Virus record (IMG/VR): IMGVR_UViG_3300043811_000021
Location: 62,001 to 126,000 of that record
From: a virus
DNA: 64,000 nucleotides
Strand: one strand, 5' to 3'
Shown: piece by piece, positions 1-64,000 of the stretch
Layout: each line of letters begins with the position of its first letter
Numbering within the stretch: position 1 is the stretch's first letter
Program-made: the position numbers and the translations under genes
The notes under the pieces: model-generated
The model's input: the letters and a program-made list of their open reading frames with translations, nothing else
What the model was told of the DNA's origin: nothing
The model's database searches: none

Positions 1-67
1 ATGCTTCATATTCTCTCCTCAGATTGGCGTGGCAGTAGCCTACGCTGATTAAATTCAGTGTTTTCAT
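1..67 (-). CDS. Partial hypothetical protein at the left window edge
   Basis: An ATG at 65-67 on the minus strand is preceded by a GAGG ribosome binding site about 7 nt upstream and opens a frame that runs off the window without a stop. The visible N-terminus is MKTLNLISVGYCHANLRREY. No family is recognised. It lies downstream of the S4-domain gene on the same strand, so it may belong to the tRNA/S4 transcription unit. Only 22 codons are visible. Confidence 0.5.
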   Translation of the reverse strand, partial: MKTLNLISVGYCHANLRREYEA

Positions 68-145
68 ACCTATTCCTCTTTTTTTTGGTTTTCCTGCTGC
101 TTAACGTGTTGCAGGAGCCACGGAATAATTTAGTGTAGCACGGAA

Positions 146-490
146 CTACGGAAACCGAGCAATACCAGGAACTTGATCGAATCCAGTCACTCCTTCTCGC
201 TTCAAAAGCCTCCAACCTCCATCACCTATCCGCATCACTTCTCCACTGTCTATTTCCTCAATCGGATTCGTAACCTTTCTCCAATTCTCGCAAGTGCATT
301 TGAATTGCATTGAAACAGGAAGAGGACATGGCTCTCCTAGATGCGATTCTTCATTATCACCACAACATCTACGCATATTACATGGAGGGATACATCCACC
401 AACTAAAACAGCGCCCTGTTTGACAAGACGCTGCGCTTCGGCTCCAGAACGGGCCATTCCAGTTTCCGTTAGTGCCTTAGATAATTTCAT
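146..490 (-). CDS. S4-like RNA-binding mini-protein (TyrRS C-terminal type) with Cys-rich insertion
   Basis: This 114-residue protein opens with an S4-like helix-turn-helix: KLSKALTETGMARSGAEAQR followed by LVKQGAVLVGG (about residues 2-32), the pattern of the S4 domain at the C-terminus of bacterial tyrosyl-tRNA synthetase. Residues 72-98 (VTNPIEEID...GEVMRIGDGGWRLLKR) match the end of the same domain. Between the halves lies an insertion of about 38 residues with seven Cys (33, 37, 42, 43, 55, 65, 67), probably metal-binding. There is no synthetase catalytic domain. The start codon follows a GGGAGAGGAA ribosome binding site only 17 nt below the CCA end of the tRNA-Tyr gene, so it should be cotranscribed with the tRNA array. 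A tRNA-binding role is inferred; the S4 resemblance is read by eye. Confidence 0.7.
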   Translation of the reverse strand: MKLSKALTETGMARSGAEAQRLVKQGAVLVGGCIPPCNMRRCCGDNEESHLGEPCPLPVSMQFKCTCENWRKVTNPIEEIDSGEVMRIGDGGWRLLKREGVTGFDQVPGIARFP

Positions 491-507
491 TTCCTCTCCC
501 TAAAGTA

Positions 508-594
508 TGGTGCAGGCGGTGTGAATCGAACACACTATGCCCCGGAGGACGCTTGATTTACAGTCAAGGAGGCTACCATTAGCCCAACGCCTGC
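508..594 (-). tRNA. tRNA-Tyr (GTA)
   Basis: The minus strand folds as a class II tRNA: acceptor GCAGGCG pairs with CGCCTGC, anticodon stem CTTGA/TCAAG, loop CTGTAAA (anticodon GTA), a long variable arm, T arm GTGTG-TTCGATT-CACAC, A73 and an encoded CCA. It is the last tRNA of the array, directly before the S4-domain gene. Confidence 0.93.
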
Positions 595-600
595 ACATCA

Positions 601-687
601 TGGAGGAGAGGACGCGAGTCGAACGCGCAGTACCTTTCAGTACGTCTGATTTCAAATCAGGTCGGCTTGCCCATGCCGAACCTCTCC
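601..687 (-). tRNA. tRNA-Ser (TGA)
   Basis: Acceptor GGAGAGG pairs with CCTCTCC. The anticodon loop TTTGAAA gives anticodon TGA (reads UCA). A long variable arm (ACTGAAAGGT) and encoded CCA are present. The discriminator base is U rather than the G usual for bacterial tRNA-Ser, which is odd because SerRS identity partly uses base 73. Confidence 0.9.
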
Positions 688-692
688 AAATT

Positions 693-780
693 TGGCGGTA
701 GCAGGATGAGTTGAACATCCAATAGCTTTCACTATGTCTCGCTTCGAACGAGGTGGGCTTGCCACATGCCCAATGCTACC
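693..780 (-). tRNA. tRNA-Ser (CGA)
   Basis: Acceptor GGTAGCA pairs with TGCTACC. Loop TTCGAAG gives anticodon CGA (reads UCG). A long variable arm, G73 and encoded CCA are visible. Thirteen residues separate it from the next tRNA or less, so the array is probably one processed transcript. Confidence 0.9.
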
Positions 781-784
781 AAAA

Positions 785-870
785 TGGCGGAAAGTTAGGT
801 ACTCGAAACCTACACCTCGCGGTGCTCACCGATTTCCAATCGGGTCCCATCCCTGACGGGTTAACTTTCC
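785..870 (-). tRNA. tRNA-Ser (GGA)
   Basis: Acceptor GGAAAGT pairs with ACTTTCC. Anticodon stem CCGA/TCGG with loop TTGGAAA gives anticodon GGA (reads UCC/UCU). A long variable arm (AGCACCGCGAGGTGT), G73 and encoded CCA are present. Confidence 0.92.
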
Positions 871-874
871 AAAC

Positions 875-960
875 TGGCGGAGCGTACTGAAGTCGAATCA
901 GTTCAGGCTTTCACCTGTACGGTTTAGCAAACCGCTGCATTTCCGTCCTGCCCACGCTCC
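875..960 (-). tRNA. tRNA-Ser (GCT)
   Basis: Acceptor GGAGCGT pairs with ACGCTCC. Anticodon stem GCGGT/ACCGT with loop TTGCTAA gives anticodon GCT (reads AGC/AGU). A long variable arm, G73 and encoded CCA are present. With the other three it completes a serine set covering both codon boxes. Confidence 0.92.
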
Positions 961-961
961 G

Positions 962-1039
962 TGGTCCTCGCACCCGGACTCGAACCGGGAATATGACACG
1001 CTTTTTGAGAGCGCCGCTCTTCCATTTCGCCATGCGAGG
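962..1039 (-). tRNA. tRNA-Leu (CAA), short variable region
   Basis: Acceptor CCTCGCA pairs with TGCGAGG, with A73 and encoded CCA. The D arm starts TGGCGAAATGG, as in leucine tRNAs. Anticodon stem GCGCT/AGCGT with loop CTCAAAA gives anticodon CAA (reads UUG). Unlike normal tRNA-Leu, only about 8-9 nt lie between the anticodon stem and the T stem, so there is no long variable arm. The Leu assignment rests on the anticodon and D arm. Confidence 0.8.
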
Positions 1040-1052
1040 TACTTCTAAACTA

Positions 1053-1135
1053 TGGTGCCCGCAGAGGGACTCGAACCCCCACCCCGAAAGACCTGTTCCT
1101 AAGACAGGCGCGGCTGCCAATTACGCCATGCGGGC
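1053..1135 (-). tRNA. tRNA-Leu (TAG)
   Basis: Acceptor GCCCGCA pairs with TGCGGGC. Anticodon stem CCTGT/ACAGG with loop CTTAGGA gives anticodon TAG (reads CUA). The variable arm TCTTTCGGGGT, T loop TTCGAGT, A73 and encoded CCA fit a bacterial tRNA-Leu. Confidence 0.92.
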
Positions 1136-1147
1136 ACATCTTAAACT

Positions 1148-1222
1148 TGGAGTACCGGGAGAGAGTCGAACTCTCCAAAACTTGCTTTGCAGGCAAGACC
1201 TTAGCCGATTAGGTTCCGGTAC
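1148..1222 (-). tRNA. tRNA-Cys (GCA)
   Basis: Acceptor GTACCGG pairs with CCGGTAC. Anticodon stem CTTGC/GCAAG with loop CTGCAAA gives anticodon GCA. The variable loop is short (class I) and discriminator U73 is the canonical tRNA-Cys identity base. CCA is encoded. Confidence 0.93.
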
Positions 1223-1223
1223 A

Positions 1224-1306
1224 TGGTGCGGGATAAGGGACTCGAACCCTTACGATTTCTCCACGGATTTTAAGTCCGTTATGGCTCCCAGTTTCATCAA
1301 TCCCGC
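1224..1306 (-). tRNA. tRNA-Leu (TAA)
   Basis: Acceptor GCGGGAT pairs with ATCCCGC. Anticodon stem ACGGA/TCCGT with loop CTTAAAA gives anticodon TAA (reads UUA). A long variable arm, T arm AAGGG-TTCGAGT-CCCTT, A73 and encoded CCA are present. It is the first tRNA of the array in the direction of transcription. Confidence 0.92.
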
Positions 1307-1310
1307 AAAA

Positions 1311-1337
1311 CTAAAAAGCCCCCATTTCTGGAGGCTT
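1311..1337 (-). terminator. Rho-independent terminator-like hairpin just upstream of the tRNA array
   Basis: On the minus strand AAGCCTCC and GGGGGCTT pair around ATTTCT-type loop sequence (one mismatch) and are followed by TTTTTAGTTTT. It lies 5 nt before the first tRNA. It could end transcription from the genes at 1466-5784 or act as an attenuator in front of the tRNAs. Confidence 0.6.
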
Positions 1338-1440
1338 CTGGTAAAAATCCTGAACTTGGACTCTATCCCATAGCCTCTCTCGCACTCAGACTGAGTGAAT
1401 ACGATGATAAAGATAGGGAGCACAAGTTGTTCATGTATTG

Positions 1441-1469
1441 ATCCTCTCATAGATTCAGGATGTTGTCAA
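1441..1469 (-). promoter_or_regulatory. Candidate promoter for the tRNA/S4 unit
   Basis: A perfect -35 box TTGACA (1464-1469) is followed after 17 nt by GAGGAT (3 of 6 matches to TATAAT). The -35 box overlaps the end of the gene at 1466-1687. The weak -10 and the terminator-like hairpin lying between this site and the tRNAs leave its role uncertain. Confidence 0.4.
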
Positions 1470-1687
1470 GACTTCTTTTTTGTTATTTTCGTTATCCGCA
1501 CATTCTTTAGTTTTGAACGGACAATTCTCGCCAGACGTGCGATCTCCTTGAGTTTTTCTCCCTTCCATATTTCTTCGTCCGCCAAAAGAACTCTTCCGTG
1601 CTTATCTGTAGATAATTTTAATATCGCAGATGTGATGTCAGGTATTGAGTCTTTCTTTGTGTACTTCTTCTTCAGGATTATCGCCAT
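1466..1687 (-). CDS. Small basic hypothetical protein
   Basis: A 73-residue Lys/Arg-rich protein. The ATG at 1685-1687 is chosen because GAGGAG lies just upstream; the reading frame extends four codons further to a TTG without a better site. The C-terminus is strongly basic (RSKLKNVRITKITKKKS). No family is recognised. It follows the 1696-1989 gene with an 8 nt gap, in the leftward accessory operon. Confidence 0.65.
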   Translation of the reverse strand: MAIILKKKYTKKDSIPDITSAILKLSTDKHGRVLLADEEIWKGEKLKEIARLARIVRSKLKNVRITKITKKKS

Positions 1688-1695
1688 ATATCTCC

Positions 1696-1989
1696 TCAAT
1701 CCGGGTACTTAACTTTGTCTGGATTTTCCTTTTGCCAGTCCGAAAATTGCGCAGCAAAATGAGCCACTTCATCTGCCTGTTCATCTAAACTCGATGCAAG
1801 ATTTATGGCCTCTTCCTCAGTCAGGTTCTTGTCGCGTTCTACCCATTCTGACAATTGCTGCAATAGAACAGCGTATTGTCTCACAGCCTGTACTGAAAGG
1901 CGATCCTGAGCGCGAATGAAAAAGTACGGCTCCCCTTTATGTAGCCTTAGTAGTGGGTTTTCGTTTGCATATTTACCTGTCTTTGGCAT
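1696..1989 (-). CDS. Conserved phage-type small protein
   Basis: A 97-residue protein with an AGGAGAG ribosome binding site 5 nt before the ATG. The central stretch PYFFIRAQDRLSVQAVRQYA resembles a small protein recurrent in phage accessory regions whose function I do not know. The C-terminal half is predicted helical. Its start overlaps the end of the upstream gene by 17 nt, which suggests translational coupling. Confidence 0.75.
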   Translation of the reverse strand: MPKTGKYANENPLLRLHKGEPYFFIRAQDRLSVQAVRQYAVLLQQLSEWVERDKNLTEEEAINLASSLDEQADEVAHFAAQFSDWQKENPDKVKYPD

Positions 1990-2245
1990 TTACTCTCCTG
2001 CTTTCTGCGATAAATTTATCGAGTTTTTCAGATTCTGGCTTGAGAAACTCTTCTTCAATACGATTCGCTTCTCGTTTGAAAGCATCTGCCAATTCGGTTT
2101 TGTTTCCAATCCAGTATTGGGCAGATTTTTGCTTAATAATATGCACAACGCCTCGGTAGGTCTCTACCTTCGCTGCTACAGATGTCCACTCCATTTGGTA
2201 GTCAAAATAATCTTGAGTAATATCCTCATTGTCAACTTTTTCCAT
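1973..2245 (-). CDS. Hypothetical helical protein
   Basis: A 90-residue acidic, helical protein with an AAGGA site directly before the ATG. It overlaps its neighbours on both sides (14 and 17 nt). No family is recognised. It sits in a run of small minus-strand genes typical of a phage early/accessory region. Confidence 0.65.
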   Translation of the reverse strand: MEKVDNEDITQDYFDYQMEWTSVAAKVETYRGVVHIIKQKSAQYWIGNKTELADAFKREANRIEEEFLKPESEKLDKFIAESRRVNAKDR

Positions 2246-2666
2246 TCCTTGCCTCCATCATTTGATCTGCTATTCTATATGCCCTTTGCGCTATCTTTTC
2301 ATATTCGTCTTTCGTCATAGGCTCCCCTAATTTGATAGAAAGGTTGACTTGACCACTTATAATAGAACCCAGAGCAGCCATAGCGAACTCATCCCGCAGT
2401 CTCTTCTTTACCTCTTCTGTCATAGAAAAAATCTGCTGAGGTGAATCCGAAAAATCGGGAGGATTGATGTTAGTTCCCTCAAATACTAACGGCGGGTTGG
2501 AGTACATCTTCAGGTATTCATTTGCTTCAGCCAATTGAGCGGCTATCTCGGTCAGCATGGAGCATTGCAAAGACAGCATCCCCATCTCTTGCGATCCAAT
2601 TGATTCAGTATCATGAGCATCATTCTGGCACAGCTCATTTGCTTTGCGAATATCATCTGGTTTCAT
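2232..2666 (-). CDS. Conserved phage hypothetical protein (LRDEFAMAAL/AYRIADQMMEAR motif)
   Basis: The C-terminal half carries VKKRLRDEFAMAALGSI and later YEKIAQRAYRIADQMMEAR, a motif pair common to a small protein of many tailed phages; its function is unknown to me. The ATG at 2664-2666 starts 2 nt after the upstream stop; an in-frame GTG at 2681 is an alternative start. It is probably translated by coupling to the upstream gene. Confidence 0.7.
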   Translation of the reverse strand: MKPDDIRKANELCQNDAHDTESIGSQEMGMLSLQCSMLTEIAAQLAEANEYLKMYSNPPLVFEGTNINPPDFSDSPQQIFSMTEEVKKRLRDEFAMAALGSIISGQVNLSIKLGEPMTKDEYEKIAQRAYRIADQMMEARNGKS

Positions 2667-2668
2667 AT

Positions 2669-3094
2669 CTAATCCCACCACCCTCTCCAGTGTTTGCGCA
2701 TGATAGTAAACAACAACTCCTCATCCTGTTTCGCCAGTTTTCCTGCTTCCGTGCCAGAATACTTATAGCGCGGGAACCCTTTGTCAGTGTTTTTGAAATA
2801 TTCGTTCTTAATCAACCTTCTCAGAAGGTGAGAGCATACCCTCATCCTACGCGCACTCTTTTCGCTCCCGATATGATGACCGTACTTCTCGAATCCTTCC
2901 GCCATTCGAGAAATTTTATATTCCATGATCTCCGCGAGAAATGACCAATCAAAATCCGCATCTCTCCAGATCACGGGTGCCCATCGGATCATATTCCTCG
3001 GTACGTACCAAAACAAATCCTCAACGATGGACTTGACATTCCTAAAGAACGTCTTAGGCATCCATCTATACGGAACACTGTAGAATTTACTCAT
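2669..3094 (-). CDS. Conserved phage hypothetical protein (WWD C-terminus)
   Basis: A 141-residue protein. The block DFDWSFLAEIMEYKISRMAE, the helix RRMRVCSHLLRRLIKNEY and the ending HWRGWWD recall a protein present in many phage accessory regions, without known function. It overlaps the upstream gene by 8 nt. Confidence 0.72.
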   Translation of the reverse strand: MSKFYSVPYRWMPKTFFRNVKSIVEDLFWYVPRNMIRWAPVIWRDADFDWSFLAEIMEYKISRMAEGFEKYGHHIGSEKSARRMRVCSHLLRRLIKNEYFKNTDKGFPRYKYSGTEAGKLAKQDEELLFTIMRKHWRGWWD

Positions 3095-3425
3095 TATTAT
3101 CCACCAAATACCACACCCTATTCATCCGAGCATGGTTCGTTACCCTTGCTGACTTTTTCCAATCCCCAAAGAATACGAATTCTTTGCCTCTGAACAAACT
3201 ACCCGCTGCGTTTCCTAACAATTCAGGATTAAGATTTCTCTTCTCCATCTCAGCAAACACATCGTCTGCCGTTACGCTTCCCTTTCGTTCGGCTATCTCA
3301 ATTGCTATTTTCCTAGCGTCCGCAATCATTTTCCTGCGACAGAAAGCATCCTCTGCCTGAGACATTCCTGATTCCTTCAGGCGCTCACCTTCTGGTAAAT
3401 CGAATCTAAGTTCGCACTGTGTCAT
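3087..3425 (-). CDS. Phage protein with winged-helix-like central part
   Basis: A 112-residue protein. Residues about 47-100 (VTADDVFAEMEKRNLNPELL then LGNAAGSLFRGKEFV and ARVTNHARMNRVWYL) have the spacing of a winged-helix unit seen in small phage proteins. Nucleic-acid binding is inference. It directly follows the HEXXH gene with no gap. Confidence 0.68.
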   Translation of the reverse strand: MTQCELRFDLPEGERLKESGMSQAEDAFCRRKMIADARKIAIEIAERKGSVTADDVFAEMEKRNLNPELLGNAAGSLFRGKEFVFFGDWKKSARVTNHARMNRVWYLVDNNE

Positions 3426-4025
3426 CTACTCTGCCTCCCACTCCATAAACTTCGGATTATCATGCGCGAAGTTCGCCATAAACTCGCCAAGATGGTAGAT
3501 TCCTGGGTGATCTGTCTCTGTGGGATTTTCGCTGTTCCACCAAGTATCTCCTCCATGCAAACATGCCCCAGCGTGAAATATCTCATGCATTAGATTGACG
3601 CGAAACTGTTGATGGTCATAGTTACGAATGTAAGAAATTGTTCTGTTCTCGCAGTACGTCTCCCCTTGTTTACCAGAAAATCCCTTTCCCGGTTTGAATT
3701 TCTTTGCATCATCGTAAATGTCAACCAATACAATCGACCATAATTGCCCATTTATAGTTACAGTTCTTGGGACTCCATCTTCATTTCTATCTCCTACGGT
3801 TTCAAATAACTGCTTAGATGTGTCTGATTGCTTCGGATTGATGGTAAAATCAGCCCATGTAGGCGCAGTAGTTAGTTTGTATGTGCGATACGAATAGTAA
3901 GCGCCTACCGAAAAAGAAAGTAGGAAACCGCCGATAAAAGTGAAGAATACGACAGATGCGATCATATCTGTGCGCTTTCTTTTCTTATAATCCAAAACTT
4001 TCTGCGAAAAACTAGCCCTCTTCAT
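3426..4025 (-). CDS. Membrane-anchored HEXXH metallopeptidase-like protein
   Basis: A 199-residue protein with a basic N-terminus, one strong membrane segment (about residues 21-43) and a C-terminal domain that contains LMHEIFHAGAC, an HEXXH zinc motif (H147, E148, H151). A downstream Glu in GEFMANFAH (about 181) could be the third zinc ligand, as in gluzincins. The N-in/C-out topology expected from the positive start would put the catalytic domain outside the cytoplasmic membrane. Peptidase activity is inferred from the motif only; no known phage family is recognised. Confidence 0.72.
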   Translation of the reverse strand: MKRASFSQKVLDYKKRKRTDMIASVVFFTFIGGFLLSFSVGAYYSYRTYKLTTAPTWADFTINPKQSDTSKQLFETVGDRNEDGVPRTVTINGQLWSIVLVDIYDDAKKFKPGKGFSGKQGETYCENRTISYIRNYDHQQFRVNLMHEIFHAGACLHGGDTWWNSENPTETDHPGIYHLGEFMANFAHDNPKFMEWEAE

Positions 4026-4308
4026 TCCCTTTTTCCCTCACAGTCAACTCCGCAAACTTGTCTATATCCACCACGCTCACAGCTTGTGCATCTACCAATT
4101 CACGGGGGACCATGAAATCCACAGGTCCGTAATCCCCTCGAATCCTGCAAATATCCGTCGCCTCTTCTTCAGAGTACTTTCCAGCTTTCTCAAGAAATGT
4201 GGAGTAACCATTGCGATTTTCAGCCCAAAATAGTATCACTCCCTGCGGCCACAATGCCTCATGTGACTTGGTTAAAATGTAGTATTCCTGTGGTTTAGGA
4301 CTTTGCAC
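4012..4308 (-). CDS. Hypothetical protein
   Basis: The GTG at 4306-4308 is preferred because AAAGGAG lies 7 nt upstream; an ATG eight codons earlier lacks such a site. The block KYSEEEATDICRIRGDYGPVD is of a type seen in small phage and plasmid proteins. It overlaps the exoribonuclease gene by 14 nt and the HEXXH gene by 14 nt. Confidence 0.65.
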   Translation of the reverse strand: MQSPKPQEYYILTKSHEALWPQGVILFWAENRNGYSTFLEKAGKYSEEEATDICRIRGDYGPVDFMVPRELVDAQAVSVVDIDKFAELTVREKGNEEG

Positions 4309-4798
4309 TATGACGCTCCTTTGCTCTCTCAATCAGAAAGTAATAAGCCACTTTGTTCCACTCTGCATCTCGCACGGCATTATGCTCTCCCTTTCCTTGC
4401 ACAGGGAGTTTAGGATTACCTATCGAAAGAGCTAGTTGTTTCAGGTCCAAGCAATACATAGGGAATCCATCAGGTAGATCGATCATTCTTCCAAAAATCT
4501 GACAGAAAACAACCCAGTCGTAATCTGAATAATATCCCCAGAATTCTGGCTTACCATAAAGTACAGGATTACAGAATTCCTTGATCGCTTCCGCAATTTC
4601 AACAAGAGAGCAGCGCACTTCTGTCCCTAATTGAGTAAGAACATTTTCCTTCACCCAATCGTTCGCGTCGTCCTGGTTAAATTCTGAACTGACAGCATAT
4701 ATACTCCTGCCATCTTCCGCTACGATGCCGATGCTGATCAGTTCGATAGGATTATGAGGCCCAGATTCGATGAACTCTGTATCCATGAAGTAGCGCAT
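4295..4798 (-). CDS. DEDDh 3'-5' exoribonuclease, Rv2179c-like
   Basis: A 167-residue protein beginning MRYFMDTEFIESG and ELISIGIVAEDGR, nearly the N-terminus of the mycobacterial exoribonuclease Rv2179c. The catalytic residues of the RNase H-fold DEDDh superfamily are visible: D6 and E8, an Asp in YYSDYDWVVF (92/94), H139 and D144 in GEHNAVRDAEW. The length is normal for the family. It is expected to trim 3' ends of RNA in the cytoplasm. A GGGAGAG site precedes the ATG. Such enzymes occur in phages and could help in host RNA turnover or tRNA end processing, which is inference. Confidence 0.88.
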   Translation of the reverse strand: MRYFMDTEFIESGPHNPIELISIGIVAEDGRSIYAVSSEFNQDDANDWVKENVLTQLGTEVRCSLVEIAEAIKEFCNPVLYGKPEFWGYYSDYDWVVFCQIFGRMIDLPDGFPMYCLDLKQLALSIGNPKLPVQGKGEHNAVRDAEWNKVAYYFLIERAKERHSAKS

Positions 4799-4806
4799 AT
4801 CTCTCC

Positions 4807-4968
4807 CTATAGTCCTAAAGTTTTCCCCGCGTAAGGCTCAAACCTCTCTGCCTTCTTGCGCTTTGCACGGTAGATCAGAATCCTAACTCCTACCATTATT
4901 AGGTAAATGAATAACACTATCCCAGTGAAGAATACCGCCGTAGATACGTCGTTCATTGTGTTTGTCAT
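4807..4968 (-). CDS. Small single-pass membrane protein (53 aa)
   Basis: The frame encodes 53 residues with one hydrophobic segment (about residues 11-32, VFFTGIVLFIYLIMVGVRIL) followed by a basic cytoplasmic-type tail RAKRKKAERF. The ATG overlaps the upstream stop as TGATG and GAGGTG lies 5-8 nt before it. No family is recognised. Topology is predicted by eye. Confidence 0.65.
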   Translation of the reverse strand: MTNTMNDVSTAVFFTGIVLFIYLIMVGVRILIYRAKRKKAERFEPYAGKTLGL

Positions 4969-5228
4969 CAACACACCTCAGTTCTTGCTGTTGGGAGCAG
5001 TTGCTTAAAGAACGCCTCGACTCCTGGCTTCCGATTCCACTCTTCCAGAAATTTACCCAATAGCCATGAACGGCATTTCGGACAAAGTTCAAAACTAAGG
5101 TATTCTGTCGCGTTATTTCCTGATGCGTCCGTACATCCTCCGATTACTACAGAGAATGAGTCCGGGAAATGATCGTTGTACTCAATCCCGCACTTGTCGC
5201 AGGTCTTTACCTCTACTTGTTGTCTCAT
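4968..5228 (-). CDS. Small zinc-ribbon-like protein
   Basis: An 86-residue protein with CDKCGIEYND near the N-terminus and ELCPKCRSW later, a CxxC...CxxC pair that likely binds zinc. The intervening part resembles a short β-ribbon. The stop codon overlaps the next gene's start. Nucleic-acid or protein binding is possible but unproven. Confidence 0.68.
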   Translation of the reverse strand: MRQQVEVKTCDKCGIEYNDHFPDSFSVVIGGCTDASGNNATEYLSFELCPKCRSWLLGKFLEEWNRKPGVEAFFKQLLPTARTEVC

Positions 5229-5512
5229 TTCTTCCCTCTCTCTAGCTTCCGCGCTTCCAATTCAGTTCTAGTGTGTTTTTCCAATACATCCGCAACGAAC
5301 GATGACCCAACAGGAGAGCCTAGCCATTGAATAATCGTTGCAGCAACTTCCGCTTCGCGCTGGGTCACTTGTGTATGAGTAAAACAATCCTGCCCGTAAA
5401 GTAGGTATCCAAGAGTGCGCGGAGCCTGCTCTTCCCATGCTTCCGCGAAGGCTTTCTCAAGCGGGTTGCTGGCGAGTCTGTGACGGCTTAATCCTTCATG
5501 CCTTATAGTCAT
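5225..5512 (-). CDS. Conserved phage hypothetical protein
   Basis: A 95-residue protein with PLEKAFAEAWEEQAPRTLGY and REAEVAATIIQWLGSPVGSS, blocks that recur in small proteins of many tailed phages. Function unknown. It overlaps the repressor gene by 4 nt and so belongs to the repressor-led leftward operon. Confidence 0.72.
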   Translation of the reverse strand: MTIRHEGLSRHRLASNPLEKAFAEAWEEQAPRTLGYLLYGQDCFTHTQVTQREAEVAATIIQWLGSPVGSSFVADVLEKHTRTELEARKLERGKK

Positions 5513-5784
5513 TTAGACTCCTTTGTTGCCTTCAACGCCCAAATTTTTTCCACTGGTATCTCCACAAACGCAGCAATCTTTAATGCTGAATCAAGGCTAG
5601 GGGTGCATCCATGCTCAATCTGGCAAAGAGTGGCATTGCTTACCTTTATTTCTCTTTCCACCTGCCGCAAAGTAATCCCTTTGCTCTCTCTCATCCCCTT
5701 AAGGTCGATAAGCAATCGTGTTTTGCTAGGTTTTTTTGTAGCCGCCAGTACTCGCTTGGAAGGCTTCATATCTGCAAATCTCAT
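5509..5784 (-). CDS. XRE-family (Cro/CI-type) transcriptional regulator
   Basis: A 91-residue protein with a basic N-terminal tail and an XRE helix-turn-helix at about residues 27-84: MRESKGITLRQVEREIKVSN then ATLCQIEHGCTPSLDSALKI. It is the first gene of the leftward operon and faces the rightward operon across a 108 nt divergent control region. The promoter at 5791-5819 places the transcript start near the ATG, so the mRNA may be leaderless. It probably binds the palindrome in that region and sets the balance between the two arms. Confidence 0.85.
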   Translation of the reverse strand: MRFADMKPSKRVLAATKKPSKTRLLIDLKGMRESKGITLRQVEREIKVSNATLCQIEHGCTPSLDSALKIAAFVEIPVEKIWALKATKESK

Positions 5785-5790
5785 GGAGCC

Positions 5791-5819
5791 ACGCTATCAA
5801 ATACAAGTATGCTTGTCAA
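5791..5819 (-). promoter_or_regulatory. Leftward promoter of the repressor operon
   Basis: On the minus strand TTGACA (5814-5819) and TAGCGT (5791-5796) are separated by 17 nt. The expected start point is at or next to the repressor ATG (5784). Confidence 0.6.
5803..5816. promoter_or_regulatory. Palindromic candidate operator
   Basis: ACAAG-TATG-CTTGT is an inverted repeat with 5 bp arms lying inside the leftward promoter spacer and touching its -35 box. A larger inverted pair, TTGTCAAG (5813-5820) and CTTGACAA (5843-5850), holds the two -35 boxes. This is the expected place for XRE repressor binding. Confidence 0.5.
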
Positions 5820-5843
5820 GTTTTATTTTGCTTTGTTTTTTAC

Positions 5844-5871
5844 TTGACAATACAGATCGAATTATTATAGC
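5844..5871 (+). promoter_or_regulatory. Rightward promoter of the 5893-14964 arm
   Basis: TTGACA (5844-5849) and TATAGC (5866-5871) with a 16 nt spacer. Transcription should start near 5878, which argues for the ATG at 5893 as the start of the first gene rather than the GTG at 5872. Confidence 0.6.
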
Positions 5872-5892
5872 GTGTCAGCAGTGGGGAGAACG

Positions 5893-6231
5893 ATGGAAAT
5901 TTGGTATGAAGCACATCTCACTTCTGGGATCATAGAAAAAGTTGAGGTTGAGAAGTTTACCGCCAATAACGTGTGGGTAAAGCGCGGCTACCAATACGTG
6001 AAACAGTGCAAGCGAGAAGATGCGTATACCAAATTCTGCCCAACTTTTGAAGAGGCATGGGAAGTATGTTTTCGTTATCTAAGTAAAAAGCAGGTAGATG
6101 CTCTCGAAGAACTCACTGAAACCCAAAAGAGATTGACTATCCTCGGCCTGCACTATAAAACAGATACATTACCCGAACCTCCAAAGTACGATACTCTGTT
6201 TGTCTTTACAGATGAAATGATTGAAGGATAA
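5893..6231 (+). CDS. Hypothetical protein, first gene of the rightward arm
   Basis: A 112-residue protein. The ATG follows GGGGAGA by 4 nt and lies downstream of the predicted transcription start; an in-frame GTG at 5872 would overlap the promoter. The sequence mixes a β-rich N-terminal half (IWYEAHLTSGIIEKVEVEKF) with a helical second half. No family is recognised. It ends 1 nt before the glycosyltransferase start. Confidence 0.68.
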   Translation: MEIWYEAHLTSGIIEKVEVEKFTANNVWVKRGYQYVKQCKREDAYTKFCPTFEEAWEVCFRYLSKKQVDALEELTETQKRLTILGLHYKTDTLPEPPKYDTLFVFTDEMIEG

Positions 6232-6232
6232 A

Positions 6233-7486
6233 ATGACAGAACGTAAAAACCTGTTAATTATCTCCGATGCCGTCGCAGCCTCAACAGGTCTTGCAAGGGT
6301 AGCCCGCGATCTAGCTGTCAGAATCAACACAAATCTGAGTGATGTTTACCGCATAGCAACAGCAGGGTTTGGCTCCGCTGGTTCGTCCAAGTTCCCGTGG
6401 CATCAGTACTTTTTAGAAGGCGTTTCCGACTGGGTTATCCCAACAATCCGTGAGATTATAGAAGATTTCGCAGGGGATGAAAAGTGTATTGTCCTTTTCA
6501 TCTGGGATGCTTCCCGCCTTGGCTGGTTTTCCCAACCTGACCGCATCGGCTCTGAGTCCTTAGCAAAGTTCCCCGGCCTAAAAGAATGGCTTCGTACTGC
6601 CAATATAGAAAGATGGACATATTCTCCAATCGATGCTTCTGGTCCTAACGACAGATTATCTTTTCCTCTAGGCTTAACTCTTGCGGGGTTTGACCGTATA
6701 TTAGCCTATGGAGATTTTGGAGAAGGAGTAATACGCAGGACTTTGGGAGAAGACGAATCTAATAAAAGGCATTTGACATGGCTCCCCCACGGCATCGATA
6801 CGTCAGTTTTTTATCCGCGTGACAGGTCAGCGTCTAGGCTATTTTTTCTTGAAAATACCAAAGCACAAACGATTCTCTCCATGTTTGGCGTTCCGGGTGT
6901 TGTTACTTCTCCTCTAGAAGAGGATGAGGTTTTGATCGGCGCAGTTGCTACAAATCAGCAGAGAAAGGACTGGACCTTAGCGATTGAAACCTGCGCAATT
7001 TTATCTCGCGATAGGAAGATCAGACTATGGATTCACACAGATTCTCTTGAGAGAGCGTGGAGTCTACCAAATCTCCTTATCGATTACGGTCTCATCGACA
7101 GAACGGTTATTTCATTAGGTCAGATTACAGACGAGAACCTAGCGATGGCTTACTCTGCGTGTGACATTACTTTAGGACCGGGAGCGGAAGGTTTCGGATT
7201 TCCTCTCGCAGAATCTTTGGCTTGTGGTACTCCGCTGGTAACAGGCTCTTACGCAGGGGCGAATGATTTTGTTCCGAAATGGTATCTAGTCGATCCTATT
7301 GGCTTTAGATATGAAGGGTCTTATTCTTGCAAACGTCCTGTGTATAATGCAAATGATTGGGCAAACAGAGCGGACTCATTGCTGTCTCGTCCTTGGCTTC
7401 GATCTGAGACTTCCTTACCTGATAGGATTGATTGGAATGTAAACTGGATTGCATGGGAGAAGTATCTTCGGGAGGCTGCTAAATGA
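6233..7486 (+). CDS. GT-B fold glycosyltransferase (GT4-like)
   Basis: A 417-residue protein with a Rossmann-like N-terminal half (LLIISDAVAASTGLARVARD) and the GT4-type nucleotide-sugar region EGFGFPLAESLACGTPLVTG followed by AGANDFV near residues 315-345. PHGIDTSVFYP at about 195 is the usual GT4 hinge motif. It should transfer a sugar from an NDP-sugar to an unknown acceptor in the cytoplasm. The ATG at 6233 follows GAAGGA; an upstream TTG is less likely. It heads a cassette with two more glycosyltransferases, a methyltransferase and a radical SAM enzyme. Confidence 0.88.
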   Translation: MTERKNLLIISDAVAASTGLARVARDLAVRINTNLSDVYRIATAGFGSAGSSKFPWHQYFLEGVSDWVIPTIREIIEDFAGDEKCIVLFIWDASRLGWFSQPDRIGSESLAKFPGLKEWLRTANIERWTYSPIDASGPNDRLSFPLGLTLAGFDRILAYGDFGEGVIRRTLGEDESNKRHLTWLPHGIDTSVFYPRDRSASRLFFLENTKAQTILSMFGVPGVVTSPLEEDEVLIGAVATNQQRKDWTLAIETCAILSRDRKIRLWIHTDSLERAWSLPNLLIDYGLIDRTVISLGQITDENLAMAYSACDITLGPGAEGFGFPLAESLACGTPLVTGSYAGANDFVPKWYLVDPIGFRYEGSYSCKRPVYNANDWANRADSLLSRPWLRSETSLPDRIDWNVNWIAWEKYLREAAK

Positions 7487-7569
7487 GCAAAGAGTTCTGG
7501 GAGATCATGTGTTTTGCCTGCTGGGGTGGGTTGTTGATCTATATAATTCTCGATAGGAGAGGTAGATGA
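7483..7569 (+). CDS. 28-residue membrane peptide
   Basis: A short frame starting with ATGA overlap on the glycosyltransferase stop, preceded by GGAGG at 7 nt. It encodes MSKEFWEIMCFACWGG followed by LLIYIILDRRGR, one hydrophobic segment with a basic end. Its stop overlaps the next start. The tight overlaps and ribosome binding site support translation; the function is unknown. Confidence 0.5.
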   Translation: MSKEFWEIMCFACWGGLLIYIILDRRGR

Positions 7570-7901
7570 TGCTAAGACTCCCTTATCCGCAAGTAATCCG
7601 TAAGCGCCCACGCAGATTCCATAGATTCCAGCCTATCATTTCGTTAATGAATGAGTACAACGATTGCGGTGTCTGCGATGAATGCATGGCGAACTTCGTA
7701 GCTCAAGTGGAGTACGAGCGTCCGGGTCATACATGGACTGTAATTGAAGGAAAATTGGTTTATATGGAGGATTTGGTCGCTACCTCTATGCTGGGCAGAC
7801 CACTAACCCCTAATGAGCAGGTTGTGCATAAAGATTCAAATCCAAGTAACAATAATCGCGCTAATCTTGAAATAGTCAAAATCAATAGTGATGCTATATG
7901 A
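7566..7901 (+). CDS. HNH_3-like endonuclease/DNA-binding protein
   Basis: A 111-residue protein. An N-terminal CGVCDEC cluster is followed by VVHKDSNPSNNNRANLEIVK, which fits the HNH_3 core (His, Asp, Asn-Asn, Asn-Leu) of small phage homing-type nucleases. The length is short for the family. It lies inside the glycosyltransferase cassette with 4 nt overlaps on both sides, so it is integrated in the operon rather than free-standing. Cleavage activity is inferred. Confidence 0.68.
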   Translation: MMLRLPYPQVIRKRPRRFHRFQPIISLMNEYNDCGVCDECMANFVAQVEYERPGHTWTVIEGKLVYMEDLVATSMLGRPLTPNEQVVHKDSNPSNNNRANLEIVKINSDAI

Positions 7902-8581
7902 AAGATGTAATCGTGATTTCAGCGATAACTGAACGTCGTCACATGATCGATGAATACGAAGATCAACTTGAGGCGTCTGGAATTGAATTCCATTTAGAGC
8001 CAATATCTCTAGAGAATGGAATCGTATCAATTACAGCCAGATGGAAGTTTGAACATATCGCCAAAATGTGTGAAAAGTTCTCTGAATACCAAAAAATCAT
8101 TTTCACAGATGCATGGGATGTTTTATTTTTCGGGACAAAAGAGGATTTATTGCGAAATATACCTGCTGGACCCCTAGTAAGCGCGGAGAGAAACCTTTGG
8201 CCAGAAGAGAATCTGGATTTCAGGCGTACACTCCGTAGCCCGTGGCGGTACTGCAATGCTGGAATGATGTGCGGTTCCCCTAGTGATTTCTTTGAATGGA
8301 CAGATCATGAACTTTCTATGCCAAATCTCGATTTAATGGAGCAAGCATATCTGAATCGCAAGATTGCAAGTGGCTCCTATGGGTTTAATCTCGATATTTA
8401 CACGTCACTTTTCTATACTGTCTCCTGCGATAGAGAGGATGGATCACTGCGCCTAAAGAACGGAAAACTGTGGAATTCCAAGTTCGATACATATCCTCAG
8501 TTCTTCCACTTTTCAGGGAAATGCTCCTCTGTCCCTTTTCGCGCTATGCTTAGAGGGATGGTTGACTCTCTTGTAGTGTGA
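7898..8581 (+). CDS. PLOD/procollagen-type glycosyltransferase domain protein
   Basis: A 227-residue protein with KIIFTDAWDVLFFG (a D-x-x-D metal/nucleotide motif at about residues 67-80), RYCNAGMMCGSPSDFFEW (about 114-131) and FNLDIYTSLFYT, the order seen in PLOD-like and related GT domains found in large phages and viruses. It probably transfers glucose or galactose to an unknown acceptor. It is the second glycosyltransferase of the cassette and overlaps its upstream neighbour by ATGA. Confidence 0.78.
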   Translation: MKDVIVISAITERRHMIDEYEDQLEASGIEFHLEPISLENGIVSITARWKFEHIAKMCEKFSEYQKIIFTDAWDVLFFGTKEDLLRNIPAGPLVSAERNLWPEENLDFRRTLRSPWRYCNAGMMCGSPSDFFEWTDHELSMPNLDLMEQAYLNRKIASGSYGFNLDIYTSLFYTVSCDREDGSLRLKNGKLWNSKFDTYPQFFHFSGKCSSVPFRAMLRGMVDSLVV

Positions 8582-8606
8582 TGTAAAATGAGAATAAGGA
8601 GAAATA

Positions 8607-8909
8607 ATGGCTTTTCAGTATAACAACATTTCAGTAGACGATGCTCACATTAACGTGGACCTAACAGCGGACGGAACAAGTTCTTCTGTTTCGGTTCAAA
8701 TACCGACCGCTCTTCTCCACTTCCTTCAGATTGACGGGATTGGGTTTCCTTCTATAGTCGGTGCTCCGCCTACGTTTTCTTCAGAGATAGACTTCACTTC
8801 AATAACATTCAACTTCGACACCGGAGTTTTATCATTTTCTCTTAGCTCTGCTCCATCCTCTGGACAGCTTTGCGCACTAAGCCTAGTCTACGGGTACACG
8901 GCGAACTAG
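8607..8909 (+). CDS. Ser/Thr-rich β-type small protein
   Basis: A 100-residue protein with a good AAGGAG site. About 16 Ser and 8 Thr residues alternate with hydrophobics in a β-strand pattern (SITFNFDTGVLSFSLSSAP). There are no catalytic motifs, signal peptide or membrane segment. It looks like a structural or surface domain and stands out among the enzymes around it. One possibility is that it is the acceptor of the sugars added by the neighbouring enzymes; this is a guess from position and composition. Confidence 0.7.
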   Translation: MAFQYNNISVDDAHINVDLTADGTSSSVSVQIPTALLHFLQIDGIGFPSIVGAPPTFSSEIDFTSITFNFDTGVLSFSLSSAPSSGQLCALSLVYGYTAN

Positions 8910-8933
8910 ATCAAAGCAATCGGAGAGTTAACA

Positions 8934-9473
8934 ATGAACATTGAACGAGCAATCTCAACATGCGGGTGGATGTCAGAGGACGAATTATCCTACCTTGCGA
9001 GATGTGCAAGTAAGAGCGGTTCCATCGTTGAAATAGGAAGCTGGAAGGGTAGAAGCACTCTCGCTCTTGCTTGCAATACTCCGGGTATTGTCTACGCGGT
9101 AGACACATGGAAAGGAACAGAGCAGCAAGGAGATGAACTTAGTCTGCACGAAGAAGGATGGCTTCTTGAAGAGTTCAAACGAAATACGACAAACATTGAC
9201 AACATAGTTATATGCGAAGGGCCATCTGCGGAGATAGCAAAGCAAATGAGAGGTCACACTTTCGACATGATCTTTATCGACGGATACCACACATATGAGG
9301 GTGTGAAAGATGACATCCTTTCGTGGACTCCTATGCTGAAAACTGGTGGTATTCTATGCGGTCATGATTATATACCCCCATATTGGGACGGTCTTCTTAG
9401 GGCGGTCCATGAATTAGTACCTAATTTCCGCGTTGTAAAAGGGACCACTATCTGGACTACAGAAGAGGTATAA
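8934..9473 (+). CDS. Class I SAM-dependent methyltransferase (Methyltransf_24-like)
   Basis: A 179-residue protein. IVEIGSWKGRSTLALACNTP (about residues 32-51) is the SAM-binding motif I, VYAVDTWKG the motif II acid region, and FDMIFIDGYHTYEGVKDDI followed by LKTGGILCGHDYIPPYW the Methyltransf_24 signature. Such enzymes are often found in glycan and O-antigen modification clusters, and it lies between glycosyltransferases here. Substrate unknown. Confidence 0.88.
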   Translation: MNIERAISTCGWMSEDELSYLARCASKSGSIVEIGSWKGRSTLALACNTPGIVYAVDTWKGTEQQGDELSLHEEGWLLEEFKRNTTNIDNIVICEGPSAEIAKQMRGHTFDMIFIDGYHTYEGVKDDILSWTPMLKTGGILCGHDYIPPYWDGLLRAVHELVPNFRVVKGTTIWTTEEV

Positions 9474-9474
9474 A

Positions 9475-10926
9475 TTGAGAGTATGTTTAATCTCGCCGCC
9501 TTCTCCTTTTGAATTAGACGAAAGAGTTTTCTGTGCCCTCGGAATACTTAAAATAGCCTCTGTTCTCGAAAGAGAAGGCCACCAAGTAGATCATATCGAT
9601 CTGTCTGGAGTAGAGAATTTTGAGGAGGCAGTTCGCGACTATTCAGGAGATGCGAAGGTTTTTGGAATAACGTCTACTACTCCGCAATTTCCGTCTGCTG
9701 TCCGAGTTACTAACGTTCTTCGAGAAGTTCCAGGAAGAAAAGTTATACTTGGAGGTCCGCATCCAACCTTGCTGCACTCAGCTTATAAAAGAGAGAAACA
9801 TAGAGCAGATGAACCGTTTCTTAGAATGCTTAAGCAGTTCGATGTGGTGGTAGCCGGTGACGGAGAAGATGCGATATTTTCCGCTATATCTCCATTCTCT
9901 CGTGGAGTAATTGATGCTGACGATCCTAAATCTCCTATGTGGCAAACATCGCAAAAGTTCACTGATTCTCCTTGGCCAGCACGTCATCTAGTAGACTTGG
10001 ATACTTACCATTACTCAATTGATGGCGCAAGGGCACTTCATTTAATTTCACAACTTGGCTGTCCAATGGCATGTTTCTTCTGTGCAGGGAGAAACTCATC
10101 CATGCTGCGTAGGATACGTAATAGACCTCCAGAGAATGTTATATCTGAGATTCTATATCTTCATAAGACATATGGGTATACTGGTTTCAACTTCTTTGAC
10201 GATGAATTGAATATCAACAAAAGCATGGTCGATCTTATGCGCAAGCTAAGACAGGAGTCTGACCGCCTTGGGGTTGAATGGAAATTACGAGGATTCGTAA
10301 AAGCTGAGCTATTTACCGAGGAGCAGGCTAAGGTTATGTATGATGCTGGATTTCGCTGGATTCTCACAGGTTTTGAGTCTGGATCGGAACGTATCCTCGT
10401 TAATATCCACAAAAATGCGACACGCGCAGACAATACTCGCTGTATGGAACTCGCACATTCTCACGGATTGAAAGTAAAAGCCCTTATGTCTATCGGACAT
10501 GCAGGGGAAAGCTACGATACTATAAATGAAACATACGAATGGCTTCTGGAAACTAAGCCCGATGAGTTAGACGTGACAGTTATCACTCCATACCCCGGAA
10601 GCCCTTATTGGGATGATGCTGAAGAAGTCGGCAGTGGAGTATGGAAGTTTGTTTCTGCTAAGACTGGCGATGCCCTATACATGAACAACGTAGATTTCAC
10701 GGAGACTGCCGACTACTATAAAGGCATTCCTGGAGAATATGTGAGCCATGTATGGACAGACCACATATCCGCAGAAGAGTTAGTGGTGCAGAGAGATTGG
10801 CTTGAGAAAGAGTCAAAGTCTAAACTCGGTATCAAGATGATTTCTCCTGTTCCGGCAATGCACTTTGAGCATTCTATGGGGATGTCGCCACAGATTCTTA
10901 GAAGTTCAATAACTGAGGGGGTATAG
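9475..10926 (+). CDS. Cobalamin-binding-domain radical SAM protein
   Basis: A 483-residue protein. The N-terminal part MRVCLISPPSPFELDERV through KVILGGPHPTLLH (about residues 1-103) is a B12-binding-like Rossmann domain. C196, C200 and C203 in LGCPMACFFCAGR form the CxxxCxxC motif for the 4Fe-4S cluster, followed by a TIM-barrel with FNFFDDELNINKS and TGFESGSERIL. A TTG start is chosen because MRVCLI is the typical beginning of the family and GAGG lies 7 nt upstream. Class B radical SAM enzymes often methylate unreactive carbons; the substrate here is unknown. Its place in the cassette suggests sugar or cofactor modification. Confidence 0.9.
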   Translation: MRVCLISPPSPFELDERVFCALGILKIASVLEREGHQVDHIDLSGVENFEEAVRDYSGDAKVFGITSTTPQFPSAVRVTNVLREVPGRKVILGGPHPTLLHSAYKREKHRADEPFLRMLKQFDVVVAGDGEDAIFSAISPFSRGVIDADDPKSPMWQTSQKFTDSPWPARHLVDLDTYHYSIDGARALHLISQLGCPMACFFCAGRNSSMLRRIRNRPPENVISEILYLHKTYGYTGFNFFDDELNINKSMVDLMRKLRQESDRLGVEWKLRGFVKAELFTEEQAKVMYDAGFRWILTGFESGSERILVNIHKNATRADNTRCMELAHSHGLKVKALMSIGHAGESYDTINETYEWLLETKPDELDVTVITPYPGSPYWDDAEEVGSGVWKFVSAKTGDALYMNNVDFTETADYYKGIPGEYVSHVWTDHISAEELVVQRDWLEKESKSKLGIKMISPVPAMHFEHSMGMSPQILRSSITEGV

Positions 10927-11567
10927 TGTTCGATTCATTTGAAGTAGGGATACCGTTTGTCAACCGGGAAGATTTACTTAAAAACGCAGTCAGCAGCATC
11001 CAATCGATATGGGATAACACGGTAATCATCGATAACTCAGATGAAGGATTGAATCCTGATGACTGGATGGTAAAAATACTCAGACCTCCAGTTCCTCTTA
11101 GCGCGAGTCAGTCATTCAACTGGCTGAGAAAAAGGGCGATTAATTCAGGAAATTATGCGTGGGGATTCCTTCATAACGATGCGGTTGCTGGAGATGAGAC
11201 CGCAGATAAATTTGTTGATCTTCTTGAACAGCTAAAGAACGAGAATAGAAACTGGGGTGTAGCCTTCTCTCACTATGACACTTTTGCCTTTTACTCGACA
11301 GCAATGGAAATCGCTACAGGTCCGTGGGACGTAGCTCTCCCGCAATATTTCACCGACAATGACAAGTACCGCCGTTCCACCTTAGCTGGATTTGAAGTAA
11401 TTGAAAGTGGACTTCACGTAGATCATGTCGGTAGCCAAACTATCAACAGCGACCCTGTGTGGAAGTTAAAAAATTCAGTAACATTTCCACTGTATGGATC
11501 GTATTATGCTTCCAAGTGGGGCGGAAGTCCGGGAAACGAAACGTATCTTACTCCTTTTAATAGATGA
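10926..11567 (+). CDS. GT-A fold glycosyltransferase (GT2-like)
   Basis: A 213-residue protein starting with GTG, one base overlapping the previous stop. FEVGIPFVNREDLLKNAVSS is the GT2-type N-terminus, VIIDNSDEG the first loop, and GFLHNDAVAG (about residues 78-87) replaces the DxD motif with HND. Later FTDNDKYRRSTLAGFEVIE fits an acceptor-site helix. It is the last enzyme of the modification cassette. The shortened length and altered DxD make the exact family uncertain. Confidence 0.75.
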   Translation: MFDSFEVGIPFVNREDLLKNAVSSIQSIWDNTVIIDNSDEGLNPDDWMVKILRPPVPLSASQSFNWLRKRAINSGNYAWGFLHNDAVAGDETADKFVDLLEQLKNENRNWGVAFSHYDTFAFYSTAMEIATGPWDVALPQYFTDNDKYRRSTLAGFEVIESGLHVDHVGSQTINSDPVWKLKNSVTFPLYGSYYASKWGGSPGNETYLTPFNR

Positions 11568-11746
11568 TGTTCTTTCATACTGCCGAACAAATCGCTCTAT
11601 GGGCTGCTGAGAAAGCCTCGCGTGAGGGATCGTACCGGATTCCAGAGGAGAAGCTGTTTGTCATGCTCGAACTGGTACGACAGAACTATTATCACGTCAT
11701 TTCGCCGGAAATAGAAGATGCTTGCAGAAAAACCGCTGGGATTTAA
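11564..11746 (+). CDS. Small hypothetical protein
   Basis: A 60-residue helical protein whose ATG overlaps the glycosyltransferase stop (ATGA). It has no recognisable motif. Operon position and overlap support expression. Confidence 0.55.
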   Translation: MMFFHTAEQIALWAAEKASREGSYRIPEEKLFVMLELVRQNYYHVISPEIEDACRKTAGI

Positions 11747-11796
11747 TTCTTGCATTGAGGCGCAGGATAATGTAAGATTGTTGAATTGGAGGACAG

Positions 11797-12075
11797 ATGA
11801 AGCATATCTGGGACGCAATCATCGCAAGGATAGTCTACTGGATTATTCCTAAGCCAAAGGAAGTTCTAAAACCAGGAATCTGCACATGCACTCATGCCCG
11901 CCATGCGCACGTTAACGGGAAAGGGAGATGTGTCGCAGAGTTTCCTCCAAAAGGAAGTCGGCCTAAGTGTTACTGCGCTTGCCAAATATTTATCCTAGAC
12001 GACGATGATGACGATGGTGGTGGGTTGCCTGATACACCTAGTCCTGAACTGCTTGAAAGCTGGTTTGCGAAATGA
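11797..12075 (+). CDS. Cys/His-rich small protein with Asp run
   Basis: A 92-residue protein preceded by GGAGG. After a hydrophobic/amphipathic start (IIARIVYWIIPK) it has CTCTHARHAHV...GRC and KCYCACQIF, a Cys/His arrangement (CxCxH...C...CxCxC) seen in small phage and actinobacterial proteins and probably zinc-binding. Then comes a run of six Asp residues (DDDDDDGGG). Function unknown. Confidence 0.65.
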   Translation: MKHIWDAIIARIVYWIIPKPKEVLKPGICTCTHARHAHVNGKGRCVAEFPPKGSRPKCYCACQIFILDDDDDDGGGLPDTPSPELLESWFAK

Positions 12076-12518
12076 ATTACCCAAACCAGCTTTACGTCGC
12101 CTTTGATGTTTGTGGGAACCCTTTTGCTGTGTCTCCATCTAAGGAAGATTTCTACTATCACGACCCAGAACGGATTAAGGATTATTTCAGTGAAGCAGTT
12201 ACTGGAGTTTTGGCTGATGGAAAAGTGAACTTAATGATCGAAGTTAATGATCTAAACTCAGAAAACGACAAACTTCGTGGTCTACTAGCCAAAGGCCAAG
12301 GTGATTGCGTCTACTGTGGTCTACCAGCAGAAGATATTGCAAGGTGTGCTCATGGTTTTCCGGGATGCGCTAGGATGGATGACATTGTGAATGCGCATGA
12401 GACAGCCAAGGACCAAGAGATTTTCGAGTTAAAGGGAATTATTTCAGGATTGCAGGATATTGACTCTGGAAGAGTGAAGTCATTCGATGACATTCAGAAA
12501 GGTCTACAAGATGGATGA
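12072..12518 (+). CDS. Hypothetical protein with four-Cys zinc site
   Basis: A 148-residue protein. A middle helix (VNLMIEVNDLNSENDKLRGL) looks coiled-coil, followed by CVYCGLPAEDIARCAHGFPGC, a probable zinc site. No family is recognised. It overlaps the preceding gene by 4 nt and the next by 8 nt. Confidence 0.65.
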   Translation: MNYPNQLYVAFDVCGNPFAVSPSKEDFYYHDPERIKDYFSEAVTGVLADGKVNLMIEVNDLNSENDKLRGLLAKGQGDCVYCGLPAEDIARCAHGFPGCARMDDIVNAHETAKDQEIFELKGIISGLQDIDSGRVKSFDDIQKGLQDG

Positions 12519-12825
12519 TGCTCCTGAAAATATACTTGGTATCTCTCAAAAAGAAAATCAGCGCCGTCAGAATTATCAACGCGCAGAGGCGTTCCTACGA
12601 TGGAAATTTGGTAACAACTACTACCATATAGAAGACTCCATTCGAGGCTCAGGCGAAGATTGGCCTTCACTATTTGTTGAATTTGTAGAGCGGGTAGAGG
12701 CTGATCTATTGTCTAGGATGCAGTATATTGAGCAAGCGCATTGGGACACGGTAATGATGAAGAAAATGATGGATGGGGTGACGTTGAGTGTGGATGATTT
12801 TTCTATCGGGAAGGAGATTAAATAA
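12511..12825 (+). CDS. Hypothetical protein
   Basis: A 104-residue protein. The ATG at 12511 follows AAAGG by 8 nt; the in-frame ATG at 12487 lies inside the upstream gene and has no site. The sequence is helical and charged, with a Met-rich stretch (TVMMKKMMDGV). The stop overlaps the next ATG. Confidence 0.6.
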   Translation: MDDAPENILGISQKENQRRQNYQRAEAFLRWKFGNNYYHIEDSIRGSGEDWPSLFVEFVERVEADLLSRMQYIEQAHWDTVMMKKMMDGVTLSVDDFSIGKEIK

Positions 12826-13487
12826 TGAAGGCCAAAGACCTTATCAAATTATTACAAGACGAAGACCCTACAGGCGAAATCGAGTGCTGTATAGCAAACT
12901 CTGACATCCTATCTGTCCACACGGAACCAGCGTACTTGGATGGTAGACTCCAAATACTTGAGAGAGACCATTCACTTGATCCTTACTACAACATCATCGG
13001 GGCTAAAAGAACATGCAGAGGAAATAAGATCGTAATAACTCCATACTCAATTGACGATTATATAACCAACGACCCTGAGATCGCCAAGATAGATTACTCC
13101 GAAGTTGGGAGTGAGTCTTCTGCGCAGAACTACCGAGAAGCCGACGAAAGAATCCGACAAACTATGATCGCCATTCAGCTAGACGTTACCATAAAAGGAT
13201 TTTTTGAATGGGCATCTGGAATCTTAACCTCACTAAAACCAGACTCTAAACCAAATGAATTCAAGGGTTACTGCTCTGAGTTTTTTGTTAAAAATAGGAC
13301 TCTTCTTGAGGCGTATCCAGAATTACCTACAAGACAAGAAAAACATGGAGATCAAACTTATACAGTACATGCAAGTGTAAGAGAACGAGAGATTGCTCAC
13401 TGGAATAACGTAATAGAGTTCTCTCAGAGAACATGGGAGCCGACAATGAGGATTAAAAATGAGTTCAATACGGAGGTTGTAGAATGA
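12825..13487 (+). CDS. Hypothetical protein with phage-type N-terminus MKAKDLIKLLQDEDP
   Basis: A 220-residue protein. The first 20 residues (KDLIKLLQDEDPTGEIECCI) match a small N-terminal unit common in phage proteins that often read MxxxELIxxLxxxDP. The rest has no recognised domain. It sits in a tightly overlapped run of unknown genes at the end of the rightward arm. Confidence 0.66.
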   Translation: MKAKDLIKLLQDEDPTGEIECCIANSDILSVHTEPAYLDGRLQILERDHSLDPYYNIIGAKRTCRGNKIVITPYSIDDYITNDPEIAKIDYSEVGSESSAQNYREADERIRQTMIAIQLDVTIKGFFEWASGILTSLKPDSKPNEFKGYCSEFFVKNRTLLEAYPELPTRQEKHGDQTYTVHASVREREIAHWNNVIEFSQRTWEPTMRIKNEFNTEVVE

Positions 13488-13849
13488 GCGAATCTATCCA
13501 TATTACATCGATCACTCCACCAGAGCAAGGATGGACTATTGCGATGCACTGCCCAATCTGTAAGGAGACGGTGTTTATGTTGTCTCCCTATGCTGCAAAA
13601 CCACAGGATGGTGATTACTGGAAGATGCAAATGTGTGCAGACGATGTTAATGGATTTAAGCATAACATAGAACTTGGAATGAATGGTTCTTATGCTCCAA
13701 TGAACTTAGAGACAAGAAAACCATCATTCATGGTTCTTGATCCTATGTGCCCTCCGAGGTTCCCAAGCGTCTATGAGTATATGTTTTCACTGCCAATCGA
13801 AGAAGCAAAGAGACGGTATCCAGATACGCCGATAGAGGAGAAGAAGTAG
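13484..13849 (+). CDS. Hypothetical protein
   Basis: A 121-residue protein with one CPIC near residue 22 and a later DPMCPPRFPS, perhaps a degenerate zinc site. It starts by a 4 nt overlap with the previous gene. No family is recognised. Confidence 0.6.
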   Translation: MSESIHITSITPPEQGWTIAMHCPICKETVFMLSPYAAKPQDGDYWKMQMCADDVNGFKHNIELGMNGSYAPMNLETRKPSFMVLDPMCPPRFPSVYEYMFSLPIEEAKRRYPDTPIEEKK

Positions 13850-14059
13850 ATGCTGTACCTATGGGAAGATGGCTCAGTACATCGCGTTCCCCCTCCAACG
13901 GAAGAAGATAAGGCTCTATTCAGTTTACTATTTGCGCACCGCAAATTATTTGCAGGAGTTCCCAATGATCGATCTGAAACTGATAAACGATCTTCTGAGC
14001 AGAATCTCCTACAAGCCGGGATGGAATATCTTGATCGAAGAGGAAAGGGTTTTCTATAA
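13850..14059 (+). CDS. Small hypothetical protein overlapping the next gene
   Basis: A 69-residue frame that follows a GAGGAG site. The first 39 residues (MLYLWEDGSVHRVPPPTEED) read like a genuine small phage protein; the last 30 lie inside the next gene in another frame. Either the genes overlap by 95 nt or one start is wrong. Confidence 0.5.
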   Translation: MLYLWEDGSVHRVPPPTEEDKALFSLLFAHRKLFAGVPNDRSETDKRSSEQNLLQAGMEYLDRRGKGFL

Positions 14060-14366
14060 CGGTGACAATAATATAATTGTAAAGTGCATCTACGAAGGTT
14101 ACGAATCTAAAAACGCAGGATTTGAGCCACTATCCTTTGAAAGTGAGCGCGTATCTGAAACCAGAATGAGGATCAACCGCTCTCTTGGAAAGAGCTACAG
14201 ACAAGCAGATAAGTTCTGCTATTACAAAAGGTTTTCAAAGTACCAACTTGAAAACATGCCGCCTGAGCAGATCATCAAATACATCATAGGCGGTACAATC
14301 AAGGAAGCAGAGATGTACGAATTTGATAGGTGGTTTAAGTTTGACGGTGTACCAGTGTTTGAGTAG
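13965..14366 (+). CDS. Hypothetical protein
   Basis: A 133-residue protein. The ATG at 13965 has GCAGGAG 6 nt upstream, better than the frame-start ATG at 13869. It is basic and rich in aromatic residues (FCYYKRFSKYQ). No family is recognised. Confidence 0.6.
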   Translation: MIDLKLINDLLSRISYKPGWNILIEEERVFYNGDNNIIVKCIYEGYESKNAGFEPLSFESERVSETRMRINRSLGKSYRQADKFCYYKRFSKYQLENMPPEQIIKYIIGGTIKEAEMYEFDRWFKFDGVPVFE

Positions 14367-14380
14367 GAAAAGGAGTATAT

Positions 14381-14596
14381 ATGAGTTATTATGTACTCGG
14401 TCCAGTAAAAGTACAATGCGCGTATTGCGAGGGACATAAAGATGGTTCATTACCGGCTGAGCATTACCATACTATCCAGTTTGAATACGATGAAACTTGT
14501 GAATTCTTTTCTCTTGTTGTAGATGGAAAACTTCTGTTCAATGTCGATAGAACGGATATGAAGCCAATTGAAGACGAAATGAGGAGATTGTTATGA
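14381..14596 (+). CDS. Hypothetical protein
   Basis: A 71-residue protein with a strong AAAAGGAG site. CAYCEGH near the N-terminus may be part of a metal site. The remainder is β-strand-like. Unknown function. Confidence 0.6.
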   Translation: MSYYVLGPVKVQCAYCEGHKDGSLPAEHYHTIQFEYDETCEFFSLVVDGKLLFNVDRTDMKPIEDEMRRLL

Positions 14597-14823
14597 AAGC
14601 GAGAAAAGTTCTTTCGTGGTATCCAAATATTAAGAAATATCCTTTTTTGTCACAGCCAGTGCGGTTCCCTAGAAAGATGAAAAAGTTTTTTAATATTTTT
14701 CGCAATGGAGACTACTTTGATATATCAGAGGGAGAGGCTCAACAAATTATGGGGAGTTCTTATCACGCTGGGAGATATAGGCTGACAATTTTAGAGGATA
14801 AATATGACATTTCCATTCGGTGA
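14593..14823 (+). CDS. Small basic protein with GDYFD...HAGRYR motif
   Basis: A 76-residue protein. GDYFDISEGEAQQIM followed by YHAGRYRLTILED closely parallels GDYFDLTEKEANQV...CHAGRYRYVQLD in the capsid-associated protein at 44055-44927. The first half is basic. The shared motif suggests contact with the same partner or a captured virion domain. Confidence 0.62.
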   Translation: MKARKVLSWYPNIKKYPFLSQPVRFPRKMKKFFNIFRNGDYFDISEGEAQQIMGSSYHAGRYRLTILEDKYDISIR

Positions 14824-14841
14824 TGTAAAAGGAGAATATCG

Positions 14842-14964
14842 ATGACAGAGAAGAAGACGTGTAAAAAATCAATGGTTCCGTCGGAAGGAAGATTTGAGTT
14901 TCATGGAACGAGGTTGTGGGATTCAATAGCGAAATGCTATTGGGTAAAGGAATACAGTAATTAA
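14842..14964 (+). CDS. 40-residue hypothetical protein
   Basis: A short frame with a strong AAAAGGAG site 7 nt before the ATG. It has two Cys and a basic start (MTEKKTCKKS). It is the last gene of the rightward arm, and its TAA stop overlaps the stop of the convergent gene. Confidence 0.55.
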   Translation: MTEKKTCKKSMVPSEGRFEFHGTRLWDSIAKCYWVKEYSN

Positions 14965-15890
14965 CCTATCTGACCTACCGGAACAAATCCATACTTCCCA
15001 CTAGGATTGTTACCGCTATGGCAAGGGACTCGGAACGAGCATGGATAAGGAAAATCACAGGTGCTTAGTTGCTGATCTGGTAGTATCTTAGTCGAGTAGA
15101 TCAAATCCAATTTCTTAGCCGCTAAATCCACTATCCTCTGTCTTGCTTTCTCTTCGGGAACCGGAACCTCAACCGAAAAACAAACGTCTTGTAAAACTCC
15201 ATCCTCGAACATCGCTTCCAGCCATTCCTTCGTTGAAATTTCGTCATAATCCTCGCGGAAAATCGTTGTCCAGCTAGATTTAAATCCTGTTTCTTTGTCT
15301 GTTTTCTTCCTAAATCTGAGTTTTTTGTTTACTGGGTGTCGTAGTCCTCTGCTCCAATATCCATGTCGTCTTCCGTCCCTATTCGGACCAAGAACAATAA
15401 CAGCCTCTTGCATTGGAAGTCCGTAAACGCATACCTCCCCTAAACTAGACCAGCTACGAGCCTCTGCATAGTGCCTGTCATCGTTCCATGAGGTTGCTAG
15501 TACGACACGCCTTAGAGACGTTCCTGAAGGCGCTAGGAAAGCCCCGCTGCTCCATATCTCACCGTTAGGTAGTTCGATAGGATCAGGCAGTGTCCAAGGC
15601 TTGTCTGTGGGCTTTCTAATCGCGCAGGATACTATATCTGAAATGGCCGCATGATGAACGCACTGATCGTAAACATTATGCTGATCTGAGACTACTTCTC
15701 TACGAGAGGCTATACCGATTATTTCTTCTCCTGCCGCCTCTCCGTAGTCTTGGCGGTCAGTGGTGAGTCCTGCTTTTAATCCCGCCTGTAAAAGATCGTG
15801 AAAATCTATCTTGGCCCGTTCCCAGTCACGTGACCATATCCCGGCCCGGTTGCATGGTTCGTATGCTTTCAATAATTGTGGGCTATTCAT
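14961..15890 (-). CDS. Cas4/RecB-like PD-(D/E)XK-fold protein with 4-Cys cluster, catalytic residues not evident
   Basis: A 309-residue protein. The start SPQLLKAYEPCNRAGIWSRD recalls the SxSxLxxYxxCPR opening of Cas4/AddB-type nucleases, and the end CDFPYPC-SFRVPC gives three more Cys (278, 284, 290 with C13), the spacing of a 4Fe-4S site. In the middle, where GxxD and ExK should stand, I read GAFLAPSGTSLRRVVLATSW, with no clear catalytic triad. It may be a non-catalytic, DNA-binding relative. It is the last gene of the leftward virion module, downstream of internal virion proteins. The family call is by motif only. Confidence 0.6.
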   Translation of the reverse strand: MNSPQLLKAYEPCNRAGIWSRDWERAKIDFHDLLQAGLKAGLTTDRQDYGEAAGEEIIGIASRREVVSDQHNVYDQCVHHAAISDIVSCAIRKPTDKPWTLPDPIELPNGEIWSSGAFLAPSGTSLRRVVLATSWNDDRHYAEARSWSSLGEVCVYGLPMQEAVIVLGPNRDGRRHGYWSRGLRHPVNKKLRFRKKTDKETGFKSSWTTIFREDYDEISTKEWLEAMFEDGVLQDVCFSVEVPVPEEKARQRIVDLAAKKLDLIYSTKILPDQQLSTCDFPYPCSFRVPCHSGNNPSGKYGFVPVGQIG

Positions 15891-16095
15891 CCTCGTCTTC
15901 TACTTCTTCATCGTCCTCAGCACATGCCGCGCAAATCTCTTCAACTAACTCTCTAGAGTTTCTCTCGACTACAAACCCCTCAAGTGCCGATTGCCCAGTA
16001 AGCCAAAGAGAGCATTTCCCATCGTCTATCTTCTTTACGCGAACAACAGATTCAGCAACTATGAAATCCTCGTCTCCTATGTCTACAAAAGTCAT
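15883..16095 (-). CDS. Small acidic hypothetical protein
   Basis: A 70-residue protein with a strongly acidic tail (EDDEEVEDEDE) and two Cys pairs. It overlaps both neighbours by 4-8 nt. No family is recognised. Confidence 0.62.
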   Translation of the reverse strand: MTFVDIGDEDFIVAESVVRVKKIDDGKCSLWLTGQSALEGFVVERNSRELVEEICAACAEDDEEVEDEDE

Positions 16096-16388
16096 TTAGT
16101 TATCCTTTTATCTTTCTCCTTTTGAAGGTATTTCATTCTGTTAATTATTTGTTCAAGTGTTTCTATTTCAATATCAGCTACATTTTCTGGAGTAAACGTC
16201 ACATTCCCTCCGAAAAACATTGGAGAATCTGATAGGCATATTTCTCCGAACGTGAACTGCTCTCCATCATCCGAATCTATTGAGAAGCATCTCTCGAATG
16301 TATTCTGTGATACTGGAGAAACGTGAGATTCAAAATAAACTAAGGAATCATCAATTTTTTTAGGTGATTCTCCTCTACATAATTTCAT
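16092..16388 (-). CDS. Hypothetical protein
   Basis: A 98-residue protein, β-like in the first two thirds, with a C-terminal coiled-coil-like helix (IETLEQIINRMKYLQKEKDK). It overlaps its neighbours by 4 nt. Unknown function. Confidence 0.62.
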   Translation of the reverse strand: MKLCRGESPKKIDDSLVYFESHVSPVSQNTFERCFSIDSDDGEQFTFGEICLSDSPMFFGGNVTFTPENVADIEIETLEQIINRMKYLQKEKDKRITK

Positions 16389-17113
16389 CTCGTTATCCCC
16401 GATGGCTTAAACTTCCTCTGCAATGCTTCAGCCTGTGCTCGTAACTGCTGAGGAGTTAACTTCTGTCTTGGTCTAGGCTCCCATGCCTCTAAAGGCGGTT
16501 CTATTGGCCGCACAGTCCTATTCAGAATAGTATCCTCTGGTCTAGTTGGCATCATAATTGTTAACGGCGCAGAATTCAAATCATTGATCCACGGTTGCAG
16601 CCTTTGTCTCTGCGATGGATCGGCAACCCATGTCTGGATAATCGTCGCCGCTTGTTCCTGCGGCAGTTGCCAGAGTTTTAGACCTTTCTTCCTCTTTTCA
16701 TCTACGTTTGAAATGTTGTATGGGTCTTTTGGATTGTCGGGAGGGATCGCTTTGTTTACCTTACCCGCAAGATTATTCAAAAGAAGATGTGTTATTTCGT
16801 GGCTTGAAGTCTGCTTCGGCCCTTGCGCAAACCGCTTAGGATCGTTGATCTCAATAACGTGCGGTTCATGCTCTCCTACCGTTGCGATGGCGTTGTTATG
16901 CGGTCTCGCAGGTGAATACTCTACTCCTATTTCCCTTTGTACGCGGGTTAGTTCTGGAGGAATTATAACTTCTGGTCCTTCGGTGGTTTCTGGATAAGGA
17001 ATAGATTCTCTGTGCGTCTTAATAGCCGCAGCAATGTGATCGTCTTCCATCGTGGATGGGAAAGCTATCACTTTCTCTTTCACCTTTACGAGTTTTTGTT
17101 TTGGATCGGGCAT
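16385..17113 (-). CDS. HEXXH metallopeptidase-like protein of the virion module
   Basis: A 242-residue protein. SSHEITHLLLNNL contains an HEXXH zinc motif (H105, E106, H109); a Glu in LPQEQAATIIQTW about 45 residues later could be a third ligand. The ends are Pro/Gln/Arg-rich and extended. It lies directly downstream of two large internal-virion-like genes, so a virion-associated or maturation protease is possible. Activity is inferred from the motif. Confidence 0.68.
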   Translation of the reverse strand: MPDPKQKLVKVKEKVIAFPSTMEDDHIAAAIKTHRESIPYPETTEGPEVIIPPELTRVQREIGVEYSPARPHNNAIATVGEHEPHVIEINDPKRFAQGPKQTSSHEITHLLLNNLAGKVNKAIPPDNPKDPYNISNVDEKRKKGLKLWQLPQEQAATIIQTWVADPSQRQRLQPWINDLNSAPLTIMMPTRPEDTILNRTVRPIEPPLEAWEPRPRQKLTPQQLRAQAEALQRKFKPSGITR

Positions 17114-17117
17114 AGGT

Positions 17118-19982
17118 CTAAACAGGCACTATCTTTCCAGTTGCTTCATCGTAGACGTGAGTATGTATTGGCCTCGACTGGCTAGACGTATCCATTGGCG
17201 CTAATCCTGCATTAGCGAAACTAGATTGCAGTTCCTCAGCTTGTTTCATTAGTTGCTGTGGATTCGGTTTAGCACTCGATTGTGGTCCAGTCGAATCATC
17301 AGGCTTGAATGGCTCTGGTTTCGTACCGTATATTTTTTCGTATAGTTCGTCTGCCTTTTTCTTCAATTCCTCTGGACTTGGCTTGTTTGCTCCTGTAAAT
17401 CCAGCGGCTCCCCCTACGATACGAGTTGCAGTCTTTACCGCTGGCTTATTCAAAAACCTTGTGAGCGCAGGGGATACAGATACGCCTTTACTCTTTGCCG
17501 CATCAGCCAGTTTTTGCATATCCTCAGTAAAGAGGGCTTTTTGTTCTGCGGGAAGTTTGTTGAATTCTTCTACAACTTGAGGAGTAACCTTGGTAATCCA
17601 TTCTCTTACTCCTGGCTTCTCAAGTATAGATGCAATCATTTGAGTACCGCCAAGAACAAGTCCTCCAGCGGCGAATCCGTCTATAATTGCGGATGGAAGA
17701 AACCCTCCACTCCCCTTAAACGCCTCTAGACCAGCAAATGCTAATCCACTAAGAGTTGCATAGAGGGCGCGTCGTAATCCTGTTTTCTTTAGTTCGTTTC
17801 TAACCTCGTCAATGTTCTTATCTATCGTCTGCGAATAATCAATAGGAGGATTCTTGTCCTTTAACGCATCCTCTGTCCATAGGGTCTTTCCCTGTGGATC
17901 GTTTTCTCTCGGCGCATTAGGATTATCTCTTTCTTGTGGCTTACCCGTAAAAGGTTCAGGGTCTGGTTTTAGACGATAAGCATCTATCGGATGATCCAAA
18001 CTAGGAGGGGGAATCGGCTGTTTCAGAGATTTTCGGAGTTGGTCCTCTGTATCAAGGTGCTTCTTTACTTTCTCCCTCTGTGCTTTAACTTTTTCATAGT
18101 CTTCGGCAAGCGTAGGATCGTGTTTATTTGCAGCGTCTACTTGTTTCTGTTCTTGCTTCTCCTTAAACTGTTCAGGATTAGCTCTCTGTTCCATTTCTTC
18201 GTCATTGCTAAGTGGCTTATTCTTCTCTATACCAAATGCTTCTTTGTACTCGCGTGTTGCTTGACGAGCATCATCTAAATCAGAAGACAGTCCATTATCT
18301 GCTGCAATCTTAGATTCAGCATTGTATAAAGTTTTTTGCAATTGCTGCATTTCGCCTAACAAAGGTCCATCATGTCCATATCTTCCATTTCTTATATTTC
18401 TTGCGATAATAGATTGAGCGCGATGGATTTTGTCGAATGGTATGTCAACTCCAGATTTTGGGTCTAGGTCTATCGGGTCTGGAGTTAACCCCTCTGCCGC
18501 TACAGCCCTATCCACATTTGCTTTACCAAAATCATCCATGCTATCGTAGGCAGCTTGCGGTTCTTTGTGCCCCATTGCCTTAAGGATTTCATTCCTCTTT
18601 TGCACATACGGAGACCCTTGCTCGGCATCAGAAGGATCGGGGATAAGTTGATTTATCTCTCTCTGAACCTCTGGAGAAACTTTTCTTATTTTCTCTAGAG
18701 GCTGTTCTATGAATCCACCATCTATGGTTTTCGCATCCAATGCCTGATGAACAGGTTGCCACTTTGCATCAGCAGAGGCTTTTACCTTAGCTTTAGTAGC
18801 GTCATTTTTTGCGTAATAGTCTTCGGTCTGCTGCTTTAATTTCGCTTCCTCTGCACGGCGCAATTCTAATGCATGTTCAGCAGCGTCTCTTTCTCTCTGT
18901 ATTTTTTCTGAGTCCAGCTTGTGTTTTTCTCTCACAGTATCATTATGTTCGTTTACCTTCTTAACTTCCGCATCGTGTGCATCGGAACGCTTACCTAGCT
19001 CCTTTAGAGTAGATTCCTTATGTTCAATAGCTTTACCGAGAGCATCCTTTCCTACTTCTTTTATCGTCTCTGGACTTGTATTTGTCACTGTGTTTACTAA
19101 TTTGCGAGGCGCTCCCTTAACCGCGTTGAAAGTACCTACAGGATCAGAGACTGCCTTTACCGCACCTTCCGTAGCTTTTCCAGCAGCAACCATTCCTAAT
19201 GCTGTTCCAGCCAAATCTGATACCGCATAACTAGGGTTCTTATCAGAAAGCTCTTTTAGATGCATAACATAGTTAGGGACCATAGAAGCAGGCATCATTT
19301 GAACTAGACTAGCCATTCCCTTAACCGCTGTTCTAGTGTCGTGAGAAAGTAAATCTTTAGATGCTCCAACAACTTGAGGTATCATGTCAGCAGTACCGAA
19401 TAATGTATTTGCGAATGATCCGCCTGCATTTAGAACTGTGTCTACTGAATTTGCGCCAAAGTTCCACGCTGCCTCTCCTATATTTTTTGTATTAAGATGA
19501 GAAGTTGGACGATTCGCCCCAGTAGGCACAGCGGCCTTCGCAAACGCCTCTCTTGCCTTGCTCCATAGTCCCGGAGTCGCTTCCACCTCTTCTGGTATAG
19601 GAGTCTGCTTTACTACCTTACCGCCCTTAAATAATCTACCTTCCAAAAGTCCTAGCGGGTCTGCTCCTTTTTCTGCATCAGCGGCAGGTTGAAGTGTTGC
19701 AAAACGATCCTTAGCGTAATCTTCGCGCCCTTTTGCGTTTGGAATAGTGATCTTATTTGAGAACTTATAACCTGCTTTTCCAGCCTCGTCTACGCGACTG
19801 AACGGAACAGGAATCTGCTTTCCATTCGCGTCCTCCATCGCGTACAGTCCTTCATTCTCCTTACCTTTTAGCTTGGTAGTGAAGTCAGGAGTGGAAGGGG
19901 CAGACGAATCTGGCGAGTCTAAGACATATCCCTGTGGAAGAGACGATGCTGCGTCAATTGTGTATCCCTTTGGAACTGCCAT
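17118..19982 (-). CDS. Large internal virion/ejection-type protein
   Basis: A 954-residue protein. It has a Gly/Ala-rich, partly hydrophobic region near 170-290, a long charged coiled-coil block (about 310-680: AEHALELRRAEEAKLKQQT), hydrophobic helices near 740-790 (ALYATLSGLAFAGLEAF, AIIDGFAAGGLVLGG) and a Pro-rich tail. That mix fits ejection proteins stored in podovirus heads that help form a DNA-delivery channel. No sequence family is recognised; the role comes from composition, size and position. Confidence 0.68.
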   Translation of the reverse strand: MAVPKGYTIDAASSLPQGYVLDSPDSSAPSTPDFTTKLKGKENEGLYAMEDANGKQIPVPFSRVDEAGKAGYKFSNKITIPNAKGREDYAKDRFATLQPAADAEKGADPLGLLEGRLFKGGKVVKQTPIPEEVEATPGLWSKAREAFAKAAVPTGANRPTSHLNTKNIGEAAWNFGANSVDTVLNAGGSFANTLFGTADMIPQVVGASKDLLSHDTRTAVKGMASLVQMMPASMVPNYVMHLKELSDKNPSYAVSDLAGTALGMVAAGKATEGAVKAVSDPVGTFNAVKGAPRKLVNTVTNTSPETIKEVGKDALGKAIEHKESTLKELGKRSDAHDAEVKKVNEHNDTVREKHKLDSEKIQRERDAAEHALELRRAEEAKLKQQTEDYYAKNDATKAKVKASADAKWQPVHQALDAKTIDGGFIEQPLEKIRKVSPEVQREINQLIPDPSDAEQGSPYVQKRNEILKAMGHKEPQAAYDSMDDFGKANVDRAVAAEGLTPDPIDLDPKSGVDIPFDKIHRAQSIIARNIRNGRYGHDGPLLGEMQQLQKTLYNAESKIAADNGLSSDLDDARQATREYKEAFGIEKNKPLSNDEEMEQRANPEQFKEKQEQKQVDAANKHDPTLAEDYEKVKAQREKVKKHLDTEDQLRKSLKQPIPPPSLDHPIDAYRLKPDPEPFTGKPQERDNPNAPRENDPQGKTLWTEDALKDKNPPIDYSQTIDKNIDEVRNELKKTGLRRALYATLSGLAFAGLEAFKGSGGFLPSAIIDGFAAGGLVLGGTQMIASILEKPGVREWITKVTPQVVEEFNKLPAEQKALFTEDMQKLADAAKSKGVSVSPALTRFLNKPAVKTATRIVGGAAGFTGANKPSPEELKKKADELYEKIYGTKPEPFKPDDSTGPQSSAKPNPQQLMKQAEELQSSFANAGLAPMDTSSQSRPIHTHVYDEATGKIVPV

Positions 19983-21568
19983 TAGATTGGATTCCCCGTC
20001 TGAAGATCAAACCATTTTGCGGTAGGAGATTTAGGATCGTCATTCGTACCGATCTTGTGCTTTGTTTGTGGATTGGTAGCCGTTGTCTTGTATTTTGTTC
20101 CACCGCCAGCAGGTGTCTGTCCTCCTGTACCACTATTCTGGTTCTTGAGGAAATTGACCTCATCCTGCTTCGACTTCATGTTCTGGTGCGCACCATCTAC
20201 TAACTGTCTCACAACATCAGCAGGCAAAGCTCCTGTGGACGGATTGTTAGCCCATTGCTCAAGTGTATTTCCCCATCCAGATTTGATTACATAATCCAAA
20301 GCCTGTGTAGTGAATCTTCCGGCGCTCATCTTTTCCAATGAAACCGCAAGGCGTTTCTGATTGATAGCATCGTTTGGCTTTAACGCTACTTGATCTGCAA
20401 GGCTAGAGAGTGCTACAGCTTCTCCTAGCTCTCCAGTTGCCTTGTTCAGAGCAGGATTTGCTTTCGTAAAGTCCAAAGCAGGCCCAATAGGAGATTTGGT
20501 TCCTTTTGGAGGCGAAGATATATGCGAATTTAACTTCTCAGCAGCCTTCTTTAATTCCGCAGGAGTTTTCGGCGGTGGTGTTGTACTAGACGCAGTTCCT
20601 GATGATGGCGCTGAACTTGGCGCTGTTGGAGAAGGCGGAGTCGCAGGAGAACCTTTTTCTCCCGGAAAACTCTTATGGCTCGTTGTTGTCTTAGTATAAA
20701 CGTGAGCTTGATTGTTCTGGTCAAAAACTAGATTTCCAGATGAGCTTGTCGTGTCTGGGGTGCTCTCTTGTTTATATTTTTCAATCGCCTGATCTGCTTC
20801 TTCTGGAGATAGTTGATCTAAATCTCTACCTCCGTAATGGGCACGAGTCCATTCCGCTTGAGCAGCTTTACTCTTCACCGAATCTGCCTTGAATTGCATG
20901 ATAGTTCCCTTGTATCCCTCAGCTTTAGCTGCGTTATATTCCGCAAGCTCTTCGCTTCCTACAGTCGGATTGGAATACGGGATAGACCCCGGAATAAAAG
21001 AATCTGGATCGTTAATGTCGGCAGCGTATATAGTCCCATCTGGAGCCTTATAGACCTTGTTATTTTGTTTCTGGTAAATCTTAAAAATAGCCTCCCTAGC
21101 CCGCTCCTTGTTATCTTCCGACATACCAGACTTATTAATCGCAGCGAGTTGCGCGTTTACTTGTGCATTATATTTATTAGACGCATCCTGCTCTGGTGAA
21201 ATCGGAGCCGCCGCAATTAACCCCTCTGCCGCCTTCATGTCTTGCGCATTGCCTTGGGCTTGCTTGAACCTTTGCTTTTGAATCCTATCTTGAGGCTTCG
21301 TAATACCCAAAGCATCTGTTATCAAATGCCCATGAGATGCGATAAAACCTGGACTTTTTTCTGGATGGTATAGTTCTCTTACTCCGTGAAGAGTATTCTG
21401 CATCTCGTTTACAGCATCATTGTATTCTTGGCTTCCCTTTTCGAGCGTAGGAATCTTCTTTTGGAGATTATCCAATTGGGTTGCGTACATCTGAGCTTTG
21501 TTTTGGCGCTCTTCATTGGACGCAGCTAATTTTTCAGCTATTACACCTTCAGTATAGCTATTAGCCAT
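19982..21568 (-). CDS. Internal virion/ejection-type protein
   Basis: A 528-residue protein if started at the ATG 21566-21568, which lies just after the upstream stop with GGAGG 9 nt before it. It is Ala/Gln/Lys-rich and helical, with a Ser/Thr/Pro linker at about 290-360. No membrane segment is seen. It lies between a Gly-rich small virion protein and the 954-residue protein, the usual place of podovirus core proteins. Confidence 0.65.
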   Translation of the reverse strand: MANSYTEGVIAEKLAASNEERQNKAQMYATQLDNLQKKIPTLEKGSQEYNDAVNEMQNTLHGVRELYHPEKSPGFIASHGHLITDALGITKPQDRIQKQRFKQAQGNAQDMKAAEGLIAAAPISPEQDASNKYNAQVNAQLAAINKSGMSEDNKERAREAIFKIYQKQNNKVYKAPDGTIYAADINDPDSFIPGSIPYSNPTVGSEELAEYNAAKAEGYKGTIMQFKADSVKSKAAQAEWTRAHYGGRDLDQLSPEEADQAIEKYKQESTPDTTSSSGNLVFDQNNQAHVYTKTTTSHKSFPGEKGSPATPPSPTAPSSAPSSGTASSTTPPPKTPAELKKAAEKLNSHISSPPKGTKSPIGPALDFTKANPALNKATGELGEAVALSSLADQVALKPNDAINQKRLAVSLEKMSAGRFTTQALDYVIKSGWGNTLEQWANNPSTGALPADVVRQLVDGAHQNMKSKQDEVNFLKNQNSGTGGQTPAGGGTKYKTTATNPQTKHKIGTNDDPKSPTAKWFDLQTGNPI

Positions 21569-21572
21569 TCCA

Positions 21573-22187
21573 TTATCCTCCAAAGAAAGGTGATCCGCCT
21601 GATAATCCAGAAGCCCCGCCACTCATAAATGCTTGACCAGCACTCTGCCCAGGTAAACCTCCAGAAGCCAATCCACTCAAACCACCAGTTGCAAATGATT
21701 CTCCTGCCTGAACCGCCCCTGTGATGCCTTTCCCTAAAATCGAATTAGCCCAGTTCGCCATGCGCTCCTGAGATAATTGCGCATTTTGTCCATAGGCAGA
21801 CAAACCCGTTCCTAAAAGGCTCGATCCAATGCTTCCAAGATTACTAGCGGAAGAATTGGTCAAACTTCCTATTAGGCTTGTAATATCACTATGGACTTTA
21901 TCGTTAGTCGCTGCATTGCTGGCCGCAGTTCCACCTGAACGAGTTCCGAAGATTGAGTTGGCCTTGGTTTGCTCCTGAGCCGATTTTTTCGCAGCCCCTA
22001 TCTCTGGCGACAAAGCCTGAGAAACCTTACTCGAATCTCCAGACAAAATGCTGTTCCAGAACTTACTCGCGTTGCCAATGTCAGATTGCCCTTGACCTGT
22101 AGCCCAGCCAGCAATCTGACCCGTGGCACCGATGTCTGTATTCAAATTTTCGTTTTGGCCGCCAAAGAGGGACGAGAAGAAGCCCAT
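21573..22187 (-). CDS. Gly/Ser-rich small virion protein
   Basis: About 204 residues starting MGFFSSLFGGQN (an ATG three codons upstream is the alternative). It is rich in Gly, Ser, Ala and Asn, with an amphipathic middle and a Gly-rich tail (GGASGLSGGSPFFGG). Such proteins are common as first genes of podovirus internal-protein operons. It has a candidate promoter upstream. Confidence 0.66.
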   Translation of the reverse strand: MGFFSSLFGGQNENLNTDIGATGQIAGWATGQGQSDIGNASKFWNSILSGDSSKVSQALSPEIGAAKKSAQEQTKANSIFGTRSGGTAASNAATNDKVHSDITSLIGSLTNSSASNLGSIGSSLLGTGLSAYGQNAQLSQERMANWANSILGKGITGAVQAGESFATGGLSGLASGGLPGQSAGQAFMSGGASGLSGGSPFFGG

Positions 22188-22203
22188 GTCATTCATTCCT
22201 AAC

Positions 22204-22216
22204 GACTTATTAAGTC
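22204..22216. promoter_or_regulatory. 13-bp palindrome in the 5' leader of the internal-protein operon
   Basis: GACTTATTAAGTC is a perfect inverted repeat around a central T, just upstream of the gene start at 22187/22196. It could be an operator; no binding protein is known. Confidence 0.35.
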
Positions 22217-22264
22217 ATATTGAAATAAATAGGACGCGCTCCCGGACGGCCTATCAATTCCCTC

Positions 22265-22293
22265 ATTGTAGCGGCAAAGCCAGTAGAAAGCAA
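22265..22293 (-). promoter_or_regulatory. Candidate promoter for the internal virion protein operon
   Basis: On the minus strand TTGCTT and TACAAT are separated by 17 nt. The -10 matches 5 of 6 consensus bases, the -35 only 3. It lies in one of the few non-coding gaps of the module (22188-22300). Confidence 0.35.
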
Positions 22294-22300
22294 TTACTTT

Positions 22301-22861
22301 CTAACCTTTTCGGTACCATGAAGTCCCATTCCATATAAACTCTCTAGCTGTAGTCGCTGCGATCACGTCACTCGTTCCATCGGCGACATGGCTTGTGGCT
22401 ACCGCAGCGAACGTCACCGAGAAAGCTGATGTATTGAGCACCATCTGCACTTGCCCTGCAGTGGTCCCGGAGGTCAAAATAACCCCTGTTACAGCCGCCG
22501 TTGGCGTTACTGTAGTAACAGGTCCAGCAATCGCAATTGTACCTCCTGTAGCCAATGCAGCCGATCCTGTAACAGTTTCCGCAAACCCCTTTTGCATGGT
22601 CTGCAACACAGTAAAAGAGTTTGCCGTTCCTATTCCAGCATAGTCAGTCCCTGCTACTGCAATGGTTGGTACGCCTGTCGAGGTCGTGTTTTTAAGAATC
22701 CCTGTCGCTAAACCAGAAAGCAATGTCCCATTTAACCCTTTAGCGGTCATGGCGAGGCTTCCCGCCGTGTTCGTCACGTCTCCAGTATGCGCTGGCTCAG
22801 ATGCAGCAGGAAGTATGCCTCTCGCCTGTGTAGACAAATTAATTGTCGTAGCCGAGGCCAT
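22301..22861 (-). CDS. Modular tail-fibre-type protein
   Basis: About 187 residues starting MASATTINLSTQARGILP, parallel to the start of the next gene product. It carries LLSGLATGILKNTT and GVPTIAVAGTDY, repeats also present in the 22905-23618 protein, and ends with a β-rich domain (TTAREFIWNGTSWYRKG) of the kind found at fibre tips. The frame extends upstream to a TTG that would add a hydrophobic, signal-like stretch; I prefer the ATG because of the paralogue's start. Confidence 0.66.
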   Translation of the reverse strand: MASATTINLSTQARGILPAASEPAHTGDVTNTAGSLAMTAKGLNGTLLSGLATGILKNTTSTGVPTIAVAGTDYAGIGTANSFTVLQTMQKGFAETVTGSAALATGGTIAIAGPVTTVTPTAAVTGVILTSGTTAGQVQMVLNTSAFSVTFAAVATSHVADGTSDVIAATTAREFIWNGTSWYRKG

Positions 22862-22904
22862 CATCAACAAACAGGCTATTAAACATAACGAAATACTTAT
22901 CGGT

Positions 22905-23618
22905 TTAGTACCTATAATTCGCAAGTAGTTTGTCCCCCGTCAATGGTGCAGTTAGCATTGTGATTGTTGCTGTTGAGATTGTATAGTCGTTACCAGCCCC
23001 TGCCTGTTGCAAAACTCCATTCAAGTAGAGACTTAAAGACGTATTTACAGGAGTATGCGCTAAGGTAAAAGTAGTCAACACTCCATTCGGAGTTCCGCTT
23101 GGAACTTCATTGTCTGAGAAATTTGGAGAACTGCCCGTAGAACTAATTACTCCAGCAGAAATTGTAATCGTTGTTCCATCTGGCTTTACTACTCCAAAGG
23201 CCGATGTAGTCGCCTGAGATAAAGCCGCTGACGATCCACTCGGAGTAAGATAATCCGTTCCGGCAACTGCGATTGTAGGCACTCCCGTAGTCGTCGTGTT
23301 TTTCAATAACCCTGTTGAAAGTCCAGATAGAGCTACTCCGTTGATCTGCTTTACCGTGGTCGCAACGGTCCCGGCGCTCGTAGTCACATCTCCTGTCAGA
23401 GCAGGCATCTGTGTAGACCCAAGGCTCCCTGAGAGATTCGTGAACGATGGTTGTGTCAAAACGGGAGCGCCAGCAGTTGTAATGCTGCTTATCCATTGGT
23501 TAGAAGCGCCTACCGTTGACTGAATTCCGCCAATCGTAGAAGCTGTTGGGGCTGGGAGATTACCGGAAGGTAACGTACCCTGTGACTGTGTGGCGAGATC
23601 GATCTTTGTTGATGCCAT
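22905..23618 (-). CDS. Modular tail-fibre-type protein
   Basis: A 237-residue protein with an AAGGAGG site. Order: MASTKIDLATQSQGTLP N-terminal unit; QWISSI...LTQPSFTNLSG unit shared with the 23635-24603 protein; GVPTIAVAGTDY repeat shared with the downstream protein; C-terminal domain with NGVLTTFTLAHTPVNTSLSL, YLNGV, DYTIS and LLANYRY, a fold common in phage fibres and baseplate proteins. Receptor contact is inferred. Confidence 0.75.
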   Translation of the reverse strand: MASTKIDLATQSQGTLPSGNLPAPTASTIGGIQSTVGASNQWISSITTAGAPVLTQPSFTNLSGSLGSTQMPALTGDVTTSAGTVATTVKQINGVALSGLSTGLLKNTTTTGVPTIAVAGTDYLTPSGSSAALSQATTSAFGVVKPDGTTITISAGVISSTGSSPNFSDNEVPSGTPNGVLTTFTLAHTPVNTSLSLYLNGVLQQAGAGNDYTISTATITMLTAPLTGDKLLANYRY

Positions 23619-23634
23619 TTATCCTCCTTACAAC

Positions 23635-24603
23635 TTAGTACCTGTACCAAGCCCGTAAAGGCCCCATTGAGGGGGCGGTAGCGAACGTAATTGTGCTCCC
23701 GGATAATGTATAGTCTAACCCAACCCCCTGTGCCTGTGTCAATCCTGAAAGATTTAACTGCAAACTCAAAGCAGGATTAGGAGAATGGGCGAGAGTAAAC
23801 GTAACATTCGATCCGTTTATCGTCCCCCCTGGAGTCTCGCTGTCTGCAAAATTCGGGACCACTCCCCCAGCTGTGCTGATTACGCCAGCGGAAACAGTTA
23901 TAGTCGTATTATCAGGCTCAACTATTCCAAAAGTGGTAGAAGTTGCTAGTGGTAACTGCGCAGGAGTTGCAATACCTGAAATATCTGTAAATGCAGGCTG
24001 AGTCTGGGTAAAAGCTCCCGTCGTACTATTATATGAATTTATCCATTCATGTAGTATCGCTGGAGTATTCTTAGGCTCCGCAGACATAGGCTCTACGAAG
24101 TAATTTGTCCCATCATAGGAAACTGTTACAGCGTTATTCCCCGGAAGAGTAAATGATGCGTTTCCGTTTATTGTTCCGCTAGTTGGAGTTAGTGTAGCTG
24201 TTCCAGTTCCTATATTTAGAAATGAAGTAAAGAACGGAAGTGTTATCCCAGAACCATCTCCTAAACCAGATAGAGTAACTGCAATCGGAGAAGCATCGCT
24301 TAAGATAATAAATGATCCATTATCTGATGGCTGTGTGGAATATGTTGTAACTCCTGTCTGGTTATTTACAAATCCTATCGTATTAGATGTTTGAATTATC
24401 GTTTCACTGACTGTCGAGTTATTTATTGTCTCATTCGTAGTTGCGATAGATGATGTATTCGCGTCTATCTGTGACTTTAAGATAGGTATCGCATTTTGTG
24501 CATCGAATATGGCGTTCCATAGGTTCTTAATCACATACTGATGCTGAGGCGGCATATCGGAAATATGCGGCTCGAATGGAAAACGATTTTGCGTTGTACT
24601 CAT
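23635..24603 (-). CDS. Modular tail-fibre-type protein
   Basis: A 322-residue protein. The N-terminus (PPQHQYVIKNLWNAIFDAQ) and a short coiled coil (about 37-60) suit a tail-attachment segment; then a β-rich part, the EWINSYNS...TQPAFTDISG unit and a C-terminal domain NVTFTLAHSPNPALSLQL...DYTLSGSTITF...RAWYRY that parallels its downstream neighbour. It overlaps the small zinc-ribbon gene by 4 nt. Confidence 0.75.
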   Translation of the reverse strand: MSTTQNRFPFEPHISDMPPQHQYVIKNLWNAIFDAQNAIPILKSQIDANTSSIATTNETINNSTVSETIIQTSNTIGFVNNQTGVTTYSTQPSDNGSFIILSDASPIAVTLSGLGDGSGITLPFFTSFLNIGTGTATLTPTSGTINGNASFTLPGNNAVTVSYDGTNYFVEPMSAEPKNTPAILHEWINSYNSTTGAFTQTQPAFTDISGIATPAQLPLATSTTFGIVEPDNTTITVSAGVISTAGGVVPNFADSETPGGTINGSNVTFTLAHSPNPALSLQLNLSGLTQAQGVGLDYTLSGSTITFATAPSMGPLRAWYRY

Positions 24604-24731
24604 TTCTTTTTAGCCGCCCATTTTGTACAGGACGTACATAGACCGTTACTCGGAACTTGAGTCTGCACTACTCCGCATCGTGTGCATCTTTTGCTCGTTA
24701 TTTTTCCCGGATTACCTGGATTGCTTATCAT
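24600..24731 (-). CDS. 43-residue zinc-ribbon protein
   Basis: A short frame between the nozzle and fibre genes, joined to both by ATGA overlaps and preceded by a GGGAGGGGAAGG site. It has CTRCG and CTSC pairs (zinc ribbon) and a basic C-terminus (TKWAAKKK). Function unknown; the spacing and codon phase support translation. Confidence 0.65.
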   Translation of the reverse strand: MISNPGNPGKITSKRCTRCGVVQTQVPSNGLCTSCTKWAAKKK

Positions 24732-27700
24732 CCTTCCCCTCCCGTGCTACCAAAAATAGGAACTGGGACATAATCCCCAACCGAACCCCACGCTCTTTGG
24801 TAGGCGATGCAGCCTTGGAAGTTGAGAACAAATGGAACAGAACTAGAAAATTGGAACCATGCCAATTTATACTTATTCGGCCCTGGCCTAAAGAAATACT
24901 TCGTCAACTGCCCAGATGTAGATGGAAGTGTGATCGTGGGAGGGCCATAACTGTTATTCCCTTCATCAGCAGGATACATGTTTAGTGTAACCGTAGAAGT
25001 TGACGAGTATTCCACTACCATCTGTCCAGTATGACAATATCCTTTATCTCCTATGGCCGCGCTCATTACTGTTCCGGTTATAGTTTCTGGCCCGGAACTA
25101 GACAATTGTCTTACAGTTCCATCGCTGCATCCTACTAAAACTCCTTGCTGGCTTTGCCCTTCATTCGCAGCATGTATAGTCGCTCCTGGAGTATATAAAT
25201 CCCAAATCCAAGCATGATTATTCATGTCAAAGACGAGCGTGTGAGGGTTTCCATCTCCTAACCCTATGTAGTCATAATATAGGAACTGATTAACTATCGA
25301 AAATCTTTGGGATTGAGGTTGTGAGTCATCTGGGGGATAGATAGTTATCCCCTCGCGTGTCACAGGCTGTGGAACGCTTGTCCCAGAATCAGATGATTCA
25401 TGCGGGAAGATAGGATACAAAGAATCATCGGTAATAGACTGCGAAGCAGAGCCGTAAGAAGATACGTGAATTCCGTCACTAACTCTGAAAAATATTAACC
25501 CTCCACCAGAAACACACACGCACCGAGGCATGTATAGACCTCTAGTGATAGAGCTTTCCTGTAGAGTCCACTGTGATCCAGTAGTACCTTCCGCCGTTGC
25601 CGTAGAGTTTGAAAAGTTAGGGAGTATGAGCCATCCACGCTTGATTGAGAACAGCACTCCTAGCCCCCCAGCGATTGCCCCGTTCACGAGAGGCTCTCCT
25701 GGGTCTGTAACATCTTGAGCGTTTGTATCAGGAGCCGAGTCCAAGTTTGATCCTTGACACCAGTACAGTGTCCCCGGCCTTAGCGGGTCTCCTACTGCAT
25801 ACGCATAGTTAATGTTGTCTGTTGGCCCCCACATGTACGGTAGAGGTTGAGCAGCTAGGATAGGCTCTGGGATTTCATACGCTACATTCGTTGCGTTCGG
25901 AACTCCCGGAATAGTTACACTTGTACCTGAAGTTGGCCGCGCAATAAACACATAAGCCAATGACGTAGGGGAGCCAATTAAGATAGTTGTTCCTGCAAGC
26001 CATCTTATATTAAATCCAGTAGACGATCCGCCTATCGCTCCTCCAGAAACCCAAGTAATTACTCCTCCAGATATGCTGCATATTCCTTTCTGAGGAAGAT
26101 CAATAGAGGGGAAAGGCTCAAAGTTATCAAACTGAAGTAGTTGATCCCCTAGCTCGGTATCAAGAAGTGAATCAGAGATGGGAGTATTCGTTCCCGGTAC
26201 GGTTCCAAGATCGTCGTTCGGACCCGTAGCTACATAGGTAAAGTTTGTTGTAGTCGAGTCCAGACGGTAGTAGTCAACAACATCCACTTGAGGGTCTGGA
26301 GACCACAGAGATGTTACCGTATTAGCCGTTACAGGCACAGCTTCAGCCGTAGACTCTGGAGAGGGATTAGAAACCGCTCCTGTAGCCGAGCTTCTATAGA
26401 CATACCTGTACTGAACATCCTGTCTCACGTTCGCTGGCAATGGAGGAATTATCGTCGCACTCCCACCTGCCGTCGCAGAGCCATCCAGAAGCAATATACG
26501 TCCTGAGTGATACCAGTAGTCGTAATCAATTTCAATGGGATATATTCCAGCCGCAGGAACGTTCACTACAACTGTTGTCTGAGCATAGTTACCTCCACTA
26601 CCATTGTTGTAGTTTTGTCTGGGTAGAAGTGGATATCCTCCTACTACCGTAATCGTCTGTCCAAATCCAGATATAGAAGAAGTTCCTGGTTCTCCGCTTC
26701 CCGATGTTGAAACAGAGACTAAAGTGACTCCTCCACCAATTCCCCAAATGCAATCATCGTGATTGGTCAGAACAAAAGTATAATGACCTCCAGAGGGAAA
26801 ATAAAGATTACCTTGCAAACAAAAGTTGAAGTTAGCAAACTGAGTATTATTTGTATTCTGAGGCGCAGGTACCGTAATTGGCGCAGCAAACACAGCATTG
26901 CTTCCAGATGCCACACTCTCTGGAGTTAAAACCGTCCACTCCATAGGAAGAGATGGTGATCCAACACCCGGCAATCCAGGAAGTCCAGCAGAAAAAGTAG
27001 CATCGAAAATAAAAGAGTTTCCTGTTGTCGTTCCTACCGCATTTGAGATACTCCTTGTCGGTCCTGATCCACTAGGATCATCAGGATTCTTCCAGATATA
27101 CCCGGAAACTGGTCCAGATTGCGGACTATCTCCCCAGTAGTAGAGGTTCATGGTCCCTAAAGTCGCCACATAAGAAGGAAGAGCGTTGGTAGTTACAGAA
27201 CCTTCAAAGGTAATCAGGCCAGAGTTTGGAGGCGATCCCTGAGTGAATGTATTACCCACTGAGTTCAAACCAACCTGAAAAGCTACAGCCCCGAAAGGAA
27301 CAGTGATATTCGCGCTCGAACTAAACGCCAATCCAACATCTACGATATTAGAAACAAATAACGGAGCTACACCGGCAGGGATAACATTTCCAGAAGCATC
27401 TGTGAAAGCCCCTACAACATAAGAAGCTGTAGTAGGAGTACCGCCACTCCCTGCGATCTGGATAAACTGTCCCGGATAGCCGGGAGAACCCGCTCCTACT
27501 CGCGTCGATGACTGCGCAGTTAATGTAGGGTTAGTCGTACCGTTTACCACAACAGTACCATCATTAGCCAAAGCAGTAATCGTTATAAATGTCGCATTCT
27601 GGCAGTTAATTACGAACGGAGCCGTACCGTCGATGGGCGGGATGACGTTCGGAAAACCTTCGGTCTCTCCGTAGTTAAATCCAGAGTTTGCACTATTGTA

Positions 27701-28327
27701 GTTCGTCCACGGGATCGCGGTTGCAAGTAGGCTACCAACTCCGCCAAAAGATATAGATGAATTAGATGTGGAGACTACTGGGGCTAACTGGGGTTCCTTC
27801 AGTCCCATTTTCCAGCACACCGCGCTAGGCGTTGGAGTCCCTGTATAACCTTCGTTATACGAAACCTTCATCATCCCATTAGAAACAAAGTTAACCGGAT
27901 TGCCACTGATTAAATATTGGGTTGCTAACGTAACATTTCCTTGAGGAGCAGAATCGGCAATATATCCCCAAACCTGGACAGAAGCATTTGGCCGAAAAGG
28001 TACTATAGATACTGGATTCCCACTCGTCCCAGTCGCAACGTTCTTTACTCCTATGGTCGAATTCCAAAGGGATATTACTGTGGATGAGCCATTTATTATA
28101 GAGAAACCGGAAGGAAGAGCAGACGGATTTGTCGAGTCGTTCAATCTGCGAATCGTGTGGACCGATGCTCCTAGAGTGTAAAGTGCTCCCGTAAGCAGAT
28201 TGCGAAACGTCACGCCTCCCTTGAAATATGCGCGGACGTTGACGCTAATCGAGCACATGCCTGCTCTCAGGCGATTTATCGGGTCTACAAGCGAGAAGCC
28301 TTTGAAGTCAAATGGTCCGAGAGCCAT
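24728..28327 (-). CDS. Tail nozzle protein (T7 gp12-like) with PA14-like insertion
   Basis: A 1199-residue protein. The N-terminus (SVNVRAYFKGGVTFRNLLTG, LGASVHTIRRLN) and the later β-propeller-like repeats ending VFDMNNHAWIWDLY fit podovirus tail tubular protein B/nozzle proteins, which seal the tail and carry fibres. In the middle, GGHYTFVLTNHDDCIWGIGG and IEIDYDYWYHSGRILLLD form a PA14/GLEYA-type sugar-binding module. It is longer than T7 gp12 (about 800 residues), largely through such insertions. Assignment rests on pattern and gene order. Confidence 0.65.
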   Translation of the reverse strand: MALGPFDFKGFSLVDPINRLRAGMCSISVNVRAYFKGGVTFRNLLTGALYTLGASVHTIRRLNDSTNPSALPSGFSIINGSSTVISLWNSTIGVKNVATGTSGNPVSIVPFRPNASVQVWGYIADSAPQGNVTLATQYLISGNPVNFVSNGMMKVSYNEGYTGTPTPSAVCWKMGLKEPQLAPVVSTSNSSISFGGVGSLLATAIPWTNYNSANSGFNYGETEGFPNVIPPIDGTAPFVINCQNATFITITALANDGTVVVNGTTNPTLTAQSSTRVGAGSPGYPGQFIQIAGSGGTPTTASYVVGAFTDASGNVIPAGVAPLFVSNIVDVGLAFSSSANITVPFGAVAFQVGLNSVGNTFTQGSPPNSGLITFEGSVTTNALPSYVATLGTMNLYYWGDSPQSGPVSGYIWKNPDDPSGSGPTRSISNAVGTTTGNSFIFDATFSAGLPGLPGVGSPSLPMEWTVLTPESVASGSNAVFAAPITVPAPQNTNNTQFANFNFCLQGNLYFPSGGHYTFVLTNHDDCIWGIGGGVTLVSVSTSGSGEPGTSSISGFGQTITVVGGYPLLPRQNYNNGSGGNYAQTTVVVNVPAAGIYPIEIDYDYWYHSGRILLLDGSATAGGSATIIPPLPANVRQDVQYRYVYRSSATGAVSNPSPESTAEAVPVTANTVTSLWSPDPQVDVVDYYRLDSTTTNFTYVATGPNDDLGTVPGTNTPISDSLLDTELGDQLLQFDNFEPFPSIDLPQKGICSISGGVITWVSGGAIGGSSTGFNIRWLAGTTILIGSPTSLAYVFIARPTSGTSVTIPGVPNATNVAYEIPEPILAAQPLPYMWGPTDNINYAYAVGDPLRPGTLYWCQGSNLDSAPDTNAQDVTDPGEPLVNGAIAGGLGVLFSIKRGWLILPNFSNSTATAEGTTGSQWTLQESSITRGLYMPRCVCVSGGGLIFFRVSDGIHVSSYGSASQSITDDSLYPIFPHESSDSGTSVPQPVTREGITIYPPDDSQPQSQRFSIVNQFLYYDYIGLGDGNPHTLVFDMNNHAWIWDLYTPGATIHAANEGQSQQGVLVGCSDGTVRQLSSSGPETITGTVMSAAIGDKGYCHTGQMVVEYSSTSTVTLNMYPADEGNNSYGPPTITLPSTSGQLTKYFFRPGPNKYKLAWFQFSSSVPFVLNFQGCIAYQRAWGSVGDYVPVPIFGSTGGEG

Positions 28328-28361
28328 AATTCACCATTCCACTCCCCAACTCTCCCGGAAG

Positions 28362-28390
28362 TTGAGAAATATCTGTCTTTATTCTATAAT
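28362..28390 (+). promoter_or_regulatory. σ70-type promoter of the HNH gene
   Basis: TTGAGA (28362-28367), 17 nt spacer, TATAAT (28385-28390): one mismatch to full consensus. It gives the plus-strand HNH gene its own transcription inside the minus-strand virion module. A small hairpin CAGGA-GGAGAG-TCCTG presents the ribosome binding site in its loop just before the ATG. Confidence 0.75.
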
Positions 28391-28447
28391 GGAAGTGTCG
28401 AGGTTGCACCCCCGGCTATTTCTAACCACACAGGAGGAGAGTCCTGC

Positions 28448-29407
28448 ATGACACCCCCATCCCGTAAATCATATCACGAAGACTATCTCCCATCCGAAAA
28501 AGTCTGCTCAAAATGCGGAGACCGCAAGCCGTTAGATGATTTCGCTAGAGATGAGCGGATTCCAAGTGGCCGTTCATCTTGGTGCAAAAAATGCACTAGC
28601 CTATATCAGAAAGGATTAAGAGATAGAAAAGCAGAGGCACGTAAAACTATGGTGCTACCAGAATCTAAAATATGTTCATACGAAAATTGTGCTCACAGTG
28701 GGTTGATGCAACCACTGTCTATTTTCCACAAGTGCAGCAGTAACGATGACGGACACAATAATGTCTGCAAAACATGCATCAGCGTTAAGCAAAAATTATC
28801 CTCTGAAAGAACCAAAGATAAGAGAAAGGAAAATTCTCGAAAATGGTATCAAAAGAATAAGGAGGTTTCAAAAGCAAAGAGTAATCAGTGGCGCAATGAT
28901 CATCCAGAGCAGGCCAAAAAAACAAAACAAATCTATTACGCTTCTCATAAAGAGGAAATCAAAGAAAGTAAGAGGGCAGCAATCAACAAGAAGCCTGAAT
29001 ATTATAACCACATGAAGAATGCTTATAGGCGCAAGCATTGGGAACAAAAAATAGTTGGCGAGTGTAGAAGACGTGCAAAGAAAAAGGGTGTACCGTTTGA
29101 CATGAAAGAATCTGATTTACATGATCCTCGTACTGGAAAATTACCAGAGTTTTGTCCAATATTCAAACAAATAAGAATTGACTACAATGCTGGGCCTGAC
29201 AGGAGATGCTGGCCAAGTGTAGATCGTATCGTCCCAGAACTAGGATACGTATCTGGAAACGTGTGGGTTATCTCCTTCGGAGCAAACACATGGAAATCAA
29301 ATGGAAGTAACTCAGAAGAACGCGCTCGAATAATTGAGATCATGAAAGGTCGAAAGAAAAAGAAAGAGCCTAACACCCAGCAGCAATCTCTATTTGATGA
29401 TCTGTGA
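28448..29407 (+). CDS. Free-standing HNH homing-type endonuclease
   Basis: A 319-residue Lys-rich protein. N-terminal zinc fingers CSKCGDRKPLDDFARDER...WCKKC and CSYENC...VCKTC are followed by a long basic helix (about 120-200) and a C-terminal His-Me nuclease core: CPIFKQIRIDYN, PSVDRIVPELGYVSGNVWV, ISFGANTWKSN. This is the arrangement of phage HNH homing endonucleases with PSxDRI...GY...GNV...S..AN motifs. It is on the strand opposite to all neighbours, has its own promoter, and is more A-rich than they are, all signs of a mobile gene. Confidence 0.85.
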   Translation: MTPPSRKSYHEDYLPSEKVCSKCGDRKPLDDFARDERIPSGRSSWCKKCTSLYQKGLRDRKAEARKTMVLPESKICSYENCAHSGLMQPLSIFHKCSSNDDGHNNVCKTCISVKQKLSSERTKDKRKENSRKWYQKNKEVSKAKSNQWRNDHPEQAKKTKQIYYASHKEEIKESKRAAINKKPEYYNHMKNAYRRKHWEQKIVGECRRRAKKKGVPFDMKESDLHDPRTGKLPEFCPIFKQIRIDYNAGPDRRCWPSVDRIVPELGYVSGNVWVISFGANTWKSNGSNSEERARIIEIMKGRKKKKEPNTQQQSLFDDL

Positions 29408-29456
29408 GTGAAAGGCTCCCGGTTCCTTGCGAGGATGGTTCTAGTTTACAACAGAT

Positions 29457-29708
29457 TTACTCTTTAGGTGAATCCCCAGTCACAGCGCGAATCGCCGCAA
29501 AGAAATCATTTTTCCCAGTGTCTGCTTGCTTTTCTCTCTTCTTGAGAATGAACGTAGGAAACTCACATTCTACGAAGTATTGTGAGCATCCTACAGTTTC
29601 GCATCGAATGAAAGTTTCTTTATGGTTTTCCAGCCAAGTCATTCTTTTCCCGCAACCAGTACACACTGGAGTCATTCCAAGACGCGCCGTTATCTGCTTC
29701 TCACTCAT
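29457..29708 (-). CDS. Zinc-finger small protein
   Basis: An 83-residue protein from the ATG 29706-29708 (AGGAGAGGG 2-8 nt upstream); a longer frame to 29768 has no site. CTGCGKRMTW and CETVGCSQYF give CxxC...CxxxxC, a likely zinc site. It converges with the HNH gene across a 49 nt gap in which I see no clear terminator. Confidence 0.68.
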   Translation of the reverse strand: MSEKQITARLGMTPVCTGCGKRMTWLENHKETFIRCETVGCSQYFVECEFPTFILKKREKQADTGKNDFFAAIRAVTGDSPKE

Positions 29709-29940
29709 TTCCCTCTCCTGTAGTCTGTTTTCTGTATTTCTCTTGAGCGTCAGAAAGTAGAAGTTCAATAGTCATTATCTTGTCTTCTATCATAGATTTC
29801 ATTTTAGGAAATGGCATCTCTTCTCTTGCCCATGCCATAATCATATCCCATATTTGGCCGTTATTCTTAACCAACGCTGGCCATATGGCATGGCACACAG
29901 GATCGCGCTTTATCAACCCTCTCCCCAATTTCCTTGGCAT
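29701..29940 (-). CDS. Hypothetical protein
   Basis: A 79-residue protein, basic at the start (MPRKLGRGLIKRDP), then helical (IWDMIMAWAREEMPF). It overlaps the downstream start by 8 nt. No family is recognised. Confidence 0.62.
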   Translation of the reverse strand: MPRKLGRGLIKRDPVCHAIWPALVKNNGQIWDMIMAWAREEMPFPKMKSMIEDKIMTIELLLSDAQEKYRKQTTGEGNE

Positions 29941-29977
29941 TACAACCCTCTCCCTTAACTAACAATATTAGGCTGAG

Positions 29978-30283
29978 TTACCTTTTCCAGATATACGACT
30001 TCACAAGTCCGCTAGTTGGGCTGTCTGCGATGTAATAGCAAACGGATGGCTTCGGACGATATGGTTCTCTGCTTGTTGGAGTCCCTCTCATCATCTCAGT
30101 TTGTTTTTCCTTCAGTGGTTGTGCCTCTGTAACAATATCAAGAAGAGATTTGTCAATCATTCCCGGAACTTGCACGAATTTGTATTGCGGTTCTGATTTA
30201 CATATATCTGCCAACATTTTCGGTGCAACTACCGCTGCCGCAGCTCCGATGCCAAGAAACTTGAAAAATCCTCTACGATTCAT
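29978..30283 (-). CDS. Tat-signal-like exported small protein
   Basis: A 101-residue protein from the ATG 30281-30283, preceded by GGAG at 5 nt. It begins MNRRGFFKFLGIGAAAAVVA then PKMLAD: a twin-arginine motif (RRGFFK), hydrophobic core and Ala-rich cleavage region. The mature part is short and has no recognised domain. Export through the host Tat pathway is inferred. A second protein with nearly the same leader is encoded at 32842-33429. Confidence 0.68.
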   Translation of the reverse strand: MNRRGFFKFLGIGAAAAVVAPKMLADICKSEPQYKFVQVPGMIDKSLLDIVTEAQPLKEKQTEMMRGTPTSREPYRPKPSVCYYIADSPTSGLVKSYIWKR

Positions 30284-30449
30284 CCTCTCTCCTTTTGACG
30301 CTTGCACTAATCCTACGCTCCTGATCACATCCCGGACAACCTGCTCCGGGGACGCATAGATGATCTTCGCCAACCGGACCAAGCATGAGGCACCCCATCA
30401 ATAATTCTTCCCCTGTTATGGGGTCGTATTCGATTGTCTCTGTCATCAT
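30273..30449 (-). CDS. 58-residue hypothetical protein
   Basis: The frame starts 1 nt after the upstream stop with GAGGGA before a double ATG, and overlaps the Tat-protein start by 11 nt. It contains LCVPGAGCPGCDQER, a possible metal site. Composition and spacing favour a real gene over the alternative TTG-started upstream extension of the Tat gene. Confidence 0.5.
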   Translation of the reverse strand: MMTETIEYDPITGEELLMGCLMLGPVGEDHLCVPGAGCPGCDQERRISASVKRREDES

Positions 30450-30929
30450 TTATCCCTCTATGTCTCGTCCAAATACCTTCTTTAGTTCTTCTCTTGTGGC
30501 TTTCTTTTTTAGAACTCTTTCCTGACTATAAATAATTGAGTCCTGTCTCCGCAGCAGCCTTCCGATAGGAGTACAGTCGTGTATTTCCTTTATCCCTTTA
30601 CTCTTCCTATCGCGCAGAACTTCTTCGAGTAGACTCTTCTCATTCATAAATTCACGAATATAGAAGAGATAGTTTCTCGTTTCCTGTACTGCGTACTCCC
30701 AATCTAAAATTTCGTCGTTTTTTTGACTCAATTTTACAAAGGTATGGCAAGAGCAATTATCTCCTGGACGGCCATATAAAACGCCAGCGTATTTTATCTC
30801 CCACTCTCCATTCTCAAAATCTTTATGCCTGATTCTTACCGCTCCATCTTCATACCTAACATCATCCCACCAGTCTTGCAAAAACTCTTTACACTTTTCT
30901 ATTCTTTGCAGTACATCAGTATCGCTCAT
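30450..30929 (-). CDS. Hypothetical protein
   Basis: A 159-residue, charged and helical protein with a GGGATAAGGG site. The middle part (RHKDFENGEWEIKYAGVLYG, CSCHTFVKLS) may form a small β domain. No family is recognised. Confidence 0.65.
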   Translation of the reverse strand: MSDTDVLQRIEKCKEFLQDWWDDVRYEDGAVRIRHKDFENGEWEIKYAGVLYGRPGDNCSCHTFVKLSQKNDEILDWEYAVQETRNYLFYIREFMNEKSLLEEVLRDRKSKGIKEIHDCTPIGRLLRRQDSIIYSQERVLKKKATREELKKVFGRDIEG

Positions 30930-30949
30930 CCCTTATCCCCCCCCTCTTA

Positions 30950-31156
30950 CTACTTTACTTCAAATCTAACAATCCCGTGATCACGAAGACGATCTATGAC
31001 CCCATCTGGTATAGATATTGAAAGTCGTTTTAGAAGGTCTACTACAGCGGGAATGTCTTTGTATGTACCACGCGTCCAGCTTCCATCTGGGCACTGTGGA
31101 TGTATACCGCTTACAGACCACTTAGAACATCCAACATTATTTATTTCAACTATCAA
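30950..31156 (-). CDS. Hypothetical protein
   Basis: A 68-residue protein overlapping the adaptor-like gene by 4 nt. No recognised domain. Confidence 0.6.
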   Translation of the reverse strand: MIVEINNVGCSKWSVSGIHPQCPDGSWTRGTYKDIPAVVDLLKRLSISIPDGVIDRLRDHGIVRFEVK

Positions 31157-32673
31157 CCCTTGTCTCCCTTCTTATTGAACCTATTCATCTCGCGTTCCTG
31201 AACTTGTCCTCTCTGAATAAGAATATCAGAAAACGCCCCCATAGAACGAATCCTGGAGTTCTCCGCCGCACATGCCTGTATCGCTTCCTTCTCAAGTTCC
31301 AATGCCTGTTTCCACTCTCCACCGCCCATCTTAAAACAAGCCCTGCTCTGTGCGAGAAAAAGTACAGTATCCCAATCGCTCCTAGAAACCTGTAGATACG
31401 TGTTTGTGCTATCGAGAATAGGGGCGTTTCCTAAAACCGTACAACCTGTTCCTGAATTTACAGGAGAAGCAATCCAATCCATCCCGCCCGCAACTATAAC
31501 TGGACCGAAGCTCGTCGGATTTGAATCCCAATTTGGGTCAAATCTATCTAAATCGACAATCGAGTCGATACTCACCGCCTGCCCGTTTACTTTTCCCAAC
31601 TCAATCCACGGACTCTTCAACATCAACTGTAGTCCATCTTGGTATCTACGCATTGCATATTCAGCGCGTTCTCTGTCAGTCGATTCCGCTTCCTGTCCAA
31701 GTAAATCAGCTAACGCCCCCCATTCCAAAACCCACGCGAAGTCATTAGGAATCCCCAACAGCGTAGGAGTAGGCGGGCTAAACGGCGCTCCCGATTGTAA
31801 GACGACTGCCTCATAAGTACCCGGCTGATTCGGTGGAATGTCTACATCCCACGACAAAGGCGGTTCTGATGATAATGAAAACGTTTGTGGAGTACCAGAA
31901 TTCAACTGGTAAAGCGGAGCCTCATAGAACTCCTGAGCTATGGTGTCATCTCGATATAACGTATTCGGCTGAGTGAACTGAATAGTCCCTGATACTCCTC
32001 CAGTTGTAGGAATAGAAATTGTGACTGTTCCCGATCCGATACCCGTCACCGTAGCCCAGTAACTAACATTTAGCGATAAAACCTGCTGTCCTATCGCTAC
32101 CCCTTGAGTCGATGTCACTGTGATGGTATTCGATCCATTCAAAGCATTACCCGTAGTCGTAGCTACTACAGGCATGTAACGCACACGCTCAACATCTATT
32201 ATGTCTGGTATCGTGGACGAGTTAGGCAAGTATGTGCGAGTGGTGTTCGGCGTGAGTGGAATAGAAGTTAAAAGATTTTGATTCAGATTACCTACCTGAA
32301 TCATCTCATCCCTGCGGCGTTGCAGTGCTTGACTCAGTACAGAAATATTGAACTGATTGGTCCCTGTCCACGTCCCCCCAGACGCAGGTTCTAATAGCAT
32401 GTATTCTAGTTCTGTGTAGCAGTAAGCATCTGTAAGAGTCCTCTGGCGAGGACTACCTGAGAGCGATCCTATACTGTTCCAAAGGCTAGTTGAATTAAAC
32501 TGGAAGTCCTGCCTCCATACATTACAGAGGACATTATACTGCCTAAGTGATTGACTAATATATATTTGTAATTCAGCAGCAGACCAAAAGTTATTATTCG
32601 GATCGTTAAGTCTCTGCGCAAGTTGCTGCACAGCCGTCGTCACGGTGAGCCATGTGTAATTTCCTGCGGCCAT
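31153..32673 (-). CDS. Connector/adaptor-like structural protein
   Basis: A 506-residue protein. The helical N-terminus (TVTTAVQQLAQRLNDPNNNF, LQIYISQSLRQYNVLCNVWR) has the α-helical character of phage head-tail adaptor proteins; the middle contains a β-rich insertion (NTITVTSTQGVAIGQQVLSL), and the C-terminal part returns to helices (RAEYAMRRYQDGLQLML). The exact role is uncertain; it could be a second connector or tail-associated protein. Confidence 0.58.
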   Translation of the reverse strand: MAAGNYTWLTVTTAVQQLAQRLNDPNNNFWSAAELQIYISQSLRQYNVLCNVWRQDFQFNSTSLWNSIGSLSGSPRQRTLTDAYCYTELEYMLLEPASGGTWTGTNQFNISVLSQALQRRRDEMIQVGNLNQNLLTSIPLTPNTTRTYLPNSSTIPDIIDVERVRYMPVVATTTGNALNGSNTITVTSTQGVAIGQQVLSLNVSYWATVTGIGSGTVTISIPTTGGVSGTIQFTQPNTLYRDDTIAQEFYEAPLYQLNSGTPQTFSLSSEPPLSWDVDIPPNQPGTYEAVVLQSGAPFSPPTPTLLGIPNDFAWVLEWGALADLLGQEAESTDRERAEYAMRRYQDGLQLMLKSPWIELGKVNGQAVSIDSIVDLDRFDPNWDSNPTSFGPVIVAGGMDWIASPVNSGTGCTVLGNAPILDSTNTYLQVSRSDWDTVLFLAQSRACFKMGGGEWKQALELEKEAIQACAAENSRIRSMGAFSDILIQRGQVQEREMNRFNKKGDKG

Positions 32674-32685
32674 GCGCCTATTGTA

Positions 32686-32838
32686 CTACTTTTTGGCCGC
32701 AATCTTCTTGTGAGACTTTTTCTTTGTGTGGTGTTTCTTGCTCTTCTTCTTTCCTTTTCCTTTACCTGCGATCTTGTGCTTCTTCTTTGGTGATTTCTTT
32801 ACGTCTTCTTGCTCAGATGAGTCCACTTCGTTGTACAT
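32686..32838 (-). CDS. Lys/His-rich mini-protein (50 aa)
   Basis: A frame of 50 residues with GGAGG 8 nt before the ATG. After an acidic start (NEVDSSEQED) it is almost entirely Lys, His, Gly and Ala (KKSPKKKHKIAGKGKGKKKS), like a histone tail. It follows the Tat-protein gene by 3 nt. DNA binding or condensation is inferred from composition. Confidence 0.7.
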   Translation of the reverse strand: MYNEVDSSEQEDVKKSPKKKHKIAGKGKGKKKSKKHHTKKKSHKKIAAKK

Positions 32839-32841
32839 TTG

Positions 32842-33429
32842 TTATGCCTCCCTGTTGTGGTATTCGATTACAAGTTCTTGAAATATAGAGAACGTTTCTC
32901 TGGCAATTCTCTTTACCTCTTCATCGCTCGTGTCGATTCGTATCCATTCTTTGGCAGTAATTGTTTGCCCCGGCTCAACAGAATCAGCCTGAACGGGAGA
33001 CCACGCAGCAACATATTTAAGTTCGTTTGTATGCTTATTACGAATTGCTTGTCTCACAAATGCAACGTAATTTATATCTGAAAGATCAGTGTGTGTGTGA
33101 AAATACATTGGACCCCATGTATTTTCACACGTTGATCCAATTCTCCCCATTACTTTACATGGATCACCATAATGCCATCCTTTTTTATCTGCACCGTCTT
33201 CTACTTCCTGCGGGAATTCTTTTTTAACTTCGTTAAAAATATCACATATACGAAGTTTTCCGTGTCTCATGCGAATTATTGCATAAATCTGTTCTGGTGT
33301 ATATCCGTATTCCTCTAATTCTATCCGTTCATTCAGATTTTCTTTGGCGGAATCTGCCAAAATCTTCGGCGCTACCACCGCCGTTGCCGCTACCATTCCC
33401 GCTGTCTTCCCAAAATCTCGTCTGTTCAT
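32842..33429 (-). CDS. Tat-signal-like exported protein
   Basis: A 195-residue protein with GGAGGG before the ATG. The leader MNRRDFGKTAGMVAATAVVA then PKILADS has the twin-arginine motif RRDFGK and matches the leader of the 29978-30283 protein. The mature part has helices with YTPEQIYAIIRMRHGKL and a β-type end. No enzyme family is recognised. Tat export in phage genes of this sort is known but unexplained. Confidence 0.7.
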   Translation of the reverse strand: MNRRDFGKTAGMVAATAVVAPKILADSAKENLNERIELEEYGYTPEQIYAIIRMRHGKLRICDIFNEVKKEFPQEVEDGADKKGWHYGDPCKVMGRIGSTCENTWGPMYFHTHTDLSDINYVAFVRQAIRNKHTNELKYVAAWSPVQADSVEPGQTITAKEWIRIDTSDEEVKRIARETFSIFQELVIEYHNREA

Positions 33430-33890
33430 TTTCCCTCCTTCTTTTCATCAAGTACAGATAAAATCTCATCTGCCCATTTACTGTAGGCAGGAGTATGTGT
33501 AACGCTCAAAGTTTGCCCGTATTGCTTATGGTAAGCAGGAATAAAAGTCCTTAACTTGTCAATCAATATTCCCCTTCGCGGGTCTTCAGTTTCTTTCTCT
33601 AAAAACATTCTACGCTGCCATTCAGATGCGATGTATTTAATATTTTCACATGTATCGTTCGGAGTGGGGTTTATATCCATCGAGTTATACAACTGCATAG
33701 CTTCACGTTTCGTCGGAACTATTGGGTTCTCAGTGAGATAGCGTATAGCCTCAGTGGCCGCGATCTCTGCAATTACAAAATGTCCTCCTGGTGGCGGAGG
33801 TATAGAATCTTGCGTGGCTCTTGCTGATTGTACTGCGTAGAATACGGCATCCAGCATTTGTTTCGGTAGTTTAATTGCTACATCTTTCAT
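33426..33890 (-). CDS. Hypothetical protein
   Basis: A 154-residue protein from the ATG 33888-33890 (AAGGAGAGGG upstream); a longer frame lacks a site. Helical, with a Pro/Gly loop (IPPPPGGHF). It overlaps the Tat-protein start by 4 nt. No family is recognised. Confidence 0.66.
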   Translation of the reverse strand: MKDVAIKLPKQMLDAVFYAVQSARATQDSIPPPPGGHFVIAEIAATEAIRYLTENPIVPTKREAMQLYNSMDINPTPNDTCENIKYIASEWQRRMFLEKETEDPRRGILIDKLRTFIPAYHKQYGQTLSVTHTPAYSKWADEILSVLDEKKEGK

Positions 33891-33918
33891 TATTTTCCCT
33901 CTCCTTATTTTCCTGCTA

Positions 33919-33932
33919 CACGCTTTCGCGTG
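33919..33932. other. GNRA-capped hairpin between genes
   Basis: On the minus strand CACGC-GAAA-GCGTG is a perfect 5 bp stem with a GAAA tetraloop, 5 nt after the upstream stop. The T run lies on the plus-strand side only, so it is not a simple minus-strand terminator. The core CGCGAAAGCGTG recurs at 36610-36621. Confidence 0.5.
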
Positions 33933-33937
33933 GTTTT

Positions 33938-34300
33938 TCATCGAATACCTAAAGCTTTTTCTTCTTCATGCCTCTTACGGTTTTCTTCTATCCTTTTTTC
34001 GTCGAGCATGTCACCATGATCCTCGGAGTACATTTCTTGATCTTCTGCTAAATAGTCCGACCATTCTTCTCTCAAGAGAGAGGATATTGCCTTAATATTA
34101 AAATCAGAAATCGGTCCATCCAGCGGTATCCATTTAGTGTAAACTCCAACCTCATCCTCGATTATCATAACCAAAAGAGGGTCAGGGTGACTTAAGAAAG
34201 GGACTTCAACATCTCCGTCAAATTCTACAACTGCTGGACCATCTCCACCTTCGAGATATTTCACTTCTATCCATTTCGTTTCTTTTTTCTTTCGCGCCAT
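33938..34300 (-). CDS. Acidic hypothetical protein with basic start
   Basis: A 120-residue protein starting MARKKKETKW and becoming very acidic (YLAEDQEMYSEDHGDMLDEK). No family is recognised. Its ATG overlaps the stop of the basic mini-protein gene (TAATG). Confidence 0.64.
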   Translation of the reverse strand: MARKKKETKWIEVKYLEGGDGPAVVEFDGDVEVPFLSHPDPLLVMIIEDEVGVYTKWIPLDGPISDFNIKAISSLLREEWSDYLAEDQEMYSEDHGDMLDEKRIEENRKRHEEEKALGIR

Positions 34301-34467
34301 TACTTTCCTCCAATTCGTTTACGTGAAGTTTTCTTCTTACCATGCTTAACCTTGTGGCATTTGCCAGAAACGCAAACGCGCTTGGCGTGAGTCGGGATTC
34401 CGTGCAGGTGAACGTATGCTCTATATTTCCGGTACGATTCTGCATCCTTAAAGTTTTCCGTAGGCAC
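34300..34467 (-). CDS. Basic mini-protein (55 aa) with Cys/His
   Basis: A GTG-started frame with GGAGG 6 nt upstream. The C-terminal half is basic with two Cys and several His (VCVSGKCHKVKHGKKKTSRK). It resembles the other small basic proteins scattered in this module and may bind DNA or a virion surface. Confidence 0.62.
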   Translation of the reverse strand: MPTENFKDAESYRKYRAYVHLHGIPTHAKRVCVSGKCHKVKHGKKKTSRKRIGGK

Positions 34468-34497
34468 TATCCACCTCCATTCACATCATAGCCTAAA

Positions 34498-35214
34498 TCA
34501 GTGCAAAACAGGACCAAATTTCACGATCCCCTGCGCTCCAATATTTAACCACGGCTCCGCTGCGTTCCACGTCCTTACAAAAGGATTCTTACTCGGATGC
34601 AGATACGACTTTGTGGCCTTTGTTTCCACTTGATTAGCCGTATCCAGCATTGATTCTCCCGTTCCGCTGATCTCGTCCAAATGAGCCATAAGATTGTCTA
34701 CGTGAGGATCGCGTAACCTCATATTCAGAGCATCCGTAGCTATTTGCAAAGATGCTCCATTTTTCTGCAATTGGAACACTAGTGGTTTCAAATCAGGGAT
34801 AGATGATGAAACTAGTTGAAGATCAGAGTTAGCCTGTTTAACCGTCTGTGTGGCTGTATTAGCCGTATCTGTAAGCGCGTCTGCTGTCTTGTTCAAGTGT
34901 GACGATACTGAGTCAATATTCTTTGTAGTTACAGATAAAAGTTTTCCTGTTTGCGCTATCTGCATTTGACTCGTTACAGCTATATCACCAATTTTTACTG
35001 TGGCCTTACTTACTTCTGCTAGAGTTCCACATGGCTTACCATTTCCACATGGCTGATTCACGGTCTGCAAAGCTGAATTCGCACTATTCCCTGCGGCAGT
35101 CCATGTATCAACCATAATAATTAAATGCTTACCAAAAGTCATACCTCCCCAGACCGCAAGGCCAAGGGAGGCAATGAGTGCTATTCCTAGCGAGTTTAGT
35201 ATCCAGCGGTTCAT
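34498..35214 (-). CDS. Membrane-anchored coiled-coil protein
   Basis: A 238-residue protein with an N-terminal membrane segment (about 7-33: LGIALIASLGLAVWGGMTFG) followed by a long Ala/Thr/Ser-rich coiled-coil region (LNKTADALTDTANTATQT). The topology would place the coiled coil outside the membrane. It lies next to endolysin-region genes, so a lysis or envelope role is possible. Confidence 0.62.
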   Translation of the reverse strand: MNRWILNSLGIALIASLGLAVWGGMTFGKHLIIMVDTWTAAGNSANSALQTVNQPCGNGKPCGTLAEVSKATVKIGDIAVTSQMQIAQTGKLLSVTTKNIDSVSSHLNKTADALTDTANTATQTVKQANSDLQLVSSSIPDLKPLVFQLQKNGASLQIATDALNMRLRDPHVDNLMAHLDEISGTGESMLDTANQVETKATKSYLHPSKNPFVRTWNAAEPWLNIGAQGIVKFGPVLH

Positions 35215-35217
35215 TTG

Positions 35218-35655
35218 TTAAGCAGCGGGTGGAGTAGTCACTGGAATCAATGCCGCGATAGCAGCCTCCAAAATCTGGACTTCCCCTACTACCTTGGTGA
35301 TTGTGGCTACAGTGGTCGGGTTCTTTACCTCGATAGCCGTCAAAAGAGCACTGAGGTTGGTAGCGACTGAACCCAATATGCTAGTCACGCTTGGGATCGC
35401 TCCAAAATCAGTAATCAGTCCACTCGCTGCTGTCAAGTCAGACTGTACTGTGCCAATTACCTTAGCAACCTGCGCACCAGCAGCACTTCCAGCCTCAAGT
35501 GTAACCACTGTCTGTAGTGCAGGTCCAACGTAAGTCAGAACAGTATCGGCAATCTTCTCAATCGTTGGCGCTGCACCCTCTAGCTTCTGTAATTCCTTCT
35601 CGGCCCATGCCGCGAAACTGTGCTCTGCATTTGCAATTGCGCTAAAAAAACTCAT
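35218..35655 (-). CDS. Ala/Val-rich amphipathic protein
   Basis: A 145-residue protein beginning MSFFSAIANAEHSFAAWAEK, with moderately hydrophobic helices (TVLTYVGPALQTVVTLEAGS, IEVKNPTTVATITKVVGEVQ). It has no clear single membrane segment. It lies in the lysis-gene neighbourhood; function unknown. Confidence 0.62.
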   Translation of the reverse strand: MSFFSAIANAEHSFAAWAEKELQKLEGAAPTIEKIADTVLTYVGPALQTVVTLEAGSAAGAQVAKVIGTVQSDLTAASGLITDFGAIPSVTSILGSVATNLSALLTAIEVKNPTTVATITKVVGEVQILEAAIAALIPVTTPPAA

Positions 35656-35674
35656 TCTCTTCTCCCTTGCTTTG

Positions 35675-35902
35675 TTATGCGCCTGTAGGCGGTTGCTGGT
35701 CTGTTGGGGGTTGATGTGGCCTAGCAGAACGATTCACTGGCAGTACCGTCTGCAACGTCTCGTAAATCCAAGTGTAAATCGTCTTCCAATTCCACGGCTC
35801 ACCCGGCTTTGGCATACACTGGATTGCTGCCATAATCACTACTCCCGATCCAACTCCGTAAGCCGCTAAATGCGAAGTAACATGCTGCCAAACTTGCTCC
35901 AT
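35675..35902 (-). CDS. Holin-like small membrane protein
   Basis: A 75-residue protein with one hydrophobic segment (about 12-31: AAYGVGSGVVIMAAIQCMPK), a second amphipathic stretch (WKTIYTWIYETLQTVLPV) and a polar Pro/Gln-rich tail. Size and place near the endolysin fit a holin or antiholin, but no holin family signature is seen. Confidence 0.5.
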   Translation of the reverse strand: MEQVWQHVTSHLAAYGVGSGVVIMAAIQCMPKPGEPWNWKTIYTWIYETLQTVLPVNRSARPHQPPTDQQPPTGA

Positions 35903-35905
35903 AGG

Positions 35906-36043
35906 CTACTCTCCGTCATCTGGAGGGGTTATTGGTTCCTGTGTTGGAACATTCTCATTAGCAGGTTCTGGTCCTTGCGTTGGCTTATTAGGTGGTGCAT
36001 CTGGCTGGGATGGTGGTCCTGATCCGTTTGGGTATCCTCCCAT
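35906..36043 (-). CDS. 45-residue Pro-rich protein
   Basis: A short frame starting 2 nt after the upstream stop and ending 4 nt before the holin-like start. It is low-complexity (PPSQPDAPPNKPTQGPEPAN) with an acidic end. Probably translated by coupling; function unknown. Confidence 0.45.
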   Translation of the reverse strand: MGGYPNGSGPPSQPDAPPNKPTQGPEPANENVPTQEPITPPDDGE

Positions 36044-36044
36044 A

Positions 36045-36578
36045 TTAATCACCAAGTCCTTTCACTGTAGCAGTGTAGTAATTTCCGTTTCTGGTTTGTA
36101 CTAGTCCATCTCCCCTATTAGCATACTCCCTACTTGGGTCTATGAAAAGTGATTTATTATTTTTTTCTATATCGCTTTTGTGAATTTGTTCCCACTCTTG
36201 AATTATTTTGTACCCATCGTTCAATTTGTGCCATGTCTCAGAAACTACAGATACTAATTTCCCAGTCCCATAAATCGCAAGTGGCAAAATAAACATTGCA
36301 ATAATACCCGCTATAGCAATACGCATATTGCTCTTCGATCTTCTCTCTTCCACTTCACTCTTTTTTTTATCCGCTAAATCTTTCGCCGCTTTCTCGTCGG
36401 CATCGGCTTTCGCTTCAAAACGATCAAAGAAGCGGTTCCCACGCTCCTGAAAAGCGCGGAAATTCGCTACGCCTTTGACAAGGTGGCTATTCTCCGTTTT
36501 CAGAGAAGCCATATCCGCAGCTATTTCTGTCACTCTATCCTCCAAGTTCTGTATTCGCCGCTCTTCGGCATCAGTCAT
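36045..36578 (-). CDS. Coiled-coil membrane protein of the lysis region
   Basis: A 177-residue protein with an N-terminal coiled coil (RRIQNLEDRVTEIAADMASL), a charged linker, one membrane segment (about 86-108: MRIAIAGIIAMFILPLAIYG) and a polar C-terminal tail. This layout recalls XhlA-type or spanin-like lysis accessory proteins. The assignment is by architecture only. Confidence 0.58.
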   Translation of the reverse strand: MTDAEERRIQNLEDRVTEIAADMASLKTENSHLVKGVANFRAFQERGNRFFDRFEAKADADEKAAKDLADKKKSEVEERRSKSNMRIAIAGIIAMFILPLAIYGTGKLVSVVSETWHKLNDGYKIIQEWEQIHKSDIEKNNKSLFIDPSREYANRGDGLVQTRNGNYYTATVKGLGD

Positions 36579-36609
36579 TACAAAGCCCCCAAAGTCAACA
36601 TTATCCCAT

Positions 36610-36621
36610 CACGCTTTCGCG
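36610..36621. other. Second copy of the CGCGAAAGCGTG hairpin core
   Basis: In the 61 nt gap between the endolysin gene and the coiled-coil gene, the minus strand reads GCGCGAAAGCGTG, sharing 12 nt with the hairpin at 33919-33932. The stem is shorter here. Confidence 0.4.
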
Positions 36622-36639
36622 CTTGCCTATTACTGGAAC

Positions 36640-37212
36640 CTAGATGGGAACAACAAAAATTTCTGGGTGGGCATTATAAACCGCCAATACCTGTGAAGCC
36701 CGGTTTGGCGCTGTTGACCACCGTCCTGCATTGAATTGCCACATTACAGGCCCATCAGGGCCAGGGAAAGTAAAACATGGATGAGCCGCGCTCAAAGGTA
36801 AGGCATCCCCAGAAAGCCATGAAGCTGAAACAAGCCTCACGAACTCTTCTCCGCTCTTTGCCTCAAGAGCCTCTCCGTAATAACTCGGTAAGCCTTGCAA
36901 AACTTTTAACCTTGCCGCAAAACAGTCAGCATATGTAGTGAAAACAGGCCATGTCGCCATAACCATTTCAGAAGCTCCGTCAATCACTTCACGAGTCTGA
37001 ATTTTGTCTACTTGACCTGTCCACCAATTCGGCTCTTTTAGTCCAAACACATCTTTATCTCTCGCGGCAAGTCCACTGCATCCTGTCGGACTATTAAAAT
37101 CCCAAGACTCTAAACATGCCTCAGCAGCCGCGTATCCAGGAAATGGATGTCCGCTAGATACAGCCTCTTTAACCATCTGTAGAGCGAATTGTACTTCTGC
37201 TGGTGTTGCCAT
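36640..37212 (-). CDS. Endolysin, FlgJ-type β-N-acetylglucosaminidase
   Basis: A 190-residue single-domain protein. AAAEACLESWDFNSPTGCSG carries the conserved catalytic-type Glu of the glucosaminidase family (PF01832), followed by LAARDKDVFGLKEPNWW, FTTYADCFAARLKVLQGLP and the C-terminal STAPNRASQVLAVYN (usually YATDPxYAxxVxxI). There is no signal peptide, so it needs a holin-like partner. It cleaves the peptidoglycan sugar backbone at lysis. It follows the secreted fibre genes and precedes the membrane-protein genes. Confidence 0.85.
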   Translation of the reverse strand: MATPAEVQFALQMVKEAVSSGHPFPGYAAAEACLESWDFNSPTGCSGLAARDKDVFGLKEPNWWTGQVDKIQTREVIDGASEMVMATWPVFTTYADCFAARLKVLQGLPSYYGEALEAKSGEEFVRLVSASWLSGDALPLSAAHPCFTFPGPDGPVMWQFNAGRWSTAPNRASQVLAVYNAHPEIFVVPI

Positions 37213-37221
37213 ATGTTCCTC

Positions 37222-38451
37222 CTAATTATCCTGCGTCAGAGTGCAGCTTGCATTTGCTAACACAGTAATCGCATTGGTTCCGTTTGCAGCGGTTTGTAAC
37301 GTCAGAGCAGTTCCGCTAGCCGTTGAACCATTCTGGATATTGGCGATCAAATGAACCCATTCGGTTGAAGCCGCCGCGCCGGACGCGCCCGTCTTCGTCC
37401 CCCATGCCGTCTGTGCCAGCGTGTTGATTTGCCCATAGACTCCAGCCGCCCCGATTGGGCCATCTGCATTTAGACTATAGCTAGTTGCTGTACCAGGACC
37501 GCCTAGGCAAAATTGAAGAGTAGAAGTAGCGGCAAAAGTGACTGGTATCTCGCAGCGCAAAGTGTAATTCTTGCTGTCTAGTATATTCCAGGTCATATTT
37601 GTAACATTCGTGCAGGTTGCTGAAGATTGAGAGCTCATTGCTGAAGTTAGAAATCCACTCGAAGTGTCTCTAAATCCAGCTCCGCCCACCATGCCGGTCG
37701 GAGAAATACTGGCTACAATTGTTCCGCCGGTTCCCGATTCAAAGTTCGCTATATTCGCGGTAGGTGAAGCATTATTCAGCCAAGCCTTAAAAGGCACATC
37801 GGAGGCCACTGTATGTGCAACAGTAAGTCCGGTTGAAAGAAGCCCGACTGTAGCACTTCCATCTGTAAGATTCAACGATGTTCCCACAATTGCAGCGGCA
37901 TTCAATAACACAGACCCCGCAGTGCCTGTATTTATTGCCAGCGCCGTCGCAACTCCCGTTCCCAGCCCGGTGATACCGCTCACAGGAACGGATGATGCCG
38001 TTACATTGGTAAGATTCGCTGCGCTGAATGTGGGAGCAAGCGTATTTGGAAAATCAGTATTCACAAGTGCTCGACAAGTAGGAGTAGCCGCAGCGCCACT
38101 TGTCGGTCCTGCGAATAAGCAGTTTGCTGCCTGAGTAGCTAATGTCGCTGTTAAAGTTCCACTTGTAGTCACTGCCGCGCTTGGCGTAGATGAAAGTATG
38201 GTTCCATCTCCTGTAAAAGTAACACTGGTTACAGAACCGCTTCCTGTCCCAATTACGCACGGCGCTGGTTGACCACTACCATTAAGCCCATAGCACAAAA
38301 ATCCAGGAGGATTACCACCCGGAAGAGTTGTACCTGAACCAGAAATAGCCGTAGGAGTTCCGTTAACTAATGTATAAAGAATGTACGGAGGATAGTTCTG
38401 CCCTAGCGCCGTACCTGTGACGAAAATAAAAAAAGCCAGAAGTCGTTTCAT
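37222..38451 (-). CDS. Secreted fibre-like protein with Sec signal peptide
   Basis: A 409-residue protein with AAGGAG before the ATG. It starts with a clear signal peptide, MKRLLAFFIFVTGTALG followed by QN. The rest is Gly/Thr/Ser-rich and β-repetitive (SVTSVTFTGDGTILSSTPSA, NVTASSVPVSGITGLGTG) and ends with a compact domain (STEWVHLIANIQNGST). It looks like a tail-fibre shaft and tip, yet tail proteins normally lack export signals. Confidence 0.7.
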   Translation of the reverse strand: MKRLLAFFIFVTGTALGQNYPPYILYTLVNGTPTAISGSGTTLPGGNPPGFLCYGLNGSGQPAPCVIGTGSGSVTSVTFTGDGTILSSTPSAAVTTSGTLTATLATQAANCLFAGPTSGAAATPTCRALVNTDFPNTLAPTFSAANLTNVTASSVPVSGITGLGTGVATALAINTGTAGSVLLNAAAIVGTSLNLTDGSATVGLLSTGLTVAHTVASDVPFKAWLNNASPTANIANFESGTGGTIVASISPTGMVGGAGFRDTSSGFLTSAMSSQSSATCTNVTNMTWNILDSKNYTLRCEIPVTFAATSTLQFCLGGPGTATSYSLNADGPIGAAGVYGQINTLAQTAWGTKTGASGAAASTEWVHLIANIQNGSTASGTALTLQTAANGTNAITVLANASCTLTQDN

Positions 38452-38460
38452 GTTTACTCC

Positions 38461-41400
38461 TTAAAATACTGGTACGTAGTGCGTAGTACCACCAATATTT
38501 ACAACAATGCACGTAGTAACAGAGGTCAGTGTCCCACCTTGATTACAATTTGAAGCCGCTGCCGTCGTTGACCCATATCCAATCTGACCAGAAGAAACAG
38601 CAGGGGCAGCAGAAGTAAGTGTTAGATTACTATGTGTAGTCGGATATGGCTCTACTAGAAGATATGTTCCTGTATACGAACCAGTAGAGGTACAGTTAAG
38701 TGTTAGAGTATTGACTCCAGCTAATCCAGGGGTGCTTGGATTAAGAATGAAAGTGCAATTTGTATTGTAGTTTGTCGCCGTTCCAGAGTCGTAGTAAGTA
38801 TCCATGAACTGCCAAGTATTTGAAGCGCAGGCAGGTGACCCAGAAGTAGGAGTTGGGCATGGTGGAGTTTGCGAACTTGTAGATAGAAGGAATGTCCCAA
38901 ACGCATCAATTCCTCCACCCCACACGCTACCTGTAAAGTGGCCAAAACTCTGCGATGTAATGCTTCCATTCATAGTGATGTTCCCATTCAAAAACATCGA
39001 ACCAGCGGTACTTAAAGTTAATTCTTTGGTTTGGTTTATGAAAGACTCAAGCAGATCGTTTGTATCTCCTGATGGTAAATACCATGATTCGTAAGAGCCT
39101 ACTCCTGAATTAGTTACAGAAGGTCCAACCGCTCCCGGACCCATGTGCGTTATTACAGGTCTAGAAGCAGTTACAGGAGCGAATGTTGTATCAAATGGTC
39201 CTGCATTGGCTCCTGTGTTTACACAGCTTGTGTAGCTATGATCATGTAAACCATATCCTCCAGTTGGCATCCCGAAGTTTACCGCTCCATATCCAGGAGC
39301 ACTGAAGGCATCTCTCATCCAAGATGAGGATTGAACGCTGCACTGTAAGTCTCCATTAATAGTTAAGTCAGCGTTCTGATCTACTACAAACCCGATATTC
39401 AGAGTATTCAGAGTAGGCGCAGAAAACTTAGGAGAATTAATTGTTGATCCATGCGAGGCCGCAGTTCCATTGAATGCATGGAATCCGACATAGACCTGTG
39501 AATCAAACTGAGGCGTATCCCATTCTATACCGTTATGGTCACCCATTCCTACAAAACCGCCTGGATTAGAATGGATATGTGTAGCCTTGTTAGGCCATGA
39601 TGTTAATTCTATTCCTGCTCCGTTCCTACAATTCCCAGTTTGAGTTAACGATGTTGTAAACAGTCCAGTTATGACTACATTTTCCAACTGGGAGTCAGTC
39701 ATCTGAGAGCAAAGCCCAGTATTGAAGAGAGAGTTGTTATAGAGAGCTAGTCCAAATGATCCGCTTCCTGCACAGTTCCCTACGGCAGAACAGAATCCAA
39801 CAGGAGCAGTCGTATTTGTCACAGCAGACGGCACACCTGCGGTTACTGTTGCCGTCACATTTGTTGGCATAGTTGTAAAGGCATTGAAAAAACCTGTCAG
39901 AGACCTAACCAATCCAACCGGATTGGATGTATAATTTGCTCCTCCAGAAGTTGTATAAACAGTTCCAGTACCCGAATCTGCAATTGATCCAACGGTAGAA
40001 CAAGAATTAGGAGCAGTCACCTGAAAACTCGTATTGCTAATTGTGTTAGTTACTGTGAATCCATTTCCGTTTACAGTACCTCCGTTATCCAAACATGCAC
40101 AAGCCGTCAAACCTCCGAGGAAAATCGTATTTCCATTGGCGAGGAAACTTGTCGTAGCAACTCCTAAAGTTGCAGTCCCTCCACTTCCACTAATTGTGCA
40201 GTTGTTTATCTGTGTGGCTCCGCCACTTCCAGTTGAATAAGTTGGAGGACCGACTGACGCTCTTACTTCAATATCATGCACAGTAGCTTGGTATACCCAT
40301 GACGTATTGCAGCATCCTCCGAGAGAAATATTCATTGGCGCAGGTTCACCACCTGCATCCGTGAATCCTCCTCCAATCTCTAAGTTGCTATATTCGCAAC
40401 CTTGGCATCCTTCTACATCAAAAGCTGATGAAGCAAGATGCCCACCAAAGAATCTAAATCCTGAAATCTTGATTGTAGGAAGCACAGGCTCTGACGGCGC
40501 AGGAGCCTTATAAATCATTGCCCTATTTAAAGTACATCCGGTCTGCATCGTCAAATAGCTTACCGAGTTTGCTCCCGGTAGTCCTTGTCCAATAAGACTT
40601 AGAGATTGAGCAGATACTTGCGGAATAGAAATACTATCGCATAAAGGATAAGACGATCCTCCGCTCAACGGACCAAATAAAAGAACTGAAGACTGATTTG
40701 CGGTTTGGAGCCATGCCGTAATATCTGCGATAGCCAGATTTACATATGTCGGCAAGTTTCCTGATCCATACCCAGTGGTCAACGCCGCGCTTGCCTGATA
40801 ATAATAGCAAGTCCCCGTCGAAGCAATTGTATCGGAACATGTAGTTGCCGCACCTGTTGAGGCAGTAGCAGTATTGCTTGGCTGTACAGAAATGAAATAG
40901 TGTCCACTTCCATCAGTAACCACACAATGAAGAGCATAAGTTCCAGCAGACCACGTTCCACACCATGTCGCAGTCTGTCCAATCCACCCATCAATATAAA
41001 ACACATCATTCACTTCAAGTGAGTTCAAGCTAATGCCCGCTGGCGCAACAGTCGAAGGCGGGAAAATTACTTGAGTGGAAGTAGGATTCTTGATCACTGA
41101 ATTGCTTGCTGCACTGGAATTAATCGTTACTATACCTAGTCCATCTGTAGGAGATAGAGTAATATCTGTTCCAGCTATCAGTTGTGTAACAGCCGATCCT
41201 CCACCTCCGCCTCCACCCCCGAAACATCCAGTAACTGTTAACGGAGCAGAGTAAGTATTTGGATAAATTCCTCCACTAAACTGGCAGTCGTATATCTGTC
41301 CTGTGGCAGCATAAAATAACCACTGTCCAGTTCCATTGTCCGCTGTAAATGGATTAGTAAGCGGATCGCTCGTCGCATCCGAATAGATCGTCGCGAGAGT

Positions 41401-41586
41401 AGTCGTTCCAGTCAAGTAGACGTAGACTGTGCATCCAGGTATTACTCCCTGCTGATAATTACTGGATGGTAATCCTGAAACTGTTGCTTGAGTAGCCCCT
41501 TGAACGCAGTAATTCTGAAATGGCGCTGTCTGAGAAACGGCGACAATCGGAGAAAACAAAAACAATAATAGATAAATTCGCTTCAT
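38461..41586 (-). CDS. Secreted β-helix spike-like protein with Sec signal peptide
   Basis: A 1041-residue protein from the ATG 41584-41586, overlapping the upstream stop (TAATG). It starts MKRIYLLLFLFSPIVAVSQT, a Sec signal peptide. The middle (KISGFRFFGGHLASSAFDVE, CEYSNLEIGGGF, TVHDIEVRA) reads as right-handed parallel β-helix, as in pectate-lyase-like tailspike depolymerases. Many Cys occur, unusual for a cytoplasmic virion protein. The in-frame extension to 41682 lies inside the upstream gene and is rejected. Polysaccharide binding or cleavage is inferred. Confidence 0.7.
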   Translation of the reverse strand: MKRIYLLLFLFSPIVAVSQTAPFQNYCVQGATQATVSGLPSSNYQQGVIPGCTVYVYLTGTTTLATIYSDATSDPLTNPFTADNGTGQWLFYAATGQIYDCQFSGGIYPNTYSAPLTVTGCFGGGGGGGGSAVTQLIAGTDITLSPTDGLGIVTINSSAASNSVIKNPTSTQVIFPPSTVAPAGISLNSLEVNDVFYIDGWIGQTATWCGTWSAGTYALHCVVTDGSGHYFISVQPSNTATASTGAATTCSDTIASTGTCYYYQASAALTTGYGSGNLPTYVNLAIADITAWLQTANQSSVLLFGPLSGGSSYPLCDSISIPQVSAQSLSLIGQGLPGANSVSYLTMQTGCTLNRAMIYKAPAPSEPVLPTIKISGFRFFGGHLASSAFDVEGCQGCEYSNLEIGGGFTDAGGEPAPMNISLGGCCNTSWVYQATVHDIEVRASVGPPTYSTGSGGATQINNCTISGSGGTATLGVATTSFLANGNTIFLGGLTACACLDNGGTVNGNGFTVTNTISNTSFQVTAPNSCSTVGSIADSGTGTVYTTSGGANYTSNPVGLVRSLTGFFNAFTTMPTNVTATVTAGVPSAVTNTTAPVGFCSAVGNCAGSGSFGLALYNNSLFNTGLCSQMTDSQLENVVITGLFTTSLTQTGNCRNGAGIELTSWPNKATHIHSNPGGFVGMGDHNGIEWDTPQFDSQVYVGFHAFNGTAASHGSTINSPKFSAPTLNTLNIGFVVDQNADLTINGDLQCSVQSSSWMRDAFSAPGYGAVNFGMPTGGYGLHDHSYTSCVNTGANAGPFDTTFAPVTASRPVITHMGPGAVGPSVTNSGVGSYESWYLPSGDTNDLLESFINQTKELTLSTAGSMFLNGNITMNGSITSQSFGHFTGSVWGGGIDAFGTFLLSTSSQTPPCPTPTSGSPACASNTWQFMDTYYDSGTATNYNTNCTFILNPSTPGLAGVNTLTLNCTSTGSYTGTYLLVEPYPTTHSNLTLTSAAPAVSSGQIGYGSTTAAASNCNQGGTLTSVTTCIVVNIGGTTHYVPVF

Positions 41587-41975
41587 TACTTCGTAACCGT
41601 CAAAGTCATTTTCACTGCATTTGTCAAAGTTTTTACGTATCCAGCCACATATCTCGGCCACATCTGCGATGGCATATCCCAACGCCCTACGTTCTGAGAG
41701 TTAACTTGAGTAATTGCTCCCAAGTAATTGTAGTTACCCGGAATAGGCAATCCTATATCCTGATTCGCCCCAAGAAGGTCAATCTCGAATGTTCCTGGCG
41801 CTCCAGAAAAAGAAACTTCAAAAGACAAACCCCACGGGTAGAAAGAACGATTGATCCTCTCTAAAACAAAAGATTGACTCAACCCCCCTACACTTACTGT
41901 TTCGTTTTGCCACAGGTATACAAGATTATTATTTCTTAAAAATCCTGCGGCACCGTTACCTATATATGGCGGCAT
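41586..41975 (-). CDS. Small structural protein
   Basis: A 129-residue β-rich protein (NLVYLWQNETVSVGGLSQSF, LSFEVSFSGAPGTFEIDLLG). It lies between the adaptor and spike genes and resembles small head-tail or fibre-attachment proteins in other phages. Exact role unknown. Confidence 0.66.
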   Translation of the reverse strand: MPPYIGNGAAGFLRNNNLVYLWQNETVSVGGLSQSFVLERINRSFYPWGLSFEVSFSGAPGTFEIDLLGANQDIGLPIPGNYNYLGAITQVNSQNVGRWDMPSQMWPRYVAGYVKTLTNAVKMTLTVTK

Positions 41976-41996
41976 TTCCTACTCCTTTTCCTACTC

Positions 41997-43265
41997 CTAG
42001 AATGTTCCGAGATTTACCTGCCCCGTCAGAGTTGCATATCCATCCTGATACCCAGGAGGCGGAGTTGATTGAGCGCGGGTAAAGTAAAGTTCCATTAGAT
42101 GTCTATCCATGATCCTTATCTGTCTGAGATCATCCTTGTACTCTTCCTGATGAGCTTTCCATAAAAACTGCCAATTAGCCCCAGAACCTCTCTCCATTTC
42201 ATCTCCCTTTTGTGACTCTTTCCAAAGAGATATTTCTTGGTAGGTTCTAAATTTCAGAAGCTCATCGGTCAACGGGTAAGGAACGGTATCTGTTGGATTT
42301 ACAAGAGAAGGCCAATTGCACTGACACATGAAAGTGTATGGAAGCTGCGTTATTGGGTGCGGCCATAACTCAAAAAGCATCTGCCCTAAAGTTGCGCTAT
42401 TAGGTCTAGTATCTTGTCCATAAGGAACCACATATAAAGGCTCATCAAAGACAGTTCTCTCCGCATCTTTATTTGCCAAGTCGATCTGTGTATATGTCCA
42501 AAAATCCATAGGATTATTGTTCGTAGTGTCTCTTATGTTGAACCATCTCTTGAAGTTAGGAGGGGCAGGATAGTAAGCCTGATAAATCATGTACGATCCA
42601 TTGACCTGCGGCGGTTCAGTCCACGGTCTATCAATCGTTAATGTAGCAATCAAAGTAACAGAGAAAGTAGCAGGGGTTCCACCATGAGAAAAAGTGATAT
42701 AAGGAGTTTTATATCCACTTCCAGCGGTTAAAAGGATAGGTGGAAGAGTTACAGTTCCATTTGCATTTACTGTAATCGAAACAGTAGCTCCACTACCAGT
42801 TACACCAGATACAGGAACAGTATAAGTTCCTGGAGTTTGCCCTGATCCATGAGTAATTACAGTTGCATAGGCAACTGTTCCATTGTTCCCTAGAGCGATG
42901 ATGTTATATAAGGAATAGTAGGGAATACGGATTTGCTGCTGCGTTAACAGAGGTGGATATGGAACCGATGCTGTCCATGAAGCCGTTGCAACTGCATCCC
43001 CAGTGATAGTATTGGTGAATGGAATAACAGTTATTGTTCCTGGGCTTAAGAACGTCGCTCCAGAATTAAATGACTGATTCTGCCCCTGACCAGAATAAGA
43101 ACCACCAAGAAGTCCAGGAGTTAGCCATCCATTAGTTTGGCATTGAAAACTCCATACGTTTTCATTTTGTATCTTGACAAATGCTTCGTTTATAAACGTC
43201 TTCGCGAGTCCCAAATTCATCCCTGGAACTCCAAGCATTTGCTGATACATATTCTGAAAGCTCAC
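41997..43265 (-). CDS. Head-tail adaptor-like protein (T7 gp11 type)
   Basis: A 422-residue protein. The N-terminus NLGLAKTFINEAFVKIQNEN and the C-terminal helices LLKFRTYQEISLWKESQKGD fit an adaptor/gatekeeper ring protein that joins portal and nozzle. A β-domain insertion (GTYTVPVSGVTGSGATVSIT...LLTAGSGYKTPYITF, about 140-200) closely parallels one in the 44055-44927 protein. It follows the basic mini-protein genes. Role inferred from gene order and fold pattern. Confidence 0.65.
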   Translation of the reverse strand: MSFQNMYQQMLGVPGMNLGLAKTFINEAFVKIQNENVWSFQCQTNGWLTPGLLGGSYSGQGQNQSFNSGATFLSPGTITVIPFTNTITGDAVATASWTASVPYPPLLTQQQIRIPYYSLYNIIALGNNGTVAYATVITHGSGQTPGTYTVPVSGVTGSGATVSITVNANGTVTLPPILLTAGSGYKTPYITFSHGGTPATFSVTLIATLTIDRPWTEPPQVNGSYMIYQAYYPAPPNFKRWFNIRDTTNNNPMDFWTYTQIDLANKDAERTVFDEPLYVVPYGQDTRPNSATLGQMLFELWPHPITQLPYTFMCQCNWPSLVNPTDTVPYPLTDELLKFRTYQEISLWKESQKGDEMERGSGANWQFLWKAHQEEYKDDLRQIRIMDRHLMELYFTRAQSTPPPGYQDGYATLTGQVNLGTF

Positions 43266-43286
43266 GTCTTACTCCTAGTCCTAGCG

Positions 43287-43409
43287 CTACACCTTGACAA
43301 ATACTTTCTTACGTCCCACCTTCTTCGGAACTTTTTGGCTTTTCCCGTAGATTTTCCTGAAAGATGGTGAACTCGCATAGGATTTCACCATCCTGCGCTT
43401 AGTTGCCAT
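43287..43409 (-). CDS. Basic mini-protein (40 aa)
   Basis: A frame of 40 residues with AGGTGG before the ATG. It is Lys/Arg-rich throughout (MATKRRMVKSYASSPSFRKI then YGKSQKVPKKVGRKK). One of several tiny basic proteins in the virion module. Confidence 0.65.
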   Translation of the reverse strand: MATKRRMVKSYASSPSFRKIYGKSQKVPKKVGRKKVFVKV

Positions 43410-43416
43410 TAGCCAC

Positions 43417-43542
43417 CTACTTTGAAGTCAGTTTTGCGAGGTTCTTTGTCTTCGCCTTACCATGCTTTTTGTGCGCCCATTGCTTTCCTGCTGGGATTGC
43501 TCCTGCTACCATGTGCGCCTTCTTCTTCGTTTTCTTCGCCAT
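43417..43542 (-). CDS. Lys/His-rich mini-protein (41 aa)
   Basis: A frame of 41 residues with AAGGAG 7 nt upstream of the ATG. It begins MAKKTKKKAHMVAGAIPAGK and contains WAHKKHGKAKTKN. The gene is 7 nt upstream of the next basic mini-protein and directly after a terminator. Confidence 0.7.
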   Translation of the reverse strand: MAKKTKKKAHMVAGAIPAGKQWAHKKHGKAKTKNLAKLTSK

Positions 43543-43577
43543 CTCAATTCTCCTTAAATTTTGGTTTCGCTACCTAC

Positions 43578-43622
43578 TAAAAACGCCCTCCGCAGTTACC
43601 ATTCCGGGACCACAGAGGGCGT
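43578..43622 (-). terminator. Rho-independent terminator after the capsid operon
   Basis: On the minus strand GACGCCCTC and GAGGGCGTT pair over 8-9 bp around a 24 nt loop and are followed by TTTTTAG. It lies 48 nt after the stop of the 43670-44002 gene. Confidence 0.8.
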
Positions 43623-43669
43623 CGATTGTCTGCCTACCGGGAGAGGACAACAGACCTTGTTAAAACTCC

Positions 43670-44002
43670 TTACCACTGTCCACAGAAACCGCCCATCTGT
43701 ACTGTTTCAGCAGAAAGATTTGTACTGGAAGAAACCTGCTGCCCAACAGAGCCTCCGTTTGCGTGATACCATACTGCGCTCCATGTAGTACGTTCTCCAG
43801 AAGCAGAAGGAATCGCGTAGACAATGTAGTTTCCACTAACTGACAGCATTCCACCAAACAATACATCAATAAACCGGCGATTGTTTTGCAGGGTTACAGG
43901 ATCGCCACCTGTCACGTAGGATGCAGGACCAGTTCCATAGCCACAAAATGCTTGGCGATAGCCTATGTAGTCCGGGTATCCATTGACCATTGTTAAAATC
44001 AT
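43670..44002 (-). CDS. Small head-associated structural protein
   Basis: A 110-residue protein. YPDYIGYRQAFCGYGTGPAS and RRFIDVLFGGMLSVSGNYIV are β-rich with regular Gly/Tyr, like proteins found next to capsid genes in related phages. Probably a decoration or head-fibre protein. Last gene before a strong terminator. Confidence 0.64.
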   Translation of the reverse strand: MILTMVNGYPDYIGYRQAFCGYGTGPASYVTGGDPVTLQNNRRFIDVLFGGMLSVSGNYIVYAIPSASGERTTWSAVWYHANGGSVGQQVSSSTNLSAETVQMGGFCGQW

Positions 44003-44028
44003 TGCGTCTCCTTACCCTTAAATCTCTT

Positions 44029-44048
44029 GGGGCGGGATTAACCGCCCC
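44029..44048 (-). terminator. Strong GC hairpin after the decoration-type gene
   Basis: GGGGCGG-TTAATC-CCGCCCC forms a perfect 7 bp GC stem 7 nt after the stop of the 44055-44927 gene. No long U run follows on the minus strand, so it may attenuate or protect the upstream mRNA rather than fully terminate. Confidence 0.5.
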
Positions 44049-44054
44049 GTTTCG

Positions 44055-44927
44055 TTAGTCTTGGAATACTCCTGCTGCGTATCCGAGATAAATTTTGAAC
44101 AGGTTAGATGCAACTGGGAGATCAACTGCAAGCCCAATCGTCTTGTTATCAACGGTTGTGTTAGTGGTTGGAATGTTAGCCAATCCACTTGAAGTCGGCT
44201 CAATAGTTGCCCCAGTTGCTGCTGATCCTGTAAATGAAGCTGCTCCGAGAACTGTAGCAATACCCAATTCTTGAATGAAAATATAGTTTCCAGGAGTTAC
44301 TGCTCCTGTTCCTGTAGCCGGATTCAAGAATATTACTGGGCGAACTGCAACTGCTGTGCTTGCTGCAACTTGATCGTAACTAGTAACAACATTAGGAGAA
44401 GTATCCAGCTGAGCCGCAACTGCTCCAGCACTTGTCTCAGTAGATGTCAAGCTGAATGTCGGAACGGAGTTATATCCTGCTCCGCTATTAGTCACAATCG
44501 CGGAAGTGATTGTTCCACCTGATCCAACTACAACCTGAATCGTTGCCCCAGTACCACCATTTCCTGCGTTAGCGGAAATATTGTAAGTCCCTGCTGTAGC
44601 TCCAGTACCAGCGTTAGTAATCACTACAGAGGCTACTCTTCCAATTGCACCGCCTGCACGAATATAACCAATTGTTCCAGTCTTTACGTTTGCAGCGGTT
44701 GCACCAGAGTCAAGCTGTACATAGCGATAACGACCAGCATGGCACAAGCCAACAGTCGTATTGGAAACCTGATTAGCTTCCTTCTCTGTCAAGTCAAAGT
44801 AGTCGCCTGCATTTAACCCACCAGTATTGTACTGCTGGTTAGTTACTGGGTCTACTAAGCCCGTCGAAGACGGAGAGTTTGCGGTATTTAATCCGCCCCA
44901 AATTGGTAGAATCGGCTGAAAAGGCAT
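44055..44927 (-). CDS. Capsid-associated (decoration-type) protein
   Basis: A 290-residue protein directly downstream of the major capsid gene. Order: N-terminal ILPIWGGLNTA; GDYFDLTEKEANQV...CHAGRYRYVQLD motif (about 40-73), also found in the 14593-14823 protein; β-domain GTYNISANAGNGGTGATIQV...IVTNSGAGYNSVPTF, shared with the adaptor-like protein; a C-terminal β-rich part. Probably decorates the head; exact role inferred. Confidence 0.68.
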   Translation of the reverse strand: MPFQPILPIWGGLNTANSPSSTGLVDPVTNQQYNTGGLNAGDYFDLTEKEANQVSNTTVGLCHAGRYRYVQLDSGATAANVKTGTIGYIRAGGAIGRVASVVITNAGTGATAGTYNISANAGNGGTGATIQVVVGSGGTITSAIVTNSGAGYNSVPTFSLTSTETSAGAVAAQLDTSPNVVTSYDQVAASTAVAVRPVIFLNPATGTGAVTPGNYIFIQELGIATVLGAASFTGSAATGATIEPTSSGLANIPTTNTTVDNKTIGLAVDLPVASNLFKIYLGYAAGVFQD

Positions 44928-44974
44928 TTCTCATTTCTCCTTCTGCGCGAACTTAGAGTCCAGCAGGTTAACCA

Positions 44975-46222
44975 TTATCCGTTGTTAAAGATTCCAGAAT
45001 TGAATCCAAATGCATAAGCATTGTGCCGTGGCTGCGAGTTATACAAGTTCGTGCTTACGCGCATGAAGATTGCATCAATCGAAACGTTATTTGGCATTGG
45101 CGCTCTGCGGATTCCATAGTTCCACCCACTCTTATTCGTCGGGCGAACCTTGAATGACTCAGGCTCCAAGAAATACAACACTTCCGAAGGCTGAATGACT
45201 GTGTTCGACGGGATATTAGAGTTTGTCGGAGAGAACGCAACATTCGCTCCATTAGAAGTAAACTGAGGAGTCGTAAACGAAACAGTAGTAGTGCTCGATC
45301 CAACACCATCCTGCAAGTTCGCGTTACCCTGTCCTGCGTCTGCTGGAGCTAGAGGGATGTAGTTCTGAGCTGCTGCGGAAGGAGCCAGCGGGTCAGCATA
45401 AATATCAATGCCGTCAAAGTTGAATCCACGCCATGCGATGTCATGATTCTTATTGCTGACATCTCTGCGCTGCGCATCAAGAGCAATCGAGATAGCCGCG
45501 TAACCAAAGGTGTTAGTAATACCCAAAGTTGGGTTTCCACCTGTTACCGTGCATTGCGCCTTCAACTGCGTCATAGCAGCAAAGTCAATCTGCCCAGGAG
45601 TTCCACCATTACCTAAGTAAAGCGGAGTAGAATTCAACGCAACACCAATTGCGCCGTTTCTTGCCTGTCCACCGTAATTCTTGTAGATATTTCCGTAAAC
45701 CGATGGGTCGATACCGTTGCTGAGAGCTTCATCTAGACCGTTGATTGCCTTGATGCGGTTATCTGTAATCGAAGTTCCGCTAGAAGCCTGCCCATGTCGG
45801 AATGAGTCCATCTCAAGAGCAGTATTCAAGCCAAGAACCATGTTCTCCATGTAAGCTTGGTACTCATCGATAATCGTTGGAGGACCAGAGTTGATGACTC
45901 CACCAGTTCCAGACCCGTCATCATACAGCGCGTCATCCATTGGCCACCATGCCGCGTAGAACTTCGGCAGAAACTTGATGCCAGTGTTGATCTGCTGTGC
46001 GGTAACAGTAACCGTCTGACCAGAATCAACCGCAGCATACTGTGTGCGACCGTAGAGGATGTTCTCTCTCATTCCAGCGCCGCCAAGAAACGGGTCCCAA
46101 ACTCCTGCGCGACGTAGCTTCGCTTGGAAGGGGGTACCCACGAAAAGATTATTGAAAAGTACGCCCACGCGGACCGCTTCGAGTTCCGCTGCGTCGATAA
46201 TTCCATAAAGTGGATCAAACAT
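44975..46222 (-). CDS. Major capsid protein
   Basis: A 415-residue protein with an AAAGGA site. Position directly after the scaffold-like gene, length and content support major capsid protein of the HK97-type fold: an N-terminal helix (IDAAELEAVRVGVLFNNLFV), the segment FLPKFYAAWWPMDDALYDDG, a long spine helix region (MENMVLGLNTALEMDSFRHG) and a C-terminal β-rich A/P-domain ending (EPESFKVRPTNKSGWNYGIR). There is no visible N-terminal delta domain beyond the scaffold. Fold is inferred from context. Confidence 0.8.
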   Translation of the reverse strand: MFDPLYGIIDAAELEAVRVGVLFNNLFVGTPFQAKLRRAGVWDPFLGGAGMRENILYGRTQYAAVDSGQTVTVTAQQINTGIKFLPKFYAAWWPMDDALYDDGSGTGGVINSGPPTIIDEYQAYMENMVLGLNTALEMDSFRHGQASSGTSITDNRIKAINGLDEALSNGIDPSVYGNIYKNYGGQARNGAIGVALNSTPLYLGNGGTPGQIDFAAMTQLKAQCTVTGGNPTLGITNTFGYAAISIALDAQRRDVSNKNHDIAWRGFNFDGIDIYADPLAPSAAAQNYIPLAPADAGQGNANLQDGVGSSTTTVSFTTPQFTSNGANVAFSPTNSNIPSNTVIQPSEVLYFLEPESFKVRPTNKSGWNYGIRRAPMPNNVSIDAIFMRVSTNLYNSQPRHNAYAFGFNSGIFNNG

Positions 46223-46257
46223 TTCTTTTTCCTTTCAGCAAATATGCTGTTTTCGTA

Positions 46258-47244
46258 CTAAGCCGCCGCTGCGTCTTTCTGTGAAATCGTGTCACGAATC
46301 ATTTTTGCCGTCTGCGCACGACGCTGGTTTTCATTCATCATCAGCGGATCAGGCATTTCCTTCGTTTCAACTTTGCGCTGCAATTCTGGAATCCTTGAAG
46401 ATACTGCAACCCTTACATCTGGATTGTTTCCACCCTGCTCTGCGCGAAGTTTTTCCTTAGCTGCATATTCAGCTTCACGAGCATCTAGCTTTTGCTTCCA
46501 CTCAGATTCCGCAGTAGCCTTTGCGTCAGCGGCTACTTTTGCATCATGCTCCTGCTGCTGGCGCTGAACAATATCCTGCTGCTTCTGAGCAAAGTTGTAC
46601 TTACGAGCAACATAGTCGCGGAAAGGAAGTTTCTGTGCATCTGCTTCTTTTGCTAATTGATCAAAAGGATCAGGAAGGAACTGTCCACCTGTTAGCCTCT
46701 GATACTCCTGCATCGCCCAACCAATATTAGATACACCATTCCCTAGCCGCTGATCGATTTGATCCATCGTAAACGTAGGCGATCCAGGAGTTGTTCCCGG
46801 TGCATTAGGAACAAATTGTCCATTTGGGCTGCGTGGAGGAGTTGCTGGAGTGGTAGGAGTGGTGAAAGTTGGAGCGTCTGTGGGTACGAAACCTGCACTT
46901 CGTGCCCCTTCATTTTGTGCCTTATAAAAGGCAGCTAAAGCATTTGCATTTGCAATGTCAGCCTGAAGTTTTACTTGCTCTTCCTGCCATGAGGTCAAAC
47001 CTGGGACAATCTTTGTTTCATAAAACTCTGTATTTGAACGATTCAAAAGTTCCGCATCTGCCTTGGCTTTTTCCCAAGCTAATCTATCTGTTTCAGCTTT
47101 CTGCGCCGCTGCTGTTGCATCCGCTTTTGCTTGCTCTGCCGAAGTTTGAATTCCTGTAAAGACAGTAATCAACTTCGGATCGAGAGATGAAATCTGCTCG
47201 TCAGTAAATCCGGTTTGTTTCAAAACTTCAGCAATTGATGCCAT
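46258..47244 (-). CDS. Scaffolding protein
   Basis: A 328-residue, helical, Ala/Gln/Glu/Lys-rich protein with no Cys, a Pro/Thr linker (about 120-155) and coiled-coil segments (QTSAEQAKADATAAAQKAET, KAKADAELLN...). It is encoded immediately upstream of the major capsid gene. This is the typical composition and place of a podovirus scaffold, which guides procapsid assembly and leaves before DNA packaging. Confidence 0.78.
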   Translation of the reverse strand: MASIAEVLKQTGFTDEQISSLDPKLITVFTGIQTSAEQAKADATAAAQKAETDRLAWEKAKADAELLNRSNTEFYETKIVPGLTSWQEEQVKLQADIANANALAAFYKAQNEGARSAGFVPTDAPTFTTPTTPATPPRSPNGQFVPNAPGTTPGSPTFTMDQIDQRLGNGVSNIGWAMQEYQRLTGGQFLPDPFDQLAKEADAQKLPFRDYVARKYNFAQKQQDIVQRQQQEHDAKVAADAKATAESEWKQKLDAREAEYAAKEKLRAEQGGNNPDVRVAVSSRIPELQRKVETKEMPDPLMMNENQRRAQTAKMIRDTISQKDAAAA

Positions 47245-47271
47245 AATTCTCTATTCTCCCGGTTCAATTTG

Positions 47272-47553
47272 TTAGTAACTTGGTTGCTGTGCTGTCGGTT
47301 GTGATTGTGGAGGTGTTACTAGTGCTGCTTGCGCTTCCTGAATTCCCTGTGCTACCTTTTCCATTCCCGATGCTAAACGAGGATCGGACGCAGAAATTTG
47401 TTTAGATACTTGGTACCACTGAGCTAGCAATTGTTGAAGTTGATTGGCTTGTCCACCACCTTGCGGAGGACCGCCTTGAGGAGAGGGGGAAGCGCCGCCC
47501 TGCGGAGGCGCTCCACCTTGTTGATCTGGTACCGGCATAGGACTCGTAGCCAT
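47272..47553 (-). CDS. Gln/Pro/Gly-rich small protein
   Basis: A 93-residue protein with PQGG-type repeats (GGAPPQGGASPSPQGGPPQG) in the first third and a helical middle (LQQLLAQWYQVSKQISASDP). Perhaps a head-assembly accessory; found between mini-protein and scaffold genes. Confidence 0.64.
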   Translation of the reverse strand: MATSPMPVPDQQGGAPPQGGASPSPQGGPPQGGGQANQLQQLLAQWYQVSKQISASDPRLASGMEKVAQGIQEAQAALVTPPQSQPTAQQPSY

Positions 47554-47577
47554 TTTTTCTCCGTTACAGGGTTAAGG

Positions 47578-47679
47578 CTACTTGATTACCATCTTCTTGC
47601 TGTGACGCTTGTGTCTCTTGCCATTGTGATGAGCCTTCTTAACGTGTGCCTTTTTTCCGCCTACCTTGTGCTTTGCCAT
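47578..47679 (-). CDS. Lys/His-rich mini-protein (33 aa)
   Basis: A frame of 33 residues with AGGAG 7 nt before the ATG. Almost all residues are Lys, His, Gly, Arg or Ala (MAKHKVGGKKAHVKKAHHNG, KRHKRHSKK). First gene of the capsid operon after a terminator. Protamine-like in composition. Confidence 0.7.
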   Translation of the reverse strand: MAKHKVGGKKAHVKKAHHNGKRHKRHSKKMVIK

Positions 47680-47710
47680 GATTGTTCTCCTTTGTGGTTT
47701 CGATTTCGGT

Positions 47711-47737
47711 CCAAAACGAAAAGGCCCAAAGCCTTTT
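47711..47737 (-). terminator. Rho-independent terminator between packaging/portal and capsid operons
   Basis: On the minus strand AAAAGGC-TTTGG-GCCTTTT is a perfect 7 bp hairpin followed by CGTTTTGG. It lies about 100 nt after the stop of the 47840-48079 gene. Confidence 0.75.
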
Positions 47738-47839
47738 CGGCCTTGAGCCTTTACCGTTCTCCACGCGGAGTGGCAAGTATCTCTAAAAATCTTTATAAAA
47801 CGATATGACTACATCTTAATCGTTTTGTCAAGAGGTTTT

Positions 47840-48079
47840 TCAAATTATTTTTGTATCAATCCCTAGCTTCTCACGAAATTCTGTTGACAGAGATTCATTC
47901 AGCTTCGTTTTTTGAGTGAACGCTATGCCAATGACACCTCCTTGGTTATATAAAATTCTCATATCTCCAGATGTTTTCATGCTTCTCAATTCATCATGGA
48001 CATCCTTAACATCAGCAGGCATTTCAACAACAACGTCTGTTAAAAAATGATCGACTTGACTCTTAATTTTGAACGCCAT
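47840..48079 (-). CDS. Hypothetical protein
   Basis: A 79-residue α/β protein with an AGGAG site. It has no recognised family. It follows the portal gene by 30 nt and precedes a terminator. Confidence 0.65.
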   Translation of the reverse strand: MAFKIKSQVDHFLTDVVVEMPADVKDVHDELRSMKTSGDMRILYNQGGVIGIAFTQKTKLNESLSTEFREKLGIDTKII

Positions 48080-48109
48080 TTCATCTCCTATTATTTTGTT
48101 TTCAACAAC

Positions 48110-50179
48110 TTAGCTTTCTTTCACCGTAGTACGAGGTGTTCCACCTGCCCCGCCTTTTTGGGCGATCTTTGGACCTTTTTGCCCACTTGGGGGTCTTCCT
48201 CCCGGATGTAATCCACCCTTACCTTTACCGCCTTCTTCTGGTGGCTGCAGCCCTAGTTTTTGCATTTCAGCAGCAGCTTCCGCAGCACCCAATATGTTTG
48301 CCTTGGTAATTTCTGCCTTCTCCTTAAAGTATTTCTCCATTTCCTGTCGAGGGTTCTGTACGTCCAACTTAGTAAGAACAGTCTCCCAAGAAATCGGGCA
48401 ATCTGGTGTTCTCTTTAACTGAAGATATTTCAACTGTTCCTTTGCCTGCGTGATCTTCAACAGTGTGCTCGGAACAGAAATCAATCTCAGTTTCTTTACA
48501 AACCATTTTCCTCTAGTCAATTTGTCATACATAGATGGAGTTTTAGGATATAGACCTCCTACCATTTCTTCTGGAAGATGGCTTGGAACCATATCGTCTG
48601 GATTGTAATCAAAAACTTCCCTAGCTATGTTATCTGGTCCGACATACTCAATTAGTCTTTGAGTATCAAACCACTGAGGAATAAGAAACTTAAGTCTTTC
48701 TCCTACTCTCTTGTTTGCCTTTTCTATCCTCATCGCAATACCCTTAGCGACAGGTCCAATAGATTCAATCTGCTTGTCTGCGGTATCGCTGTCCAAATTT
48801 ATCTTCAAGTTAGCTAAATTTCCAAGATCATTTAGACCTAGCTGCGCAAGCATCGAATCATTCAAATGCTTTAACCATTCAAAATCTATATTATCAACCG
48901 TTACCCCGTCAGGAAGAAGTGATTGAACAGTCTTCCTCGGCTCATCCGTACCAAACAATCCTAAACGCACTCCCGAATCAAACGGGTCCCAACGTTCGAT
49001 TTTCGGACCACCATTTTCATCTGCCTTGTACCCTAAAGGCGGGTCTTTCTTCGCGCTAATGCATTGGTCCATCAATCTTTCATACTTCCGAATCGTTGTC
49101 TGAATAGATGACACATCTCCAACCAACGATCTTCCAGATGGCTCCCACGGAACGTCATCAACTGTGTACTGAATTATCGGGATACGCGGGTCCCAGTCGA
49201 AAGCAGGACCGTCGTACATTGGCCTGTCCAACCCGTTAGAAGAAATGATGAGCCGTAAGTTCGGGTACACTCGGCAGTCCTCTGCCATTGCAGGACGCAT
49301 GTATGGCTGACCATTCCTAATACCTCCAAATATCTGCTGACCAACGTAAGGAACTTTATAAAACCATGTAGTCCCAGGGTCACCCATCGGAAGTTCAAAA
49401 CCTGTATTGTTGATCCTTAAGTCCCTAATAAATGTATATCTTATCTCTGTATAGAGATTTCCAAAAGACTTCCCTTGGTCATTCAATTCTCCATAGCGAT
49501 GAGCAGAAGCAAAGTCCTGTCTCTTCGCCTGAATCAAAGACTTATAGTTATTCATACCTACTGTCTGTAACTGTCCTTGGAATAATGGGAATCTTCCATA
49601 CGCCTCTGCAATTGGCATATAGTCATAAACTGTTACCGCATAAGCATCCTGTACATCGTTTGACCGTGAAGGGATTTGTACAGGCATCACATCTAGAAGA
49701 CCAAGAGCGTCAAAGTCCATACTCCTTGGTCCATATCCGTATTCAGTCGCACGGACTTTCGGCCATAGGTATCCAACACCCATTACCGTGGCATATTGGA
49801 GAACTTTCAGAATTTGAAGAGGAAAATCAGATTCGAGATAGACGCACTTGGAGACCTTTGTCAGCATCTCAGCCATCTGCTTGTAGGCAGGAATGTCCGA
49901 TCCAAAAGCAGCAATTTCTCTGACTTCTGCGAGTGTCGTGCAAAATTTATTTACGTTATAGCGAAGAAGGTTTGTAACAAGGGAAGATTTAGTTTTATCT
50001 TTGAATATCCCATTGAAAACACGCAGGTTAGCAGAAAGATTCTTGTACGAAGGTTGCCCTTCCAAATACCCTTCTGCCTCGGAAATCTGAGACTCCACCC
50101 AGCCAATTTTACGGCTAGGAGATGCTTCAAAAGGAGGGCACTGCCATTCTACCGTCTGAATATTTGGATCAAGATACAC
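48110..50179 (-). CDS. Portal protein
   Basis: A 689-residue protein starting with GTG (GGAAAG upstream). Length and features fit a podovirus portal: N-terminal stem part (IGWVESQISEAEGYLEGQPS, LVTNLLRYNVNKFCTTLAEV), a wing region with YEPSG-type VDDVPWEPSGRSLVGDVSSI, and the long clip/crown helices (LNDSMLAQLGLNDL). The C-terminus is a low-complexity Gly/Lys/Pro tail (about 640-689). It forms the dodecameric vertex used for DNA packaging. It sits between TerL and the scaffold gene. Confidence 0.85.
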   Translation of the reverse strand: MYLDPNIQTVEWQCPPFEASPSRKIGWVESQISEAEGYLEGQPSYKNLSANLRVFNGIFKDKTKSSLVTNLLRYNVNKFCTTLAEVREIAAFGSDIPAYKQMAEMLTKVSKCVYLESDFPLQILKVLQYATVMGVGYLWPKVRATEYGYGPRSMDFDALGLLDVMPVQIPSRSNDVQDAYAVTVYDYMPIAEAYGRFPLFQGQLQTVGMNNYKSLIQAKRQDFASAHRYGELNDQGKSFGNLYTEIRYTFIRDLRINNTGFELPMGDPGTTWFYKVPYVGQQIFGGIRNGQPYMRPAMAEDCRVYPNLRLIISSNGLDRPMYDGPAFDWDPRIPIIQYTVDDVPWEPSGRSLVGDVSSIQTTIRKYERLMDQCISAKKDPPLGYKADENGGPKIERWDPFDSGVRLGLFGTDEPRKTVQSLLPDGVTVDNIDFEWLKHLNDSMLAQLGLNDLGNLANLKINLDSDTADKQIESIGPVAKGIAMRIEKANKRVGERLKFLIPQWFDTQRLIEYVGPDNIAREVFDYNPDDMVPSHLPEEMVGGLYPKTPSMYDKLTRGKWFVKKLRLISVPSTLLKITQAKEQLKYLQLKRTPDCPISWETVLTKLDVQNPRQEMEKYFKEKAEITKANILGAAEAAAEMQKLGLQPPEEGGKGKGGLHPGGRPPSGQKGPKIAQKGGAGGTPRTTVKES

Positions 50180-50268
50180 TCATCTTTCCGTTTCCTCCCG
50201 GTACACTGCGTGATTTCCGGTTCCCATTCCGGTTATCTTGTTCAAAATGCATCATAAAACAAATCGGT

Positions 50269-50724
50269 TCAATTGTCTAGCGTGATTATTCCTTCTTCTA
50301 AATGAGATGGCTTTTCAAGAAGAATTGCTTGTGCTACGAGTCCACCTTCTTTTATAAGTTTTTCCTTTACGCGACGATCTAAATCTTTGTAATTACTCCA
50401 CGATCCTCTTCCAAGTTCTTCCAGTCTCTTATCAGTCAAAGGCTTTTCAATTTCCTCTCTACTGTACCCTTTACGTTCCATCCAATACCGAATCGTACTC
50501 TCATGGCGTTCCTTCTTTGTCATCAGCAAAGGGTCGGTTTGCCGAAGTATAGATTCATCAGAAATATCGAGTGGATCATCCCATGACTCTTCATCTGATT
50601 CAGCAGATGTAATTTTTCCTTCAAACGGTTTCTCAGGACCATCCTTAGATGGAAGAATCAGAGACCATCCGAAAAGTGCGCTTAGGATACGTTTCCTGAT
50701 TTTCTCTATGTTAAACAGTTTCAT
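50269..50724 (-). CDS. Hypothetical protein
   Basis: A 151-residue charged protein with a mildly hydrophobic start (KRILSALFGWSLILP) and an acidic middle. No family is recognised. It overlaps the upstream gene by 4 nt. The 90 nt gap between it and the portal holds two AACCGGAA direct repeats on the minus strand and no gene. Confidence 0.64.
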   Translation of the reverse strand: MKLFNIEKIRKRILSALFGWSLILPSKDGPEKPFEGKITSAESDEESWDDPLDISDESILRQTDPLLMTKKERHESTIRYWMERKGYSREEIEKPLTDKRLEELGRGSWSNYKDLDRRVKEKLIKEGGLVAQAILLEKPSHLEEGIITLDN

Positions 50725-50933
50725 TTACCATTCCATTCATTGAATATAAACTTCTTCCCCGCGTTTGGACATGGACTGCTACTCGGAAGTATTTTTGGGA
50801 GCATGTCATCATACCAATGATTTTGACTATGGTAGAAAGTTCCCGGAGGCTCAAACTCGTCCTTAATATGCTCCAGATTCATCCCGCAATCATCGCATAT
50901 TACATTTCCAAGTCTATTCATCCGCACCGGCAT
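50721..50933 (-). CDS. Small zinc-binding-like protein
   Basis: A 70-residue protein with CDDCGMNLEH and a later HSQNHW...CPN, a possible Cys/His zinc site. No family is recognised. Confidence 0.62.
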   Translation of the reverse strand: MPVRMNRLGNVICDDCGMNLEHIKDEFEPPGTFYHSQNHWYDDMLPKILPSSSPCPNAGKKFIFNEWNGK

Positions 50934-50945
50934 AGAATCTCCACA

Positions 50946-51752
50946 TCAACGCCCCTGCTCGTAACCCTCACTATGAAGGTATTCTTCCCGTGTCATCTTA
51001 GTCTTATCTCTATCCATCCTTTCCATATACCTCGCAACAAAGTCATGGTTTATTTGGTTACGAGAGTGCTTCATTATCTCTCGCATCTGACTCTGGATAT
51101 GAGAACGGATCGGACCCTCAAATCTATCCCTCTCTTCGTCTTTGGCTTTCTCTTTCCTTAGATTATACTGCCTCAAACGGTCAGACCATGCTTCAGCTTC
51201 ATGAGTGTTATTACATACTACCTTTTGAAATCCTTTGCTTGCAGGCATGTGTTCCGGTAATCCCATTCGGATTTCCCCTTTGGAATTTGTCCAGTACACA
51301 ATCTTTTTGTCTAACTGCGCGTTCTTCCCTTTGAATCTCGGCCTGAAATCACGAGCAACACTACCCGCTCCAATAGTAAACAGTTTCCAAATATACTGGA
51401 TACGATTCAAAATTCCAGGTCCATAATAAGGAACATGGTCCGAGTACATCCAATCCGTACCCATCCAATGCGTTACTCCTTCAAGCACATCTTTATCTGT
51501 TAGGTAGAATGTTCCGTTATACTTATACCATTTCCCGTAAGCAAACCAACCTAGTTCAAGTTTCTCATCTACCCATACAATAGCTCTCGCGTGTTCGTCT
51601 GGAACAGACTTCTTAGAACTAACCCACTGCTTAGATTTTTTTAGAGCAAGAACCTCTGCTTTCTTCTTCTCTTTCAGTTCCGCGAGTTCTCTCTTGAGTA
51701 TTGCGGCTCTTGCTTCGATTAGGCTTTGTGTGATAGGCATTTTATTATTCAT
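50946..51752 (-). CDS. Hypothetical phage protein of the packaging region
   Basis: A 268-residue protein. The N-terminal coiled coil (ILKRELAELKEKKKAEVLAL) is followed by a β-rich, aromatic middle (WFAYGKWYKYNGTFYLTDKD, GVTHWMGTDWMYSDHVPYYG) and a basic helical end. Function unknown. GGAG lies very near the first ATG, and a second ATG four codons on is possible. Confidence 0.66.
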   Translation of the reverse strand: MNNKMPITQSLIEARAAILKRELAELKEKKKAEVLALKKSKQWVSSKKSVPDEHARAIVWVDEKLELGWFAYGKWYKYNGTFYLTDKDVLEGVTHWMGTDWMYSDHVPYYGPGILNRIQYIWKLFTIGAGSVARDFRPRFKGKNAQLDKKIVYWTNSKGEIRMGLPEHMPASKGFQKVVCNNTHEAEAWSDRLRQYNLRKEKAKDEERDRFEGPIRSHIQSQMREIMKHSRNQINHDFVARYMERMDRDKTKMTREEYLHSEGYEQGR

Positions 51753-51757
51753 CTCCT

Positions 51758-51994
51758 TTATTGAAACCTAATTCTATACGCCTCTAGTGCTTCATCTGCT
51801 TCCCTAATAGCTTGAGCTAGAGTAGCTTCCTGAGAAATTCTTGTATTCAGCACCATTTCCCATATTCCACGTTCATCGGCTATGTCCGATCTGCGGCTAT
51901 CCTCAGCCCTATGCTTTTCTTCTTCCTCTCGGTATTCTCGATTCCTAGCGTCATCTCTGTCTTCTGTTTTCTTTGTCGTTAAAATAATTCTCAT
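51758..51994 (-). CDS. Small charged helical protein
   Basis: A 78-residue protein, very rich in Glu and Arg (DARNREYREEEEKHRAEDSR), predicted helical. It starts after GGAG and lies between TerL and the previous gene. Unknown function. Confidence 0.62.
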   Translation of the reverse strand: MRIILTTKKTEDRDDARNREYREEEEKHRAEDSRRSDIADERGIWEMVLNTRISQEATLAQAIREADEALEAYRIRFQ

Positions 51995-52005
51995 CTTTTA
52001 TCTCC

Positions 52006-54165
52006 TTAATCATCATCCCCAAATACAGAAATTCTGTTGATCAAGCACTTCCCCTCATCAGGGTTCTTTTTCTTCGCTTGAGGTACATTATACCTTCTCT
52101 GCGCTCTTCCTGAAAGATCATCGTAGGTGTGGCAGTTCAAATAACTCTGCGCTGCCGCCCTGATTCTGTCATCATGCTTGTTTTTCTGGTGGGTCATCAC
52201 ATCTCTTCCACCATCTTTCGTCTGTCTCTCAAGAGTCTTCAATTCCTCAATCAACCATTTTGATCTTGGAATATACCAACCACCGTTAACCGCCTCCACA
52301 AAGCGGTCCATAAGAATAGGGACTGTTGTTTTGCTAGAATACCATCCTTCACGGTGTTTGTTTTCGTCCTTAATCTTTCTTCCGTCAAGTCTTCCGGGAG
52401 TGTGGTGGTAATTGAATCCCATGATCTTTAATTGGTTTTGGCAAGTATCACCCGGTCCTTCCACCTGCTCAATTGAGAATTTTACTCCCCTTTGGTCTCT
52501 GCAACTCTTTCCATACCATGTTGCCATAGCCGCTAGGAAAGGAACTGCTTGCGCGGGGCTAAACCGTATAGATGTAAGCTCTGCAACTTGAAGGTCTGCC
52601 CCAGAACCACTAGCTACTCTGGTCATAGATGCGCAGAATCTGTCCTCATCCTCTTTACCAAGTCCATGTGCGGTGTCAACTCCACAACTATACACTGATC
52701 TAGGAATTGGAGGTTCAAAAACCAAAAGTTTGTCAAAAGTAAAACTCTCTGTCTCCTCATCTATAGGAAGTAGAGGAATCAACTCCCAATCGTATTCCTC
52801 ACCGCGATTGTTTTCCCAATGCAGCTTTATCCTATCCTTGTAATTGTCTATGCTTGGATCATCATCATCTGGATAGAACGCTTCTCCTATAGAATGTCCC
52901 TTAATCGCGTAGGCTTGCATCGGTTCTCTACGATACTTTGAACCATCATTTATATTTACTTCGTATATATCCTCTTCTAGTTCCATGATTGTTTCAGCGT
53001 CGAATACGCTGTCATGAACCCCAGTTAGAGCCTCAAAGTCATCTGCTGGCAATCTAGCGGCGTGTTGCTGTAGAGAGTGGCGTTCTTTCGCTCCTATATA
53101 CTCAAACTGCCAGAACCACTGCTGTTCAATAGGTACGCAATAGTTATAACCTACTACCTTTGCTAGATAGTCTGTATTGCGTATGTATGCTTCACATCTC
53201 GCTATATGCGCCTTAGTTGCATCTAATCTTTTTTCATAAAATCCCGGTGGAACTGGATTAGCTCTCAACCAATCCGATTGAGGATAAAGATCAGTAGCTA
53301 GTGGCCATGAGATAAATACTGGACGCATCCTAGAGTGAGGCCAATCTCTTTTTTGTGATTTCCAGAAATCCGGGAACCATCCAACATTACCAGAGCCGGT
53401 ACCCTCAAATACCATGAATAGATTTTTATTCGCGTGGGTAGCAGGTAACAATCCTTCCTCGATGACATTATGCGGATTAGGGATGATGCCTATCTCCGAA
53501 ATATGAATATTATTAGGAGTTTGTCCTTGTGCAATACCTTTAGGTTGCATCCCAGACTCAATCATTAAACGTGAACCATTAGCAAAACTTCTCTTTGGAG
53601 TTCTTGCTGGTATCAACCAAAAAGGGCACATTTCGTATGCTGTATTTAACTTAATTTCGATCTCTTCTGATTTGGACTTTTGCACAGATGCCATGACAGA
53701 AAGAGTGTTCGGAATGAACAGCATCTTGTGAATAAAATATAAAGCTACGAGAGTTGTGATGCCCACTTGTCGAGCTTTCAGCGTAAGAATCTGAATACCA
53801 GCTTGGCGCTCTTCTAGATCTGCCACAACCGCATCAAATACATCTTGAGAACGGCGATTGGCAAACTTTTTTACCTGCCCACCTTCATCTACGACATAAG
53901 AATAATTATCGCGCCAATAATGATAATCCAGACCGCACAAAACTTGCTCATTTTGAACCCAGCGGCGTATTTCCTGCCGCCTTTTTTCTGTCATGGATGC
54001 CACAGAGTCAATCCATGATCCCTTAGAGTTGCTTTCTATTTTTGTGATTGATTTAATATATGCAGTGAATTCTTGCACCTGTCCTAATGTATGACGCACA
54101 GGCTCCCAAGCGTTCTGTGCTGCAAATAACTCTACATTTCGTTCTATAATCCTAGTCGAGTACAC
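52006..54165 (-). CDS. Terminase large subunit
   Basis: A 719-residue protein with the ATPase and nuclease domains of TerL. Walker A is LKARQVGITT (K130-T138) and the Walker B/catalytic region is HISEIGII (E224). The C-terminal RNase H-like nuclease has CGVDTAHGLGKEDEDRF, FSIEQVEGPGD and KHDDRIRAAAQS, supplying the acidic triad. It powers packaging of DNA into the procapsid at the portal. A closely related but degenerate copy lies just upstream (54494-55729). Confidence 0.9.
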   Translation of the reverse strand: MYSTRIIERNVELFAAQNAWEPVRHTLGQVQEFTAYIKSITKIESNSKGSWIDSVASMTEKRRQEIRRWVQNEQVLCGLDYHYWRDNYSYVVDEGGQVKKFANRRSQDVFDAVVADLEERQAGIQILTLKARQVGITTLVALYFIHKMLFIPNTLSVMASVQKSKSEEIEIKLNTAYEMCPFWLIPARTPKRSFANGSRLMIESGMQPKGIAQGQTPNNIHISEIGIIPNPHNVIEEGLLPATHANKNLFMVFEGTGSGNVGWFPDFWKSQKRDWPHSRMRPVFISWPLATDLYPQSDWLRANPVPPGFYEKRLDATKAHIARCEAYIRNTDYLAKVVGYNYCVPIEQQWFWQFEYIGAKERHSLQQHAARLPADDFEALTGVHDSVFDAETIMELEEDIYEVNINDGSKYRREPMQAYAIKGHSIGEAFYPDDDDPSIDNYKDRIKLHWENNRGEEYDWELIPLLPIDEETESFTFDKLLVFEPPIPRSVYSCGVDTAHGLGKEDEDRFCASMTRVASGSGADLQVAELTSIRFSPAQAVPFLAAMATWYGKSCRDQRGVKFSIEQVEGPGDTCQNQLKIMGFNYHHTPGRLDGRKIKDENKHREGWYSSKTTVPILMDRFVEAVNGGWYIPRSKWLIEELKTLERQTKDGGRDVMTHQKNKHDDRIRAAAQSYLNCHTYDDLSGRAQRRYNVPQAKKKNPDEGKCLINRISVFGDDD

Positions 54166-54411
54166 CTATCTCACCATTGTTCTCTTCCCGCGTGGCACCC
54201 AGTGTGGTATCAATCCGGTAATCCGTTTCATATATGCAGCATCTGAATCATCCATCTGCTCTATTAAATCTTCCCAACTATCGAATATGCATTGCCCATC
54301 AAAATACAAGAATTGAGCGCAGCATGTATCGTAAAAACAAAACTGACGAGACCACTCAGGATCGGTTTCGTCAAGTGCTATTTGCTTACCGAGGTCTATG
54401 AATCGTATCAA
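54166..54411 (-). CDS. Conserved phage small protein (FYDT...FDSWEDL)
   Basis: An 81-residue protein starting with TTG (GGAGG 4 nt upstream). FIDLGKQIALDETDPEWSRQ and CIFDSWEDLIEQ match a small protein common in phages near terminase or early genes, of unknown function. It ends at the TerL start. Confidence 0.68.
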   Translation of the reverse strand: MIRFIDLGKQIALDETDPEWSRQFCFYDTCCAQFLYFDGQCIFDSWEDLIEQMDDSDAAYMKRITGLIPHWVPRGKRTMVR

Positions 54412-54491
54412 TTAGCCTCCGCCATATCGTAAATCTTACCAGCAGATAGGAGCCACGGTGATGTCTTTGCTATGTCAGTAAGTTGGATCAT
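54408..54491 (-). CDS. 27-residue peptide between the terminase genes
   Basis: A short frame starting 2 nt after the stop of the TerL paralogue, with AAGG directly upstream, and ending in overlap with the next TTG start (TTGA). It reads MIQLTDIAKTSPWLLSAGKI and ends YDMAEAN. Possible coupling peptide; translation is unproven. Confidence 0.35.
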   Translation of the reverse strand: MIQLTDIAKTSPWLLSAGKIYDMAEAN

Positions 54492-54493
54492 CC

Positions 54494-55729
54494 TTAGATT
54501 TCTTTCCTTCTTGCCAAAGCAACTTTTTCCTGAATGGTTTTAGAGTCTGGAAAAATCTCGTCTAGTTCTATATCCTCGGTGACATCTTTCTTATTGTCCC
54601 CGTCATCTGGAGGGAACCTTATCAGGAAATCCTCTAGATTTTTGCGATCCTCTGCTTGTTTATACCCATCTTCCCACCACCATTGCTGCTCAGTCGGCAT
54701 TTCCCAATGATCTCCCATAATCTTAGACAGGTACGGAGTGCTACGGATGAAGTTCTCGCAGCGCTTTTTGTGCTCTATCGTTATATCATTAGGTTTCCAA
54801 TCGTTAGGAATCGGGTATGCCTTCAACCAATCTGGTTGTGGGTAGATGTCAGTTGACACAACCCACGGAATAAACACAGGGCATAACCTTGAAAATCCTT
54901 TAGGCCAATACTCTTTGGCTGATCGATACGCATCTGTAAACCATCCATTTTCGGTCACTTTATTACCGTGTAATACAAGGAATGTGTTGCTCGATGAGAA
55001 TACTGCTCTCAATAAACCCTCTTCAATCACTCTCGTTGGGTTAGGAATAGACTCGATATTGGTTACATATACTGCGTTCGGAGTGAATCCCTGCGCCAAA
55101 CCAGTTTTTTGACTAGTAGATTGTACAGATAATCCAGACCCGTTGTTAAACTTTCCCTTATTGTTTTTAATTGGAATTAACCACCAAGGAAGTTTATCGT
55201 ATGCTTTATCTATAAAGCTTGTTATTAAAGTGGATTTTTCGTGAGTAACGGATGCCACAATTGAATGAGTGTTAGGGGAAAATAATAGGCGATGCATTAT
55301 TTTTAGCATTACCTTGGTAAAAACTCCGCTTTGACGCGATCCGAGAATCAGAAGTTCTATCGATGATCCTCTATCTTCCAAGTCTGAAATGATTAAGTCA
55401 AGAACTTCCTGAGACTTTCTATTTTTGAATTTTGTAATTGTTCCGCACTCATTAACTATGTACGCATATCGGCTCTCAAAATATCCGCTGTCAATCGCGC
55501 ACATAGCCTGCTCGTTTTCAACCCACCTTTTTATTTCTTTTTGCCTTTTTGATGAAATTGGTTTTACCGATTCAATCCATGAATTCTTCGAGTTACTTCC
55601 TATCTCTACAGTCAAGTTGATGTACGCCTTAAACTCGTTTACCTCATCCAAAGAATGTGGAGTTGGCATCCATCCTTCTCTTGCGGCGAAAGCATCGAGT
55701 GTTTCTTGAATCTTTTTCTGTGAATACAT
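54494..55729 (-). CDS. Degenerate terminase large subunit paralogue lacking the nuclease domain
   Basis: A 411-residue protein colinear with TerL without gaps for at least its first 230 residues (for example MYSQKKIQETLDAFAAREGW against MYSTRIIERNVELFAAQNAW). The P-loop reads LGSRQSGVFT where TerL has LKARQVGITT (K130 to G, T137 to F), and the catalytic segment reads YVTNIESI against HISEIGII (E224 to N). The nuclease domain is absent. The reading frame is intact, so it looks like a maintained pseudoenzyme, perhaps a regulatory or structural motor subunit. It lies between the TerS-like gene and TerL. Confidence 0.85.
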   Translation of the reverse strand: MYSQKKIQETLDAFAAREGWMPTPHSLDEVNEFKAYINLTVEIGSNSKNSWIESVKPISSKRQKEIKRWVENEQAMCAIDSGYFESRYAYIVNECGTITKFKNRKSQEVLDLIISDLEDRGSSIELLILGSRQSGVFTKVMLKIMHRLLFSPNTHSIVASVTHEKSTLITSFIDKAYDKLPWWLIPIKNNKGKFNNGSGLSVQSTSQKTGLAQGFTPNAVYVTNIESIPNPTRVIEEGLLRAVFSSSNTFLVLHGNKVTENGWFTDAYRSAKEYWPKGFSRLCPVFIPWVVSTDIYPQPDWLKAYPIPNDWKPNDITIEHKKRCENFIRSTPYLSKIMGDHWEMPTEQQWWWEDGYKQAEDRKNLEDFLIRFPPDDGDNKKDVTEDIELDEIFPDSKTIQEKVALARRKEI

Positions 55730-55737
55730 ATTATCTC

Positions 55738-56238
55738 CTATCCTTCTAGTAACCTCTGCCTTATCGGAACCAGTTTTTCTTGCACTTCGTTAGGGCTTGG
55801 GAATAGATCATCAAACCCATCCTTACTCTCGTATGAAGCGTCTACTGTCTTACCGTCTTCATCATCATCTCCACCTCTCCCGTTAGCATTAAGATTATTC
55901 TGATTCAGATTAATGGTAGTCTTCTGCCCGCTCGGCTTAGGTAATATACCAACAGTAATATCCAAGGCTGTTCTGTCTTTCTCTGCTCCTACATGTTCGA
56001 GTCCGAAGTTTACTCTTGCTTTCGTTATCGCAGGATGATTCGATACAGCTATAAACCTACTCCTATTCCAGCAGTGAGATTCAACAGACAGCCGTATTGC
56101 ACCTAAAAGATGCTTAGGATTGACTTTCGCTTTAATGGCAATTGCTTCCCAAGGGATTCTTTTCCTATCTTCAATAGGAACCTTATCGTATACCTTCAAA
56201 AACTCTCTTATATCAGAATCTTCTGTAGAAAAACGCAT
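55738..56238 (-). CDS. Terminase small subunit-like protein
   Basis: The conserved core SDIREFLKVYDKVPIEDRKR, IPWEAIAIKAKVNPKHLLGA and the GILPKP segment followed by an Asn-rich part fit a small-terminase-like protein that brings DNA to TerL; the place directly upstream of the terminase genes agrees. The frame is open up to 56625 (295 aa, with a GGAAGG site), but that extension overlaps the upstream gene by about 300 nt and is low-complexity and charged. I give the conservative ATG at 56236-56238; ATG 56415 and TTG 56310 are alternatives. Confidence 0.6.
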   Translation of the reverse strand: MRFSTEDSDIREFLKVYDKVPIEDRKRIPWEAIAIKAKVNPKHLLGAIRLSVESHCWNRSRFIAVSNHPAITKARVNFGLEHVGAEKDRTALDITVGILPKPSGQKTTINLNQNNLNANGRGGDDDEDGKTVDASYESKDGFDDLFPSPNEVQEKLVPIRQRLLEG

Positions 56239-56317
56239 AGCCTCAAGAGCAGATTTTAATCCGCCCTTGAGGTCTCTTTTAATAATAGGAGTAATCTTCG
56301 GTGCCGATGCCAATACT

Positions 56318-56695
56318 TCAGGCTTTACCCTCAACCTCTTCAGTGCTTGTTCCGACCTCTTCTGTAGGTCCGACAATTTCGGGACTTGCAGGAGAGATTT
56401 GTCTTTCTTTGGCATGATCTCTAAGGTACTGCCTGGTTCGTTCTCCGATGTACTCATCGTCATCTTCTTCAATGTCTGGGTCAACAATTTCTTGGATGGT
56501 TCTTCTTCTTGCGCCTTGGTTTTTTCTTTCTCTCTCTTCTTCGCTTTCGACACGGGTGAGCTTTGTTTCTCTTTGTTCTCTTGGCTCTGGCCAGTATCGA
56601 GTTCCTGCTCTTCGAGTTGACTCATTTAGACCTTCCAATGCAGTTGCTATTCTTTCAAATGCGGTTACTAATTTCTCTTCGATGTCTTCATTCAT
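56318..56695 (-). CDS. Conserved phage hypothetical protein upstream of TerS
   Basis: A 125-residue protein with GAGGAG 6 nt before the ATG. KLVTAFERIATALEGLNEST, RYWPEPREQRETKLTRVESE and ERERKNQGARRRTIQEIVDP recall a small protein common near phage terminase genes. Acidic and helical. It shares its DNA with the possible long N-terminus of the TerS-like frame. Confidence 0.68.
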   Translation of the reverse strand: MNEDIEEKLVTAFERIATALEGLNESTRRAGTRYWPEPREQRETKLTRVESEEERERKNQGARRRTIQEIVDPDIEEDDDEYIGERTRQYLRDHAKERQISPASPEIVGPTEEVGTSTEEVEGKA

Positions 56696-56829
56696 TACGG
56701 TCTCCTCTTCGGATTCAACCATTCATCGCGCTGTATAGGGCACATTTCTGGAGCGATCCTATGCATACCGCGCTTTCCAGATTCTCCACATATGCGTTCA
56801 CACTCCGCTTTCTTTTCCTGTTCTGTCAT
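56695..56829 (-). CDS. 44-residue hypothetical protein
   Basis: A short frame with GAGGGG 5 nt before the ATG and a TAATG overlap with the next gene. It is charged, with three Cys (KAECERICGESGKRG...APEMC), a possible metal site. Good spacing supports translation. Confidence 0.6.
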   Translation of the reverse strand: MTEQEKKAECERICGESGKRGMHRIAPEMCPIQRDEWLNPKRRP

Positions 56830-56831
56830 CG

Positions 56832-57569
56832 CTACCCCTCATACCAATGCGTTGGAACTGACAACATACCTTGAGCTACTCCAGCCCCACCAGCGGCCAT
56901 AGCCTTTGGAGGGGTGACTACTGGTAAAGGCGGTGCAGGTTGCTGATACTCAGGGTATGGATCAGGCAATCTAGGTGGTTGGTATGGAACAGCAGATTGC
57001 GGGTATCCGTTTCCGTTTTGAGGATAAGTGTGATTCGATGCTAGAGGATCAACGCTTCCACCAAGAGCCTTAATAACTCTCACTAGATCATTTATCTCAG
57101 CATCTAGCTTTGCTACAGTAGCAACAGACTCAGACTTTTCTTTTATCGCTTGAGGCAATCTTTTCTCCGCATAGGAACTTGCAGATCGAAATTCTTTTGG
57201 AACTGGCTTTGCTTTCTGCTTTACTGGTTTCTGTGGTGGAGGTGGGGGAATCTCTACGCTCTTATCTGCATCTTGAAACTCAACAGGAAGAACTACGGGA
57301 TGCTCAACTGTCCCTAAAATGTGTGTTCCTTCGCCTTCTTCTAGGCTTTCACCTGCAAGGCAGGACGGGCAGTGCTTTTCTCTTGATTCATCTTTTGTTG
57401 TATCTATTAGCGTAGGAGCAGATAACTCACAAGATGTCTCGGATGAATCATTTTTCTTCGCCCATCTTTTCTGTGCCGCCTGTTTCGCAATTGCGCTACG
57501 CTCTTCTTTTGAGAGTTTTGCCGCTCTAGCATTACCGCCGTTCGATCCTCTTTTAGTTCCCTCTGGCAT
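56832..57569 (-). CDS. Hypothetical protein with GGNARA...ARWAKK-type basic N-terminus
   Basis: A 245-residue protein. KRGSNGGNARAAKLSKEERS followed by AIAKQAAQKRWAKK is the short basic unit also seen in small phage and bacterial DNA-binding-type proteins. Then a Cys pair (CPSC), a Pro-rich linker, a helical block SASSYAEKRLPQAIKEKSES and a Pro/Gln/Tyr-rich tail. The 118 nt upstream gap (57570-57687) shows no gene or clear terminator. Confidence 0.64.
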   Translation of the reverse strand: MPEGTKRGSNGGNARAAKLSKEERSAIAKQAAQKRWAKKNDSSETSCELSAPTLIDTTKDESREKHCPSCLAGESLEEGEGTHILGTVEHPVVLPVEFQDADKSVEIPPPPPQKPVKQKAKPVPKEFRSASSYAEKRLPQAIKEKSESVATVAKLDAEINDLVRVIKALGGSVDPLASNHTYPQNGNGYPQSAVPYQPPRLPDPYPEYQQPAPPLPVVTPPKAMAAGGAGVAQGMLSVPTHWYEG

Positions 57570-57687
57570 TTTCTTTCCTCTGAATTACAGCCCACCCCTA
57601 CCCGGTTACTTAACCTCTTATTGGACAGCCGGATGTCTCCCCTTGAGGGTCACGCTTTACTTCTGCGAGAGTGGGCTTCCCGGTAGT

Positions 57688-58152
57688 TTAGAACTGATCA
57701 CCGCTAACGGCACCAACAAGAGCGGCGCGTTTGGTATACTGCCGCTTTGGACGAGGCTTTGCTCCTTCATTTTCATCCGGTATCTCAGATTCCGCAGGAA
57801 CTTCATTCTTGATCTCTTCTGTTCTACTGCGAACCTCACCTAGATTTGGCTCCAAGGGTATGCTGATCTCTTCGTGTATATCAAATTCCTGAACATCTTG
57901 AGGATCAAAGAATTCTGGACCAGGAGCTTTTACTTCTGGAGATTGAGTAATTGGAATTGTCATCTCCACTTGGGATGTCCTTACTGCATGGAGTTTTAGC
58001 TTGATGACTACCTCTCCGCTATAACCACCTGAATATCCGTCAGTTGCTCGAAGGTTGCAATCGGTAGAGAGACGTTTCTTTATCTGCGCAAGCACGTCAG
58101 ATACAACTTCATGACCGCCGAGCGGATCGGTAAAACTCGTTACTTCTGGCAT
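57688..58152 (-). CDS. Hypothetical protein
   Basis: A 154-residue protein from the ATG 58150-58152 (GAGGAG 7 nt upstream); an N-terminal extension of 30 residues overlaps the regulator gene and is rejected. β-rich first half (GGYSGEVVIKLKLHAVRTSQ), acidic middle and basic end. No family is recognised. Confidence 0.62.
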   Translation of the reverse strand: MPEVTSFTDPLGGHEVVSDVLAQIKKRLSTDCNLRATDGYSGGYSGEVVIKLKLHAVRTSQVEMTIPITQSPEVKAPGPEFFDPQDVQEFDIHEEISIPLEPNLGEVRSRTEEIKNEVPAESEIPDENEGAKPRPKRQYTKRAALVGAVSGDQF

Positions 58153-58153
58153 C

Positions 58154-58438
58154 TTAAAACTCCTCTTCTTCCTCTGTTTTCTTTGGTTTACGTTTTCCTG
58201 TTTTCTTTCCTTCAGACTCGTACTTGGATCGCAAATCTTCAAACTTTTTCAGTGTGCCTTCCTGCGGTAGTATAGCACCTGATTCAATCATCTGGATTGT
58301 CCTGCGGGAAACTTTTATGATCTCTGCCAAGAACTTTTGCGAGAGAGTATTATTCTCCCTAAACCGTTTGAATTCAATAGCTAACCGATTCATTTCCTGC
58401 TTTATTTCTTCATCCACTACCCGTTTCGTTCTTGGCAT
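58154..58438 (-). CDS. XRE-family transcriptional regulator
   Basis: A 94-residue protein. KRFRENNTLSQKFLAEIIKV then SRRTIQMIESGAILPQEGTL form an XRE helix-turn-helix (about residues 22-72), followed by a Lys/Glu-rich tail. Regulators of this kind with the start PRTKRVVDEEI are recurrent in phages. It may control the accessory block or the virion module downstream. Confidence 0.82.
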   Translation of the reverse strand: MPRTKRVVDEEIKQEMNRLAIEFKRFRENNTLSQKFLAEIIKVSRRTIQMIESGAILPQEGTLKKFEDLRSKYESEGKKTGKRKPKKTEEEEEF

Positions 58439-58441
58439 CTT

Positions 58442-58639
58442 CTATTTTATCTCCCGGATTGACGATCTAATAATCTCAGGCATCATCAACGCAATTATCT
58501 TAGCATCTTCTCTCGCGTTTGCTTGCATGTCCCCTATCCATCTGTCTACCACCCAGTTTGGGTTAATATGTGGATAAATCTTACATTCCTCGCGGATTAG
58601 GCGTTCCAGTTCGACGTTTCTTTCAAAAGATGTAAGCAT
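58442..58639 (-). CDS. Hypothetical protein
   Basis: A 65-residue protein from the ATG 58637-58639 (GGGGAA upstream); the frame extends eight codons more. Helical, with a Met-rich middle (IIALMMPEI). Unknown. Confidence 0.58.
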   Translation of the reverse strand: MLTSFERNVELERLIREECKIYPHINPNWVVDRWIGDMQANAREDAKIIALMMPEIIRSSIREIK

Positions 58640-58659
58640 TTCCCCTACCCTACACTGTT

Positions 58660-58863
58660 TCACTGCGCCGCGTCAAGTGCCTTTTTCTGCGCTCTCTTGG
58701 TTCTTTCTCTATCTCGTCGGTCAGTTAAACACCCTACACACAATGTTTTACCTTCCGCATGGGGAGCCATACCACAGTCCTGACAGAGATGAATAGTTTT
58801 CAATCTCTTCTTTCTGCGGCGCAAGCAGTCGGATACTTGGGTGCGTCTTTCCTCTGGTGTCAT
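58660..58863 (-). CDS. Basic zinc-ribbon protein
   Basis: A 67-residue protein: basic start (RRTQVSDCLRRRKKRLKTIH), CQDCGMAPH...CVGC zinc ribbon, basic end (RRDRERTKRAQKK). Likely nucleic-acid-binding. It abuts the HEXXH gene. Confidence 0.68.
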   Translation of the reverse strand: MTPEERRTQVSDCLRRRKKRLKTIHLCQDCGMAPHAEGKTLCVGCLTDRRDRERTKRAQKKALDAAQ

Positions 58864-59271
58864 CTAACGGGTTATCCCTCTCCTAGCGCGAACTAACGCC
58901 TCGGCAACTGCATCTAAACTGTCCTCATGCAATTGATTCAACCACTCATCTTTATTTAGAACTTCATTCACTTTTGGATGATCTCTCCAAGGAATTTCCT
59001 TCGTATGCAAAAGTTCATGAACTATGCACACTTCCAAATCCCTCCTAAAGATTACATTATCATGCGCCGTTCTATCTGACGGATTCCTTATTTTTATTTT
59101 CTGTGTGTGATATGGGGGATTTTCACGGCAATCTGCAAGGATTTGATGTTGCCTTTCCTCTGGTCTCATTATAGATATTTCAATGTCTATATGGTCCAGC
59201 CGAAGTTGTGGTTTCCAGTATGATAGATACTCGTATGCTTGAGTTAGCTCTTTGGTTTCTATATCAGTCAC
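58864..59271 (-). CDS. HEXXH metallopeptidase-like protein
   Basis: A 135-residue protein starting with GTG. LEVCIVHELLHTKEIPW contains HEXXH (H85, E86, H89), and AVAEALVRARR follows about 35 residues later, which could hold the third ligand Glu. The N-terminal half is β-type. The length resembles minimal zincins (SprT-like size) but the family is not clear. Third HEXXH gene in this window. Confidence 0.68.
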   Translation of the reverse strand: MTDIETKELTQAYEYLSYWKPQLRLDHIDIEISIMRPEERQHQILADCRENPPYHTQKIKIRNPSDRTAHDNVIFRRDLEVCIVHELLHTKEIPWRDHPKVNEVLNKDEWLNQLHEDSLDAVAEALVRARRGITR

Positions 59272-59458
59272 CGTTAATCTTTTCCTTTCTTTCCCAGTTT
59301 CCTAGAATAGTCTCTGCGCTTACTGGGGTGTTTGTAAAACTTAGAGTTGTGTTATGAACTCGGCAGGAAGGATCACGGGATATGTAAGTCTCACCGTCTT
59401 TAGTCCACGGCTTACCTTCGTTCCTACATGAGCATACTGGTGGGTTGCTTGTCATCAC
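59264..59458 (-). CDS. Small Cys-containing protein
   Basis: A 64-residue protein with VCSCRNEGKPW and a later CRVH, a Cys/His set that may bind metal. A GTG and an ATG are adjacent as possible starts, with AAGGA upstream. It overlaps the ParB-like gene by 4 nt and the HEXXH gene by 8 nt. Confidence 0.62.
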   Translation of the reverse strand: MMTSNPPVCSCRNEGKPWTKDGETYISRDPSCRVHNTTLSFTNTPVSAETILGNWERKEKINGD

Positions 59459-60297
59459 AACAAATCCTTCATTACTTTCTTGGGGAGATTATCGATCTCG
59501 GGAGGAGCAACTCCCGGACCATATACCAGTCTCTTGACATAAGTATCGTTTACATAGGCATTCCATGATGTCACAGTATAGTAGTACACAGCAGATTGTG
59601 TCAGCTTAGTTGATGCTTCCTTTTGACCCGCAATTAACCTTGCGCGTAGGATGTAAATGGGATCGTCCGCAGTAAGTTCTAAACCAGATTGTAAACGAGT
59701 AAAGAATTCGTCAGCCTTCTTTTCATCCACCAAAGAAAACAAATAGTGGAGTCCAATAGCCATACCAGCGGTTATAAGAAGACCACCAGGACGCTGTTTC
59801 AGCATCGAATAGAACTTCACAGAGCTTCTGATCTTTGGATTTCTTTCTAGTGTCAATTCCAACAGAGGCTTGGTACAAATCTGACCCTTTCTCAAATCCT
59901 TGTGTTCAATTTCTCCTCTCACATAAAGCCAGAGGAATCTTAGTCCAGCAGAAAGCAGCCCAGAACTTGCCTCACCTTTAATGTGCAATACATCAGCCAT
60001 TGAGCGAGTGTTGCAGTCATCGATTGTGTCAAATGCCTCGTCGTCTACTCCATAAGTCACCGTAGCATCAAACGACTTATTTGCGCGAACACAAGCCATG
60101 AGACGATGTTGACCGTTCAGGAGGTTCCCAGATTTTCCGAAAATAATAGCCTGTCCGTTATCTACCCACCTGCCAGACTTCATCTCCTGAGCGTACTTTG
60201 CAACTGCATTTTCGGACACAGGGCGATTTTTGCTATTCTTGGTGTTCAACCAGTTAACAGCTTCCTGCGGAGTTATACTAGTGTGCTTTGTGTACAT
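59455..60297 (-). CDS. ParB/DGQHR-like protein
   Basis: A 280-residue protein. VDNGQAIIFGKSGNLLNGQH followed by RLMACVRANKSF (about residues 45-76) is the GQHR-type motif of ParB-like/DNA-processing proteins, followed by a helical domain. Phage members often sit beside methyltransferases, as here (1 nt overlap). It may be a DNA-binding regulator or nuclease-like partner. Start ATG 60297 follows GGAGAGGG. Confidence 0.74.
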   Translation of the reverse strand: MYTKHTSITPQEAVNWLNTKNSKNRPVSENAVAKYAQEMKSGRWVDNGQAIIFGKSGNLLNGQHRLMACVRANKSFDATVTYGVDDEAFDTIDDCNTRSMADVLHIKGEASSGLLSAGLRFLWLYVRGEIEHKDLRKGQICTKPLLELTLERNPKIRSSVKFYSMLKQRPGGLLITAGMAIGLHYLFSLVDEKKADEFFTRLQSGLELTADDPIYILRARLIAGQKEASTKLTQSAVYYYTVTSWNAYVNDTYVKRLVYGPGVAPPEIDNLPKKVMKDLL

Positions 60298-60968
60298 TAT
60301 CCCTCTCCCCAATCAAAAACTTCCTGTTCGAGTCTTTTTGCTGCTATCTCGCAATATTTTTCTTCAATTTCAATTCCTACCGCTTTCCTTCCCAAATTTT
60401 TAGCAGCCACTAAAATTGTTCCACTCCCAGTGTACGGATCAATTACATCACCTTCCGTGAACCCTAACGCCCATTCCATCAATACTACTGGTTTTTGGTT
60501 TGGATGTGCGCTCCCAACATACGGATTAAATCCTGCGTCAATTGCTTTCAAACTCCCAGAGAATCTTTTCCTAAAACAATATACCCCATGAATACCGCTG
60601 ATATAAGCAATCTCCGCATCTGAGAGAAATGTACCAAACGCTTTGTCACTTCTTTTAATCCATACGAGGCATCCTCCACTCGGTAACTTATTCCAGAAAT
60701 GGTTGGCACCCCAAAGAATGACCTTTGGATGATCTAAAAGATGTGATGGATCAAAAGGTTCTTCATCTCCTTCGATGTTCTCGTGTTTCTGTCCCGTACC
60801 TCTCTTTGTATTTCCACCACTAAACCTGCTATAGTCCGCATTGTTGTTCATGCCATAAGGAGGATCAGATAAGCATGTTTCAAACTTTCCTAAAGATGGC
60901 AGAATCTCCCGGCAGTCACCGTGGTAGATCGTGATATTCGACTTGGAATCAAAAAAATATGGTTTCAC
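60297..60968 (-). CDS. β-class DNA methyltransferase (N6-adenine/N4-cytosine)
   Basis: A 223-residue protein starting with GTG. ETCLSDPPYGMN carries the catalytic DPPY (motif IV), and GDVIDPYTGSGTILVAAKNL then GIEIEEKYCEIAAKR the C-terminal SAM-binding motif I; this order defines the β class. HPNQKPVVLMEWAL is motif X. No restriction endonuclease is seen nearby, so it is an orphan enzyme that may protect phage DNA. Confidence 0.92.
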   Translation of the reverse strand: MKPYFFDSKSNITIYHGDCREILPSLGKFETCLSDPPYGMNNNADYSRFSGGNTKRGTGQKHENIEGDEEPFDPSHLLDHPKVILWGANHFWNKLPSGGCLVWIKRSDKAFGTFLSDAEIAYISGIHGVYCFRKRFSGSLKAIDAGFNPYVGSAHPNQKPVVLMEWALGFTEGDVIDPYTGSGTILVAAKNLGRKAVGIEIEEKYCEIAAKRLEQEVFDWGEG

Positions 60969-61001
60969 TTCTAAAAGACTCTCACATGGCGCAGGTTATT
61001 G

Positions 61002-61235
61002 TCAAGGTTTTTCTGCGCCTTCAATGATCTCTCGCCACGCTTTCATAAACTGCCACGTATCGCGGATGTTCTCTGTCTGGTAGAGTTTTTCCAACCGGTG
61101 GAGTTTGTATTCTGCTTCGCCTAGTTCTTCAATAAGTTTCAGAATATACACCTCATCTGAACTAATCAATCGATTCGTAACGTTGGCACGTTCATCGTAT
61201 AATTCTTTGTACCTGTGTGGAATGTGTTTTCTCAT
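61002..61235 (-). CDS. Hypothetical helical protein
   Basis: A 77-residue helical protein (EVYILKLIEELGEAEYKLHR). It shares one base with its upstream neighbour's stop. No family is recognised. Confidence 0.62.
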   Translation of the reverse strand: MRKHIPHRYKELYDERANVTNRLISSDEVYILKLIEELGEAEYKLHRLEKLYQTENIRDTWQFMKAWREIIEGAEKP

Positions 61236-61867
61236 TACTTACCTTCTTTCTGGCCGCGCCGGAAGGCTTCGATGACTTGGTAGTTGTGGACGTCTGCGTA
61301 CGGACCAGTAAAAGGAAGTTCTTCTACTAGAAATTCCTTGATCTCCTCGGGTATTGAACCGTTATGCAAAGGCAAATCGGTTAAAATGACACGTTGAGAA
61401 TCATGCGGAGTTTCTGGCATCCTGCCTTCGATGCGGTAAATTGATTCGGCTGAGATGGAAGACTTATTAAATTCAGAATTTCTAAAAACGCCTTTTGATG
61501 AATGAATCTGGCAGTTCCCATCTCCGTCTGTGTCGCGTTCGCAGCATGGCTCGATAGCTGGTTCTGGTGCAAGGAATCTTTCATTAAGCCGATTCCCAAA
61601 AAATATGAGCAGGTCAACAAAACTTATATCCTCGCGGCATCTCCATTGTGCTGAGAACTTCTCCCACTTCTTTAGGGACTTGTAGTACCATTGGTCAGGC
61701 ATCCGCTCTGCGTTCGGAGCTTTATTCCAATTCTCAGCCTGCCAGCGGAGGGCCGCTTCGAGGGCTTTATAGACCAACGGAGTCTCACCGCGCAAAATTG
61801 CTTCATTGTGCGAATCAATAGCCGCCTCCAACATCCCATCCGGTACTTTGATCTTCTTATCGCTCAT
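61235..61867 (-). CDS. Hypothetical protein
   Basis: A 210-residue protein. The N-terminal helical part (DGMLEAAIDSHNEAILRGET) resembles a recurrent phage accessory unit; the middle has CCERDTDGDGNCQIH, a possible Ca or Zn site. No known family. Confidence 0.64.
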   Translation of the reverse strand: MSDKKIKVPDGMLEAAIDSHNEAILRGETPLVYKALEAALRWQAENWNKAPNAERMPDQWYYKSLKKWEKFSAQWRCREDISFVDLLIFFGNRLNERFLAPEPAIEPCCERDTDGDGNCQIHSSKGVFRNSEFNKSSISAESIYRIEGRMPETPHDSQRVILTDLPLHNGSIPEEIKEFLVEELPFTGPYADVHNYQVIEAFRRGQKEGK

Positions 61868-61995
61868 GCTGCTCCTTTCGGGTGATTACTCTTAGAGATA
61901 AACTTTTTGACAACGGCATCACGAAAAAAGTAAATCCACGGCGCAGCTACTATTCCAAAGCATAATCCGCTTACAAAACTCCACCAATCCATCAT
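61864..61995 (-). CDS. 43-residue membrane protein
   Basis: A short frame with AAGGAG upstream and ATGA overlap downstream. It has one hydrophobic segment (FVSGLCFGIVAAPWIYFF) and a basic C-terminal tail. Predicted single-pass membrane protein of unknown role. Confidence 0.62.
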   Translation of the reverse strand: MMDWWSFVSGLCFGIVAAPWIYFFRDAVVKKFISKSNHPKGAA

Positions 61996-62138
61996 GCTTC
62001 TCCTTTATGTTGGTAAAAAGTTTTCATCCATTCCCGTTCGCATTTAGGGCAAATTCTTCCCGCTTTCGGGTGTCTCGAATGAAAACAAAACTTTTTCTTC
62101 TTTTTCCGCTTTCCGCATTCACAACAGGATATTTTCAT
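61992..62138 (-). CDS. 48-residue zinc-ribbon protein
   Basis: A frame with AAGGAG 5 nt before the ATG and ATGA overlap with the membrane-protein gene. CCECGKRKKKKKFCFHSRHP and ICPKC form a CxxC...CxxC ribbon in a very basic context. Likely nucleic-acid-binding. Confidence 0.66.
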   Translation of the reverse strand: MKISCCECGKRKKKKKFCFHSRHPKAGRICPKCEREWMKTFYQHKGEA

Positions 62139-62140
62139 AG

Positions 62141-62767
62141 TTACTCCTTCTGTAAAACATTCATAATCCCATCCCTTACTTTCTGCATCTCATCTTTCCC
62201 GTAACCCCAAATATCTCCACCACACGCCCACTCAGGGAAAGGACCGAATGCTCTCTTGTTTATCTCGCATCCACCGTGGATATAGTTAGCGAACATCTTT
62301 ACGAGATCACGCAAAGTGCCGCCGTCAGAAAACCCAGTCCAATCCTTATGCCTTACAAGTATTGATTTTCTGGAATACCTGTCAACGTACCAGATTTCGT
62401 TTCTTTTATCCACAAAGAAGTGTGCGAAGAATGGATTCTCTACAGGAGTCCTGCGATCTGAGTTTTCGCTTAGGAAACGTCTCCCATGAGAACCGATTAC
62501 CTTAATGATCTCATTAACTTGACTCAATCTATCTTCCCAACCATTTTCCAATTGGTTTCTTGGTTCTCTTTTCGACAAAGATTTCACGCGAATATCTTGA
62601 ATCTTAACCTTGGTCCAGTATTCATTAATACTACTCCAAAACTTATAACGAGCCTTGCTGCCTGTGTCCGCTACGATTTCCTCGGTTATCTCTCTGCCCT
62701 CAAATATAACGGGACGTGGATCACCGAATGTCGGACGCTCATATAGTGTTACTTCGTAGATTCCCAT
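62141..62767 (-). CDS. Hypothetical protein
   Basis: A 208-residue protein with a β-rich N-terminus (YEVTLYERPTFGDPRPVIFE) and mixed α/β remainder. No family is recognised. Ends 3 nt before the zinc-ribbon start. Confidence 0.64.
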   Translation of the reverse strand: MGIYEVTLYERPTFGDPRPVIFEGREITEEIVADTGSKARYKFWSSINEYWTKVKIQDIRVKSLSKREPRNQLENGWEDRLSQVNEIIKVIGSHGRRFLSENSDRRTPVENPFFAHFFVDKRNEIWYVDRYSRKSILVRHKDWTGFSDGGTLRDLVKMFANYIHGGCEINKRAFGPFPEWACGGDIWGYGKDEMQKVRDGIMNVLQKE

Positions 62768-62792
62768 TTGCTACATCTCCCTCAAATGTTCT

Positions 62793-63005
62793 TTAATCGT
62801 CAAACTTAACTCCATCTCTCATCTCTACCACTGCTTTGTAAATCCCTATTTCTACTCCTAGTTCAACCGCTTGACTGATTGATCCAAAGAATTTTTGGTT
62901 GCTGATTATTTGGTTTTTTAGACATTTATTACAACGTCTATGCCGAAACCATCCGCAATCATAATTACCCTGATACAAGGTTTCCCATTTGTGAAATAAA
63001 TGCAT
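62793..63005 (-). CDS. Small Cys-pair protein
   Basis: A 70-residue protein with the start MHLFHKWETLYQGNY and CNKCLKN, of a type often seen as short phage proteins with one zinc knuckle. It directly abuts the HAD-like gene. Confidence 0.62.
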   Translation of the reverse strand: MHLFHKWETLYQGNYDCGWFRHRRCNKCLKNQIISNQKFFGSISQAVELGVEIGIYKAVVEMRDGVKFDD

Positions 63006-63452
63006 TTATTTTTCCTCCCCTTTCAAAATCCCAATCGCTCTACGCGCCATTTCATCAGTCAATCCCTTTTCAGGATCGGCCACAATCAAATACTGTCTCA
63101 ACATCTTCCCATAGCCATCGTCTGTTTTATCGATAATAACAAACGATTCAGGTTCCCCCGACATGCTCATATATTTGAGAATCCCAGTTCCTTTATTCTT
63201 CCCTATAGTTGGAATCCTATCGAATGTGACTATATTAACTCCCCAATCTGCCAACACTGTCTGAGAAATTGAGTCATGAGCTTTTCTACTCTCGCAGGTT
63301 AAAACCAATTCCGCTCCAGTTTCCTGCACAATCAGATTCAGCGCATCTACGCAAGGCTTAAAGGCCACAACTGGCTTCTGTAACAGCCTAGCCGTCATAC
63401 TGCACACTGGGAGCATCAGAACGCCTTCGGTCTCAAGGAAGATGATCTTCAA
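63006..63452 (-). CDS. HAD-like protein with altered catalytic motif
   Basis: A 148-residue protein. IIFLETEGVLMLP aligns with the HAD motif I (IxFLDxDGVL) of the Swiss-army-knife RNA-repair HAD group, but both Asp are Glu here (E7, E9). ELVLTCESRKAHD corresponds to motif II, FVIIDKTDDGYG to the acidic motif, and VADPEKGLTDEMARRAI to the C-terminal signature. The fold is likely kept; phosphatase activity is doubtful with Glu in place of the nucleophile Asp. Confidence 0.7.
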   Translation of the reverse strand: MKIIFLETEGVLMLPVCSMTARLLQKPVVAFKPCVDALNLIVQETGAELVLTCESRKAHDSISQTVLADWGVNIVTFDRIPTIGKNKGTGILKYMSMSGEPESFVIIDKTDDGYGKMLRQYLIVADPEKGLTDEMARRAIGILKGEEK

Positions 63453-63454
63453 GT

Positions 63455-63697
63455 TTAATCCTGCTGTTTCCTAACGACAATTTCAACCCCTTCCCAGCAA
63501 CCGCATCCGGGATGAAAATCAATATCCAGACCTAAGATATCGTATGTATTCCCGTCCTCATCTCGTGCAGAGACTTTACTAATAAATGTTGGATGTGAAT
63601 TAACATGCTCCCCGTCCATCGTCGCCTCAGAAGCGATATTCTCGAATTGCTTCCTAAATTCCTTGATTGTCGGACTTCCACTGCTGAATTCGTGCAT
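63455..63697 (-). CDS. Hypothetical protein
   Basis: An 80-residue protein with an AGGAGAAGGG region upstream. HPGCGCWEGVEIVV at the end has two Cys. It overlaps the upstream gene by 44 nt. No family is recognised. Confidence 0.58.
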   Translation of the reverse strand: MHEFSSGSPTIKEFRKQFENIASEATMDGEHVNSHPTFISKVSARDEDGNTYDILGLDIDFHPGCGCWEGVEIVVRKQQD

Positions 63698-63992
63698 TAC
63701 TATTCCCTTCTCCTAGATTAATCCCCGCGTGAACCAATGTAGCCTTTACTGCCTCATCTGTCTTTGCCAATTCAATTAATTCAGTAAGTAACTCAGGGGA
63801 ACAAGCCATCAATCCACCCGGCTCCGCATCTGCAAACCGTTTCAGCTTTTCTTCATACCACCGAGGGAACCAAACTCCACCAATGCGTCCACATCCCTCA
63901 CATGGATGCGAAATGTGGCTCAGACAACCCGGATGTTCACACGGAACCCCATCTCTAAATCTAGGCACTTCTATCTCCCTTCTCGACCTCAT
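63654..63992 (-). CDS. Cys/His-rich hypothetical protein at the right edge
   Basis: A 112-residue protein with PCEHPGCLSHISHPCEGCGR (C/H-rich, likely zinc-binding) near the N-terminus and a helical C-terminal half. GGAGTGGT precedes the ATG at 63990-63992. Confidence 0.62.
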   Translation of the reverse strand: MRSRREIEVPRFRDGVPCEHPGCLSHISHPCEGCGRIGGVWFPRWYEEKLKRFADAEPGGLMACSPELLTELIELAKTDEAVKATLVHAGINLGEGNSNARIQQWKSDNQGI

Positions 63993-64000
63993 ACCACTCC

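What the first reader, a model, noticed from the sequence alone, without database searches (positions are those of the whole stretch)
52006..55729. Tandem terminase: active TerL plus a P-loop-dead, nuclease-less twin
The two proteins align without gaps through residue 230. The upstream copy has K130G and T137F in the P-loop, E224N at the catalytic site and ends before the nuclease domain, yet its frame is intact and has its own ribosome binding context. Mixed motor rings with a non-catalytic subunit are not described for phage terminases as far as I know. It could be a motor regulator, or a decoy for anti-terminase defences.
Basis: partly seen in the sequence, partly recalled or inferred. Interest (0 to 1): 0.85.

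Follow-up and report, generated by a model that had tools for sequence, protein, structure and literature searches.

The report
Dead packaging-motor twin with TerS-type tail
Next to its DNA-packaging motor gene this soil phage keeps a second copy whose energy-burning site has been destroyed and whose cutting domain has been replaced by the tail of the motor's partner protein; related copies elsewhere show it is maintained by selection, which points to a non-working motor subunit with a job of its own.

Summary
Window 52006-54165(-) is an intact large terminase (TerL). The twin is neither a lone oddity nor decaying. I found orthologues in three more phage lineages (L049/L054, L050, L067). All are dead in the same motifs, form one clade (100/98), and the best-resolved pair shows strong purifying selection (omega about 0.01; 2dlnL 225 against omega = 1). 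The key new finding is that every twin ends in the C-terminal tail of the family's TerS candidate (acidic linker, LFP, helix). Among 17,031 reading frames only TerS proteins and twins carry that tail, and no TerL does. The twin is therefore a chimera: a TerL pseudo-ATPase plus a TerS-type tail. In lambda, P22, T4 and a GTA the TerS C-terminus binds TerL, so I infer that the twin docks on TerL as a non-catalytic partner. It is accessory: absent from most relatives and even from one near-identical phage. Its function in infection (self-regulation, poisoning rivals, defence decoy) is untested.

The parts
54494..55729 (-). Twin: 411-aa catalytically dead TerL ATPase-domain paralogue ending in a TerS-type tail
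   Evidence: orthologues L049/L054/L050/L067
55316..55345 (-). Degenerate Walker A of the twin (residues 129-138, LGSRQSGVFT; K130G, T137F)
55052..55075 (-). Degenerate Walker B of the twin (residues 219-226; S223T, E224N)
54956..54976 (-). Degenerate motif III / coupling motif of the twin (residues 252-258; E254H, T256N, G257K)
54497..54577 (-). TerS-type C-terminal tail of the twin (residues 385-411, EDIELDEIFPDSKTIQEKVALARRKEI; isolated helix 396-410)
55735..55739 (-). Shine-Dalgarno AGGAG of the twin, overlapping the TerS stop codon
55738..56625 (-). TerS candidate (295 aa, all-helical core); its tail (55741-55821) matches the twin's tail
   Evidence: no family or fold match
54166..54411 (-). 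81-aa ORF between twin and TerL, conserved directly after TerS in relatives that lack the twin
52006..54165 (-). Active-looking TerL, 719 aa, ATPase and nuclease motifs intact
48110..50179 (-). Portal protein (context)

Best explanation
Shown: the twin is a conserved pseudo-ATPase, made of the complete N-terminal motor domain of TerL with its ATP-hydrolysis residues lost, cut off before the nuclease and ending in the acidic-linker + LFP + helix tail of the family's TerS candidate. It most simply arose by one tandem duplication running from just before the TerS tail to about TerL codon 382, which yields TerS / TerL-N::tail / TerL in a single event (inferred). Inferred mechanism: the twin docks on the active TerL through the TerS-type tail, and possibly through motor-to-motor contacts. 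It works as a non-catalytic partner of the holoterminase or motor ring that competes with or supplements TerS, and so tunes initiation, speed or termination of packaging in the phage's own infection.
For: Four twin lineages, all dead at K130, E224, E254, T256 and G257 where data exist, while most other strongly conserved TerL positions are kept (38-43 of 47 in the three full-length twins, 31 of 36 in L050). Twins form one clade, 100/98. Strong purifying selection with synonymous sites saturated; twin dN 0.344 against TerL dN 0.397 for the same two phages. A TerS-tail profile finds only TerS proteins and all five twin sequences; each twin tail beats its own shuffles, 0-5 of 20,000. The model has the TerL ATPase fold, pLDDT 91.5, top hit T4 gp17, and twin and TerS candidate each end in a linker followed by an isolated helix. 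The TerS C-terminus binds TerL in lambda and P22 (PMC9611059), RcGTA (PMC6854486) and T4 (PMC10893049). The T4 motor tolerates dead subunits (PMC8589836). T4 gene 17 amplifications arise around the pac site in the 3' end of the TerS gene (PMC3012670).
Against: No direct evidence of binding. TerS identity rests on gene order and architecture; no family or fold hit. The twin is accessory and patchy, even within one species (L055 lacks it), which fits an optional weapon or decoy at least as well as a motor part. In L067 the twin lies downstream of TerL, which the simple duplication does not predict. The tail is short, and its second half diverges between twins.
Confidence: 0.47

Rival explanations
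1. Interference factor: a dominant-negative TerL/TerS mimic that poisons the packaging motors of related co-infecting phages or satellites.
For: Accessory and patchy distribution, present/absent between near-identical phages. Many related phages with divergent TerLs exist. Dead subunits slow or stall motors (PMC8589836). A TerS tail would let it dock on rival TerLs.
Against: It would also hit its own TerL unless the interface has diverged; not testable here. It sits in the packaging gene cluster between TerS and TerL, which suggests late expression with them.
Confidence: 0.22
2. Decoy for host sensors that recognise TerL (Avs1-3): a TerL-fold protein that occupies the sensor without triggering it.
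For: Avs1-3 recognise the large terminase (PMC12724215, PMC12931631). The twin keeps the TerL fold, and Avs3-bound PhiV-1 TerL is among its fold matches. Patchy distribution fits an arms race.
Against: A TerL-fold protein might just as well activate the sensor. The TerS-type tail kept in all twins is not explained. Host and its defences unknown.
Confidence: 0.12
3. Another role of a dead terminase fold, for example DNA binding, prohead or portal docking, or a structural role, with the tail binding something other than TerL.
For: The partner of the TerS tail in this phage family is unknown; the portal gene is also nearby.
Against: In phages with data the TerS C-terminus binds TerL (PMC9611059, PMC6854486, PMC10893049).
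Confidence: 0.15
4. Recombination remnant (pseudogene) without function.
For: Truncated, catalytically dead, and absent from most relatives.
Against: Intact frames in all twins with synonymous sites saturated; omega about 0.01 with 2dlnL 225 against omega = 1; all three differences between the L049 and L054 twins are synonymous; Shine-Dalgarno present.
Confidence: 0.03

Closest known systems
Phage large terminase (TerL; T4 gp17, HK97, P74-26, PhiV-1 gp19)
   Same: Same ATPase fold (T4 gp17 ATPase domain is the top fold match); derived from within this phage family's own TerL clade.
   Different: Catalytic Lys, catalytic Glu and motif III lost; no nuclease domain; TerS-type tail added.
Phage small terminase (TerS), C-terminal TerL-binding region (lambda gpNu1, P22 gp3, T4 gp16, RcGTA gp1)
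   Same: C-terminal tail matches the family's TerS-candidate tail; expected to contact TerL as TerS C-termini do elsewhere.
   Different: Twin lacks the TerS helical core; it carries a TerL motor fold instead.
T4 motors doped with ATPase-dead gp17 (PMC8589836)
   Same: Mixed rings with non-catalytic subunits are possible and still package.
   Different: Made by experiment with a point mutant; not a natural dedicated dead subunit, and no TerS tail.
T4 gene 17 amplification (Hp17) mutants
   Same: Terminase gene duplication arising around the 3' end of the TerS gene (PMC3012670, PMC10893049).
   Different: T4 copies are selected amplifications; this copy has diverged, is truncated and is fused.

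Membership tests
TerL (catalytic large terminase) | ATPase fold of viral terminases | tested here: met
   Model pLDDT 91.5; T4 gp17 2o0j E 2.9e-10
TerL (catalytic large terminase) | Walker A lysine | tested here: not met
   K130 100% in TerLs; G/G/Q in the three twins with data
TerL (catalytic large terminase) | Walker B catalytic glutamate | tested here: not met
   E224 100% in TerLs; N/G/D/D in twins
TerL (catalytic large terminase) | Motif III (coupling motif) | tested here: not met
   0 of 3 conserved positions kept in all four twins
TerL (catalytic large terminase) | C-terminal RNase H-like nuclease domain | tested here: not met
   Similarity to TerL ends at about residue 380-400, followed only by the tail
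TerS (small terminase) | C-terminal tail of this family's TerS candidate | tested here: met
   Tail profile finds only TerS and twins
TerS (small terminase) | Helical DNA-binding / oligomerisation core | tested here: not met
   Twin has the TerL motor fold instead
TerS (small terminase) | That ORF 55738-56625 is itself a TerS | tested here: inconclusive
   Just upstream of TerL in more than 50 relatives, helical core, but no family or fold hit
Non-catalytic subunit of a mixed motor ring | Physical incorporation or binding to TerL | not testable with these tools
   Needs binding and packaging assays or complex prediction
Anti-Avs decoy | Binds an Avs sensor without activating it | not testable with these tools
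   Host and its Avs content unknown
Pseudogene | Relaxed selection, broken frames | tested here: not met
   omega about 0.01, 2dlnL 225; all twin frames open

The most novel reading that the evidence does not exclude
Some phages encode a dedicated non-catalytic subunit for their DNA-packaging motor: a pseudo-ATPase built by fusing the TerL motor domain to the TerS docking tail, which inserts into or caps the TerL ring or holoterminase and regulates it.
Probability: 0.35. Interest if true: 0.9.

Novelty: new variant of a known kind. Interest (0 to 1): 0.72.

Why it matters
Packaging motors are treated as homomeric rings. A natural, selected, catalytically dead motor subunit carrying the docking tail of the other terminase subunit would be a built-in test of how rings coordinate, how TerS talks to TerL, and whether phages use terminase mimics against rivals or immune sensors. 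The tail swap also names the partner to test first.

Tried and rejected
Pseudogene: rejected by open frames and selection. Twin as a recent local copy of the window's own TerL: rejected, since twins branch together outside the window TerL's own clade. Twin unique to this phage: first scans suggested so, but the profile scan found orthologues. Twins in bacterial genomes or isolated phages: none. TerS identity by PHROGs, PDB sequence or fold: no match. Chance tail similarity: rejected by profile search and shuffles; two earlier scripts for the shuffle test failed on a command option and gave no shuffle data. No published TerL pseudoenzyme found in the papers held. YN00 dN/dS failed because synonymous sites are saturated.

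Full report
What is there. The window is bases 62001-126000 of a 134,145-base IMG/VR virus contig. On the minus strand the order is TerS candidate 55738-56625, twin 54494-55729, an 81-aa ORF 54166-54411, TerL 52006-54165, four small genes, and portal 48110-50179. The twin is 411 aa, intact, with AGGAG five bases before its ATG. Twin and TerL align without gaps to about residue 275 at 44-45% identity.

Relatives. TerL relatives from viral contigs first showed no twin: none of the other 37 records searched held one. In the closest relatives with complete upstream sequence (L004, L005, L006, L011) the TerS candidate is followed directly by the 81-aa ORF and TerL, the empty site. A profile scan then found orthologues: L049 201-1448 (59% identical to the window twin), L054 (near-identical, 5' truncated), L050 63-770 (partial) and L067 8153-9385 (42%), each next to a normal TerL. 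Among 70 distinct TerLs with at least 1.5 kb of upstream sequence, only L067 and L050 carry one; L049 and L054 have shorter flanks, and the window adds another. L055, whose TerL differs from that of L049 at 33 of 1890 bases, lacks it; there the TerS tail stands exactly where the twin's tail stands in L049, followed by the same 88-aa gene. No relative was found in bacterial and archaeal genomes, and among isolated phages only distant TerLs of Tunturiibacter phages matched along their length (26-28%), a hint at Acidobacteriota hosts.

Dead but kept. Of 57 TerL positions at least 95% conserved in 66 TerLs, the window twin keeps 41 of 47 outside the catalytic motifs, 3 of 4 in Walker A (losing the lysine), 0 of 3 in Walker B and 0 of 3 in motif III; the other twins behave alike (Fisher p 0.015 to 9e-5, printed before that script failed). 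The replacing residues differ between twins, so catalysis seems simply not to be needed. Twins form one clade (100/98) nested in the TerLs, though L050 and L067 sit on long branches; the shared tail is independent support for common origin. Pairwise codon likelihood for window against L049 gives omega 0.012 and 2dlnL 225 against omega = 1; synonymous sites are saturated, so the exact value is soft but neutrality is excluded. For that pair of phages the twin has diverged no more than TerL (dN 0.344 against 0.397).

The tail. All twins end like the TerS candidates: window twin DEIFPDSKTIQEKVALARRKEI, L049 ETLFPQPVAMQEKVAAARKKLEG, L050 GSVFPTPVVTQEKVRKLLQTE, L067 DEIFPNPIDIQNKISQYSGARE; window TerS DDLFPSPNEVQEKLVPIRQRLLEG. 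A profile of TerS tails run over 6317 ORFs found the TerS set, then all five twins, then nothing convincing; no TerL. Repeated over 17,031 frames the result held, with the weakest twin (L050) at E 0.28. Each twin tail beats 19,995 or more of 20,000 shuffles, and the best TerL segment scores far lower. In the models both twin and TerS candidate end in a floppy linker and an isolated helix.

How it likely works. The twin model (pLDDT 91.5) matches the T4 gp17 ATPase domain best and other terminases next. In lambda, P22, T4 and a gene transfer agent the C-terminal part of TerS binds TerL, in the GTA its ATPase domain (PMC9611059, PMC10893049, PMC6854486). The inference is that the twin docks on TerL by a borrowed TerS tail. 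T4 motors accept dead subunits but slow and pause (PMC8589836); subtle Walker B changes kill T4 packaging (PMC3012670), so the E-to-D changes in L050 and L067 are probably dead too. Whether the target is the phage's own motor, a rival's motor or a host sensor cannot be decided here; patchy presence keeps all three open.

Origin. One tandem duplication from just before the TerS tail to about TerL codon 382 gives the chimera and the order TerS-twin-TerL at once (inference). T4 shows terminase gene amplification around the pac site in the TerS 3' end (PMC3012670). L067, with the twin after TerL, needs an extra rearrangement.

Limits. TerS is named by position and architecture only. Four lineages are few. 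Binding and function are inferred, not shown. The paper library holds only open-licence papers, so earlier reports in subscription journals may have been missed.

Noticed in passing
L015 8157-8879, L013 2706-3503, L010 5677-6456, L026 2846-3595, L034 3264-4019, L125, L128: Relatives carry the opposite half-copy: a TerL nuclease-domain-only paralogue behind TerL, with a twin-arginine (Tat) signal-like leader and lost catalytic Asp residues (third motif DDR lost in all eight seen). A dead, possibly exported terminase nuclease domain is very odd.
   Followed up: partly
L020 6277-7053, L024 6277-7062, L139 503-1210 (TerL residue 92); L013 130-972 (residue 129, at the P-loop); L140, L145, L146, L148, L150 (residues 77 and about 218): Insertions in TerL at several conserved sites; those at residues 92 and 129 look like inteins (Pfam intein splicing domain, Cys/Asp...Asn ends).
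   Followed up: partly
window 56318-56722 (-) over 55738-56625 (-): A 134-aa ORF overlaps about 300 bases of the TerS candidate's 5' part in another frame; both are conserved in most relatives, so the disordered TerS N-terminus is coded over another gene.
   Followed up: no
L010 820-1809, L017 4808-5674, L015 4899-5759, L003 3669-4532: The TerS-TerL junction looks like an insertion hot spot: HNH-like gene, PAPS-reductase-like gene and an unknown 286-aa gene occupy the twin's place in relatives.
   Followed up: partly
L004 9443-9874, L067 4241-4735, L050 4803-5126: Other small phage proteins share a Tat-like leader (MNRRSFFKFLGIG...) with different bodies.
   Followed up: no
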